DNA from: Ulva prolifera
Lineage: Eukaryota > Chlorophyta > Ulvophyceae > Ulvales > Ulvaceae
Assembly: GCA_023078555.1 (NCBI GenBank)
Contig: CM041204.1
Span: forward strand, 4,990,430 to 5,054,429
Direction of reading: 5' to 3'
DNA length: 64,000 nt
Shown here: piece by piece, positions 1 to 64,000 of the stretch
Position numbering within the stretch: the first letter of the stretch is position 1
Layout: each line of letters starts with the position of its first letter
Notes under the pieces: model-generated
Told to the model about the DNA's origin: nothing
Databases searched by the model: none
The model's input: the letters and a program-made list of their open reading frames with translations, nothing else
Position numbers and translations under genes: made by a program

Positions 1-3000
1 TCGCAGACACCAGGTCACAGGCAGCAGGCGCACTGCAGGTGCCTGCGCTGCTGCAGCGGGCCTGCTCCTTGGCTCTCACATACGCAGCAGACTCGGCATC
101 TCCTGCACAGCCCGCAGCGCTTTCGTTTTTGACCTGCTTCTTTCAAGGACTGCGCCAAGCAGACGGAGCGCTGCACACCTTGCACCCCGCAGCAGTGCAA
201 CTGCTTCTGCAGCCTGCCGACGAATCGCTCCTGCAAGCAGCGCTTGGAACCTCCGCGGCTGCACGCGTGACACTCATGCCAGCCGCCTGCCTGCGAATCG
301 GCCTGAGTCCCCAGCCTGCCATTGCAGCCGCACGGCTTCTGCTGGCCCTGCTGCAGCCATCCAAAGATGAGCCGGCTGTCCCTCGTCCAAAGCAGATCAT
401 TGCACAGCAGGCTCGGGTGCTTGCAGCAGTGCTGGTGGCCGCCCGTGACACCCGGAACACAGAGCTGGCGCAGGCCGCCGCCGAACTGGCTGCGGCAGCC
501 CGGGGGCCCGTGCTGCGGCTGCTTGTGAAACCACCTACACAGGTTGCTGAGCTGGAGTCGAGTGTTGATTGGGATGGCGTTGGGCAGCTGGCGCTGCAGT
601 GCCTGCAGGTGCAGCCGCTGCAGGTGTGGCACCTGGCCCCGGACTCCCTGAATCAGGGATCCGCGTTCTTCATGTGTCTGTACTGATTTTAAACATTCCT
701 GGTGCCGGTGGTCCCGGCGCATGGCTGTGCATGGCCATCGCATCTTCAACCACTTCGGCGTACAGAACAGCCCTCACAGGCACGTGCCTGTATCAACATT
801 CTGGGGTATGGTGCAGGCTCAGAAGCTGCCCACTTTCGTCCGCACCATGCTGCCTGCTGCCGGCTGGGACCTCCACGAGCTGCTCCCAGCACACAGCATG
901 CTCTTCACGAACGCCCAGTGCCGCCTCGTTGTTGCCTCGCATGTGGTCTGCGCCGCCGCTGCTGTGAGCGGCGTGCGACCCCTGGGTCGGGACGCTGCAC
1001 CGATCTGGACATCCCTCGAGCGCCTCACCGAGGCGCCGCCAGACGCCACGCATGAGCTGCCTGCGCTGTGCGTTCAGCTGCTGACGTGTTGTGTGCGATC
1101 CATGTCCAAGACTCTCAATGCGTGGCCTGGTGCCGCTGACCCTAGCCCGCCCGACCCCATGACCCCTGAAACGGCTGCTGCTGAAGCCGACCAAAGGCCA
1201 TCCAGTGAGCCAGCACACGGAATTGCACCAAGGGCGGCTGGATGTGAGAGTGGCCGGGCGTCTCACGGTCTGTATGGCGTTGTGCGGCCATGGCTTGAGG
1301 TGATCGATTCTCACATCGGAGACGTTGTTGCGCTGCTGCCGGATGCGTCCGTGCATCAGGAGCCATACGCTGAGCTGGCAGCGGCTGCAGCACACCACAG
1401 TACGGCTGCGGCGGCCGCCGCAGCCGGCCCGGCGGCGGCAGTTGCGTGCCGTTCGGCGCGGAGGCTGTGGGCCGCGTTCGTGCGTGAGCCCGAAATCCCT
1501 GCCGCCACGCCCCTGGAGGACTCGTCCGAGCAGTCTGAAGGATCCTCTGATACCTCACAGGACGCGGGGACTGGCGAGGATTCAGCTGGCCGAGGCGCAC
1601 TGGCTGCGAGCATTCCAAGCACTAGCAAAGCTGAGTCAGAGGACGACAGCGATTTGGAGGAGCAAGGGTCAGGGCAAAGGCACACAAGTGCTGCTACAAA
1701 GCAGCAGCCACAGGAGGCGCCAGCATCAGCACCGTCAGACGAGTCGGCGTCGAATGACTCGTCATCAGACCCTTCGCCGGCTAGCGAGGACCCATCTGAC
1801 AGGCAGGCTGCGGGCCGCAACAGCGGAGGTCATTCATGTAATGCAGCCAGCAGCAGGCGGGCAGAGGATGCCGCAGCGCGGCCCGCTGCGAACCTGAAGG
1901 TGGCTGCGGCTGCGCTACAGGCGCTGAGCGCGGTGGCATCGAGCGATGCGGCAATGGCGGTGCTGTTTGACACGTCGGCGATCAAAGCACGCTTTGCGCT
2001 GCCTGCTGTGGTGGCTGACGTGCCACTGCCGCTGGACTCAGTGGCGATGCTGGGGGAGCTGGGGGACGGGCTCAGCGCTGTGGCTGGAGGCGATGCGGGA
2101 GGTGTGGGCCCAGTCCATGCCGACCGCGGCCTGAAGCATCTTGCAGGCTCACAGGCTGGTGGCGCGTCTGCAGTTCGTACGGAGCTGCTTCTGCTGATCG
2201 AGGTATGACCGCATGCGCTGGCTTTACATGATTGCATGGCTACGAGTGTTCAACAGACCGACAGGAAGTCTTCGGCCGCGTGCCATGAGGTTTTTAGCTC
2301 AGTCCCCTGAAAAGGCTGCAGCCGACCCCCTCATCCTATTTTTAGCGAATCAGAAGGAAGCGACCCGTGCGTATGATCATGTTGATCAAGCGGGGATCTG
2401 CATTGTCTTTCGTGTGAATTATGGGCTCTGTGCTCCTGCGGTGGCGGGTATCTGCTTGGACACAGCAGGTCATGAGCTGCTGCTCCATGCTTTCAGCGTG
2501 GTTCGGAGCTGCAGCTCAAGACCAATAGCGCATTGGCTTCCGATGACGGCAGCTGGCTGAGGTCTCCGCTGCCGACAGATACGGGCCGCACATGCAATCA
2601 TACAGCCACCTGCGCCGTGGCCACTTCTGTGCAGGGGCATCCACACACCCAGCAATGCTCTCGATGCGGTGCCTTGCACCATGTTGCACCCTCTCCGCAG
2701 CTTCCCATTGCAGCCCTGCCTCTGCCGTCTCGTAGCATGTAGCACGCAATCGCAGTCGGCATTGCCAGACCTGGACTGTAAGTGGCGTTCTCACCTCAGC
2801 GCCGGTCACCCATGCATGAGCTATCAGGTGACGACGGTGTCAACTCATTAACCTTGCCAGTGTGCAGACAGTGGTGACCTGTGCCCATGCACATATGGCT
2901 TGCACTCACGCCTCCGCTGCAGCAGTGGAGGCGGCCCAAGCGCAGCTGCTGTCGGCTGCCCAGCTGCTACTACCCCAGCTGCTTGCCACCTATCATGCGA

Positions 3001-6000
3001 CCATGCATCCTGAGGACCGGGCGTGCCTGCTTGTGCTGCGGGCCCTCGATGCGGTTCTGGCTGCCCCTGATGCGCCGCTCGGGCAGCCGCGGCCCAGCAC
3101 GCCGGAGCCTCCTGGGGAACCTGTGCATGGAGGTGCAGGTGCAGGCTGCGCAGGCAGCTTCCTGAGCAGCATGGCATTCGTGTGGGGGCGGCTATGGGGC
3201 CACGTGCAGCGCAGCGCCGCGATCACGCCAGAGATGATGAGGGTGTTCCAGCGCAGGCCAGATGTGATCGACCCACGGTGTGTTGCCCCGCACCTGCACC
3301 CCGGCCCCTGTGCAGCCGGATCCGCACAGACGCCATGCTGCAGTGTGCTCCTCAGGAGTGCGGCGGTCTATTTCTGCTGTTGTCCGTGGCGCACTGATGT
3401 GTATCTAAGCGCTCCCGCGGCTCAGCGCGCCTGGCGGTCACACGAAGCCGGGTACGAGAGCGACGGCGCTGGTGCATGCAGGAGGATGGCGCTGGCCGCG
3501 CTGTACTTTCCAGAGGCACGCACGCAGGCCGTGTCGGAGCAGGACCCCTACCGCGGCAGCCCGGCTATCATGCAGGCACCGCAGGCGGCGAGTGCGGGGT
3601 ATGATCCTGCCACCGTTGTGCCAGCCGCGGCTGCGATGCTGCGGCGGGGCTGGCTTGATGTCAGTGGCATCGTGTGCGGGGGCTGGCTGCCACTGCTGCT
3701 GCGGTGCCTTGGCTGCGTGGACGAAGCCCTCAGGTGCGCCTCTGGTCGTTGCATGCATGAGGTCCATGCAAGAGCCAGAGCCTGGCGAATTCGCTACTGT
3801 CTGCCTGATCTGGCAATGTGCCGCCACACATCCATGGACGCCATACATGCTCTGGTGTTCCACCTGTGTTGGGATTGACAGTCGGCGCTTAATGGGAGCC
3901 TGGAGAATTCTGGGTGACTCCCCGGCTGTGCCCTTCATTTGGGCCGTTCTGCGCGTGTGTGTGCATCACTGCCAGGCGGCTGAGGTGGCACCGGCGCAGG
4001 GATGCGCCAGTCCTGGCCGCTGCCTAGGCTTCCCAGTTTCAGGCATATTCAGCGCTTTCAGAGGCTCGGGAGAGACAAACAAGGCGTTCCTCTGGGGCGG
4101 CCACTCCGTGAAAAGGCCACCATCCCGTGGCTGCTCTCGGTGTGTGCACCGCTGCCAAGCCTCACCTCACTCTGGCGCCGTGCTCTGCAGGATGAATGCT
4201 TATGATGCTCTCTCGGTGCTCTTCGAGGCAGCGGCTCCAGCCAAGGGCGACGCTGCCTCGTCCCCCGGGGCGGTGCGAGAGGCGTCCCAGGTCATCACAC
4301 TCCTCGCCCTGGTCCGCAACACGACGCAATCACCCTTCCAGAAGCTTCCGCAAGCTTCTGCGGTGTTCCTCGCTGAGGCGGCGGTCGCTGCGCTCAACCC
4401 CGCAGCTTTCCTGTACGCGCCCATCAATGCATTTCTCCTCCGGAGTGCGGCGCTGCCACAGCGCGGCCTCAGCATGTTTTCACAGTTACACGATGGTCAG
4501 GCACGCGACTGGCGTGGGCGCCGCGCGTTTGCACAGGCGCTCGCCCTCGCCGCGCCGCAGGCCGCCGCACCACGCATGAAGCTCGCCGCTGCGGCCGCGG
4601 CCGCGCCGTCAGACTCTGCCGCTGCACGCGCGTTTCTACGTGCAGCGGCAGCGTCGGCGGCGCTGCCGGCCTCCTGTGTGCATATGCTACGGCGAGGCAC
4701 GCTGGGCCACGTCGCAGCGTGCGCGGCTGCATCGTTGTCGCTGCTGGACCGCAGCGCCCTCTCAGAGCCTGCAGCCTCCAGCAGCGACGGCGCTCAATCA
4801 GCTCACGGAGAGAATGTGCTGGTGGCACTGGAGGTGCTGCGGACCGCGGCGTGCGTGTCACAGCTGTGGCGCGGCACGACCCGGAATGAAGCGGTCGCAA
4901 CATTCACATGTGCCATCTGGAGCGTGCTGGGAGCGCTGGCGGGAGCGCTGGCCGCAGCCCCTCACTCCTGTGCGTCAGTCTCTGGGGCCAGCTGGGCAGC
5001 AGCTGTGCTGCACAGGCTGCTGCGCGTGCTGGGAACGTACCTGCGCGGCGCGACTGCATGGCACCACAGTTCAGCCCGTCCAAGCAGCTTTGGGCTGCCA
5101 TTCTGGAAGCAACTGCTGGATGTAGCTGTCTGCATTGGGTCACCAGAGCAGCCTGTGCCAGGGACTGGTTCAGAGGTGACACAGACATTTGCCATGATCC
5201 AACAGTGTCTGCTCTGCTCCAGCTTGGCTGCCATCAGCACTCAGGGCGACACCGGCAGCCATGCAGCTGCTCACCCATGCAGGGATGCCCAGGCGTACCT
5301 GCAGCGTCTTTGGGGAGCTGCTGCAGCCCAATCGGTGCGGCCTCACCATGAGCAGCAGCTTTGCGGCCCCCTGCATCTGTCCAGTGAGCCTCACGCAGTG
5401 CGGCTTCTGGCGTGGATTGTGGCTGGCGCATGTCAAAAGCATATCAACAACATGTCCGATGGTCATGAAGGTGCGGCTCTCTGGCACAGACTTGCCCTGG
5501 CAAAGACACCGTGGGACCGGTCATGCAATGGCTTTGTGTTGAGGCTAGCTGTAATCTCGCTTCACATGTTCACAACTGCAGGACTGGTGTCACTGAACAT
5601 GCCGCCGGCGGTCCTGGAGGACGTTCAATCAAGCATGTTGCAGACTTTAGCTTTGCACACAGCGCAACCACTCTCACAGTGGCCCTGTGGGAGATGGCCA
5701 GGGCTTACATCTATGCTGTATCGCCTAGCCTTGCAGATGATCACATCTGATCTAGGCGACGTAGACATCAGCAGCACATCTGGGCATTTGGACCACAGCA
5801 AGCTTCCTCCACAGGTGCTTCGTGCATTTTGTGGGGCTCTGGGCGCAGTGGCAGCAGGGAAAGAGCGTCTGCATGATGTTATGGGTCAGGCAGTACAAGT
5901 TGACCGAAATTCGCATTCAATGATTTCGTTCAGTCAAGATAGACACATGGTGGGAGCGGAGGGGATTCGAGCTCCGCCTGTTACAATGTGGTCCATTCTT

Positions 6001-6021
6001 CACGCACTTGCTTGTAACTGA
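1..6021 (+). CDS. URB1: URB1/Npa1-like nucleolar pre-ribosomal protein, C-terminal part (5' end outside window)
   Basis: In yeast and animals URB1/Npa1 is a large nucleolar helical-repeat scaffold for early 60S pre-ribosomal particles. The window opens inside an exon. Coding blocks I can follow are about 3-620, 803-2202 (ends at a good GAG|GTATGA donor), about 2920-3290, about 3400-3735 and 4192-6021. The diagnostic block is in the last exon near 4405-4560, where APINAFLLRSAALP is followed by a short Met-Phe-x-x-Leu stretch and an Arg-rich helix. This matches the URB1 C-terminal pattern (aromatic, P-(I/V)-NRFLL, then MF..L). The rest is Ala/Leu-rich HEAT-like helices. A Ser/Asp/Glu-rich low-complexity stretch lies at about 1510-1800. 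The stop is the TGA at 6019-6021. The next gene ends convergently about 90 bp away. Family identity is inferred from the C-terminal motif; introns are approximate. Confidence 0.62.
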
Positions 6022-6111
6022 ATCAGCTTGCACAATCTAATGGGGTTGTACGGGCACCCATGTTCCAGATCAAACGAATGATCATGGCCAACTGTATCGG
6101 GCCATGTGTTT

Positions 6112-9100
6112 TTAAAACGTGATCTTTGCCTGATCTGGCCGAACAGCCTTCCCAAAGCTGTACCCACCATGACTCCGCAATTTTGAAACGACGTCTGCGT
6201 TGTATGCTCGAATAGGTGAGTATTGTGCTGGTCCGGGCGAGTCAGATCCAACGACTACCTTGGAGTGTAGCTGTGATAAAAAAAGCTTGCCTTCAGTCGC
6301 TCGACTTGCTCGAGCCATTTTCCCAGTAAACTCTTTGCTAGTTTGAGCTGGCCGACCACTGGCCACTTGGCCTGCTAGATTAGACATTGTCGCGTGCATG
6401 GTTTCCACGCCAAAGCCAGCGCTGTCTTGCACTCTAGAAAAAAACCTGTACACTAGCTTTAGTGTAAATCACACCAGAGATTCAAGGAACAATAAAAGTC
6501 CCGTTACTGCTCGCTCGATCTGGTGTTGAGATGCGCTGTCTACAACACTTGGAGACTGTGTATTAGCTTTTCGGGGTTGCTGATCAACACAGGAGCTTTA
6601 GTGAATTCGTACATACAGCAACAAGCATGTGGTGCCACCGATGCCGGTTTTGCTGCTCTCTGATAGAAACGGCAAAGATTATTAGTCACACCTCCGGATC
6701 TGTGTACGTTCCCCAGGCTCCGAACTGTGGTTGAGTTTACTCTCAAGGAAGGTCTCCTTGGAGATGCCATCTCTCCGGCCCATAGAGAATGTGGGAGCCC
6801 CGCCTTTATGAGTCTGGACAGACTGATGGTAGTGTCCTGGACCCGGAGTATCCAGGTTTCCCAGCAACGCTTGCTGCCTACCCAGCTTTCCAGTGACCTC
6901 CCCAATCTTGAACGATGGCTCGATCCGCTTCTCTGCAAGCCAGGCAGTGGCATATGACTGTGTTGTTTTCAATCAAAGGTGCTCACATGATGCTATGACG
7001 CACTGCAATAGAGTCATGCTTGTGAAGGGTCCTGACCAAACTGACTGTGTAGTTCCACCGAAGACACGCAGCTGTGCAACATGACTGCGCATAAAACATG
7101 GCTGCTGCAGTAGGTCAGGTGTATTGGCAGCGTTTCTCAACTGCCACTTGCTTGTCATATATCTGGTTCTGCTGCAATATATCGAGGTCTGTGAATGGAG
7201 GCCGTACGGACATCTGGGCGGCCAATGCCCCGTAGGGAATCATGGGCACCTGGACCAGGTGAGTCAATGCCACCAGTCACAGCTGACCAATCTGTCCGTA
7301 TTGCAGCAGCTATGCCATATGCAGGTGGTGCCCGAAACTTGTATTCCCCAAGGTCCTTCTTCATCAGATATGCGTCGGCCCCAGGTGTGTCGTCTCCGAC
7401 CATGTTGCTCCTTTGGCTAGTTCCAACCGTGTACGCTGGAGATGTCCGTTGCAGGTGATTCAAAGCTTTATTGTGGTCATAGATGGAACCTGGTGAGTCC
7501 ACACCCTATGAACCAAGTCAATGTGATCTCGTCTAAGCTTGACATCTTGCTAGCGTAACAATAGAGCATGCTTCAGTACGTGAGACTTCTGCGAACTTGG
7601 TCGATTTTGCAGGCGCCAGCTGAGCTGACAGCTGAATCTATGCTCCAAGAGCAGGCGGCGTCCTGTCGGCTGGGAGAGAGCCTAAGTACTGAAGAGCAGA
7701 CATGCTGCAGTCTTGAGATCCAAACAAAGGGCAGAGCATGCAGCAACGGTGGTAACAAAATACTCGCACCAGGGACTGGACCGCGTGCTGCTTCGATATC
7801 AAGGGCCCAACTCCAGAGACACCCTTGGACAAGTCTGGGAAGCGTTCGGCGTCAGTCCGGGCTCCGCCATGCTTGGCTAGGGTTGAGCGGGCTGGAGCAA
7901 TGTTCGGAGATGAGTCCAGTCCTTTCTTTGACTCCTCATACAGAGGCCCACCCATTGCAAGCTGCACCAGCCCCGTTCAGATGTCAGCGTACATGGCCTG
8001 ATAATACACTCTCTCGTAGGTTCCTTCAATACAAGAAATTGTCGAGAGCGTGCAGAGCAGACAGACCACACAACTGGTAAAGGAGAAATATTAGCAGATT
8101 ACAAGTGTCTGCAGGCATCGTGCAGTTTTTACAAGTCAAGTTGGAACTGCCTGTGACCCGGTTAATCGTGTGCATCGTGCAGCTATATTCCGAGTCTCAC
8201 TTAGCTTCACCAGGGACACTCAAGCACTGGCGTCCCAGCTCTTACAAGCTCTTATGAGAGTTACAATAACATCCATCGATTGTATAGAACACAGGCGGAT
8301 CAAGGCTCAGACAAGCAGGGACCATCCGTAAGACACAACGGTGCATGCTGCCACAATTTGGTACGGCTGGCGTGGGCGCGCACCTTTTCTTGGCTTTCCT
8401 TGGTTGCTTTACCAAATGTAGCACGTGAAGACGTTTGCTTTCCGGCCAGATACTGATCCGATGGTGAGTAAGCGCCAGGGCCAGGCGATTCACTTGGAGT
8501 GGCATCCACAACCGCGACACCGTGATATCGTGACTTATGTGACATGGCCTCGTCCATGCGATCCCTTGTGTTTCCACAAAGGGCAGACTCGACTGGGCCA
8601 ATGCAGGCATGAGGTCCAGATCCCAATGTAGACTGCAAGTGGTACTTTGCCCCGGGCAAGCTTCCGGCAGCCTGGCAGTAGATCGGCGGTCTTGAGGCAG
8701 TTCCGATGATTGCGTGTGGAGAATCTCCGATGGTGTTGGCATGGCCTCGCCCGCACAAATTACGATATGTTCCAGGTCCAGGCACAGCATCTGGAATCTG
8801 AGGTTTTGCGGTGCTTGAAACAAATCGGCGGGCCTCACCAGCACGCGTAGATGTACCAATAACAGCAGGCTTACTCTTAGGCGAGACAGCCACATACTCA
8901 GGCTTGTGAGCTGCGGGCCCAGGCGAGTCTGGCTGCACTTCCTTGACATTGGCTTTGCCCTGGATACTGAATTTTCCAGGCGCTGAGAACACATGCTTCC
9001 CACCAAGGGCGCATTTCTGTACAGTTCCGTCGTTGAATTGCGTGATCGTCTGGTATTGTCCAGGGCCTGGGGTGCCGAACAAGGCATAGCCGTTCGGGTC

Positions 9101-9160
9101 CACGGCTCTGGAGCTGAGAACTGCATTACGGCACCTCTGGTCACTGCGGTATACTTCCAC
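6112..9160 (-). CDS. Sperm-tail PG-rich repeat (STPGR/SHIPPO-like) protein, probable axonemal microtubule protein
   Basis: Proteins with this repeat (ODF3/CIMAP and STPG families) bind axonemal or cortical microtubules. Read on the minus strand from about 9160 to the stop at 6112-6114, at least eight Pro-Gly motifs recur: TPGPGQY, SPGPAAH, VPGPGTY, SPGPGAY, TPGADAY, SPGPGAH, TPGPGHY and SPGPAQY. Each is followed some 20-30 residues on by a Phe-Gly or Ser/Thr-Phe type segment, as in the family. Coding exons lie at about 8340-9160, 7800-7967, 7155-7500, 6690-6970 and 6112-6450. The first base of the 9160 exon follows a splice-like AG, and no ATG is seen in frame, so the true N-terminus probably lies in one or more exons between 9161 and 10230 that I could not fix. 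Its presence supports a flagellate organism. Confidence 0.8.
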
Positions 9161-10430
9161 TCGCTGTTACCCTTGGGTAGTCATGGAGCATTTAAGATGC
9201 ATTAAATCGTGCAAGAGAATTATTTATGCGCATTGGCGATGGTTGTCGCGGAGCCCGGTGTTGCTGTGGATGGTATCATCGATGCCTCATGCGTGCGCAC
9301 CTGGTTGAGCTTCGTCTGGCATAGCTGCTGTCCACTAGCGACCGAGCGTCAACGTTCAAGATGAAATTTTGTTTCAGAACGTTAAAATCATGTTTTCTTG
9401 GCACAGTAGCTGCCGCTCCGTTTTCTGGATGGGCTTGCTCGCATGGCTTTCATGCTCACGGCCGCCTACATCCCCGTCTGTGGAGCCTCTTCTTTGCATC
9501 GGTGCGAATATTCCAGGCGTGCGGATCCCAGTCTTCAATGCTTATTCAGGCGCTTTGCAGAGGTTTTCGCATGTACAATCATGGGGAGCATGCATTGAGA
9601 CACACGAGAAAATTTGAATGGCACACGAACAGACACGAGAGGTACAGATCTCCCCAGGGTCCTCGCCGGTATTGTATTTCCAATAGCCCAACTCGTTCTT
9701 GATGCAAACATCTGGGCATTTGCCACAGTTGTATCTTGGGATAGTGTGCAGCCAAGGTTACGCCTGCGCATGGTTACGCCTGCCATTGGGCACACATTGT
9801 GTAGCAAATGTGAAGCTTGTCGCACCGGTCAGACTTGGCTGAAATGACAAGGGCAGGCTGCCATCGACTATCGTTGTCTTATGTCCATGGTGAACCTGGG
9901 CTATGGGACGGCGCCCAGTGACTCAGCGGCGATGGAAACAGCTGTGTCGGTCCATTGCAGGGGTCCATTGGTGGCAGGGTGGATGCCACCGTCGCTGTTG
10001 CCACCAAACGGGCAGGACATGCGTGAGGCTGCATCTCTCAACATCGTGCAGAGCTTGATGCCTGCGATGTGTGCACCCACATTTGTTGCTGCAGCCTTGG
10101 ACATGCATGGGAGCTCGTCGCTGCACCACCGCCACCAGCCTCTCGCCGCGACAGGAATTAGCAATACAGCAGGGCCGTGCAGGGCACCGCTTCCGTACCA
10201 TCCAGGTAAGTGAGCAATGTTTAGCAACTGCTGAATTCTTTCAGAGGGTAATCATACGTCCTCTGCGATGCCGCGCTTCCGTCAACTTGGTTTTGTTATT
10301 CCTGCTTCGGGAGTGTTGAGGGCAGCTGCTGTAGGCTCACACATAGTAGCTGGGCGAGCGGCTCTTACCGCCTGCTTCAAGTTGTGCAAATCGTGTTGAG
10401 TGCTAGCTGTCTCGCTCATCGCCAGGCGCC
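9161..10430. other. Gap between the PG-repeat gene and the MTG1 gene
   Basis: No gene could be fixed here. Minus-strand open stretches at about 9901-10227 and 9535-9825 may be N-terminal exons or 5' UTR of the PG-repeat gene, but neither shows a PG repeat. The segment also holds the promoter side of the plus-strand MTG1 gene. Confidence 0.4.
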
Positions 10431-12241
10431 ATGTATCGCAGTTGCTTGAATGCCCTCCGGGAAATTTCAAGCGTCGCGGCCCAATGGCGCCCGTCGAGCT
10501 CCAAGACTGTCAGTGCTATGCAGCCACACATGCGCAGGGCGATACGAGAGATCACCGAACGGCTTCCGTCTGTGGATGTATTGATTGAGATGCGGGATTC
10601 CCGCATTCCGTTCACATCTGCCAATTACACCCTTACCGAAATGGTAAAACGAAGGCCGAACAGAATTCTCGTACTGAATAAGCGTGACCTGGCACATAAG
10701 AGCTTCCTCAAGGTTGGCTCCATGCCTTTGGACCTAGCATAGGACAGGTCTATGCAAAGACATCACACGCAGCCATTCCCTGCCACTTCATGGCATGCAC
10801 ATGCAGGAAACGGTCAGCCAGCTGACTTCGATGTACCCAGAAGTGATCTACACCTCAAATCAAGACGACTACTTCGCAAGCAGTGTACTGGACGCGGTGA
10901 AGTCATGTCTTCCAGCCACGCATGCAGCTGGGCAAGTGTATGTGCTGATGGTGGTTGGCACACCCAATGTTGGCAAGACGACACTCGTCAATGCACTGAA
11001 GCGCCACTATTTCGTAACCGGCAGTCTGCAAGCTGACCGCCTGGGCAAGCTGCAAGTGGGACCTCTCCCAGGTGTCACCAAAAGGGTTGCAGGTGTCAAG
11101 GTGTTGCTTCCTCGTTCTCATTATTGTGCAGCCCCCTGGCAGACTGTGAATGTCTCATACCGATTTTGAGCTACCAACATGCACCGATCACTAAGGGGCA
11201 GCAAAATCCAGTCAGGAATTTCATCAGGTCTGTCTAAAGTCAAACTCCCTAGTATCGCTCACCCTGGATGCTCTGACTCGCAGTTCTAGCATATCAGATG
11301 CTCAGTCTTTGTCTATGCAGATCTGTGATGAGCCAACAATCCTCTTGATTGATACACCCGGAATCATGTTGCCGAAGCTGAAGGAGTCATTGTTCGCCTA
11401 TCGCGTTGCCTTGGCTGGGCTGGTGCAGGAGACCCAGGTCTCTCTGCAGGAATTGTTTGCCTTCACACTGTACGCTCTGTCACAGCATCCAAATAGAGGG
11501 CAGCTCAAGGTCGTTCTCTCACAGCCACTGCCGCCTGATGACAAGCCGGGCAGATTTGATGACAGGGTCCCCTCCAGTGCGCACATGCGCAGGTCTCCCC
11601 AGGGCGCTGTGCGTCATGCATACGCGAGCAAACGCTTAGCAAAGTGCATCTTGCAAGGGATAGATGAAGCTGTTGAGGGCATGATCAGTGCCAGTACAGA
11701 GACAGATCCTGTCCGGGAGGATACGCAAACAATGACAGAACAGCAGGATATCTGGAGCCACAGGCAAGATGAAAGCTTGGTCCAGGCGAGACACAGCAGA
11801 GCACCACGTAATCGACCACACTTTGCCCATGAGCACCTGGCACTCATGGAGTCTGATGCTGAGCCAATCGGGTATGTGGATCAGGCTAGTTCATGTTCTG
11901 CCGACACGTCTGTCGATGATCCTCTAACAGAGGGATGTGGACCAACAGCCGAAGGAAGGCATGCCATGTCCACACCTGAAGCTCCCAGAGTCTTATCGCC
12001 ACAGTCCACAGGCCGTTCTCAGAGGTTCAGCCAGAGGCCATGGATGCCGTACAACAGCGAGTTCTGGGGAGTCTGTGGTGATGCAGTGTTGAGGAGGTTG
12101 CTGAAAGTTGACTCTTTAGGTGGTAGTGGGAAGCTACAAAGGGAGCAAGTGACGTCAGCAATGGAGCGGATCATCAGGATGGCAAGGTCTGGAGATTTTG
12201 GTCCCTTAGTCTTTGAGCATCCTTCGTTCAAGCAGCAGTGA
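10431..12241 (+). CDS. MTG1: MTG1-type mitochondrial ribosome-associated GTPase (YlqF/RbgA family)
   Basis: This is a circularly permuted GTPase needed for late large-subunit ribosome assembly in mitochondria; the bacterial counterpart is RbgA/YlqF. Three exons join in phase 0: 10431-10712, 10807-11100 and 11321-12241, giving about 498 residues. The G motifs appear in the permuted order typical of the family: G4 NKRD near residue 83, then the P-loop GTPNVGKTT, a G2-region LPGVTK, then G3 DTPG. Family-typical PKLKESLFAYRVALAGLV follows G3. The start is the first ATG of exon 1, and the N-terminus is rich in Arg, Ser and Ala, which suits a mitochondrial presequence. An acidic, polar insert of roughly 130 residues precedes the conserved C-terminal helix ending GDFGPLVFEHP, making the protein longer than human MTG1 (about 330 residues). 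Confidence 0.9.
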
Positions 12242-12526
12242 ATGCTTGTATCTTGTGTCAGCTGCCATGACAGACGCCCTCACTGCTGCCTGAATAGGTG
12301 CACAGGGAAGACTCCGAATGAGAGCGTGCAGAAGCTGCGGCTCATGATGCAGCTGGGATGGTGCGACTTCCGAATTGCAATACTCCTTCATCATGTGACC
12401 TTGCCTTCGATTAGCATGTTGATTTCCGTTACAACTTGTGCAGGCGAATCAGATTGATCCAGATATGCCTTTTGGGTTCGTCTGAGCAGATCATGTGGCA
12501 GATCTAGCGTAACAGCATGCTCACAG

Positions 12527-15052
12527 CTACACTGCAGTCTCGTCCCGGGCTTGAAATTGAAGGAGCCTTGTGCGAAGCCGATGTTTTCGTCTGAAACGCT
12601 TGTATATGGTCAGTGCTGCTGCCGTAGTTGCTGCCCAGGCGAGTACCCCCAGTCCCACAGAAGCTCCCAGTGATAATGCCTTGTCGATTCCAATCACTGA
12701 TGGTGTAGCACACCATCCATTCTCCCATCCCAAGCTTGTCAGCGTGAGCAATTCGTCTATCATATGGCCATTGGCAATTGCTGCATGATGGCTATGCATC
12801 TGTAAATAGTGCTCCTGTTCGCTGTGCTTGTGATGCAGTGTAAGAGCGTACCACTAGCGCGTGTAAACCTTGCTTGGACCACCATTCCTTGTATGCCTGA
12901 GGCATTGTTTTCTTGGGCGCGATATCTCCAGTATGCTCCATGCATGCGGCGTGCCTGGCACATGGAAAAGCTTCGAAGACAGCTGTCCGGACCCTCATCC
13001 ATGAAGTTTGTCACATCGTCCAGCCCAGGAGAACACGGGCAAGAATCCAGGAGCATTCCAGCAGGCGCTGTGGGACAAGGCATTTGCACATGCTTGCCAA
13101 CCTGCATGTTTCACGCACAGACTCCAGTTCACTGTGAAAAGACACACACTATCCTTGGCAGATAAATTGCAATGTATCTTCCAAACCGGCACAGTAAGTC
13201 CAGCTCAGATGAGGTTGGCTGCGTCCATAACTGTATGCAGATGATTCTGGCACTGTTGTGCTTTGTGGTTCAAATGTCTCAACCTGGCAGTTCAATGTGT
13301 TAGCAATCGCCTGCTGTGGGGTGTCTTGCACATAGTCCCCAATATTTCTTGCATCACAGTGATCGACTCCGGCAGCACCATGGTAAGTATGCAGCAGGCC
13401 GAGCCAGTGCCCGACGGCATGAACCAAGGACTTCCCTTTGTTAAAACTGCCCACACTTAGAACTCCTGTTGTAGTCACACACACTCAGGTTATATCGCAG
13501 CTGCAAAAAAAAAAACGAGTGCTGTTACCACGAGGCACCAAAACACCGTGGCAACGACAAGAATTGGCTGGCTCACCAAAACACCGTGACAACGACAAGA
13601 ATTGGCTGGCTCACCTGGTAGCGCAGACGATGTCATTGCAACTGCATGAAATGGGAGTACCAGGCCTTCAGATGGAGCCCAGGGCCAGGTCGCACGCATG
13701 CGGACTGGTGCAGTGTCGCTTTGAATGACAAGAATGTTCAATGCAGCTTTATTGAAATCAATGATAGATGTCAGATGGTCTACCGCTGCCCGACCTTCAT
13801 CGGTTTTGAGCCAGCTATTTGAAATATCGCTTTGGGATTCGGGCCCAAACACAAGGGAGTTCACTTGAGATGTGGTACCGGCCACTTGGACAATCTGAAC
13901 AGCGGCCAAAGGCCACTATGAACAGGCTTTCAGACTGACTATGTGCATGCAAGTGGCGACACCGGCGGAGAGGTACCTGCCAATCCAGGTCCACACATGT
14001 GAGTGCGGCATCCATGCAGGATTGTGGAGTGAACTGGATCCGTGTGTCCACGCAGTCTCCATTGCAGCCTTGTAATCGTCCACGGAACGCCTGATTCAGG
14101 ATAGCTAGCTGCTCCCCTAGGACCTGGCCTGTGCGTGTAGCGTCAAAGGTACCAAAACCCTGTGAGTTGCCCATGAGCAGGCTGAAGTGGACAGGAACAA
14201 GCAACAGTGGATCCGGCAGCTGCACGCATTGTTGCCAATCAATCGATGGCATCAGTACGATCGCTGGATGGATGTGAACTGAGTCAGTTGTCATGCATTC
14301 AATACATGCTGAACCTGACAAGCTTCAACGAACACTTGTCTTATTCAGAGCAATCAGCACAACCAGCAAAGTACCGGGCAATCTTCCATCAGATTGTCCA
14401 CCTCTCCGGTGCACGCTGTTCCAATAGACTGACACATATCTGACTCCTTGCAAAGGGCTCCATTACAGCACAGCAGCTCCGACGTGGGGAATCGAAAGAA
14501 CTGCTCTTCTGCACTCTGGACACCTGAATCACTACAGCACGAAGCCACAGCTTCAAGTGTGACCAAGCTAGGCTGCTATGGATGCAACACAACCGCTGCA
14601 ATTCAAGTTTTCTGTGACTGGGATTACTGAAACATGGGTTACAGTATTATAAATACATCATTGGGTGAACATGAATCATGAATTGTTCCACACCCTGACA
14701 GCTGCATAATTCTGCGTGTAGCATTCTGCCATGTTCCCGATCGTGCTCCATCATTGACCAGTGTCGTATGTTCAACATGGTAGTTCAGATCCTTAAGAAC
14801 AGGTGCACTCGTCAGGTTACCGGAACAAGCTGCCTTGCACATTGAGGCGAGGCATTCTGGGGTAAGCAAAGCTGTGTCGTTCAGAAGGCTGTTGCAATCT
14901 TGACTAACATGCAAATTACACACGTCGACCTGCTCGGGAAAGGAAAGTACTGTTGGAGGCAAGAAGTATCCTGCCTGCAATTGATCGCTTAGTTGCCTTT
15001 GAGATAGAATATGGACGAAGCACAGTCTGCGTGGAGGCCACAAACCGAGCAA
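12527..15052 (-). CDS. Membrane-anchored pappalysin-like M43 metallopeptidase homologue, catalytic Glu replaced by Ala
   Basis: Read from about 15052 downward. A Cys-rich N-terminal region (14360-15040) leads into an M43 proregion/domain start around 14080-14200 (VPVHFSLLMGN, then an LNQAFRG helix and a RIQFTPQ strand). The zinc site lies at 13385-13430 and reads HAVGHWLGLLH. Family members have HExxHxxGxxH: all three zinc-binding His are present but the general-base Glu is Ala (codon GCC). The downstream family blocks are intact, namely GDYVQDTPQQ and the Met-turn block TNFMDEGPDSC followed by a helix ending in WRYR (about 12910-13030). The C-terminus (12527-12690) has a hydrophobic helix, then a basic KRFRRKHR stretch, predicting a type I membrane protein with a short cytoplasmic tail. 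The stop is at 12527. The N-terminal start and signal peptide are not resolved. Confidence 0.75.
13540..13615. repeat. Tandem duplication, two 38-bp units
   Basis: Units 13540-13577 and 13578-13615 differ at one base. They lie in an apparent intron of the M43 gene, just after an A-run at 13505-13514. Confidence 0.85.
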
Positions 15053-15965
15053 CTCAGACAGCTATGCACCTGTTGCATCAAGTTCAGCTGGGATTCAATT
15101 TCGCTATGCACAATGCGATAAATCACATCGCGCTCTGACTGTGTTGAGTCCAACCGGACTTCCGATTGACATGAACGAGACATGTCTTGGCCGGTTAGAG
15201 TCAGTCCTAATTACGAAGAGATCCTACACCAAGATTCCAGTCAGACAATGAGCGCTTGTATCCGATAAAATCACGTGTCGAGACCTCTCGAGCGGGCGGT
15301 ACGCAAAGCGGGAAGACTGCCCGGCATACGAGAGAAATCACCGTGCTGTCGACACCCGCAGCCGCCAAACGTGTTGCAAGCGATACAAGCCTCAGCTTTT
15401 GCGTCGCATTGTACAGGGACCTTGGGCGTTATTCGGCACATCTCGCCGATGCTTTTCAATATGCGATGCGTTGTATGCCTGGCCACGTCAAGTCTGGTGT
15501 ACTCTAGATTCTCCCCTCAGCCACTCTCTAACATCACCATCGTACACCTGAAAGAAGAGATCAAGACAAATTGTTCAGTGTCACGCACATCGATTTTGTG
15601 TTGCCGCATGCATGTGGGTGCCTGTATGGAATTGCACATCACCAGCCTCGCCAGCAGATAAAAGCACTGGAAAATTGAAACTTACGGCCACGCAAAACCA
15701 CAAAGCATACAGCTTTGTTTGAAAAATGCTTGAATTCAGTCTCGCGAACGGTCACAATCGGAACGGTGCACAGCGGCACTTTGAGAACACCCTCCCCCCC
15801 TCGCCCCCTCGCCCCACCGCACCACCCTGACCACGTCAGCAACAAGTACAAACGTGCGCAACTGTAGGCATCTTAGATCACATCAATTTGTGATGATAAA
15901 TCGACGAATTTGTCCCCACGCACATCTGGAATATGATAGCCTGTGCACTTCCGCACAGATTGGGT
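15053..15965. other. No supported gene
   Basis: Short open frames exist on both strands (for example minus-strand 14989-15183, beginning ATG) and could contain the missing first exon of the M43 gene. None shows a recognisable domain. A C-rich pyrimidine stretch is at 15787-15830. Confidence 0.4.
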
Positions 15966-16841
15966 TCAGGGATGCGAACGACCATGTGGACGTGGAGGCA
16001 ATGAAGGATCTTGAACAGCCTTTGGCCGCTCCCCTGCGCGCCGCTCTTTCCTGGAACAATCTATCATGTACTCTACCATCATTTGTGTCAAGCTCGAGGT
16101 TTTGTCTCCAAGTTCTGTTTTTATATCCACTACTGCATCTAGACATGCAACCTGTTGCTCGGCCTCGACCACATCATCTGGTAGCTGCCTACATCAGACA
16201 TGCCTTGAGGCGATGCAATGAAATTACAGGGCGAATGCGGACAGAGCACAGTGAATGCGCATCAGGGATTACACCGTACTTGTGCACCTTCTCAGCTAGT
16301 GACTCCAGAATTTTGTTGCTCCTGTCAGTTTGAAAAACAGCATCAAGAATTTCGGGAGTTTGGGTTAGAATCGTTGATAGCATGTCAAGGTACTTTGCCT
16401 GCGAACACACGTGCACATCACACCTGGCAGTTGCACAACTTGCAGTGGCATCTGCCTCGGTGCCTTCGTCCTGAAACACTGAGGTGCGGACCACTCCCAA
16501 ACATCTGGCATCAGGTGCTAACGTACCTCTGCAATGCCGACCAACTCTTTATGCAGCTGTTGAAGTTGCGATCTCAGGAACACCTTCTTACTAGTCTCAG
16601 GCGACGAAGACTTGTCAAAGACCTTGTCAATGGCATCTTGCATAGCGCTTGAGTCATCAACAAAGCCATCTAATCGGCTTTCATCGTATATGTCCAGTAG
16701 CTTGCGCTTGGTCCCGGAGGAAGGCATAGAGGGCGGGTCGTCTGATTGTGATCTCTTTGCAACACCAGCAGACGTTCCCTTGCAGCCCTGACCCGATTGC
16801 TCGGCACCAGAACCGGTACACCGTCGATGATCCTCTTCCAT
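15966..16841 (-). CDS. Unidentified protein, likely nuclear, helical
   Basis: Not recognised. A three-exon model reads cleanly on the minus strand. The first exon, 16841 to about 16528, starts ATG (MEEDHRR) and ends GCAGAG|GTACGT. The second is 16459 to about 16280, after TTTCAG. The third starts at about 16200 after a TAG acceptor and ends with the stop at 15966. The exon 2/3 join keeps the frame (VHK|QLPDDVVEAEQQ). The product has a basic, Ser-rich N-terminal part with PSSGTKRKLLD, then predicted amphipathic helices with many Asp, Glu, Lys and Leu residues, and a short basic tail. No catalytic motif, signal peptide or membrane helix is visible. The upstream ATG in another frame at 16858 gives only a short peptide and was not used. 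Confidence 0.45.
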
Positions 16842-16858
16842 CCGGGATCTGATGCCAT

Positions 16859-17523
16859 GTCACAGTCGAACGGAGAACCTAAGCCTGTCCCGAATCAGCA
16901 TATGGTAGGGGCGATGATTGTCATATACGTGGAGTCGGGATCAGAAAATTTTCAGACAAGTACATAGCACGTTGCTCAGGTGCTGGAAGCCAGACGGACC
17001 TCAGCGACGGACCTCAGCTACAGCTGATCGCATGGCGATGGGGCAGGACGTCAAAATGCCGACGCCTCACCTGTGCACATGGGGCAGCATGGCATGGCCA
17101 AAAAACAACTGGCTGCGATGAGAACCAGGGATATGATGCGTACATATGTGAAAACACTGCCTATCTGCTATCTACACAAAGCATGCTATCCGCGTGATTG
17201 GCATGCAGATCTCGGGCTGATACATCGCTCCAACCTGTCGGGTGCAAAATCCCTCAAACTGTGACCAAGCATCATATGAGGACCAGCAGATGCGTCAGTT
17301 ATCAGGCATGTTGGCCTCTGCAAAGGTTTGCTGCCTTTTTGATGGAATGCTGCTTTGGACAAGAGCCTGCTGCGGTCCATTTTGGCAACTTTCATGGGCT
17401 TGGCTGCACACTTTATACACTGGCAGCGGATTCAGTTTGCGATCACCGCCTGAAACCTGATGCCTAATGACTGTAACATGACAGTGCATTGCGGAGAGTT
17501 TCCCCTACTGTTGCAGACGGCGC
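16859..17523. other. Divergent intergenic space between the unidentified gene and the SET gene
   Basis: No coding signal found. It probably holds both promoters and 5' leaders. A short direct repeat (cggacctcagc) lies around 16993-17020. Confidence 0.4.
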
Positions 17524-20185
17524 ATGCTGACACCGTCCACCTGGCTGTACAGGTCCTTGCCTCGGCCGGCCCGGTGTACACGCCATATCTGCCAAGCTAC
17601 AGGTGATAGCCTCGTCTCTTGGGTCCGTAGCAGCGGTGGAAAGGTATGGGAAGGGGTAGAGGTCACAGACACCACATCAACTGGCCTGGGACTGAAGATC
17701 ACACAGGCACGCCCTGTGAAACCAATTGTAGCAAGCCAATGGTAATCCAAAATCGCCTGTCAAGCGTCAATTTCACTGCAACGTGGACGTATTGCGGCGT
17801 TGTGCTAGCCCCCAAGAGGAGGGGAGAATTGCTTCTGGCCTGGGTAATGAAGTCACAGACAAAGTGGCCATGCGAACAGGAAGGGTAACTGCTGCATGAA
17901 CACGTTTGCTGCCATGCAGGCTTGTATTCCGGGGCAGGAGTTGATTTGGCTGCCAAAGTCCTGCCAGCTGACGTACGGAAGTGGACGGGCCTCTCCTGCA
18001 CTGTCCACGATCATTGACCAAATCCCTATATCGTTCTGGGGTTTGCGGCTGGCAATGAAGGTACTAGAAGAGCGAGCGACTCGTGACTCCAAATTTCTGC
18101 CGTACATCCGAGCCCTGCCCGCCGTCATCCATGGCCTGCCCATGTTCTTTGCTCGTGTGCTCCCAGCCATGACCAACTCCAGCACAAAAAAGGCGGCTTG
18201 CTTGCTTTTGTCGAAGTCAGGCATAATCAGATATTACTGCTGAATGTTTTAGTTGGCAAGTGTGCACAGCTCGGGCGTCAGGCACAGAGCTCCGCAGTGA
18301 CATGTGGAGTCCACTGCAGCTGACGCAGTCAAGGAGCTGTGGTACCCGCCACTGGTGTCAGAAGTGTCAAAGCGCGGTCGCTTCATGTATCAATTCCATC
18401 AAGAAGTCATTGCGCCGCTCCGTGGGACAGCCCAGGACCCCTTTGGAGGAGTTGATGTTGATCTGAGTGGGGTAGGTGCGAGCCTGCGACAAGTCTCCAG
18501 GCGTGGCAATCAGAGTGTGAGCAACTGACATGGCGCAGCCACGCATGCTGTGAGGTGCATGGATCTGCAGTGGAAGGCCTGAACAGGCTATTGCCTGTAC
18601 AGCTGCAAACACAGCCCTCCTTGACAACGGGTGAAGCCAGTGCTCAGGTTCCCTATTCCGAACACGTCAAAGGACAGCTCAAGCAGAGCATGATCGAAAG
18701 GTCGAGCTGCAAGCTGTTGTAGACTATTGCGTATGGTGTTGTCCCAGCTGTATGATAGCGATCAGCTCTAGTTGTGGATAGCATTGCTTTGGCTGTGACT
18801 ATTCGGAGGTGTGCAGGGTGGGCGCTTGGGGTGGTCACCTCGCGTGCATTTGCCACTGACGGCCCAGGGAAGCCCCGGTCGCTGCTGCCATTGATTGACA
18901 TTGCCAACCACTCTTTTTCAAACCATAACTGTGACATTGACAAGAGGCAGGGCGGCACTATGGTGCTCGTCTCCACCAAAGCCATCCCAGCAGGCTCGGA
19001 CCTCCTGTTGAATTATGGTGCACTTGACAACCACACCTTGCTGCTGGACTACGGCTTCATGGACCCCAATAACCCTTTTGATCACATGATCCTGGCATTT
19101 GACATCGAGCAGCTTCAGGTGGGTCCTTCGGCAATTTTGACATATACGTTGACAATTGTGCCCATTCACGGCTCTGCGACACCGTCGTGTGGCGCTGCTC
19201 CAAACAACAGGCATGCCCTGGGGACAGCACCACATTGCATGTCGATGTGGGTCACCTTGTGCTCTTCTAGATAACGTGATGGAGCTGTCTCATGTGTGTT
19301 ACACCAGCTGCGGTGCCTCCATGTGCCATGTGGTGGACACCAACATAAGGGCTATTGCAGGTCTGCGTTGGGTGTTGCGTTATGACCTATTCTGCCGCAG
19401 CGCGCCTGTGAGATATACTTGACAGCCATGAGTCCTAAATTCAGGCCACTGAACTGGGTCATCAGCCTCATGAAATCACCCTTGGCATTTTCACGGAAAT
19501 GGTCCCACACCATGAGCATACTTCTGGCGCTGTAGGCAATTTTGGAGGCAGCAACGGGAAAAGAGCGCAGCCTGAAAGGCTGGCAGAAGCAGCTGCTGCT
19601 ACAGGTGAGGCTTATTGGGGACAGTGCTGACAAAGGCATCACTATAGGCAGGGGCAGCGCAGTGTCCGGAGAGTTGCCTGTGGGAGTCGACTCGCGCTTG
19701 ATCTTGGCTGCAAGAGTGCTGTGCTCCCCAACGGCTGAGTCAGCACACGATGCTGCAAAGACATCTCTACCCCAGGCGTCCACTGCAGCTGCGTTGGTGC
19801 TCGTTCACCAGTATCTGCAGATGCTCTTTGCCGGACTCGGGCTGGATGCAATACGAGAGCATGTGCGGTGCTCAAGATATTACTGTGCATCGTGACACCT
19901 GATTCAGAGTTACGCTTGAATGCAAGAGATGCACTATTGGATTGATCATGCAAGCTCAACGGGTGACAACTTGTGTGGGTGCTGCAGGAGAGGATGGCAC
20001 AGCCAGGTCTGCCAGAGGATTTCAAGACTGCTGCACAGCTGCGCTTGTATAAGGCATTGCTGTGTGAAGAGGTTCTTTCGAAAGTCCAAGTGGCCGCAGC
20101 CAATGCGTGCAAAGACCTTGAGATAGACGGTGATCAAGCAGATCTGACACTGAAAGATATCTTGGATGCAACAATTCCAGAATGA
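17524..20185 (+). CDS. SET-domain protein lysine methyltransferase (Rubisco LSMT/SETD3-like)
   Basis: Members of this class methylate lysine or histidine on non-histone proteins, and in plants include the Rubisco large-subunit methyltransferase. Exon 1 starts at ATG 17524 and contains LVSWVRSSGGKV, the family's N-terminal helix. The next exon (about 17924-18160) has PGQELIWLPKSCQLTYG and a long helix. Another, at about 18320-18470, covers the insert (ELWYPPLVSEV). The exon ending near 19116 carries the SET core: SRAF, then LLPLIDIANHSFSNHN with the NHxxxxN-type motif, then LLLNYG. Further exons at about 19550-19790 and 19990-20185 form the C-terminal Rubisco-substrate-binding-like helical domain; the stop is at 20183-20185. 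The substrate cannot be read from sequence. The gene converges with UBA3. Confidence 0.8.
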
Positions 20186-20732
20186 GGCATAGTGACTGCC
20201 ATGCAAATCCATAGAGCATGATGTACAGCCAAATTTATTCTCGATGAGATTGCTGTGTTGCTGGCCTGCATCGTATGTATCAGTCTAAGGTCATTTTCTT
20301 CGAGGCCGAATCAGAGGCTGATGCACTGACAGATGGAGTCGCACCACGTCAGGTGGCAGAATCGTGCTCCTCAAAGCCTTTTCATCAACACTTGATACAA
20401 TGCTGAACGTGCTAAGAAAACTGACTTCTCGACGTCGCGCCATGGTCAATATTTTGCGTCTAGAGCTGATTGTGAGGCAGTGAGTCGCTCACTGCTTGGA
20501 CAGCCCTGTTCCAAAATGATTGCAACAGGATTGAAGAAGCTGATGTCATTCGAGTCCTTCCGAGGTAGTGAGTGTCTAAGCAGATATACACAATCAGACT
20601 GTAAGAACCATCATAATGAAAATCTTCAGAATCGATGCATACGAGCGATACAACAGCAAATGCCTCGAAATCGCTGATCCTGAAATACAACTCTAGAGAC
20701 GCGCTGTTGCGTTGAATCACTCAGGAGAAGCA
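20186..20732. other. 3'-3' intergenic space between the SET and UBA3 genes
   Basis: Nothing recognisable. It should contain the 3' UTRs of both convergent genes. Confidence 0.4.
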
Positions 20733-23035
20733 TCAAGTCACACACACATCATTCATCTGTGCATCCTCCTTAGCGACCAGCCGCACTCTTATTGGGTTCT
20801 GCATGGTTGGATCTGTGACAGTCATCATGCAACTGCCGGTGCTGCTGAGGGGCTCCGGTAACAGCTCGCGTAGTGTCTTGGGGAGATTCTTGCGGTATTG
20901 GTCCTCTAGGGGACCGTACATGTACAAAATTGCTGTGTCCACAGATACACTCGGCTTGGTCAGTTTCCCGTCCAGTTGGGCACAATCCTTCAAGCCTTGC
21001 ATTACCTGCATGATCAACAGCACATCCCATGTTGACGCTGAATGTCGTATGCACACGGATGCCACAACATGGAGAGGTGACTCATCAGCTGCCACAGCCA
21101 CATCGGAGTTCACAGACGGCCAGTGTGGTGCCCCAGGCGTACCATGTGCTGCCACACTGGCAGGTTGATGGACGGACCTGACACTTACAACAACACCTGA
21201 GGTTCTCAACAGCACAAGTTTGTACAAACTAAGGTCTCTGTACCAGGGCACACCTGTTCCAATGTGGTATTATCGGATGCAGGGACCGGCAGTCCTGAGC
21301 CACACATCAAGCAATTGCTGTCTCGTTCATACGGGACGGTGTGGGTGTAAACCCCATCTGATCCCATGTACATCATGTAGTTGTCCATTGCTGCAGAAAC
21401 CTGTCATTGAGCACAAAATGGCAAGGCGTGGTGAGCATTGCGGGTTTGCATCCAGATTTGAACACATCCGCAATGTGGACTCTCACACAGCTGACCCATG
21501 CAATATGGCACTGCTTCAGTACAATTCAGCCGCAGCAAGCTTGGCGCACATTTCAGACAGCCTGCACCAAGGATTTTGAACGCTTCCAAAACGCAGGCAG
21601 CTGAAATGATGGCATTTGTAGATGGAATTGCTGGTATGATGTTCTTCACCACGCCCTGTGTGAGCTGCAGTGTGACTCCAGGAATGTTGTATTCCTGAGC
21701 TCGCTCCAGTGCTCGCTCATACACCTGGACCATGGAGGTGCATTGAGATTTGAAACAAGAATGGCTCACTCAAATAGGTTTTGCCAACAACAGGGACCAG
21801 AATTCTGAGACTGGCTTGTGGCGGATGACGGACCCACTGCATGTGCTCTTCATTATCGCTCTCAAACTCTTCGTCTCGGACTTTTCCCCACAGAATCAGG
21901 TGTGCATACTCGATACAGTGTGCTGGAGATCTCGGAGTCTCAGCTAGGGTGCACAGCGGGAACTTGACTTGAGGAGGGAAAAGCCATAGTGTGCACTCAA
22001 AGCATGGTGTCATGCCAGGATAGATGACACGGGCATGTCCACGCAGGCCCTCCGTTCCCCCATCTATCATCGGCTTGATGGTTTCTTGCTTCACGCTTCC
22101 ACTCTCATCGAATTCTGCAGGTGTTTGCTCCCGGTTTGTGCATTAACGACTGTTGCAGAGCCAGGAGAAGCTGACAATATGTAATGAGGCAAGATGTTGC
22201 CCACGATCCCTCAGGTAGAGCGACGAGTTCAGTTCTTCGATCATCAAAGTGTCCAAAAAGATGTATGCGACTTCACACCTAACAGGGAACAGGCGATTCC
22301 ATTCATGTACCGTCTGGCTTCTATGGAGTCAAGCCCAAGAATGAAGATTGTGAATTGCTCATAGAACTCCGTTGGCTTGTCTTGAATCGTGCCAACATGC
22401 ACAGTGACTTTGACACCTGAGACTCGCTGCATGACTCGTTTAGCTGCGACTTCTGCTTTAGGCTTGCCAACGTCCTCGTGCCTGCATTTATTCAGCAATC
22501 CATGGTGACAGAGAATCCACGCTGTTTTGTCAGGACAAAGTCGGAGAGGCGGGCAGCACCATATGTATCGCACAGCAACACGGCTCAAGCCAATCACGAC
22601 ACTGCCCTTATAGGCAAATCATTTTACAATCACACCATACACCTAGGGCAGCCTCTCAACCCACTCTCAAGGACACCACCGTGCGCCCCCCGCCACTCAC
22701 CCACACACGTACAAAATCTGCTGTGAAAGTATCAGAGAAGCAGAACCAAACTTCACACAGAGAAAGCTGTGATTCGAGATACGGAAATTTTTGTGGGATA
22801 AGCACCTAAACAAAAATTGTCGGTTGAGATTGGTGACATCAATTGTGTCCATATCTATTACATGTATATTTTTGAAGCCGGTCAGGGCCAGGTCCTTGAG
22901 GATCTCGCATCCGAGACCACCAGCCCCAACACAGAGGACAGGAGATGTTTCTATGAACTCTTTGATTAAGTCTCCATTGTCAGGCTCAAATTCAGGAAGC
23001 GTGAACGTCCCCCTCCTGTCCAATATGGAGTCCAT
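20733..23035 (-). CDS. UBA3: NEDD8-activating enzyme E1 catalytic subunit (UBA3/ECR1)
   Basis: UBA3 with its partner AXR1/APPBP1 adenylates NEDD8/RUB and passes it through a thioester to UBC12, driving cullin neddylation. The minus-strand product begins with an ATG at 23035 (MDSILDRRG); an in-frame stop lies further upstream, though a spliced 5' exon is possible. Exon 1 has the nucleotide-binding GAGGLG loop, then [19 protein letters not shown]. Later exons give [31 protein letters not shown], the crossover/catalytic segment with [11 protein letters not shown] (active-site Cys present), [18 protein letters not shown] and the zinc-binding Cys pair in NCLMCGSGL. The C-terminal E2-binding ubiquitin-fold domain ends at the stop at 20733. 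Every block lines up with human UBA3 in order, so identity is firm. Confidence 0.95.
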
Positions 23036-23531
23036 GTCATGCGAGCAGAACAGACTTACAGGGAACGATTCATCTCGCGTCTCCACACCTGCTTCCCAGA
23101 GCTTCCCAAAATAAGTTGGTGGGGCTTATCATTTTTTATGATTGGCCGTGTAATCGATCTGATCATTTGGATGGGCCCGTTTCGCCTGTATGCATGGCAA
23201 CGAAGTGTCGCAAGACCGCACGGCCGGTGCACGGTCCAGCGCCCGCCTCGCCAGGGCTGTGAAATCACGATGCACGCGCAGATGATTTATTACGGTGGTG
23301 CGCACTGGTGATCGCTTTTGGTTGTATCTGCTGAACGAGTGCTTTCCGAGCTTAGTCTCTTCCGGCCGCTCCTCTGGACCGCAACCTCCCTATCCGTTGT
23401 CACGAGTTTGCTTACCTGAGAGCAGTTTGAGCTTGCAGTACCTGCGGCAAAGCAAGCAGGCTGTTTTCTTTTTCTTTCGTGTGATCAACTTTACCACATA
23501 CCATAACGTTTCAGAACAGCAATCTTACAGA
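23036..23531. promoter_or_regulatory. Divergent promoter region shared by UBA3 and EBP
   Basis: The first codons of UBA3 (minus) and EBP (plus) are about 500 bp apart, head to head, with no other gene between. Any shared regulation is inference; no TATA or named element was identified. Confidence 0.45.
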
Positions 23532-24221
23532 ATGGACCCACACTCCATCCCGGATGACATGCTGCAGCATCCTTATCCTGGAATTTTTCTGAGAGGCTAT
23601 CAGGAGCCGGTGCTAGGGGTTGTTGGTATATGCACCATCTTCTTCGTGGCTGTTTTTGTGGTTTTCACAATCGCCTGGGAATGCAGCCCAGAGCTGCATG
23701 GAGGAGAAAAACTGACGTTTGTATGGCTTGTGATAACTTCATTAGTTCATATGGTTGTGGAAGGAGCGTACGTGTTGCATCAGGATTGCTACACTAATAA
23801 GGATCATAACATGTTCTTGCTTGAGCTATGGAAGGAATATGGCAAGGCCGATTCAAGGTACATGGTGAGTGATCCGTTCATTGTTGCAGTTGAGGGTGCC
23901 ACATCTATGGCAGTTGGCCCCCTATGCCTAATGGCAGCTGGTTTGGTTTTGTTTAGGTCTGAGTGGCGATGGAACGCAGTCTTGCTTGTGTCTGTGTGTC
24001 AGATCTATGGCACAGTGTTGTACTTTCTGACGTCCCATCTGGACAAGCACATGTATACACGCGAGGAACCACTGTACTTCTGGTTTTTATTTGTGGGAAT
24101 GAATACACTGTGGGTAGTGATCCCTGGCATTTGCACACTGTATGCTTTTACACAAGTAGCCAGAGCAGTGCGTGCCGTAGAGGGCAAGCCGAAAAAGGCC
24201 GAAGAAAAGAAAGACCTCTAG
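23532..24221 (+). CDS. EBP: Sterol Delta8-Delta7 isomerase (EBP/HYD1), intronless
   Basis: This ER membrane enzyme shifts the sterol double bond from C8 to C7 in ergosterol/phytosterol synthesis. The ATG at 23532 gives 229 residues, the same size as human EBP (230). The open frame extends upstream, but that part lacks similarity. Four to five hydrophobic helices are visible. Conserved family residues are in place: the His and Glu of LVHMVVEGAYVLH, the second Glu in VEGATSMAVGPLC, the block QIYGTVLYFLT, and the Asn and Trp of MNTLWVVIPG. The C-terminus is Lys-rich (KPKKAEEKKDL), as in animal EBP. It is a single uninterrupted exon in a neighbourhood where most genes are split. Identity is firm. 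Confidence 0.95.
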   Translation: MDPHSIPDDMLQHPYPGIFLRGYQEPVLGVVGICTIFFVAVFVVFTIAWECSPELHGGEKLTFVWLVITSLVHMVVEGAYVLHQDCYTNKDHNMFLLELWKEYGKADSRYMVSDPFIVAVEGATSMAVGPLCLMAAGLVLFRSEWRWNAVLLVSVCQIYGTVLYFLTSHLDKHMYTREEPLYFWFLFVGMNTLWVVIPGICTLYAFTQVARAVRAVEGKPKKAEEKKDL

Positions 24222-24260
24222 GTTTGCCAACCAGGATTATGGGCACCGACGATGCCTTTT

Positions 24261-24265
24261 TGTAA
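24261..24265 (+). terminator. Possible TGTAA polyadenylation signal of EBP
   Basis: Green algal mRNAs commonly use TGTAA a short way before the cleavage site. This copy lies 40 bases after the EBP stop codon. A five-base motif is weak evidence on its own. Confidence 0.3.
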
Positions 24266-24364
24266 CCATCAAATTCTCATTCTGGATAGCACAATTCGTG
24301 GACTGCTATGATGCAGCAAATGCTCCACAACACTTCACATCTCACCTGTCACACTCACATGCCC

Positions 24365-27300
24365 TTACGCAACCGGACCATGCGCGAGGTAATCATCCGG
24401 TTGTTGACGACTAGGACCAGACCGCCCTGAGCCATGCGGCCGGCGGTTGGACGGCCTCTGTGAGGGAGGCATGGGTAGATCCATGGTCACCCTGGCCTTC
24501 GAAGGCGGAGGAGGTGCTGCAAGAGGGTCAAGCATGCGGACACCGCTAGGCACGCCTGACCTTCCGGTGTACCCTCCTTTCGAATTCGTAGACCGTGCTG
24601 GTGCCACAGGTACGTCCCGCATGTGGAGTGGCGCGGCAGGATTTCTTTGTGCCCCAAATCGCTGCTGCATCATAGGGTCTCCTCGGTAAGCTTCTTCGCG
24701 TGCCTTCCGGCTGCGGACGTTCATGCAAGTGCAGCAGCAGCAGAATGAGACGAGCAGTGCAACACCAATCGCACACCACACCCAGCCGTACAACCCAGCA
24801 TGGTCTTCCCCGAGCCAATCCAGAATCTGATTTTGCGTCTCACTGATCAGCGTCTGCTCTTCGATCAGAGTTGCCTCTGGCAGGAACACATCATGCTGTG
24901 CCTTGGCTTCCTCGAGGGACGCCTCACTTGTAGCATTCCTGCATGCAATCCAGTACTTCTTAATTTCAGAGAAACCTCATCGCGATGCCGAGCACTAGCT
25001 GCCGGCCACGAACTTGTTCGCTGTGCCTCCCAGCACATCCACATAGCAGGCTAGGCCCACCAAGGGAACAACTCGGGCGCTACCACACACTCCCACCCAC
25101 ATTGGTACCAGCATGCTGACACATGAATGATGCAGGTAGGACCATATTCGGCAGGTAGTGGAAAGCAGATTGCAGCACAAGCATCATAGGTATATTCTGT
25201 TCCACACATGGCTCAACAAGCAGCTTGCATTGCATCTGCGGGACACACACTGAAAGCGCAGCAGAAGACAGCATCAGCAGGCAGACACTCCGCCTGCATG
25301 GCAGATCAGGTGCCTTAGCGCTGATCAGGGTGGGCGCCGCACCTGTAAGTCTCGGTGGTGAGGTCCCCTTCCCGCAGTTCAGCAGCACTCTCTGCAAACA
25401 TTACGTCTGCCGAGTGCGCAATCTTAGCCCAGTCAATTGTTAAAGACTTGATGTCTCCATCAAAGGCACGGCGACGTTCCACCAGCTGCTGATTTGCAAG
25501 CACAATGGCATCTGCCACTGCTGATACGCTGGCCTCATCGGGGGGGGGAATGTCCGGCATCTGCTCAGCGGTCGTAAAAATTGCGGTGGCCAGCCAGGAT
25601 GTGTCCTGCAGCCGGTCCATCAGTGCCCCATCAGCCTCAGTGATCATGTACAGAAGGAAGGCGTCAGCCACCTTGTACCCCAGCTGCGGGTCCTTGCCGG
25701 CAATGTACGATGCTGCTTGCTCGGTGGTAATGACCATGGCAATGGAGACCTGCACGTCGTTTGTCTGGTCAAAATTGTGTCTAGCCTTGTGCAGCGAAAG
25801 CCATGGAGAGCAAAGAACAGGCTCCTGATCTGAAAGATCTGACCCAGCTGGTTTGGCATACAGATGTTTGAAGCATGCGTACCAAGCCTGTCTCAACTGC
25901 AGAGTCATGCTCGGCGTCCTCCGCCTTTGTGAGCACTTGCAGCCAGTCCAGGCCATGAACCCGTCCCAGGGGAAGGCCAGTCTTCTCCGCCACGACTGTT
26001 GCTGCTGCAGTCCGCGTCATGTTCATCTCGGACTGCATCACGAGCACTGCTGCAGTGGATAGCACGTTGATGCTCGAGTCCTGGGTGGGGATGCCTGCAT
26101 CGAACAAAACATATCAAGCGAATGCTGGTGTTGGATTGTCCACGAATTCTGCAGTGGCGGATTGAGCATGAGCATGCAGATGACATGTAGATCAATGGAG
26201 TTGCAGAGATATCAAAGATGCCAACCTGTTCCAGCTTGAAAGAGCAGGGTCATGTTCTTCTTCTCAGTGAGGGTGTCAGAGCAGGCAGTGTCAAAGACAT
26301 CCTGCCGGATTGGGCTTGTAGTGCTCGTGCTCTCGCCCTGTACGTAGAGCCCTACTAGACCCTTGGGCCCAGACGGCTGAGAGGTCTCATCGAAACCAAT
26401 CGAACCATCGAGATTATCGTCACTGAAGAATACACAAGCCCGCAGGTACCCAATGCGCAGTGCTCTCATCCAGTTCCTGTCTTCCTCTGCTGGCACCTGC
26501 AAGCGCTGCCTCATCAGCAACGTGACCACGTAATTGCAAAGTCATTCGGCAGCCGTGGCCCGGACGTGCCCAGATACTGCACCTTCCCACCGAGACTGCT
26601 CAGATGCACGATGGGTGAACTGTCACAAAATGTCCACAGCCACAGCTTCGACGGATGGCCGCTGTGCTGCTGAGCAGATGACGCACCGCAGAGAGTCCAG
26701 AGAATGGCTCTGTCGGTGTGGGCGGTGGTGCAACTCCACCAGAGCACTCATGATCGTCTGAGCAATACTGCCCATCAAGGCAGTCATCATCTGCGTCGCA
26801 CAGAGCATATTCGCATGCTGGTCCAGACCGGTCCACTGCGCAGTGGCACTTGCCCTCGAAGCAGTGGCCTTGATCGGAGCACATCAGGCCCTGGGAGACT
26901 GGGCAGCCCTTGTATGGGCACACCTCTCGTGCAGGAGGACATGGTCCGAGTGACGTCTGCACGAGAAAGCTTCCTGCTGTTAGCGGGTTCTTGGACGCAT
27001 TAATGGCCTGGCTGACTGGGCTGATCGACAATGAACCTCAACTAGGCACAAGTACATATATGTGGCCAGCACTGAGCTACATAGACAGGCTCACCTTGTC
27101 AGTGAGCGATGCACGTGTGAAATGGTACCACTTTGCATGAGTCAGCGGCCGCTCTGGTAGGGAGCACCGACCGAGTGAGCAGGCGCAAAATCGCACCCCG
27201 GGCTGGAACCCGTCAATGACGCTGAGGTCGATGTTCTCCCCCTCAGGGCACGCATGCGTCTCGTAGCCACTAGAGGCGAGCTTCTTGATCAGCACCGAAA

Positions 27301-30300
27301 GGGTACCATCATCATTGCACTGGGCGGCCACGCATGCGTTTGTCAGAGGCCATGAGCTTGTGGCACGTGCCAGAGTGCCGCCAGGAACACCGATGCAGAT
27401 AGCCTGCACTCAAGATGACATTTCCGCATGCACCGGGAACTAAAACCATCCGGCACGCTGCTCAAGTCTGCAAGCATGGTCAATCTAAAGCTACTCTGCA
27501 GCAGACAGGAGGAGGACAAACAATCAAAACGGGAGATCGAACGGCATCGTCTCCTGGAGAGCATGCCGACAGCAAGACAGCAGGGTCCTCATCAGCAAGA
27601 CAGCAGGGTCCTCATCAGCGAGCCATGAGACGGAATTCTCAGGCCTCCTGGCGCAGCCAGCATGCATGCCGGACGAGCATTCTGTTGCAAGCACGTCTCG
27701 ATGGCCGTTCATGCTCCAGACAGGCACCGGGAGTGGTGCAGGCAACGCACCTCTGGCCCAAAGTACACGCCCACGCTCTCGGCTGACCGACCACGGTCCA
27801 TGCGGGTCAGCAGGTTCTCAGGCACCTTGCAGTCGCCGTTGCGCAGCGGCTGGTTGATGAGGCAGTCTGTGAGGTCCGTCTGCGTGCACCAGGCCGCGCT
27901 GTCATGGTATAGGCACAGCTGGTCCTCCTTGCGGCTGCAGAAGTACTGCCCTGACGGCGTCTGCCCTGGCGTGTTGTCGCAAGCACCCTACACCACGGTG
28001 GCCACATCATCGCTACCACATGCCGGCACATGCGCCCCCGACAGGTAAAAATCTGCAACGGTGCGGGCTGAGCACGCTGAGAGTACATGATTTAGGAATA
28101 GCTGCTACACCCAACCCTTCCGCGATTCTCTGTCACTCGTCCACACCATCCGCTCTACCACAGCTAGCTTGCGCGAGCCGCAAAGCCACTGTATGGAGCA
28201 CAATGCATGTATCGACTGAAGCTGGGTGACAGATATCAAGTCGGCAACTGTAGTGCTCCAGCCTTACTACTGGGCAAACACGGCTTGCTCTGGTCTATCA
28301 AACGAAGCAGAGGACGGGATCATGTGCGCCACCAGTGCTGCCAACAACCATCCATGCAGGCAGCATGTCTTGAAGGTAGCATGTCTTGTCTTGTCGCAAA
28401 TCCGTGAGCATTGCCCAGGAGAGGGGGGGCGCACGAGCATCTCGCAGCCTGCCTTGTGGCCGTGGCGCAGGAAGCCAACCGCGTCCCAGTTGGGCTCGTA
28501 CCAGCCAGAGTCCTGGGCGAGGCCGAGGGTCATCGGGGATACCGCGCGCCGCTGGATGCCAGCACTGGCCCCAATCATGATCTCGCTCTGGAAGATGGCC
28601 GCCTCCCAGTGCGAGCCGCTCGTTGCCTGGCCACCGTTGCCCTCCAGCGGCGCGCCGGCAGCAGTCGGGCAGTCAAAGTGCGTGCGGGTGCTCTCGCGCA
28701 CAGTCGGGGTCGTGACCTGGGAGTCAATGCTGACCCTGCACACAGGCCGCGCTGCTTACACGCCCACATGTGCAAGCCAGTGCTGTATCTCTGCATGTAC
28801 ATGCTGAGCAGTGGAGCGGCTGGCTTCGCATGAAATTTGAATACTGAGCTGTGACACCAGACGGCGTGGCCGCTGGGGGGCGGGGTTGCAGATCAGCGTG
28901 GCGCAGTCGAGGCTGCAGCGGCATGACACTCCACTGCCATCGAGGCCAGATTGCTTACACAGGTGGATCATCATGCATGCATCTACAGCGCTGTGGTGCT
29001 CACAGGAGCGCTCACAGGAGCTTCACGGTGCCAGCCTGTACCACACGAGAAGAGGCTGCGGCCCTGCTGTAATCGGGAGTGCATGCAGAGCGTGAAGGCT
29101 GCCACGCGCAGGGATCGAGGGGTCACTGCGGTACACATGGAGCGATGCAGGCCCTACAAGCTCAGTTGTAAGCGGCTCGAGTCATGCAGAGAGGTTCAGA
29201 CGCACCCTAGCGGGCGGCCATCCCTGGTGATGTAGTGAGGGTAGAGATTGGAAGACATGAAGAGGGTGTGGATAAGCTCATGCACAGCCGTGTCCACAAG
29301 CGAATCCTCTGCCTTGGTCGCCGGGTTGTCGGTGTTCGGTGGGCAGAAGTTGATGTACCCAACGAGCGGCCGCTCTGGCAGGTTGTACCAGTTGGCTTCG
29401 TCCCGACCGCAGGTCACGGCGTGGGCGCCGGTTGTCGGGCCACAAGACTGCGAGGACAGAGCGGACACAAACACGATAAAGTCGGCATCCTGGACACCTT
29501 GGCCTCCTGGTATCACTCGACAATTGCGGCCGTCGCACACTCTGCAAGCACGTCCCACATTGTTGCCGGCAGGGGCGCAACACATTCGTGCCAATCGTCA
29601 CTGTGCCAGCGGTGGCGGCGGGCCGTCACCGATGTGCTATGTGCTATGTGCATGTAGAAGAAGCTGGAAGCTAGGATCGTTTTCCGGTGCCGGCTTGGAG
29701 TGCTAATGTGTGTGCATCGTAGTGCAGCCGTTGCGCATGGGCGCACGTGCTGCACATGCATGAGGGTGTAGCAGTGGCGCACTCAACATCGCCAAAGAAA
29801 TCGTCAGGAACCTCCTGTGGTAGTGCGCCCCAGCACAGGGGCCCGACTTTGTGACACTCCCCAGTCCGCGTAAGAAACTCGGAGCAAGATCGCGGAATCT
29901 TCAAGTTTCCAAAGACAGGATACCTGAGTCTGAGGAGGCGGGATAGGCCACGCATGGCCCTCGGAATAACTTTCGTCTGCAGAAACATATGCTCACACAC
30001 GGCTTGGACGAGCCTCACACTGAATCTGTTGCAAACAGCCGTCAAGCCTGTGACTGCGCAGGTGTCCCAGAGAATCAAAATAACGCACGCTGCTACGCAG
30101 TGCAAACATAGGTAGTGGTATGGGAATCAATGTCCAGCCGCATGAATGGGGGGAGCAATGCAGAGGTGCCCCCCGCCCTCCCCCCCCCCCCTCCTTTGAG
30201 ATCATGATCAGTGGGTGGTGACAAGGCAGCTCATGACCCTAGACCGGACTGACGTACCCGAATCAGTGTGGCGAACTCCGGGTCTGCCCCATTGAGCATG

Positions 30301-30956
30301 AACTCGGCATGCATGCGCATTGGCTGGGGCGGGGGCTCATTCTGAAGCAGGCTACGGTGCGCCCCCTTCGATTTTTGAAGGTCCATCTGTCTTGTTGTAG
30401 GGGAGTTCAGACGCGCTGTGGCGATCTGCAGACATCGAAGGCTGAAGCAGCAAATACGAGGCCTTCAAGTGAAGCGGTGCAAAATTAGCGCGTGAGGACA
30501 CATCTGCTACAGCGCTGACGAGAAGTGCAGAAACACACCTGTGAAATTTTCACTTCTTTCGGATCTCTGGGCTGGTGCAGTCCGGCCACGTACTGCTCGT
30601 GAACGCACTCATGGTGCCCATCGTGCTCAAAGTGCGCTCGTGTTCCTGGATCTGTGTCAAGGTCATGCCGGGGGAAAATCAAGATACAATATCGTTTCAT
30701 GCTGATGTTAACGACAAGTGCTGTTAAGCATGAGTATGTTTCTGGCACTGCTCACGTAACTGAACCGACTGCACCAGAGGCTTCACATTACCACCGTGTA
30801 CCAACCCAGGAAACGCAATCCACGCTGAGATTACGCAGTAGCGGCGAAAAGCAGGTTTAAGGCGATGAGTTGTGCTTGCTCACCTGTCGCTGCGATCGCC
30901 AGTACCAGGATCTGTGCGAAGAGGCCTCGAAGCAATGGCCTTCGCTGTCCCATCAT
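24365..30956 (-). CDS. Membrane-anchored leishmanolysin-like (M8) metallopeptidase with EGF-like region
   Basis: Read from the double ATG at 30956-30951: MMGQRRPLLRG plus a hydrophobic stretch is a signal peptide, ending at a strong GACAG|GTGAGC donor. The propeptide (about 30540-30655) has HHECVHEQYV, the M8 start pattern with a Cys-switch-like Cys. The catalytic exon (29230-29500) has an intact zinc site, VHELIHTLFMSS. The third His follows at about 28610 in SHWEAAIFQSEIM, and the Met-turn is SPMTLGLAQDSGWYE. Next come the family's Cys-rich C-terminal blocks (27780-27970 and 27140-27400), an EGF-like Cys cluster (26800-26950), an unidentified helical/acidic ectodomain (25320-26520), one transmembrane helix (about 24740-24810) and a Pro/Arg/Ser-rich cytoplasmic tail to the stop at 24365. 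Some exon borders are approximate, and the 25-26 kb ectodomain is attached to the M8 part by continuity only. Confidence 0.78.
27571..27616. repeat. Tandem duplication, two 23-bp units
   Basis: Units 27571-27593 and 27594-27616 are identical. They lie in an apparent intron of the M8 peptidase gene. Confidence 0.85.
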
Positions 30957-32464
30957 CTTGCCCACAGTGTTCACAAGTTTACAGCTATATACATATAATG
31001 TACTAAATGCACCAAACAATGTATGGGAGCACACGAAAGCCTGATGCCTGTCGCCCGTGCGTGCGCAGGGCTCAACGTCGATGCAAGCGCTTGATGTGGG
31101 CGCAGAGGCACAACGTGACACTAGCAAGTGGAGGAAGCAAGGAGTGAGACATGAGGGCGCCAAACATCGCACTCCAATCTAGCATGATGACAAACTCCGC
31201 TGGCTGGCTGCATCCCGTCTTGTCGCGGTTTCGGAGTCGTCCGTCTCACCAGATGATGGGTGCATGGGTACAATACCAACACGAACTCGGTGGCCAGGCC
31301 ATTTTGCCTACCAGTCCGAGAATTGGATTTACTGGACCTTCGCTCAGTTGGGAGATTGCTTCGTTTCTGAGAGCTAGGCGGACGGGGAGCTTGCCGAAAT
31401 CGCTCTTGTGTGTTGAAATGATTTTGTGGATCACTTGATATTGCAGATATCCAATATTATAAGCTATGTATGTCACAAGGGTAGAAGCAGCGAGGACGTT
31501 AGCACTACATGACGAGTCGTATACCCAGCATACGTGCCAGCGCGCAGCGCGCAGAGGTCAGACCAAAACACCATGGAGGAACCATGAAAGCGATTTCACC
31601 GACAACCCCTCTCTATGTGAACGTAGATTCGGAGAGACGCTGTGCGAGTCACATTTAAGCTCAAGTACATTTTTTTTTAATGTTTCGTTTCGACCTGTTC
31701 AGTCCGCATAAGCCTGTGATGGGTGCAGACGAGCACCGCAGTCCAGTTAGCTGTGTGAAGTTGTTTGCATCGTTGTATCCCCGGGGCACGGTCCTTTCCA
31801 GGTGGTGAGTCGCTCCAATTTCTGAAACTTCGATGCAGCCCTCACGTTCACCGTCACTTTGTACAATGTGAGCTCATCGTGGACAGAAGTTGTGCCACAT
31901 CAGTCCTCTGCAATACATCTTCAGATATGTGCTTGTGGGCTGGTCACATGTCTGGCCACAGCAGTGGCCAGTATTCGCAACTGTAATCAGTTCCTCCGAT
32001 GACTAGATTCAGGGCAGGAGTATAGTGATCATTTCTCTGGAATTGACCATTAATTGCGGAATATGTACCTCTGTCGCAAGGGCGCGTGTACCTCGAGATA
32101 GGTGTGGTATGCCTGCACTTCTGCTGGGTAGTGCTGCAAGGTTCGCAGAGGAATGCAGCAAGACGATCAGGATTCAGACCACGAATAAGTGAAGTCTCTG
32201 TTCTACGATTGGAACAGCTGAGACTGCGACCCTTGTCGTTTGCAATGTTGTGTGTGGCTTCTAGTGCAACAGCCCGTCGGGGTAGTGCTCGGATACAAAA
32301 GTAGCAGCAAAAGCACGGCAGGTAGCCCGAATGTGTCATTCAGCACTTCCAGTCGTGTCACAACAGAGTGCGCCCGTATGTCGGTTTGCCGCAGCGAACG
32401 AAGAGGGCTGTTGTATACGCAGCAGCGAGTCATGTAGCGCTTGTAGCGTTGCCGCAGGATCACC
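30957..32464. other. Divergent intergenic space between the M8 peptidase and ETF-QO genes
   Basis: About 1.5 kb with no supportable gene. Open frames at 31151-31438 (+) and 31944-32339 (-) lack domains and show no consistent splice context. A T-run lies at 31671-31678. Confidence 0.4.
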
Positions 32465-35400
32465 ATGTTGCAAGCGTTCAAGCGAGCTATTAGTAGACCT
32501 GGAGCTGCGCGAATTCTTGGGGATCACGCCGCAAACCGGCTGTTCAGCGGCGTTGTACGGCCAGACAGAGACCAGCTTGATTACGATGTTTGTATAATCG
32601 GGGCTGGTCCAGCAGGGCTTTCCGCTGCGATCAGGCTGAAACAGCTTGCCAAAGAAGCCGAACAAAATATTGATGTCTGTGTTCTCGAGAAGGGTGCTCA
32701 AGTTGGTGTGTCTAATTCCTTTGCCTGCTTCAACTGTGCCGTGCCCGATCTCATTGCTGCCATCATCGACGTGATTTCATCGATTCCAGATTCTACCTAC
32801 TTTTATACCTGCAGCGTCAAATTTTCTATGGCGTGGCCTTGAGTGTGCAGCTGTTAATATGTATGGCTAGTGCTTCATCACAGTCACGTGAGCTGTAAGG
32901 CGCCCTGAGTGTCTGCCAAGTCTGCAGGAGCACACATCCTGTCGGGAAATGTCTTTGATCCCCGAGCCCTGAATGAGCTGTACCCTAAGGCAGACCCTGA
33001 CGATGACATGTACGGCTGGCAGCTTCGTGAAGCACCTGTCACCACAAAGGCGAAGTCAGACCGCTTTTCCTTCCTGACATCCAGGCGACGGTGGTGGATG
33101 CCTTGCCCATCGCACATGAAAAATCGCGGAAACTACATCATCAGCTTGAGGTATGGATGTGAGTTGAGCATGATTGGTTGTGCTGCCAGGTCAGCGGTTA
33201 TTTTTCACACTGCGACCTCACAGCGCATGAGAGCATGAACAGTCAGCAGTGTACTTGGTTTATGATTCCTGGCACATGGTATTGCAGTAATGTAGCACTG
33301 CAGGCTGTTGGCGTCTCAAGCAGCCTCACAGCACGTACGAGGCGGCACAGTTCCTGCCATGAGACGCTGCGGCCATTTATGGCAGCAGTCCTACAGGGTC
33401 CAAGTCGGTGCATCAAATTTGTAAGCATTCATGCAGTGAGCTGACAAGGTGGATGGCACATCAAGCTGAGCTTGAAGGTGTGGACATTTTGGACTCGTGT
33501 GCAGCCAGTGAGGTGGTACTGGACGCACATGGGACCGTCAGAGGTGTGGTGACGCAAGACATGGGCGTTGCAAAGAGTGGGACACAGAAAGACACCTTCA
33601 TGCCAGGTACACAAGTCTCCGCCAGGGTCACAATGTTTGCTGAGGGCTGTAGAGGATCACTGTCACAGGTTTGACCCCCATCTTGGATCACCGCCTGCGG
33701 TAGCAGGACAGCTTCACAATTATGTCACTCGAATAGGCAGGAATTGTTTTGGGCTCATCTGTTTTGGCCGGCACGTACCCTACCTTCGTGAAGTGGAAAA
33801 CTTGCACAAACAATAAAGTGAGCATCCTCACTCAGCAGCTTGGTGGCTTTTTAGACACGCATTCATGTTGTAACGCGCTGAGTAGTGTACTCATGCACAT
33901 TTCGTCTGTATGCATTCATGGTCACGTTGCCATACCCTCATCATGTTGGGGCGGGCTTGCACGGGTGGTAAAAAAACCCACCCTGAGCTATGAACGCAGC
34001 CTGGCACACATCAGTGATGCCATACGTATCAAATGGCTGATGGCATGCATCACCGCCCCGGCGCTGTGCTTGAGCCACTCATTCTATCGTGATTTACACA
34101 TGCAAGGGCATGCTGCTGCATGTATACCAGGCCATCGTGCCACGGTGATCATCCAGACTGCTTGGGGGCATTCACATTTACTGCTGCATCTCGTGGGGCG
34201 CAAGATGGCAACTTCACCTAGGTCTTGCCATCTGACAATGTGGTGTCCCAGTCAAGCCAGTCTTTCAACCCCGGTGCCATTGACTGTTCAACTCCCAGTA
34301 TAAGAGAACATCTGTGTACGGCGTTGTGAATGTCTGGACTGAAGTTTACGTCCGATGCTTTCAGCCACACTCACTGTTTCATGGGTCATGCAGATGCTAA
34401 TCACAAAGCTGCGGCTGAAGGAACAGGTTGGCGCAGAGCACCAGACATATGGCCTTGGGATCAAGGAGGTGTGGAGCGTGTTGCCTGAGAAGCATCGAGA
34501 AGGCCATGTAGAGCACATGATTGGCTACCCATTGGATTCCTGGACCTATGGAGGCGCCTTCTTGTACCATATGAGCGACCACCGGGTCGCTCTAGGAGTC
34601 GTGGTAGGCCTCGACTACTGGAACACGTATCTGTCTCCGTACCACGAATTCCAGAAGTTCAAGGCCCATCCTCATGTTCGCAGGATCCTAGAGGGCGGTA
34701 CTTGCCTAGAGTATGGAGCAAGATCACTTAATGAAGGTGCGATGTACTGCACAGGCACAATCTCTAACATGCAACCAGGCAATAGTGAGTGTCGATCTCC
34801 GCGACAGCGTTACTGAGCTCGAGTTGCTGGTGCCATCGCAGGCTGGATATTTCCTTGCAACTATTCAAGCTGTTGCATGAGGCAGTGCAGACATTGGCGC
34901 ATGCTTCTGCTTATATATGAGCATGACTTCAATGTGGATACGAGTTGTTGCAGGGGTTGTGTACCTGAGTCAGTCAGATGGTGCTGCTCCTTCCGCAATA
35001 TGTTGACGAAAGCAATTGCATGTAGGGGGGAAACAGTCCGTGCCCAAGTCCAGCTTCGCTGGCGGGTGCCTTATTGGCTGTTCAGGTGGATTTCTGAACG
35101 TGCCAAAGATCAAAGGCACGCACATGGCCATGAAGACTGGAATCTTGGCAGCAGAGGCGGCATATGCAGAGATTCGCGCGAAGCCGGACGCTAAGGAGCC
35201 GCTGCACATGAACGGATACCAGCGTCAGCTGGACATGTCTTGGGTCATGTTCGAGCTAGAAGCAGTGCGCATCTGCACTGCGCACACTGCTTTCGCATAC
35301 CTCACTTGTGTATCTGGTCACAGGATTGTTTGCGTCTATGCACGGGGACCCATTCACTCTGTTTACAAGCAATCGATGCATGAACAAAGCAAGTTGTCAT

Positions 35401-36250
35401 GCATGCCCGCAGGTGAAAAACATCCGTCCGGGTTTCAAGTGGGGTCTCTGGCTAGGCCTTGTGAATGCTGCAATGGAGACATATGTCTACCCATGGCTAT
35501 TGGGCGGGCCACCCTGGACCGTTCCTCACAATGTTCCAGATAACGAAGCGACCAAGCCAGCCAGTAGGTGCAAGCGAATAGACTATCCCAAGTGCGTACA
35601 GATCCTGTTCATCGGGATGCGCACAGGATCTCTGACATGCCAATTTGCATTGTGCTTGTGTCTGTGTGAGTCGTTCCTGATTGCACCGGCTTTCCTGCAA
35701 GCATGGTCACAAAAGTGAAAACCTGGGCGCTCATAGACGCGCAGTGCTGCAGGTCAGACGGCGAAGTCACATTTGACATGACAACTTCGCTGCATCGATC
35801 CGGGACGAACCATGATCATGACCAGCCTGCACACCTACGACTGAAAAGTGCCGGGGTAGTGGAGACAGTAAACTCGCGCATCTATGATGGGCCTGAGACA
35901 AGATATTGTCCAGCAGGTGCTGAATTTGGCCTTAAATGGCCGTAAAATGGCTCCCAATTGTCCGGACATACATTGATCTGTGTAGAACGGCCAAGTTGCA
36001 AAGCATGCGGCCAGACATGCCGCATCTTCTCAGCACCTTCGGCGTGTTGGATCACACAACAAGACTGAGCAATGGTCATGGTGCAGGAGTGTACGAGTAC
36101 TCGGAAGATCCAGACACTGGACGGACCGTGCTTCAGATAAATGCTCAGAACTGTTTGCACTGTAAAGCGTGTGATATCAAGGATCCGACTCAGAATATTG
36201 TCTGGACTGTTCCGGAAGGCGGTGGTGGACCAAACTACACAGCTATGTAA
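32465..36250 (+). CDS. ETFDH: Electron transfer flavoprotein-ubiquinone oxidoreductase, mitochondrial (ETF-QO)
   Basis: ETF-QO passes electrons from acyl-CoA and amino-acid dehydrogenases, through ETF, to ubiquinone in the inner mitochondrial membrane. The ATG at 32465 opens a basic, Ala/Arg-rich presequence ([18 protein letters not shown]). Exon 1 has the FAD loop [10 protein letters not shown] and ends at 32705. Exon 2 starts at 32928 and restores GAHILSG across the join. Later exons at about 33430-33670, 34425-34735, 35018-35265, 35410-35570, 35755-35915 and 36085-36250 give [56 protein letters not shown] and the C-terminal 4Fe-4S ligands (Cys in RYCPAG and the three of [13 protein letters not shown]), ending [13 protein letters not shown]. 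All blocks follow human ETFDH order, and no key residue is missing. Confidence 0.95.
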
Positions 36251-38507
36251 GTGAACCGCTCAACAGCATGAAATTTGTTGTTGGTCCGCAAATACATCTA
36301 CATGCTGCTCCAGATGGGCCACTCAATGTTTCACAGGATGGTTGATACTTCCCATTACCATGCACCTCATTTGCATGCTGCTATCCAACTCTGATAGCTC
36401 ATTTGGCCTCGTCATATTCTTGATCAGCACGTCTGCAGAATGACTCATTGGAAGTGCAAGTGCACACACTTGGAACTTGTCTCTACTTTGTGATGGACAC
36501 CCACACATGCGGCAAGTGTTAAAATCTGGCATTTCCTGCGCAAGGTCGACGGAGAGGTGAAGCGAAGTGTGTTGTGAGGCCAAATCTCATCAGCCCGCTT
36601 GCGCAGCTGACATCACAACCTTCCGGTGTCCACGAACACCGTGCAGGATGAATATTCTGCGCTGTGCAATGCTCAGACTGCTTCCCCTCCGGGTGTTCAT
36701 ACAATTCAACTTACCCATGGGGCCCTGCGCGATTCCACGAGCACTCGCCCCTCCTGCAGCTTCTCTCCACTTCAGCTCACCCATGCCCTACGAGCACCCC
36801 CTTCTGCACCAAATAAGCCCACACTTCCATCAGGTCAATGTCACTCGAGCCTGGAATTGGAACCTCGCCCCCGATTCCGGCCACCTCCCCCCTCCCTCCA
36901 TGCAAGCAGTAGAACTCTCCTGCTACACGGCAGAGCAAACAGGGTGTACACCGTGCATTTCGTGCCATGCCTCAGCTATGAAGTGCCATTGACTCCTGTT
37001 CGCAGATACACTTTCGCACGCCCCCCCGTGGGACCGACTCGTGTTCCATAGGGATGTATGGACTGGCACACATATGCCACCGTAAAGCGATAGATCTTCC
37101 CAACCTGGGGGTGGGTAGTCCACAAGCACATTCACCATCAGACAGGATCTCGAGCTTATCAACAATCTCAGAGGGACTCAGCGTGGCATGCCTGTCAAGC
37201 ACCAGGCTTGAACCACAAGTCAAACAGTGCTCAGGGACGTGTTCTAGAGATGCCCATGCGGTGTAACGCTCGCTTGCCACTACAGAACATCTTACACCAA
37301 GCAAGGCAAGGCAGCGACTCCAAGGCTACAGTGTCTGCGCAGCGCAGTCTCTGTTTGCGCCAGCTGACACTTTGAAAGGTTGACACCGACGTCACAGACC
37401 ATACGCGCATCGGCCTCTCGGCGCTCGGACCAGTACGGGGCAAGCACCCCGCACAGATGCTATGCTGTCAACACCATACGCACACTTGCGCTGCCCGCCT
37501 CGCCTTTATCCTTGTAACGCACACTTGCGCTGCCGTTGCGCAGTGGAGTGCCCAGCGTCCTATGCGCCAAGTTCGGCTTTACACCGATGCTCTGCATGGC
37601 TGGCTGTGCTGCTTCACGGTGAACGAGTTTGTGTTTATATTGATCTATTCATCCCCTGGGGGGAGGTGAGGCGGGTGCCCATGGATGGAATGCCCGTGTC
37701 TGCACACGGAGCACCTTGGTGCTGCTACACTGCCCGCCTATGAACCCACCGACGATGCCGGATGCTACATATGCTCTCAAGCTCTCGAGAAGGACGGCCT
37801 GTTTGTTGTGCACGGACCCCTCACTCTGTATTTGTCACCCGGCACGCCTTCCTGGCAGCTGCTGCTGACAGTTGGTGGGTCGATTTGTGTGCAGTCCTGT
37901 TTCAGCTTGACCCCGCTATGCCCCTGTGCCATCGCATCCGAACCCGCCCCAGCATGCGGTGGGACTGGTGGCTGATGTGTGGCGGTCCCTCAGCATGCCC
38001 ATGGGCGCGGATTTGTCAATCTTGCAGCACCTCGATCGCAGTGTATCTCAGGATGCTGCAGCGTTGCACCGCCAACCATCGCACTCCTCGACACCGAGCA
38101 ATTGCCGCTGACTCCCGCAATGGCCAGTGTCTACAGTCCGCCGGAAAGTCAGGACCAAAAAACATTTTTTGATAGGGGCAGTTTTCTGGGACGGCGCCGG
38201 GCTACTCCGGTGGGCGACGAGGAAATGCGCGGCGTGAGCCGCGCGTTTGCGAGGAGCCCCTCACTCCGCGCACCAAAAAAAAAATGGCCCTGACAGCCCG
38301 GGACAAACAAAAATATTTTGTACACCACTGCATACCGGGCAGCAATTGAGCCATATGTAACCGAGGCGAGTGGCGGCGAACCGGCACAAGCTCGGCCGCA
38401 AATCTGATACGCTTCACCGTCATGAGCATCTCCATATTCTGCCAGATCCTGTATTCGACGCTGACCACGTGACTAATTACGAGCTACCCTTTTGCCCCCG
38501 CGGCCGC
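36251..38507. other. Intergenic region with no supportable gene
   Basis: Several overlapping open frames exist on both strands between 36560 and 38170 (for example 36626-37051 + and 36972-37304 -). They are low-complexity or lack domains. A short Cys-rich plus-strand stretch at 37740-37830 (CYICSQALEKDG) could be an exon but cannot be placed in a gene. A run of ten A is at 38275-38284. Confidence 0.35.
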
Positions 38508-39798
38508 GGGGCCCCGTGTTATTATACCCGCCTTGGGGTGCCCTCGCCACTCCCGCTGGCGAGGGATATCGACAGCGCTGAGCACCTTGTTCATCAAAGT
38601 AGCAGCAGATACACGCAAAAACTTTCATCGATCATAAAGAAAGACAGCGTTGCCTTGGCGGCCGAAATGCGCGCAGACACCATGGCGCTTCCGATTAGTG
38701 CTGCATTGCTGGACCTGTCCATCGCGATAGACGTACGAGACTTGCGACTGGAACCTCAAGAATGTGACGAATCCACGATTTACTCTAGAATTCGCTGGAC
38801 CATTCATCCACGCCAAGATACCATTGCTGCGTGTCTTAGTTGTGCGGACGTCAACAACGTTCTGCAGAATTTCAAGCTCGCTGAGGACAAGCGGGGCAAC
38901 TTTAGGATACATAAGCACAAATAGGCAGCTGGTAAGCAAACTGCGTTGTACCACACCTATATGTGGGGCCAGCCGATGGACAGCAAGCAAAGAAAAGCAG
39001 AATGCTGGGCTTGTTGGGGCTAAATTGGCTGCAAAGGCAGATCAAACAGCTGCTGTCAATGGTCCTCCTTGAGTAGGTAAGAATGTCAAGGGTGCTGGAG
39101 TGACCTGGTATGGATGCAAGTACAGGATGCCTGTCGGGTGTTTCTCAATCATCTGAACGACTTGTACATTGTGTTGCACAATCATGGGAAGCACAGCAGT
39201 GAGCGACAATGTGGCGTTCTTATTAACGCATGGCATGTAGATGCATTGTTTTCATACTATAGTAGAAGTGTTATGATCGTCACTGCTGCAGCGGTCTGCT
39301 TGTGTGAGTGTTGAGGACAAGCCATTCGCATGTATGAGCATATGCTTAGCCCACCATAAACGTATATTTGACATGACCAGTGCCAATTATCTGTCATAGC
39401 CAGTAATACGGCACTGCTTTCATTCTCTACTTGCGTCGACTCATCAGCTTGAGCTCAAAGTGCTTTTGTGTTGTGGTCACGTCACGCAAGCCGACCGGCT
39501 CGAAAGTACGACTAGCCTAAAAGATGACAAAGAGACCAGTAATTTGTTTGTTAACGTTATTTAGGTGAGGCACGGTGGGTAGACGTGCAACATCCAGATC
39601 GGCAGGTCTGCATGGCTACGGCAGCACAGGCTGCTTGTACATTTCGGCCGCGACGGCCACGCTGTCTTTCTTCATGATGAAAGGTTTTGCGTGTTTCCGC
39701 TGCTACTTTGATGAACAAGGTGCTCAGTGCTGTCGATATCCCTCGCTAGCGGGGGTGGCGAGGGCACTCCGAGGCGGGTTAAAATAACACGGGGGCCC
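38508..39798. mobile_element. Putative DNA element bounded by about 160-bp inverted repeats
   Basis: The left arm (38508-38669) and the right arm (39640-39798) are inverted copies that match well over most of their length. A near-identical core reads GAGGGATATCGACAGC on one arm and on the reverse complement of the other. Both arms end on the inner side with a GCGGCCGAAATG sequence. The span is about 1.3 kb. The middle has an open frame (about 38640-38924 +) with no recognised domain. No target-site duplication was found, so it may be a non-autonomous transposon, a MITE or foldback element, or an inverted local duplication. Confidence 0.55.
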
Positions 39799-40130
39799 TT
39801 TGTGGACGTGTGCATTTTAAGATGTCGGCATCCTCTCCTCTCTCCTCTTTGCTGCCGACCTGCGTCAACGTCGAAAAACAAGAGAAATTCAATTGCCTGG
39901 GTAAATGCCTCTGGTAATGCAATAAGAAATGATGGGATTTCTGTGAGGCAAGCGCTGAGCACCTCGCGTGCATGCTGGATGGTTTCTCTCTCGTTCATAT
40001 GGAGAGATACATGCAGCCGAGAATCCGTTCTGTAGCGTGGACATTCAAGTGTGATTGCTTTCTGTGACTTGTGGTTCGGTCAAGCTTACCTACAAGCACT
40101 GAAGACACAGGTGCTGTCGCCTTCCGCATC

Positions 40131-40852
40131 ATGGCTGACATCGCTACGGGGGAGATGGTCAGCGCACTGCGCAAGAAAGCCCGAGAGGCATTCATCACAT
40201 TTGAACATAAAGAAGGATCAAGATTGGTGCACGAAAAGTACGTTTGCTTGCTTTTCCCCATGGCGCCCCCTTGTTTAGACGCGCTACACTTCAACTTGGC
40301 TGCAGAGACTTGCCCACAATCTTGCGTGCCATCGGAATCAATCCCACAGAGCAGCAGCTGGCAAATATCACTGAGTTGGTACGGCACCCCTGTAAGACAA
40401 CTGTTGTCTGCAATTTCATGGCCCACACGATCAGCTTTGCAGTGATGTCATGTCGATATGCAGACTCAGCTCCGCTGTGTAGATCAAGACCCATATTGAG
40501 GACGACTCAGCACTTGTTCCGTATGACACATTCCAGCAAGTGGTGGTCCCATGGCTTCTACAACATGGAAAGGAATTGAAACGTGACCACTACCACACCA
40601 TCATGCGCGCACTTCGTGCATTCGATCCTGAGGGCAAAGGATGGGTGGATTCTCAGCTGCTCAGGACATCGTTGACCACTAAGGTGATGCCTCCAGCGGA
40701 GTCGAATTCTGTTGCCAGGCACTGCGAAGGTTGACGGGACATATGTGCAGGGAGACATGCTGGCACCTGATGAAGCCATCAAGTTGATATCTGAGTGCGC
40801 TGATGCCAAAGGCCGCATCTTCTGTGAAGACTATGCAATGATGCTTCTATGA
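40131..40852 (+). CDS. EF-hand dynein regulatory complex subunit 8-like protein (DRC8/EFCAB2)
   Basis: DRC8/EFCAB2 is a calmodulin-like subunit of the nexin-dynein regulatory complex in motile flagella. Exon 1 starts at ATG 40131 (MADIATGEMVSALRKKAREAF) and ends in a GAAAA|GTACGT donor near 40237. Exon 2, after CTGCAG at about 40311, restores KDLPTILRAIGINPTEQQLANI, which is the family's first EF-hand region (FDHE...IIRSLG.CPTE in mammals). Exon 3 (about 40490-40683) has a VPWLLQHGKELKRDHYH helix and the loop FDPEGKGWVDSQLL. Its last loop position is Leu rather than Glu, so calcium binding there is doubtful. The final part gives DMLAPDEAIKLISECAD and EDYAMMLL before the TGA at 40850-40852. 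The last intron as drawn would be very short, so that border is uncertain. Confidence 0.72.
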
Positions 40853-40856
40853 CTCA

Positions 40857-41382
40857 ATGGGGTCCATTAATAAGGGCAAGACTGTCGTGTGCATGCGCAT
40901 ACCTACCCCGTCGATCCCTTTCTCAAGGTGTACCAGAGACATCCCATGCTACAAAGGGCATATATGCTACCCTCCTGGACAACTTCTTGCAGAATCATTC
41001 TGGTCATGCCACTGCAGCTTATGCGGTGCTGGATTGGACCGGCTTTCGGATGAGCCTCTTTGACGCAACACAAGATTCTGCAAGCATTCCAGTATGTGAT
41101 CTGGAATGGGAAGGTGATCTGAGTGTCTAAGATCTGGTCAAATTGGTGAAGCACTCTGCTTCAAGGTGTGACATTGTAGCTCTGGAGATCAGGCGAGGGA
41201 GGCGTCATGGCTGTTCTATTGATGATGGACGTGGGATGGGCTGGCCAATGTATGGACTCTTGGCTGAGCATGCAGCAGTTAGGCACGTCCCAAAGGTTTG
41301 CGCCAGGACATAGGACCCTTATTCGTGCAAACCACATTGCAGTCCAGCAGTAAGGCAGTATGTGCATACATGTACCCGTCAT
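40857..41382 (+). other. Possible exon(s) of a GHKL-type ATPase-like protein, unproven
   Basis: Downstream of DRC8 a plus-strand stretch at about 41137-41245 reads CDIVALEIRRGRHGCSIDDG and continues RGM. This resembles the DxGxGM motif of GHKL ATPases (MORC, MutL). It is preceded (40960-41120) by an open segment with YAVLDWTGFRMSLF. No complete ATPase domain, start codon or clear exon chain was assembled, so this may be a gene fragment or chance resemblance. Confidence 0.25.
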
Positions 41383-42583
41383 AACGTCCCAGCTGGGAAG
41401 AAGTACCAGGCGGTTGGAAACCCACAGACGCCAACTGTCAACTCCAGCAGACTTGCCTCACTACACTGTTGCGCCACAGGTGTGAATGACAGCTACGGAA
41501 GACATAAAGCACAACCATATATTTATATATGCACAGTGATTGGTATCCCCGTCATCATGTGCATATCAAACGAGTGTCCAGAAGAGGGCATGGCCCTGTA
41601 TGATTGGCCTGCACTCTGTGGCTGGCACTTGACGATTAAAGCGGCATGCATCCCTTCGGTAGTTGCATGCAGAATCGGAATCAGGAAAAGTGACTGGCGA
41701 GTGCAGCATGATGGAACGCATCATGGATCTTACTGCGAGGACCTCAGCGCTCTGAGTACCTCTATTTACGGCGTCGGGGCATGGGGCAACTGTCTCGTGC
41801 CACTTGCAGGTGCATGAGGGGTAGCATAAGGTCCACATATGCTTGCCTTGAACCCAGCTTCGAGTCAGTTGGCCCATGAAATTGTCATACAGGGATGGCA
41901 ATTGTCCGGAATTGTCAATGTGCTTGGTCCGGGATTGTCTGATGTAGTCAAATCCACATAACGGCCGCCACACGGCTCGTAATTTGAAAAATATTGACTT
42001 GTTGGCGGCACAACACCCAAACAAGCAGACTAATACCCACAAATTCTACTACTTCATGGCATGCACGACCCATTTGTGATTTACAGGCGCCACATGTTGA
42101 CCGCATGTCACCAATGCGGCGTTGAAAAGGAGAATGCTGCATCAGGAAGCCTAAGCAACTGTTTATTGGCAGGCTCCTGATGCGACATGCACCCCTGCTG
42201 GCTCGAGCTACCCCAGAAAACATAATTTGCAAGCTATCAGCTGTCTGCAACGATCCACGTCGCTTCACTTGCCGCACTTTAAGCACTGCCTACATACATC
42301 TCGAACCAGACAAACCCATCGACAACGAACCATCATGGACAATTATTACGAAGGCTAGCAGGACGAAATCGGCCTGCTGCCAGACAAAAACTGATCTACA
42401 CCATGCTTGGTCACAGGACCGGCGCAAGCACCAAAAAAACAACAACTCTGTAGCACACTACACACCAGCACTACTGGCCGCCATGGTCATACGCACACAC
42501 ACTACTGTGGCTAGTCCGCTCAGCTGTACCTGTGACTCACAACACCGAATGCATGTACACATGAAATTGAAGAGCTGGCATCG
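41383..42583. other. Intergenic region, no supported gene
   Basis: Open frames of 150 codons or fewer on both strands (for example 41566-42042 -) show no domain. It likely includes the 3' UTR of the SPX-RING-HAD-HAD gene. Confidence 0.35.
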
Positions 42584-45500
42584 TCAGCAGAGTTGCTGCC
42601 TGATGAGTGGAGCTAGCTCATCCTGCGAGGTCCAGTACTCGATCTGGCACACCGGCTGCACTGCCGCTGATCCCATCGCTGCACGCTCCCTTAGCCGCTG
42701 GCTGCATGCGTACCCCTCACGCACTAGCGCGATGTCCCCCTCACGCAAGCACAGCACTGCGCACAGATCATTTGCACCATCGCCACAGAACACGATGCGG
42801 GAGTGGTACTGCAGCAGCGCCCGAACGTGCAGACCCTTGCATAGCGCAGCTGGGCAAAACGAGCATGCATGGGCCTTGTCTGCGGGCTGGCACGGCCAGA
42901 TCGTCAGCTTCTCGCGTGGCACGGATTGTGGCGCCGCTGCGCAGCCGCCCTCGATCATGTCACGTGCTTCCGTTGCTTTGGCAAACGACAGCTCCCCAAC
43001 ATTGCTGACAAGGCAGTGAAACACGCTCGCCATGCCAGCCCCCTGCAGCCACAGTGCGATTACGCTCTGCGTATGGGGCAGCGATGCTCCTTCAAACACA
43101 TGTGGCCGCGCTGTGATGGCCTCTCCAGTGCTGTTGCATGATCACACGGCTAAGCCACAGTTGCAATGGTGGTGTGACAGATACTGATATACACTCTTGG
43201 TGTATTACCAGGGTCGGGGCGCCCTGTGACATCAGGTCGCGTGACCATCTGCCACTGGACTCACACTAGTGCCCACACCTCTGACTTCAAAGAGATCAGG
43301 GGACACATGCACAGGGCATGAGGCAGCTGGAGCACTGATATCTGCAGGGTGCCGCACCTCAAGCACGTGGGAGATGAAGAAGTCATTTGCGTTGGAAAGC
43401 ACTCGCAGCGCGACGGTCCCCATCGCGCGCACTGCGCCCAGCGCGGAGCGCATGCTGTGCGGCATCTCCGCCTCTCCCAGCTCCCGCAGCACGCCCTTCA
43501 GGTCCTGCAGCGTGACCCCCCGCTCCCGCATCTCCTCCAGCACTGCATTGATCACTGGCACAAAGTCCGCGGGGCTCTCAAGGGCGACGAGCATCGGCAG
43601 CAGCTCCGGCGCGAGGGCCTCAACTGCGCGCTCCATCACGTCAAAGTCCACGACCGTCTTGTCAAAGTCACACAGCAGCAGCGGCCCGCCCCGGGGTAAG
43701 CCATCCTCCATTGCCATCTCCCGAGACACGCGCTGCGCGACGTGCGCTACTGCCGCAGCGTCCGCGGCCGCGGGCTCCTCCATTCCGGGCTTGGCCACGC
43801 CGACAGACGTGCCACGGCTGCCGCGCCGCCGGTGCGACTTCGGCGGCCGTGTCTTGTAGCGGTGGCCATGGAACCACGCCTCCATGCCGAAACGCTTGTC
43901 CAGGTAAGGCCGCACATCAGCCTCTGCATCCGCACTGCGCAGCAGGGGCAGCACGGCGTCAAGGAGGAGATTGTCGTCTGCGGAGCCCCGGAAGCCAAGC
44001 ACTGGCACGCCGTTGCGGGGCTGCCAGAGGAAGGCCAGGGGTGTGTCGTCGATGATGAGTGTGCGCGCAAGCGGGCGCGCGAGGCGGGTAAGGTCCTTTA
44101 CGCAAGGATACTCGCTTGCCGCAGTCGTGCCGGAGCGGCAGACGATGCGGTCACCGAAGAATTCTCCGTCAGGGTCGATCGCGAGGAGGATCGGCATTGC
44201 GTACTCTGGCAGCCCAGCTGTGAACACGATCAGTTCGCCTAGTTGGCTTGTCTGCCGCAGGAACTCCGTCAGGCCCGGTCGCTCCACGACAAAGACCCCT
44301 GCATGGCGGTGCTGGGTGACAATGGTTCCTGCTTTGCCCGATGTGACCGCTTCGCTGCAGCCAGGCAGATGCAGCGACGTACATGCCCGCGAATGTCAAA
44401 GTGGCACAAGGATGCCTGCCGACGCAATAGTGATAGAACGAGCTATGGCTGCAGTGGCGGAGTGACACATATTAACGTACCAACACCCTGCAGCCTCAAA
44501 TCATAGATGTTCTACCACACACGCACACAGGGCTGTGCCTGCACATGCATGCACCGCTGTGCGGGACACACCGTAGGCACTCACAGAACACACTGCCAAC
44601 ATACTCGTATGTCTCAAAGCTATATGCCCGATGCGAGATTCTCAAAACGCGAGTGTCACATCTTTGCCGTGGCGTGCGCTACCACTTGCTGGAGTGCTCA
44701 GGAGGGCACACCTTGAGGGTTCAGGGCGGAACCCTTGCCAACGAGGTGTGTGCGGACATGCGGCGGGAGCGTGGGAGCGCGGCGCGGCGGGAAGCTCGCG
44801 ATGAGAGTGCCGTCCAGGTCCAGCACGATGCTCAGCTTCCCCACCCACTGGGGCGCCTGTGGTGGCACAAGTGTCGCCTCCAAGTGGTCCTCCCCGCTAC
44901 ACAGCGTGCCGCTGACGTCGAGGCTCTCCAGGCTGTCTGCGGTGGTACTGCTCTCTCGCTCCACAGACTGCTCCGCAACCGACAGTGCACTGGCACCGAC
45001 ACTGTCGGTGATCGCACTCTGTGTCGACACACTGCTGACGGAGCTGGGCACGTCTGCTATGGCGCAGATGTGCTTGTCCACATTGAGGGCCTCCAGGTCA
45101 AGGGCGTGGCTGCTCTGGCAGACGGGGCACTGGAAGGACTTGGCATCCATGTTCTGTCTGTCTTGTTGCGGGGCCCAGCCATTCGAGACCTGGGACATTT
45201 TGGAAGGCCCCACATGGTGGGAGGCAGACGTGGGCACTCCCGGCGGTTGTGTCTCTGCCGCCTCCATCTTGGACGCCGGCGGTTGCTGGGCTTGGAGGGC
45301 GCGCAAACAGAACATGGTGATGCAGCTCCAGCAGAACGCATGGTCGCACGGTAGTCGCGCGGGCGACGAAAGCACCTCCAGGCAAATCGGACACTTGAAG
45401 TCTTGCATTACTGTCGTGGACCACTTTTCGCCCTCCAGCCGCTGCACGGATGCCAAGCATTTACGTCGGATTCAAGTGCGACCGCACAGCGGCACCAGAC

Positions 45501-46141
45501 AACACCGAATCAACAAGTAAAGCGCACGCATGGGGACGCTTGCACCAGAATGCACACCTGTGACACGCTCTGCAATGACTGCAGCACCTGCGCAAGTGTG
45601 GTGCTCTTGAAGAATGACTTGTCTGCCAGGAAATCGTACGATGCGGCTGTAATTGCACTGTCCCCGCAAGCAAGCTGCAGTCGACGATTGCGCTTCTTTA
45701 CAGCTTTAAGAACGGCGCTGTAGTTCAGGGCAGCGAAATTGGTGATCTCCTGGATTCTTTCGCGCGCTCCAGCCAAGCGTTGGAGTTTGTCTCGGACGCT
45801 TCCCTGGCTTTCAATGTTGTCCACCTCGACTGTAAGAGCTTCTTCAAGATCAACATAATGTTTGTCAACCTTTCCCAGCTCAGAGTGGAGTGCCTGCAAA
45901 ATGCTGCCTTCGTTTATGCGAAGATGTGACCGTCCGGGGCAGCGTTCTGGGCGCGCATACGGCATGCGATATGTGCGCTCTCAGCAGTCATAGAGATGCA
46001 GCGCACACTCTCAAAGAGAGAGCCTAGATGGTCTAGGCTTTCACAGTCCGCCTTGATGGCTTGCTTAACACCTTTATAGTCTAGAAAGCTGGAGGGATCC
46101 TTAGTGCCTTGATAGTTTAAGAATCTTTTGCCGAACTTCAT
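42584..46141 (-). CDS. SPX-RING-HAD(FCP1-like)-HAD(PHOSPHO/PS2-like) fusion protein
   Basis: Read from the ATG at 46141 (MKFGKRFLNYQ), the canonical SPX N-terminus. SPX exons (46141 to about 46010, then about 45955-45558) contain FLDYKGVKQAIK, LHSELGKVDKHYVDLEEAL and ALNYSAVLKAVKKRNRR, which hold the basic residues that bind inositol pyrophosphates. After a phase-0 join (45558/45441) the next exon (to 44713) encodes a complete C3HC4 RING (CPIC, PCDHAFCWSC, then CPVC after an insert). In the same open frame comes HAD motif I, IVLDLDGT. The exon 44298-43358 completes the FCP1/NIF-like domain (VFTAG, VKDL, LIIDDTP) and starts a second HAD, LLLCDFDKTVVDFD, then VLSNAND. The last exon (43042-42584) gives CPAALCKG and GDGANDLC. 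The second HAD matches PHOSPHO1 and plant PS2/PECP1, phosphocholine/phosphoethanolamine phosphatases. The exact SPX intron border near 45900-46010 has two options. Confidence 0.85.
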
Positions 46142-47270
46142 AATTCTCCCGTGATGAGTGCCTGCAAAGTTCAAATGTAGTCGGAACTCAATTTGCCTGT
46201 GTTTCATGCCCGCGCGGTAGATTGTCTGCATGGCGGGATGGGGCCGCGCTGGATGGATCCAGGCAGTACCTCATGGCCGGCCTCAGGTACCACCGACGCT
46301 GACGAGCGGCGACATCTGCACAACGGAACACCTGTGCAGATCACGATCCCACAGAGCTATAGTAGCTAAAGGTTAAGCTACTCACGAACATATCCCACGA
46401 AGTGGCTCACTTCCTGCCGCTCTCGGCTCTAGGCATCCCAGGCGCGTTTAGTGCGCAGGTCACAGCCCGGGAATGGGACGCTAAAGAGCACGAATTTCCA
46501 GCCTCAGGATATTGGGGCCTTAAATAGCAAAATATTGCTAATGAAAATGCTTGTTTAGACTTCTTCAGTGTGACAAGAGCTTTGATTCCATCCGCGTGAC
46601 AAGCGCGGAGATTCGGGTCAGCAAGTAATGGTTCAGCAACATACGAGCCCTAACAACCTCAAGGAATTTGTTGACACACCGTGAAATTTTCAATTTGGGG
46701 AATTATGCCACATGCACTGCAGGCAGTCTTGCGCGATGCCACGCACACACCGCCACAGGACCATATTATCCATTGCACGGGCCACAGAAACACAGATCTT
46801 GCCGCGTTGCAGAGATGTATATCAGCTATGTCACAATGAAACGGGGCCATGGAACATATGACAGCTCAGAAGAAGGAGCAGTGGCAGATTCCCCGCGGTT
46901 GTGCTGGCATATGCACAGTGATCACCATAGCCACAAGCACCGCTGCATGCACGCCCCCCAATGGCCACAGTGTCCGTTGCTGAGAGACCTGATCCTCGAG
47001 GGAGTACATAGGGCAAAAGGGTTGAGTGAGTGCGGCGGTTACCCTCTGGCCTCGCGGGCTCTATCCTAGTTGTGGTGCCTGCGAACGCACAAATTCGAAA
47101 GGAAAGATGCCGTTCGCGTGTGATGACATCGCGTGCGCGGGTGCGCATGCTAAACACAGAACAGCCTCTCTGTTCGATCTAGTTCAGCAATTTTCCATGA
47201 CGGTTTGGCACTGGTGTGAGGGTCGAGATGGCAGGCCAGCCTGCAGTCCGTACTTAGTTTCATGCATTAT

Positions 47271-47289
47271 CGGCGATATTATATCGCCG
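47271..47289. repeat. Perfect palindrome, 9-bp arms around one base
   Basis: The sequence cggcgatat-t-atatcgccg is self-complementary. Function unknown; it may be chance. Confidence 0.7.
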
Positions 47290-47418
47290 TGCCCTGTGTT
47301 GCAAGGACAAAGCAAGGCAGGTGGCACCGCGAGCAACAACCAGAGGAACCGCACACCCACGCAACTTATCGCCGTGCCCTGTGTATTCTTAATGGTCTTC
47401 CGGACAGGAGTGCCCTAT

Positions 47419-47456
47419 GTACAGTACTGTGGCACCCGTACAGTACTGTGGCACCC
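47419..47456. repeat. Tandem duplication, two identical 19-bp units
   Basis: Units 47419-47437 and 47438-47456 are identical, and each contains the short palindrome gtacagtactg. Confidence 0.85.
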
Positions 47457-49623
47457 GATCTCGACACAGTTCACTTCACGAGCATCAAGTCGGAAGCAGA
47501 AAGGCTGTTTAGCACGTCAAAAGTTTCATCTATCATTATGGCTGCAAGCATTGGCTTTGCGTTCGGAGTGCGTTGTGGTTCAGCACTGATGTAGCAGTGA
47601 TCATGACCATGAATGACAGTTGATGTCAACATTGCTCGAAAGCCGTTTGTGCCTGAGCACGGCTTCGTCAAACGGATGTTTTCACGGTGCGCATGACATG
47701 CAATATGGTGCCTCTTCTTTCAGCCGGTCGGCTTGCATACGACACAATTGCATTTTGGTTATATATTCGTCGTGAGATTGCGATAGAATGGCCATGACTG
47801 CGCCTAAAAGCGACAGGAGGCATATTCAGCTGGCATACGTTGTGTGTGTCGGGCGATGCTGCCTGCAGTTATGTTTCGCGTTGAAAGGGCCCCAGCAGCC
47901 TGCCAGCAGCTCCCTATCGCACCCAAACCACCAACCACCAGGCTGCCAGCCTGCCAACTCCGGTGGCCAAATTCAGGCCTGAAACTCGCGTGTGCCATCA
48001 TGCACCGCACAGCCTCAAACTTGACACAAGTACCACTCTATGTCTGCAGATTATGTCTACTCAATTTCAGCTGCATCGAACACCTCTGCGTGACCTCGGC
48101 TCTGGTAGCTGTAGGCCCGGCTCCCCAGCGTGATTGTGTCCGTGCACGACTGGTCAGCATTGCAGTCAAAATCTGAGAAGCGATGGCTGTGCGCACGCTG
48201 CTGTCGGTTGCCAGCGCGACTGGTGCAATGCAATCATAAGTATAAAAATTGCTGGTGAGACCAATTTGTTCTGGAGACACCTCCACCTCAGGCCGCTCCT
48301 GGTCAAGGCTGCGCTGGACAATCGTGGAGCTGGGGCCACGCTGGCATGATCGAAGAAACAAAATGACACTGTTGACCAGAACTCTTCAGCGGGCCGACTC
48401 TCCATACGGAATCGCGTTGTTTCACGATGCAAGGCCGCTGCATGCTCGCGGTGATGACGGCATGACCATCGATGGCGTACGGCGCTATTCCATATCTCAT
48501 TCAGAAATTTGTACAACAAGTAGTGTCGAGTCTTTCCATCGCGTTGCTCCTTAACGAGTATAGAATGCGCGATGATTTTGTTGACATCGCCACAAAGAAG
48601 ATAGGCACACTTGCACAGTGCCATGGAAGGACCACGAATGTCGGCTGCGAAGGCAGTGCTGATTGGTGGATAACATATGAATGATTCCGATTGTTTCACT
48701 TGCTGATTTAATGCTCGTGATTTGAACTTTGTCGAGATTGCGTATTGGCGAGGGTGGCGAGGTGGACTATGTGAGCAACATAACACATGAGCTCGGTCCA
48801 CTGCATGGCTGAGCACGAGGATACACTACGGAAAACTGGGACACATGTGTGTGTGCGTCCATCGATCGCCTGAGGCTTCATCGTGATCTGTAAGCTCAGT
48901 GTATGTCATTTCAAGCCCGCGAGTCATCATAACTTGATTCATAAGTCCTGAATGATTCATAAGTCCTGCTTGTTGACGTAAGTCTATCTAGGCATGTAGC
49001 AGAGGTTTTCGGTCTTCAGATCACAATATACTTGACGCACGGTGTCAAAGTACACTAGTACCGCGTGTCACCTCGGCGACGCGTAACCACCATGAACGAC
49101 CGAGATAGCTCGTACATCACTGTCCCGCTGAAACCTGGACCGGCTATTGTTCGCAGGGCAGCAGGGACTGCATCAAATAGTGACTTCGATGCAACACGGA
49201 TTTTCCGGGCAAAAGGAGGGAAACCATTTGCAAATGACACTCAACCAAAACAATGATACCAACTTCGTACGCTTCATGCAACCGCTTGGTGACCAACGAT
49301 GCTTGAACAGCCTGTACACGTGCTTCCCTAATATATTTACCATGATAAAGTGCGGGGAAATATCAAAAGTAGCCAATAGGACATATTCACCGCAGAGAAT
49401 TTTACATATGGTCTAAGTGCAGGGCATAAACGATATGACAATGCCAGTTAAATTGTGGGTGGATACATGTTCCCATACCTGGTGCCATTCTAGTGCCACA
49501 CAGCACCCCTTGGATAAGCAGAACCACTATGAATGGATGCAAGAGAAGAGCAGCAAGCCCATTCAGGAATCGCGATCAACAGCTTTATACAACCGCTAGC
49601 CTGCATTCATCATCGCACAAGCA

Positions 49624-52600
49624 CTAGTTAATTCCTGCATTACCGGGACCAACATTTGTAACCAGGGTCTTGTCACCATTGAGCACTGCAATGTTGCCCT
49701 CCGCATCGACGTCCATGATAATCTTGTCTCCCTCTTGGATGTCACCTCCCAACATCCGCTCTGCCAGAGCATCTTCTAGCAAACGCTGAATGGCACGCCG
49801 CAGCGGGCGAGCACCATATGCTGGGTTGAAGCCCTCATCAACCAGGCGGTCCTTGAAGCTACATCCACTTGAAAAGTAAGCAACACACAACCTTCATTCG
49901 AAACACCGATTCTGAAGACGGACCAAAGCAACACAAGCTAAAGCACAAGCACGCTGTCACGAAATCATGCTGACACATCCCAACAGCAGACTTCTAGGCA
50001 GATATTGTCTTCCAAATCGCACATGTACACATGCATGCAGTTCTGACTTAAAAGAACCCGTACCAGTTAATCTTCACAATACAGACACGAACCTGGCAGA
50101 GATGTGACACGGCCAAAACGCAAGGCAGTAAGCCAGTGCTCAGTACAGCCACACAGCACAAATGAATCAGTGGGTAGACCCAATCAAGATGTGAAGAAAG
50201 CACACCGCTCTGTGAGGTCGATAGTGATCTCCTTCTCCTTAGCGCGCTCAATCACATCCTTGAGCATGATGTCTGCAATCTGCTTCACTTCCGCCTTCGT
50301 CAGCTGCCGGAAGACGATAATCTCATCCAAACGGTTCAGGAACTCTGGCCTAAAGTACTGCTTCATCTCCTCCATAACCTACACAATTGTCCTTGTACAT
50401 GAAAAATCCACCTTGCTTCTCTATCAGATGACAAAATCCCAGACTACGCACTGATCTGACCAGGTCAATGTCGTATTCAATCACACACATGAAACATCAA
50501 ACTTTGCAACAGACACTGAGGCATAGATGTCTGAACAGAGTACAGCATACCAGGTTCTTGATGCGGTTGTAGCTGTTCTCTTCCTCATTGTCAGAATCCA
50601 GCTGGAAGCCGAGGCCCCCACCACCCTTCTCAATGACAGTTGAGCCCACATTGGACGTCATAATGATCAGCGTATTCTTGAAATCAACAGTGCGGCCCTT
50701 GCTGTCTGTCAAGCGGCCATCTTCCAGAATCTGAAGCATCATGTTGAACACGTCTGGATGTGCCTTCTCAATCTCGTCAAAAAGCACGACAGTGTACGGC
50801 CGCCGCCGCACAGCCTCTGTCAGCTGGCCGCCTTCGTTGTACCCCACGTAACCAGGAGGGGACCCGATGAGCTTGGCTACAGTGTGGCGCTCCATGTACT
50901 CAGACATGTCCAGCCGCACCATCGCCTCCTCACTGCCAAAATAGTACGTCGCTAGAGTCTTGGCGAGCTCTGACTTGCCGACTCCAGTCGGGCCACTGAA
51001 GATAAATGAAGCAATCGGGCGGTTGGGGTTTTTCAGGCCCACACGCGCGCGACGGATGGCACGGGAGATGGCGACAACAGCCTCCTCCTGCCCGATCACA
51101 CGATTGTGCAGCACGCTCTCCATGTTGACCAAGCGCTCTGTCTCATCAGAGGAAACCTTCTCGACAGGGATTCCTGTCCACTGTGCAACAATGTTAGCAA
51201 TGTCAGTATCCTGAACGGTGGGGCCTGCACCGCCGGCAGCGTCGGCCTCAGCGTCGTCCTGCGCCTTCTGGTCAGACACGATGGTATCGATCTTGGCCTT
51301 GAGTTCGACCTCGCGGTCACGCAGTTCTCCAGCCTTCTCAAATTCCTGGGCGCGCACACAGGAGTCCTTCTCCTTCTGGATCCCACGGAGCTCCTTCTCC
51401 ACCTCACGCGCCTCCTCTGGGAGCTGTGCGTGGCGCAGGCGCACACGGGAACCAGCCTCATCGATGAGGTCAATTGCCTTGTCAGGCAGGAAGCGGTCAG
51501 AGATGTACTGCTCAGAGTACTGAGCCGCTGCAAGGAGGGCATCGTCCGTGTAGCGCAGCTTGTGGTGAGCCTCATAGCGCTCACGCAGGCCTGTGAGGAT
51601 CTGATACGTCTCATCGACGGTTGGCTCGTTCACACGAACAGGCTGGAAACGGCGCTCCAGGGCCGGATCTTTCTCAATATGTTTGCGGTACTCATCTAGA
51701 GTGGTTGCGCCCATGCACTGCAGCTCGCCACGGGCAAGAGCGGGCTTCAGGATGTTGGCAGCATCAATGGCACCCTCAGCAGCACCAGCGCCAATGAGAG
51801 TGTGGACCTCGTCGATCATCTGCAATCAATGGCCACTGAGTCAACACAGGCGGATGCCGACATTGGCTGATACATACCAAAGCACAATCACTTGTAGTTT
51901 ATCATCATGTGTCGAAAGGACAGGGCTGCTACATCACGCAGAGCAAGCTTGGGAAGCGCACCAGAATTATATCATCGTTCTGCCTGATCTCTTCCATAAG
52001 TTTTTTAAGGCGCTCTTCAAATTCACCACGGTACTTAGTCCCAGCAACAAGCAGCCCCATATCTAGGGTGACAACCTGCTTTCCTTCGATGGTCTCCGGC
52101 ACATCGCCAGCTGCAATTTTCTGCGCCAGGCCCTCCGCAACAGCTGTCTTTCCCACACCAGGCTCACCAATCAGGCATGGGTTGTTCTTTGTGCGGCGCC
52201 CCAGAATCTGAATCACACGGTCGATCTCCTTGGCTCGGCCAACCACTGGATCAAGCTTGCCCTGCAACAAAAAAAAGCACTGCATCTGGTTCACTGGCTC
52301 CGTTTTGTGACAGCTGACATGAGGATGTATTCGACATAAAAACCCCCAGCACAGTGTAGGCATAATCTCTTCTTGGTGGGCAGCGGCACCATACTGGCAC
52401 CTGGGGCGTTAGCACGGGCCACGGCAGAAGGCTGAGTCTCGGAAAACTAGAAAAATGAGAAAAGCGCTACAAGAGAATTCAAAGTTCAAAAGAGTTACCT
52501 CCTCGGCTTGCTTTGTGAGATTTGTTCCATACTCCTCGAGCGTCGGGGTCTTGTTCGAGCTCTGCGAGCCGCCGACTCCCGCACCAACAGGCTCCTGGCT

Positions 52601-53421
52601 TTCGCCCACCATGCGCACAACCTGCAAGTTGACATTGTTTCCGTGAGAGTTTGGGGGCGTGCGGTGGTGTGTTCAGCTGTGGCCTGTGCTGAGCCACGTA
52701 CTCTACTACTGCAGCAACCACGACGATACATACCTGGTGACGGATCTTTTCGGAGTCTGCGCCCATTGACTCCAAAACGCGAGCAGCAATGCCCTCTCCC
52801 TCACGCAGAAGCCCAAGAAGAATATGTTCTGTGCCAATGTAGCTGTGTCCTGCACAGAGATGATGTTGGAGTGGCCCGACGGGATTGAGCAGTCAGGAGC
52901 GCGCCACGACGAGGCGTACCGAGCTGACGAGCTTCTTCAAGGGACAATTCGAGAACACGCTTCGCACGCGGAGTGAAAGGGATCTCTACTGCAACAAATC
53001 CGGAGCCACGGCCGATGATTTTCTCTACCTCTGTGCGTGCCTCCTTCAAGTTGACACCCATCTGCTTCAGCACCTTGGCAGCGATACCCGTTGCCTCACC
53101 AATCAGACCCAGCAGGATCTGCTCGGTGCCCACAAAGTTGTGACCCAACCGACGCGATTCCTCCTGTGCAAGCATGACCACCTTGATGGCCTTCTCGGTG
53201 AAGCGCTCGAACATCATTGTAGTGGGCTTCTTCACGCCGGTCTGGTTCGATCGGCTGGTCTTCCTTTTCCCAGAGCCATGAGGACAAGATGTTGCTGCAT
53301 CGACAACGTTTCCACGACGGAAACCAGTGAACGTGGACAACACCTGCACCTTGCGCCGTGCGGGCATACGGCGCCCTGCCACCAGGCGGCAGCTGCCAAC
53401 GGTCGTGCGAGTCATAGCCAT
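49624..53421 (-). CDS. clpC: Chloroplast Clp protease ATP-binding subunit ClpC (Hsp100)
   Basis: ClpC is the stromal AAA+ unfoldase feeding the ClpP/R protease and taking part in envelope import. The ATG at 53421 opens a basic, hydroxyl-rich transit peptide, followed by [18 protein letters not shown], the mature N-terminus. Two Clp_N repeats follow: [18 protein letters not shown] (exon to about 52921) and [15 protein letters not shown] (52740-52853). D1 is in 51965-52265, with Walker A GEPGVGKT, and the exon starting near 51823, with [11 protein letters not shown]. The ClpC-type middle domain with its coiled coil spans about 51280-51440. D2 has [39 protein letters not shown] and TSNVGS. The last exons (about 50215-50377 and 49624-49862) give [15 protein letters not shown] and [16 protein letters not shown], ending in a plant-type GPGNAGIN tail. 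The order is complete, with seven exons and nothing missing. Confidence 0.96.
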
Positions 53422-54086
53422 GATCAAAAAATTTAGAACTGACCGCTTGTCGTGGCGTGCAGTCCAAGTTAATTGGGGCTTTCCCTCCGTGTGTCGGCGA
53501 GCTTTGAGCTCTGCATGGGGGTCATACCCTCTTAGTTTTGGTAATTCGAAGCCGAAACCCAGAACATACCAGAAGCTTGTCAAATGACCCCCACGGTATG
53601 ACCCACAACGTAAACATCGCCATGGAGCACTTCACATGTCCGCGAAATGGGCAAAAAAACTCGTGCTGCAGCCTTTGCCTGACGTGGTGCAGCGTTTGTG
53701 TGGATGGCTCTCTGCGGGTGAGACGGCAGCTCGACGTCCACGTGCCAACCTGTCACGAACGTTGCAATTCAGAAGGCGGGCATAACTCCGGTAAGCCGCG
53801 ATGCACTCTTGACTCTAAGAATTGACATTGTGCGTGCATCAGCATCGACGGCGGTCTACGCCATTGGCCGACTTGTCCTCGAGTCATCCGGGCCCAGGAC
53901 ATGTACCGCTCCTGATATGCCTTGATATGCCCGTTGCAAGTTATCAAACATGTTTTCCCCCTAGTTGGCTGCAGTGCACCCGGAAGTGATCCTTGCTCAA
54001 TCCCTATCTCTGTACTCGGAACACATTGAAAACGATCGGATCAATTGAATGCATTTGTTCTCAGTGTGTTCAGCTGTATATGCGAA
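53422..54086. other. Upstream region of ClpC, no gene seen
   Basis: It contains the presumed ClpC promoter. No supported coding region up to the transposon block. Confidence 0.35.
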
Positions 54087-55950
54087 TCCGGGCTCTACAT
54101 CCCGATCGGTTTCCCAAAAAAAAATAGGCAAAGGGCAAAACGACAAGCCAGGGGGGTGCAGGCGGGCGTGCCCGCAGGCCGCCAATCAGTGCTCTACAAA
54201 CCGCCGGTTTTCCCGCTGAAATAGTCGTTTTTCCTGAAAATGCCGCCAAGATTTTGAAGAGTCGACGGTTTACGCCGCTGAAAATGGGCTGTTAGAGCAA
54301 ATGCCAGCGGGCGCAGCCCGCTGAGTCTTGGGCTTCTGAGCGGTCTTGCCCGCTGAAATTTGCAGTGTGCGAGCGAAGCAAGCAGGATGTGTTCACATAG
54401 CGAACGGTGCGAGCAGACGAGCGAGCGAAGCGAGCGAGCTTGACGAGCAGCTTGTCGAGCAGCTGCACCGAGGTGCACAGTGTCCTCAGGTGCACTTTCC
54501 GAGACGCCACTTGATGCTTTGCTCCGTAGCCGCGACACGCTGGCTCTGTATCACTACATAATGGTGCGAAGCACAGCTCAAAGTGCCAATAGACGCTGTG
54601 TCTACCTTTCACTTTGAGCAATGCTTAGTCGGTTCGGTTTCAAGGGACTTCGTCTGCCCAAGTCGAGCAGGGCTTCTCTCTGCTCAAGCTACTATCTCTG
54701 AGATAATTGGTGACCGCCGCATATCGACGCATGTGGCCACCCTTGACTCTCAGATTCGTGTAAAACAATCTATCACGCACGAAGACTTGCGAGAGCAGCG
54801 TTTTGATCCCAACAGGCCCATAGATGATAAGGAGGGTGCACTCACCATGATAGACATGTATGAGAAACTGGTGAAAGATTCAAATTGTGACCTCCTCGTC
54901 CGTAAGGTTGCTGAGGCAGTAGCCATGTAGCCTGATGAGGCAGTTTTGTCTGATGTGCTTTCAGGTGCTGAAGGTGGTGAGGAGGTAGGTGACAGTGAAA
55001 ATGATGATGAGCAGGACGTACGTAGATGATTAGTTAGAGCGCTTGTTGACCTTCGGCATGCAGGAGGGGACTGAATGTGTGTGTTGCTGCTGTTGGCCAT
55101 ACGAACAGGCCTTGGAGGTAATTGTATGTGATTGCAAAGGTTATTGCTCACTGCCATACCTCAGCTGAGCTCAGAGAGACATGTGTATGATTGCGAGCGC
55201 AGCGAGCACGAAATGTTTTTGGCATCCCTCCAAAAAAAAACAATTACGGGGGAATAGCCCTCCGAAATTTCAGCATACCAGCAGTGTATGCCCTCGAAAA
55301 AATGAAAAAAAAAGTCAGCGGGAATCCCTCCCTAAAAAACAGGGGTTGTAGAGCACTGCCGCCAATGGTGCTTTTCGGGACCGCCGACAAACGCCGACAG
55401 CTTGTCGAGATCCCGAAATTCTGTCGGCCCTGGTCCCGACAGCTTAGCGGGCCTGAAGGCACCAGATACATATTGCAATGAAAGAGTATTCACCCGTTGA
55501 GTCACAACAGTGCTGCTTGCGCATTGCGAGAATGACCTTGCATTCGAATTCGTTCGGGTTCACTGGTCAAGGGCACGCGCACGGCCGAAACTTCTGCATC
55601 AGCCGACCTAGGCAGCAACAAAGCCAGTTGTTCGAAGAAAATGACTGCAGAACGCTCAGGCGATATGCCACGATTGTCTGAAAAGAAAGTTCGCGATCGC
55701 CAGCTTCAGTATCCATGGAATGTATATCAAGGCCCGGTCAATACGGCTCACTGTTGGACCTGTTATGTTTGTGACTCGTATAATGCTAATACAAATCACT
55801 CGAAATTTATTTGTGACACCCCCGACGGAACCTGATGGGGTCGTCGGGAAACCCCGACATCCAGCAGGCTGCATATCGGGGCCAACCCGACCAAAAAAGG
55901 GGTCCGGCTTCGGTTTTCCCGACAGGAAAATACCGGCCTGTAGAGCCCTG
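54087..55950. mobile_element. Older hAT-like DNA element (outer of a nested pair)
   Basis: The right terminus is CAGGGCTCTACA (reverse complement, ending at 55950). The left terminus is a near copy, CCGGGCTCTACA, at 54088-54099. Flanks share TATGCGA: 54079-54085 on the left and 55951-55957 on the right, a decayed 8-bp target duplication. The interior is interrupted by a second element at 54187-55358. No intact transposase was seen. Confidence 0.55.
54187..55358. mobile_element. Younger hAT-like element with perfect 8-bp target-site duplication (inner of a nested pair)
   Basis: The element begins CAGTGCTCTACAA and ends with the exact inverted copy, a 13-bp terminal repeat of the hAT CAGNG type. 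It is flanked on both sides by CCGCCAAT (54179-54186 and 55359-55366), a perfect 8-bp duplication, the length hAT transposases make. It is 1172 bp long, with subterminal arrays of GAGCGAAGCGAGCGAGC-like sequence near 54420-54440. An open stretch at about 54583-54930 ends in a stop and has no recognisable transposase domain, so the element is probably non-autonomous. Confidence 0.82.
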
Positions 55951-56214
55951 TATGCGATACGCGCCGTGTCGACGTCTGTAACCGGCCGACATTGTTTGGC
56001 ATGCCTTGCGCCAACGTGCCAGCTCTTGTTGACTGGCTTGGGTCACTGTAATTGCTGGGTTCTCGGGGGACGGAGAGTTTTTTGCGCATGTGAGCTGCCT
56101 GTTTCGTCGTGCAGGGGCCCGCAGCGCTGAATAAACTGTTGCATCATCGTCAAGGGTGCAGCATCAGGTCCTCTACATGAGAATGGCCCAGGAACACTGT
56201 GGCTCACGTACGCA

Positions 56215-56215
<1 letters not shown>

Positions 56216-56270
<55 letters not shown>
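56216..56270. repeat. (TA)n microsatellite, 55 bp
   Basis: An uninterrupted TA dinucleotide run of about 27 units. It sits just beyond the 3' end of the minus-strand LRR gene. Length is likely polymorphic. Confidence 0.97.
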
Positions 56271-56273
<3 letters not shown>

Positions 56274-56304
56274 AATGCGTCCCATGACGCAGCTGTAGCG
56301 CATA

Positions 56305-59300
56305 TTACATATCACTTGCTCCACTTGGATTCCTCAAGCCTTGCTTCAGCCTAGGTTGGAGGATGGTACTGACGCTTGTCGACGCCTCAATAGTTCTTGC
56401 ATGCTGGATAGCATGACTGTGTCCAGCCGACAGTTCTGATTCAGGCTGACTTCCTGCACACCAGTCAGATAGTAGTATTGGAAGCCGTATTGGCAATACC
56501 ATTAGCAACATAAAAAACCAGTACAGATGTTCAGTTGCATCAAGTGTCCATTCACTGCATACCTGCAGACTGTGATGGCGATTATAGGCTGCTTCGCAGG
56601 CTGATAGCTCATTGATCATGCTCAAGATCAGTCTGCCAGAGTTGCAGCCGAGCTGGCAAGCGCTCAGATTGACTGTCTGAAGCTGGGTACACATGGTGAT
56701 TGCTGCACAGAACGTTTTCATGCCTTTGTCTCCAAGATGATTTTTTGATAAGTCGAGATGTTGAAGTTGGATCTTGCCAGCAGTTAATGCCATCCAATTG
56801 GCAATGTGGATCAGGCCTGTCGCTGTTGTGCCAGTCTGGGACAAGTTGATCCTCAAGAGTTGTGTAGCTCTTTGAACGATGGCATTGATGCCACGGTCTC
56901 CCAGGTCATTCCCAGAAAGATCCAAATGACGCAGCACCTGCAGATTGTGACATACTGCCACACATCGCTCCGAATGGAATGCTAACATCGGACTCGCTTG
57001 CAGCGGAACAGCCTTGAATTCGATTGTGGCCAAGCGATCGATAGTCAGGAGCTGGACCCAGCATGCCATCAAAAACACATCAGAACATACTAACACTGTT
57101 TCGTACCGTGCACGTTAGCATTGATCTTGCAAGACTTTCGGCACCTGTTGTCCGTATCTGGTTCTGTGATATGTTCAGGTCCACTAATTGGTTCCTTGGC
57201 AGCAGCGTGGCGATGGCAGCTGCTCCACGATCTCCCAGGCTGTTCTTCGCCAGGACCAGATGTGTTAATTTGGAGTTACCAGCCAGTGCTATGGACAATT
57301 GTGATGCCCCTTCGTGGCCAAGTTTGCATCCAGAAACATCTAGCATTGACAGGCTGACATTGGATTGTAAGGACTTCGCCATGCCTCCCACAGCTGTGTC
57401 ACCTACATCCCATGGTTGAGCTCAACAACAAAATTTGATACGAGAAGCTTCGTTCTCATTCATACTCAGTGACCTGTGCCCCGAATGTATACTGCAATTG
57501 GTGCTGTGCAATCAGGAGCAAGCATGATGCTCTGGAAAGCACACAGCGGATCCGAACCTAGGTGGCAGTTGGAAACCCGTAGATGTTGCAACGTTGTGTT
57601 GTATTCTAGTGCCTGCGCTAGCTTGCTTGCAGCAGTACAACCCATGCTGAAGTTCTGTGATAGGTCAAGGAATGATAGCTGGCAAGCAGAGCAAGGAAGA
57701 ATCAACCCTGCCAACGCTGCTCCAGATCCATCTGGTATTCTATTTCCAGCCATCGATAAGCTCGTCAGAGGTGTTGCAGCAGATAGATACTTGCAAAGAA
57801 GAGGAACTCCTTTTCGACCAATTTCATTGTGTGACAAATCCAGTGTTCGCAGCCCTACATACAGACAGCTTGTCAAACGGTACCCCCCCCAAGTTGGTTG
57901 CTCTTCAGAATTGCAAGGTTGCAGGCTGAATGTGACGGGCTATGGTGACAGTGGACATACGAGTGCAGACTCCAAACATGGCAGACAGATGCTCCATCGA
58001 ATCATCATTCAGCCTGTTCCTGCTCAGGTCAAGAGCAGTAAGGCTCTGACCCAGTGCGTGTGTCACCGCATTCGCCCACGCTTGGCAGCCTTCAATGGAT
58101 AACACTGCACATGCAAGATTCATGTTGAGGTTTGATGATGTACCCCTTCCAGTCACAGCTGCTGCCATGTGCACTTCTCCTTGGGATCCACCGTCAACGC
58201 CAGCGAGATCGACTACACTCAGTGGGGCAGTTGCTATATAGCATTCTTGCAGCGCTCCGTCCATTATGTTCGCATCAAACGCAACACATTTGTTGGCGAC
58301 CTCTCCTGTCTTGCATGGACATTCTGTCAGGATCTTTGCCGCAACGAGGACACCAAACTTCCCAACAGTAAACCGACTGCCAACTCCATTGAGTGACGCA
58401 GCTGTTCCTGGGGTCGAGCCCGGTTTTAAGCATAGATTCCCACTTAGCGCTTCCATCTGTTGCCTTGGAACACCTTGAACAGAAAGGATATTTTTTGCTT
58501 CAGCAACTGCTGATGCAAAATCATCAAGAACACACTCGGGTACTGTTACTTGCCCTCGTATCATCACAGCCCTGACAGTCTCACTGAGCCGTCCACTTGA
58601 TAACAAGGCAGTCAAAAACACCAAGTCTTCCTGAACAAGCTGTGTTCCTGGAAGATCAAGCACAGTACCCCGTGCTTGCGTATCAGTCTGCCCGAGCCAC
58701 CCAGCTACATGAAGGGGAACTGTCTTGAATATCAGCTGGGATACGTAGCAACCATCAAGCACAACTGACGCGAACAGTCTTGCGCTTTGCACCCCCACAC
58801 ACAAGTTGGATAAGTTAAGAATCTGTAAGTGCTGGTTTGTTCTCAGCAGCATTTGCGCCATTTCTAGACCACTTGGTCCAACAGCAGGCGTATGTGAATC
58901 TGACAGGTGAGGGCTGGACAGGTCAGGGCTGGATGCTTCGGACAGGTGAGATTCACGGTTTTCTGAAGTGACCGCGACTTCGATGTCCGGATTTCGAGTC
59001 ACCAATGAGGCTCTTGTCAAATGTCGTATGTTGAATGTAGCCAGATCAATTGGTTCCCGGGTGATGTCAGAGCGAGCACTACGATTCGAAGATCTGCGTG
59101 CCTGGATCAGCTTTAAAGTGTCCAGACTGAAGACTCTCAGTGCAGCGTCTGGTATCCCAATGGTGCGATGTATCAGCTCTTCTTGTGCCTTACTGAGCAC
59201 AAAAGCATCTTTGTTCTCGGGTGCGGATGAGATGGCGATGAGAGGGGATGTTTCAGACATATGATGTTTGTGGTTTTGTGGTCCACTACCTGGCTGTAAA

Positions 59301-61980
59301 GAGTGCTGCTGAACCACCAAAACCTGGCATCCGTTCACTATGGCCAAATTCGTGAGAATTTCGCCTGTAGCGTCATCTTGCTCCATGCCGGCTTTCACCA
59401 ACAGCACTGTGTGGCAAATGGGCATCAGTGCTTCAACAGAATGCGCATCAGTCTCTGTGCTGGTGCACGTTGGCCGCACGTCTTGATCTGAGATATCAGT
59501 AGTTAGACTGTCATTGTCCTTCAAAATGCACACGATTGTGCGGTACAATCTTTGGACACCAATGGCCACAGCATGTGCAGCCCCTTGACATGCACCAGGG
59601 AGGCAGATTATCAGGCATCTGAACGCCAATCCAAGTGCCTACACAGCAATTATTGCTGCTTGCAAGATACTGCATGACACGTGCCGCACATGCTCTTCAC
59701 ATGGTGTATAGCCAGCAGGTATACAGGAAGCACTTGTCATGCTGTACGATCCATGCACGCTCTACCGCGAGCTGCTGCAGATGATACCATACCTGGAGGA
59801 AGCAAGGGGCTCGCTGAATAGCCACATCTGTTAGCTCAGCTTCCATATGTATCAGGTAGCTGTCTGTGGCTGCCTTGAAATCTGGGATGGATGACCCCGA
59901 ATTTGCAGACATAACCGGCTCCATACATAATGCAGGTGATCCTTTTCTTGGTACTATCTCTATGGCTGCAGCAGGCAGGGCCGTGGCATGACAGCTACCA
60001 GGTACCCTGCCACGATCTCGCTGTCCTGTCCCAGCGATTGACCGCACAGGAGCTTTGGACTGGCCAACAGCACATTGCAAGTTGGATGATGCAAAACCCA
60101 ATGTAGTCCGTGCATCAGAACTGCCTGGCAATGGACAGCTCAGTAATGATGTGTCTTCCACCAGTGCCTTCTGCAGCAAAGCCTCGATTGTAACTTGATC
60201 CCCTAACGGACGTTATCTGACATGACATGATGCATGATTGGGCCTCACATCTTCCTACAAGGACTCTCAAGTACAGCGTACAACACTTTGCCTCATCATA
60301 CCTTCACAGCATATATATTTCGTTTGCGAGTGCACAGGAACGACAAGTGCTGCATAGCATTGACTTTCGCGTAGTCGCTGTTTCTCGCAGACTCAAGTGC
60401 ATCTCGTGCCACTGATTTTGCTTGAACTAGGTCAGCAGATGCCTGTTGAAATGCCTCCTCCGCCTCCATCCGCATGGTGCACTCCTGTTCCCATCTCTGA
60501 ACATTGTCACGAAGCTCAATGTTCAATGCTGCAAGCGCTGCCTGTGCATCTGACAGATCCTGTTCAAGACTACTGTTGCAGTTCTCAGCTTTCAGCAGCT
60601 GAAGTGACAAGGTATTCTCTCTGTCTCTCAATTTGGTGATGTTGGACTCGCGCTCCTGCAAGTGACACAGCATGCAAGTTCAACACCCCAGAGGACACTT
60701 GCTGATCAGGAGAGGACACCAACATACTCTGAGTTCACACTTCAGGCAGTCAATTCTGGCTGAGAGGTCTGCAGTGGTGTTCTCCAACATTCCCCGGGCC
60801 TGCTTCAGCTGTTGCTGTGCCCGAGCCACCTCTTCTTCAGCAGTCATCTTGATCCTGTGGACGTCTCCCTGCAAGTCCTTAATCTGCGCATCTAGCTGCT
60901 GCGCATGAATGGACTCAATCTTGTAAACTTGGATCTGATTGCAAAGTTTGTTTCGCATTTGGTGCCATGAACCCACGTCGGTCAAGTGTCTCCTGAATGA
61001 CTCAATCAATGTGAGCTGCACAAGGAGTGTCGCATACACAACATTGCAGCGTTGTCAGGACCAACAGCAAATTTGTGCATGCCGGCTCTCACATTCTGCA
61101 TCGGATGCGATCTTCCACGGCTAGCTTGAGAGCATGGCGAAGCTGCATTTGACAGTTGTCGGATCCAGGTATAGCGTCAGCCATTCCCAAGTAGCGCTCT
61201 ATTCCCACTTCAACAGCTGCTGCCTCCACTTTGGGGTAGAATCTGTCATTTTGGTCAGCAGCGGTTTGGAGTTGTTGGTCATGATCATTAGCAGCGCAGG
61301 TTGGGGTGTCAGGATTTTGCGGATATTCCCCACTGAAGTCTGAGTAGTAGGTCTCCCCACTTCCCCACTGAAGTCTGAAGTCTGACTTGTTTAAGAAACT
61401 AGCCTCCAAACGTGTACATGATGGTGTGCCTGCCGGTGATCGGCAGTTGTTGTGCAGGTTCGCAGTGTCCAGAAACAGGTGCGTTGCATCATCACAAGAT
61501 CTGGATACGATGGATGCATTCTGAGAAAAAGGTTGGACGCATTTCTCAACCCCTTTCTCAGAATTGATCATACTCCCTTGGTCAGACGGCGCGCATACCG
61601 TGGATACGGCTTCGGCTCCACTTGGCCTCTCCAACCCATCTGCTCCTCCACGGTGATTGAGCAGGAACGAGTCCCCACTGCACCTTACATCGTAGAACAT
61701 AGCATCATCAATGCCTGCATCTGGTTCATCCTGCACAGATGCAAACGGCGCTGTGTGTAGCCGTCATTGCCGCCAGGGTGAAACACATCCCAGTCTTGAA
61801 GATCCTTCTTCCACTCACCACGATCGTCAACGAATCATCGGGAGGCGCGCTCATTGGCGCAGGCAGCGCGGCTATCCAACGCTTGACATTCGCTTCCGAT
61901 CGAGCATTGTAGCCCTCTGGTGGAGCGGTTAGGTTCCTGCCGGAGAACTTCAGGTCAACCACACGCGTCCCCTTCGCCAT
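56305..61980 (-). CDS. Coiled-coil and leucine-rich-repeat protein (LRR of ribonuclease-inhibitor type)
   Basis: No named family recognised. The ATG at 61980 starts MAKGTRVVDLKFSGRN, and the first exon ends at a strong GTGAGT donor near 61833. A polar, Ser/Asp-rich exon follows (about 61730-61090). Two exons then give long coiled coil: about 60770-61020, with Glu/Gln/Leu-rich heptads such as EEEVARAQQQLKQARGML, and about 60330-60660. A linker exon (about 59790-60200) and a large exon (59629 to about 57930) lead into the repeats. LRR-RI units are plain at the C-terminus: LTALDLSRNRLNDDSMEHL, LRTLDLSHNEIGRKGV, LTHLVLAKNSLGDRGA, LRHLDLSGNDLGDRGI and LQHLDLSKNHLGDKGM. The stop is at 56305. It lies head to head with IFT46. 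A ciliary or scaffold role is possible from context and architecture only. Whether all parts belong to one mRNA is inferred. Confidence 0.65.
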
Positions 61981-62760
61981 ACATGCACAATGGCCTCAAT
62001 GCAGTCAACACAAAGACCTGTGTTTGACAGAATCACGAAAATCGAAAGTCTCAGACATTCGTTCAAATGTGCAGGTTAAAATCGAAACCAGTCCCTTCGC
62101 TTATGCACACCAGGCCTGCTACGACCCTTTGATTATTGCATTGGCAAGCCTGATAAGAATCAGTCGACCTCTATTGATCAGCTCAGCCCTCACTCGGCCC
62201 ATAGAGCTCGGCTGAACTCTGGCTCGATGGGCGTGCGCGGCCGCTGCACCTGAAACCACCGCTGCGTTGCACCACGGCTTTTGCCCAAAACAAATTCGTG
62301 ATTTTCATGGTGCAGTCTAGTTCCAAGTCTCTGGGATTGTAGCTTGTTGTGATTGAACATCTCGCGATCCCTGAGGGTTTGATGCCTCGTGGGCTGCGTG
62401 CACTAAGGCCAAATGCAGCACCTGATCAGGCATGTGTTGTTTACGCAGCCACGTCACGGGATACGGCGAGCGGACAACATATACGTAATAATGCGTACAT
62501 GCAACACGATCGCCATGCATGGGAAAGCCGTACACGCCACAGCCACAAAACTGTGTCGCGATGTCGTTGCGCCAGAGCCTCTAGAGCAGGGTGACGCAAC
62601 AAATTCGCGGGCTGCAGTTCGATGTAAGAAGTATCACATAACACCACTACTTGGTGGCACATGAAGTCGGCGGGAGTATGCTGACCGGTCGCAAGCACGT
62701 CGTGGAAGGCCTATCAAGACTCGGACACAGTGTGTTCGTGTGAGCAGAGACTATTCCAGG
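61981..62760. promoter_or_regulatory. Divergent intergenic region between the LRR gene and IFT46
   Basis: About 780 bp head to head with no gene inside. It should hold both promoters, although no specific element was identified. Confidence 0.45.
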
Positions 62761-64000
62761 ATGGATGACCGCGAGTTGGAAGATGGCGACTTCGATTATG
62801 TAGAAGTACGAATGAACTACGTGCACTCAGTTGGCCTGCAAGAAAGCTGCCTTGACACAATCATACAAGTTCCGTGGTCAGCAGGTGTCGGCAAGACCAG
62901 GTGCAGCTCACGTGGTGACAAATCAGCCGCATGATGAAGAATTCTCGATTTCAGACTCTGAGCAGCACCGAGACGAATCCGGCATCCTTCCTGATGCACG
63001 TTCTCCTTTTGAGCAAGGCACAGGTATGACGCACATTCATGAAACGCATCACGTTGCAGCATGATCGCTGTGTGGTGAGCAGTTGCTGCAGTCGAGGCAC
63101 ACAGCTACAGGATCTGAAGCAAAGCATGAGGAACCAAGCACAGTAGATGCCACGGCAGATACATTCCATGGCAATCAGACTGCCACATCACCAACATCAC
63201 CCAAGCAAAGCGGCCACGAGTCTCCTTCATATGGATCTGCCACCCTCCCTGCAAGTGATGCATTTGCCTCAGGATACGACCCCAAGCAATACAAAGACAT
63301 CCCTGTGCAATCTTCAGTCAAGGCGTTGTTTGCTTACATAGGGCGTTACCAGCCACAACGGCGACAACTTGAAACAGAGCTGAAGCCATTCATTCCAGAT
63401 TACATTGCGGCAGTTGGGGATGTGGACGAGTTTCTGAAACCCCCTCGTCCCGACGGTGAACCTGAAACTCTAGGCCTGTGTGTTCTGGACGAGCCATCCG
63501 CTAAACAGTCTGATCCTGCAATCTTGCGTAAGTTTGCACGCAGCACAATGAAAGGAACAGCCGGGCTAGCTGAAGAAGATGATTTCGATGCTGCAATCCC
63601 TCATGATGATGAGGAGAGGAATGAGAAGATTGACGCATGGATTCAAAGTGTAGAAAAGCTCCGCGATGCACAATCTGTTGGAGAGGTGTGTTTGTGGATG
63701 GAAAGGTGGATGGATGGGTGGGAACTTGTGCAGCGATGTCATGCTGTTTGGACGGCTTGCACTGTGCACAGCTGCTTTGGGCATGGATGAACGCAAATGG
63801 TGTTGACCCAGTGATGAAGCAATCAGTAGGTCAATGTGCTGCAGTTCAAACCATCAAGTCGCTTTCCAGCAATAGATACACTCATCCAAGCATGGCCAGA
63901 AGAGCTGGAACCGCTCGTGAGAAGTCTGCACGTATCACGTGCATATGTGGATGTGGACGTGAAGACACTGGGAGAGGCTGTCTGCAATCTATTGGACATA
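62761..64000 (+). CDS. IFT46: Intraflagellar transport protein 46 (IFT46), 3' end beyond window
   Basis: IFT46 is a core IFT-B1 subunit needed to carry outer dynein arms and build cilia. The ATG at 62761 gives an acidic start, MDDRELEDGDFDYVE, ending in a GTACGA donor. Exon 2 (about 62880-63026) has VVTNQPHDEEFSISDSE, closely matching the Chlamydomonas IFT46 N-terminus. The main exon (about 63092-63687) holds the family core: SGYDPKQYKDIPV, ALFAYIGRYQPQ, LKPFIPDYIAAVGDVDEFL, PPRPDGEPETLGL and VLDEPSAKQSDPAIL. The final visible exon starts at 63845 (FPAIDTLIQAWPEELEPLV) and runs off the window at an NLLDI segment. About 70-90 C-terminal residues are missing judging from relatives. Identity is firm. 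Confidence 0.95.

What the first reader, a model, noticed from the sequence alone, without database searches (positions are those of the whole stretch)
42584..46141. SPX-RING-HAD-HAD fusion: a candidate single-protein phosphate-sensing, ubiquitin-ligase and phosphate-scavenging system
Seen: the SPX start MKFGKRF, a full C3HC4 RING and HAD motif I (DLDGT) lie in order, with the RING and DLDGT in one unbroken frame. The rest of that HAD and a second HAD (DFDKT, SNAND, CKG, GDGAND) lie in another unbroken frame. The joins at 45558/45441, 44713/44298 and 43358/43042 all keep the frame and restore conserved blocks. Known: plant NLA is SPX-RING and acts on phosphate transporters; PS2/PECP1 are phosphate-starvation HAD phosphatases for phosphocholine and phosphoethanolamine; SPX binds inositol pyrophosphates. 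Inference: phosphate status sensed by SPX could gate both ubiquitination and phosphatase activity. I know of no described protein with this four-domain order.
Basis: partly seen in the sequence, partly recalled or inferred. Interest (0 to 1): 0.88.

Follow-up and report, generated by a model that had tools for sequence, protein, structure and literature searches.

The report
Algal phosphate sensor, ligase, phosphatase fusion
A green seaweed gene really does join a phosphate-sensing domain, a ubiquitin-ligase finger and two phosphatase domains in one protein, and the same four-part protein recurs in many green algae, so it may be a single switchboard for phosphate status.

Summary
The gene is real. 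Five GT-AG exons on the minus strand (46141-42584) encode 866 aa in the order SPX, RING, NIF phosphatase, Put_Phosphatase (PHOSPHO type). An Ulva mutabilis protein of 867 aa matches end to end at 80% identity. Of 71 database relatives, 56 cover all four domains, two of them from transcriptomes. One copy was found in the window's genome, holding its only Put_Phosphatase match.

In 57 aligned rows the SPX ligand positions, RING zinc ligands and NIF catalytic residues are invariant or nearly so. The last phosphatase has lost its nucleophile in 5 rows, needing three changes on the tree.

Most likely this is an SPX-gated regulator coupling ubiquitination to protein dephosphorylation, with the last module accessory. 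That mechanism is inferred; no activity was tested. Eight searches of an open-licence library found no description of this architecture. It is a new variant of the SPX-RING kind.

The parts
42584..46141 (-). whole coding region: five exons, 866 aa (46141-46007, 45893-45558, 45441-44712, 44298-43358, 43042-42584)
   Evidence: 80% identical end to end to U. mutabilis P0001
45558..46141 (-). SPX domain, residues 1-157, exons 1 and 2 (intron 46006-45894 inside it); ligand positions Y22, K26, K108, K111, K112, R115
   Evidence: residue roles by matching spacing to Vtc4 residues in PMC9911596
45304..45393 (-). RING C3HC4, first six zinc ligands C174 C177 C189 H191 C194 C197 (residues 174-203)
45118..45129 (-). 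RING, last two zinc ligands C262 and C265 (CPVC), after 64 intervening residues; followed by Q266 where 55 of 57 have R
43910..44832 (-). NIF/SCP-type HAD phosphatase, residues 361-530, split by intron 44711-44299; catalytic D365, D367, T427, K468, D484, D485
42602..43681 (-). Put_Phosphatase (PHOSPHO-type) HAD, residues 607-861, split by intron 43357-43043; D611, D613, S702, K783, D802, D806 and C774 C777 C782
46907..46914 (.). single GNATATNC (P1BS-like, motif recalled) site about 770 bases upstream of the ATG; not above chance for the window
   Evidence: 13 in window, 9.66 expected

Best explanation
This is a nuclear gene, apparently single-copy, for an ancestral core-chlorophyte protein with four modules: SPX sensor, RING ubiquitin-ligase module, NIF/SCP-type protein phosphatase, PHOSPHO-type phosphatase. 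Shown by sequence: the fusion, its conservation and its intact active sites. Inferred: inositol pyrophosphate (high when phosphate is ample) binds the SPX lysine patch. This changes access of the RING and the NIF phosphatase to a shared protein client, so that dephosphorylation and ubiquitination of that client are set together by phosphate status. The last module frees Pi from a small phosphoester such as phosphoethanolamine or phosphocholine, or supports the fold, and its catalysis is dispensable in some lineages.
Against: No biochemical, expression or genetic data. pTM 0.47, so domain packing and any gating contact are unresolved. The SPX score of the window protein alone is below cut-off. 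Both Ulva proteins have Q after the last RING cysteine, where 55 of 57 have R; an arginine there is recalled to help activate E2-ubiquitin, so ligase activity in Ulva could be weak. HAD2 had no match to a solved structure by sequence at E 0.01. Substrates of both phosphatases are guesses. SPX-RING-only records (P0072-P0074) and an SPX-RING-NIF transcript (P0079) exist.
Confidence: 0.5

Rival explanations
1. One reading: a phosphate-sensing ubiquitin ligase plus phosphate-scavenging enzyme, in which both HADs release Pi from small phosphoesters under starvation.
For: HAD2 matches PF06888, recalled as the PHOSPHO1/PECP1 family, and PECP1/PS2 are phosphate-starvation phosphatases for phosphoethanolamine/phosphocholine (PMC6549246, passages); it is the only PF06888 match found in this genome; its motifs are intact in Ulva.
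Against: HAD1 is NIF/SCP-like. The HAD2 nucleophile is lost in 5 of 57 rows, three changes on the tree, and HAD2 may be absent in P0066-P0068 and P0079. HAD2 also scores over the cut-off of the MtnX-like model TIGR01489 in 3 of 3 relatives scanned and its best fold match is MtnX, so another substrate is possible. No starvation promoter signal above chance.
Confidence: 0.2
2. The core function is SPX-RING-NIF protein regulation only; the last domain is a structural or ligand-binding module prone to losing catalysis, perhaps binding a phosphometabolite as a second sensor.
For: Nucleophile lost in P0028, P0030, P0043, P0054 and P0057 while C774, C777 and C782 stay 57 of 57; P0066-P0068 and the transcript P0079 end soon after NIF.
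Against: 47 of 57 rows keep all 18 checked positions, the HAD2 ones included, so catalysis seems to be kept in most lineages. The shorter records may be gene-calling or assembly artefacts. P0057 sits on a long branch, so its place is unsure.
Confidence: 0.2
3. Artefact: two neighbouring genes (SPX-RING and NIF-PHOSPHO) joined by chance exon placement.
For: No RNA from the window's species was available. Records of either half exist, such as P0072-P0074 (SPX and RING only, 308-385 aa) and P0128-P0136 (NIF and Put_Phosphatase).
Against: RING and DLDGT share one exon; HAD1 and HAD2 share another. U. mutabilis and 56 of 71 relatives have the same order, two from transcripts. Five pairs of half records report contigs of equal length (P0076/P0125, P0081/P0127, P0086/P0126, P0093/P0130, P0087/P0002), which suggests one gene cut by gene calling.
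Confidence: 0.03

Closest known systems
SPX-RING proteins (plant NLA)
   Same: N-terminal SPX followed by a C3HC4 RING; a 2026 review (PMC13153306, passages) places an SPX-RING member in Volvox carteri
   Different: Two HAD phosphatase domains follow. In the passages I saw, neither that review nor PMC8717665 mentions them. NLA's client PHT1 has no good match in this genome (best 24.1 bits to TIGR00887).
SCP/CTDSP, Dullard/CTDNEP1 (NIF, PF03031)
   Different: Carried in an SPX-RING protein; below the cut-off of the Dullard-like model TIGR02251 in the three proteins scanned
PHOSPHO1 / PECP1 / PS2 (PF06888; membership of these names recalled)
   Same: PF06888 match at 102.6 bits and HAD-IB motifs
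   Different: Fused, the only such match found in the genome, and catalytically lost in some relatives; best solved fold is MtnX, not a PHOSPHO
Other SPX fusions of algae (SPX-VTC, SPX-SLC)
   Same: SPX placed at the N-terminus, thought to gate another activity
   Different: The partner is not a transporter or polyphosphate polymerase; a VTC gene and an SPX beside an SLC13-like frame occur elsewhere in this genome

Membership tests
SPX domain | detectable homology to SPX domains | tested here: met
   Profile of 8 relatives (U. mutabilis included, window not) matches SPX domain-containing protein 2 (7d3y) E 1e-11, SPX 5ijj E 1.4e-11, Vtc3 and Vtc4. Against: window protein alone scores 11.2 bits, Pfam cut-off 27.8; 4 of 9 relatives scanned exceed it.
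SPX domain | three-helix-bundle SPX fold | tested here: met
SPX domain | PP-InsP contact residues (PBC and KSC) | tested here: met
   Y22, K26, K112 and K108, K111, R115 (roles from PMC9911596); the last is R where Vtc4 has K
SPX domain | binds inositol pyrophosphate | not testable with these tools
   needs a binding assay
RING E3 ligase | eight C3HC4 zinc ligands | tested here: met
   each 56-57 of 57
RING E3 ligase | ubiquitin ligase activity with an E2 | not testable with these tools
   needs an assay; Q266 instead of R in both Ulva proteins
NLA (SPX-RING) | SPX then RING and no further catalytic domain | tested here: not met
   two phosphatase domains follow; not filed as NLA
NLA (SPX-RING) | targets PHT1 transporters | not testable with these tools
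   best TIGR00887 matches in the genome are 24.1 and 23.1 bits; two PHO4-type loci exist
NIF phosphatase (PF03031) | score over Pfam cut-off and DxDx(T/V) motif | tested here: met
   117.5 bits, cut-off 21.8; D365, D367 57 of 57
Dullard-like phosphatase (TIGR02251) | score over curated cut-off | tested here: not met
   112.8, 136.3 and 138.7 bits in three relatives, cut-off 139.15
PHOSPHO/PECP1 (PF06888) | score over cut-off and HAD-IB motifs | tested here: met
   102.6 bits, cut-off 27; motifs intact in Ulva
PHOSPHO/PECP1 (PF06888) | hydrolyses phosphoethanolamine or phosphocholine | not testable with these tools
   needs an assay

The most novel reading that the evidence does not exclude
Core green algae carry a one-polypeptide phosphate switch in which inositol pyrophosphate binding to SPX decides between two edits of the same client, dephosphorylation by the NIF domain and ubiquitination by the RING, with the last domain reporting or replenishing Pi locally. 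To my knowledge no other SPX protein is known to control protein-modifying enzymes of both kinds.
Probability: 0.3. Interest if true: 0.85.

Novelty: new variant of a known kind. Interest (0 to 1): 0.62.

Why it matters
SPX domains are widely used phosphate-status sensors of eukaryotes, and the outputs described for green algae in the passages I read are polyphosphate synthesis, transport and transcription. A conserved SPX protein that carries a ubiquitin-ligase module and two phosphatases would give algae a direct post-translational output. It also fits the view that the SPX-RING pairing predates land plants, and it offers a target, apparently single-copy here, for testing how phosphate status controls protein turnover.

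Tried and rejected
Two-gene or mis-join reading: rejected on exon sharing, the U. mutabilis match and relatives. Duplicate genes: the genome search found only this copy (counts are lower bounds); other NIF matches lie at five further places. Starvation promoter: one GNATATNC site upstream, no excess. PHR1/PSR1 coiled-coil family PF14379: one match, below cut-off (26 against 29.1 bits), left open. No protein named as land-plant NLA turned up in the SPX-RING search (29 hits, mostly unnamed; it includes records that look like pieces of this family, three SPX-and-RING-only records P0072-P0074 that may be pieces or separate genes, and SPX-RING proteins named as oomycete and Galdieria). Because that search needs shared words, the absence of NLA says nothing. 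Models without HAD2: Chlorella, Coccomyxa, Monoraphidium and the GHRR transcripts (P0069, P0143) end abruptly or in unrelated tails and look truncated; P0066-P0068 end alike just after NIF, and the transcript P0079 also stops after NIF, so true loss is possible. The RING fold was not separately confirmed by fold search, since the listed rows hardly covered it. HAD2 gave no PDB match by sequence at E 0.01.

Literature: ten searches, eight on SPX architectures or algae (one search listed 15 of 23) and two on SPX residues and PECP1. None listed a paper describing SPX-RING-NIF-PHOSPHO. Only open-licence papers are held. Only passages were read of PMC8717665, PMC11528361, PMC13153306, PMC12388464, PMC9911596, PMC5795055, PMC12526157, PMC6549246 and PMC13193548.

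Full report
WHAT IS THERE. The window lies in an 88.9 Mb, 44-contig genome. On the minus strand, five exons (46141-46007, 45893-45558, 45441-44712, 44298-43358, 43042-42584) give a 2601-base reading frame for 866 aa. The four introns are all GT...AG, 113, 116, 413 and 315 bases, each with stops in all three frames. Third-position GC of the coding sequence is 0.73, against 0.56-0.58 GC in the introns. Pfam finds NIF at residues 361-530 (6e-34), Put_Phosphatase at 607-861 (2.8e-29) and RING at 174-203 (3.5e-8). SPX is far below its cut-off in this sequence alone, at 11.2 bits, and the genome-wide Pfam SPX search matched another gene but not this one.

THE FUSION IS NOT A JOINING ARTEFACT. RING and the first HAD motif share exon 3. 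The body of the first HAD and the first half of the second share exon 4. Only SPX to RING and the splits inside SPX and the two HADs need splicing. The U. mutabilis protein P0001 (867 aa) runs through all four joins without a gap. It is itself a gene model, but P0042 (Tetraselmis chuii; sources include mmetsp) and P0057 (a Trinity transcript) come from transcriptomes and cover all four regions. Of 71 proteins found with the whole query, 56 cover all four domains at 60% or more. The 15 others are fragments, models lacking HAD2, one model lacking the RING (P0040), and one distant SPX-RING protein, P0071. Sources name the 56, where they name them, as Ulva, Haematococcus, Trebouxia, Apatococcus, Chlamydomonas, Edaphochlamys, Gonium, Volvox, Astrephomene, Sanguina, Dunaliella, Raphidocelis, Elliptochloris, Myrmecia, Symbiochloris, Scenedesmus and Tetraselmis, often as hypothetical protein, FCP1 homology domain-containing or CTD small phosphatase-like; a record labelled Picsp I take for Picochlorum. 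Ulva is Ulvophyceae and Apatococcus is Trebouxiophyceae; the other class placements are recalled. Five pairs of half-length records report contigs of equal length, which suggests that many half records are one gene cut by gene calling.

TREE. A quick maximum-likelihood tree of 57 rows groups the Trebouxia-, Apatococcus- and Picochlorum-type algae on one side and the volvocine, Dunaliella and Scenedesmus-type algae on the other, with Tetraselmis and Ulva near the second group's base. This fits vertical descent from an ancestor of the core chlorophytes. The Ulva pair sits on a long branch (2.5 changes per column), so this lineage has diverged fast. Rooting was at the midpoint, for drawing only; P0057 and P0058 are long and unsure.

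CONSERVED RESIDUES. I dropped 15 of 72 rows (those without all four domains) and counted 57. SPX: K108, K111, K112 and N114 are 57 of 57; position 115 is R in 54 and K in 3; Y22 and K26 are 52 of 57, the misses being four rows with gaps there and one substituted row. These positions have the spacing of the phosphate binding cluster Y22, K26, K133 and the lysine surface cluster K129, K132, K136 of Vtc4 (passages of PMC9911596). RING ligands: C174, C177, C194, C262, C265 57 of 57; C189, H191, C197 56 of 57. The residue after the last RING cysteine is R in 55 and Q in the two Ulva proteins. NIF: D365, D367, T427, K468, D484, D485 57 of 57. HAD2: D611 52, D613 56, S702 55, K783 55, D802 52, D806 56; C774, C777, C782 57 of 57. 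Eighteen catalytic or ligand positions are all kept in 47 of 57 rows. Which residues are catalytic is recalled from the families.

A RESULT AGAINST SIMPLE SCAVENGING. The HAD2 nucleophile is replaced in P0028 (Chlamydomonas eustigma), P0030 (Chlamydomonas sp. UWO 241), P0043, P0054 and P0057, with other HAD2 catalytic residues changed in four of these. The tree needs three changes of this label; the tool warns that three changes could also be one loss with regains, which I think unlikely. P0066-P0068 end in the same short tail just after NIF and a transcript, P0079, also stops after NIF, perhaps clean losses. The NIF catalytic residues are never lost in the 57 rows. So the constant core is SPX-RING-NIF, and the last module is catalytically optional in some lineages, although kept intact in most rows, Ulva included.

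GENOME CONTEXT. The protein search shows one copy, and the only two PF06888 matches in the genome are this gene's exons. These six-frame searches can miss short exons and give lower bounds. NIF matches lie at five other places. A VTC gene, an SPX next to an SLC13-like frame, a PPIP5K-type domain whose match spans one TAG and two PHO4-type transporter loci are present. The PHT1 model TIGR00887 finds only two weak matches (24.1 and 23.1 bits), and PMC13193548 (passages) says PHT1s are absent or rare in algae, so if the RING has a transporter client it is unlikely to be a PHT1. A GNATATNC site lies about 770 bases upstream; such sites are no more frequent than chance in the window.

HOW IT PROBABLY WORKS. 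Shown: one protein-coding gene, four modules, conserved ligand and catalytic residues. Inferred from family knowledge: SPX reads inositol pyrophosphates; the RING recruits an E2; the NIF domain removes phosphate from serine or threonine of a protein; HAD2 hydrolyses a small phosphoester, with phosphoethanolamine or phosphocholine the leading candidates because PECP1 does so (passages of PMC6549246), though an MtnX-like substrate is open. The simplest joint model is that phosphate status, through SPX, sets dephosphorylation and ubiquitination of a common client. No step of this was tested.

WHAT IS KNOWN. PMC8717665 (passages) lists SPX fusions in algae without this one and says the RING and MFS classes appeared gradually in later-diverging plants. 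PMC13153306 (passages) says SPX-RING originates in Volvox carteri; that sequence may be this very family, but the passages do not mention phosphatase domains. Eight searches of an open-licence library aimed at SPX architectures found no description of the four-domain order. The proteins themselves are in public databases, mostly under uninformative names. I therefore call it a new variant of a known kind.

Noticed in passing
window 50500-51825 and 52804-53631 (-): ClpC-like gene pieces: AAA_2 and lid domain, UVR motif and Clp_N.
   Followed up: no
window 56308-57114 and 57908-59638 (-): Leucine-rich-repeat frames, the first with clear LRR_6 matches, the second only a weak one.
   Followed up: no
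window 63065-63787 (+): Intraflagellar transport protein IFT46 domain.
   Followed up: no
window 3409-6018 (+): 870-codon open frame with a NopRA1 (nucleolar pre-ribosomal) match, in a GC-rich stretch.
   Followed up: no
window 23286-24218 (+): EXPERA/EBP domain frame.
   Followed up: no
P0028, P0030, P0043, P0054, P0057: HAD2 nucleophile replaced in five relatives, three changes on the tree, while the cysteine cluster of the same domain is kept.
   Followed up: partly
P0092, P0096, P0098, P0099: SPX-RING proteins named as oomycete (Globisporangium, Pythium) and red-algal (Galdieria): the SPX-RING pairing is wider than green plants.
   Followed up: no
L016 about 3000-5200 (-): A second SPX gene of this genome, next to frames resembling an SLC13/CitMHS transporter, probably SPX-SLC (judged by eye).
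   Followed up: partly
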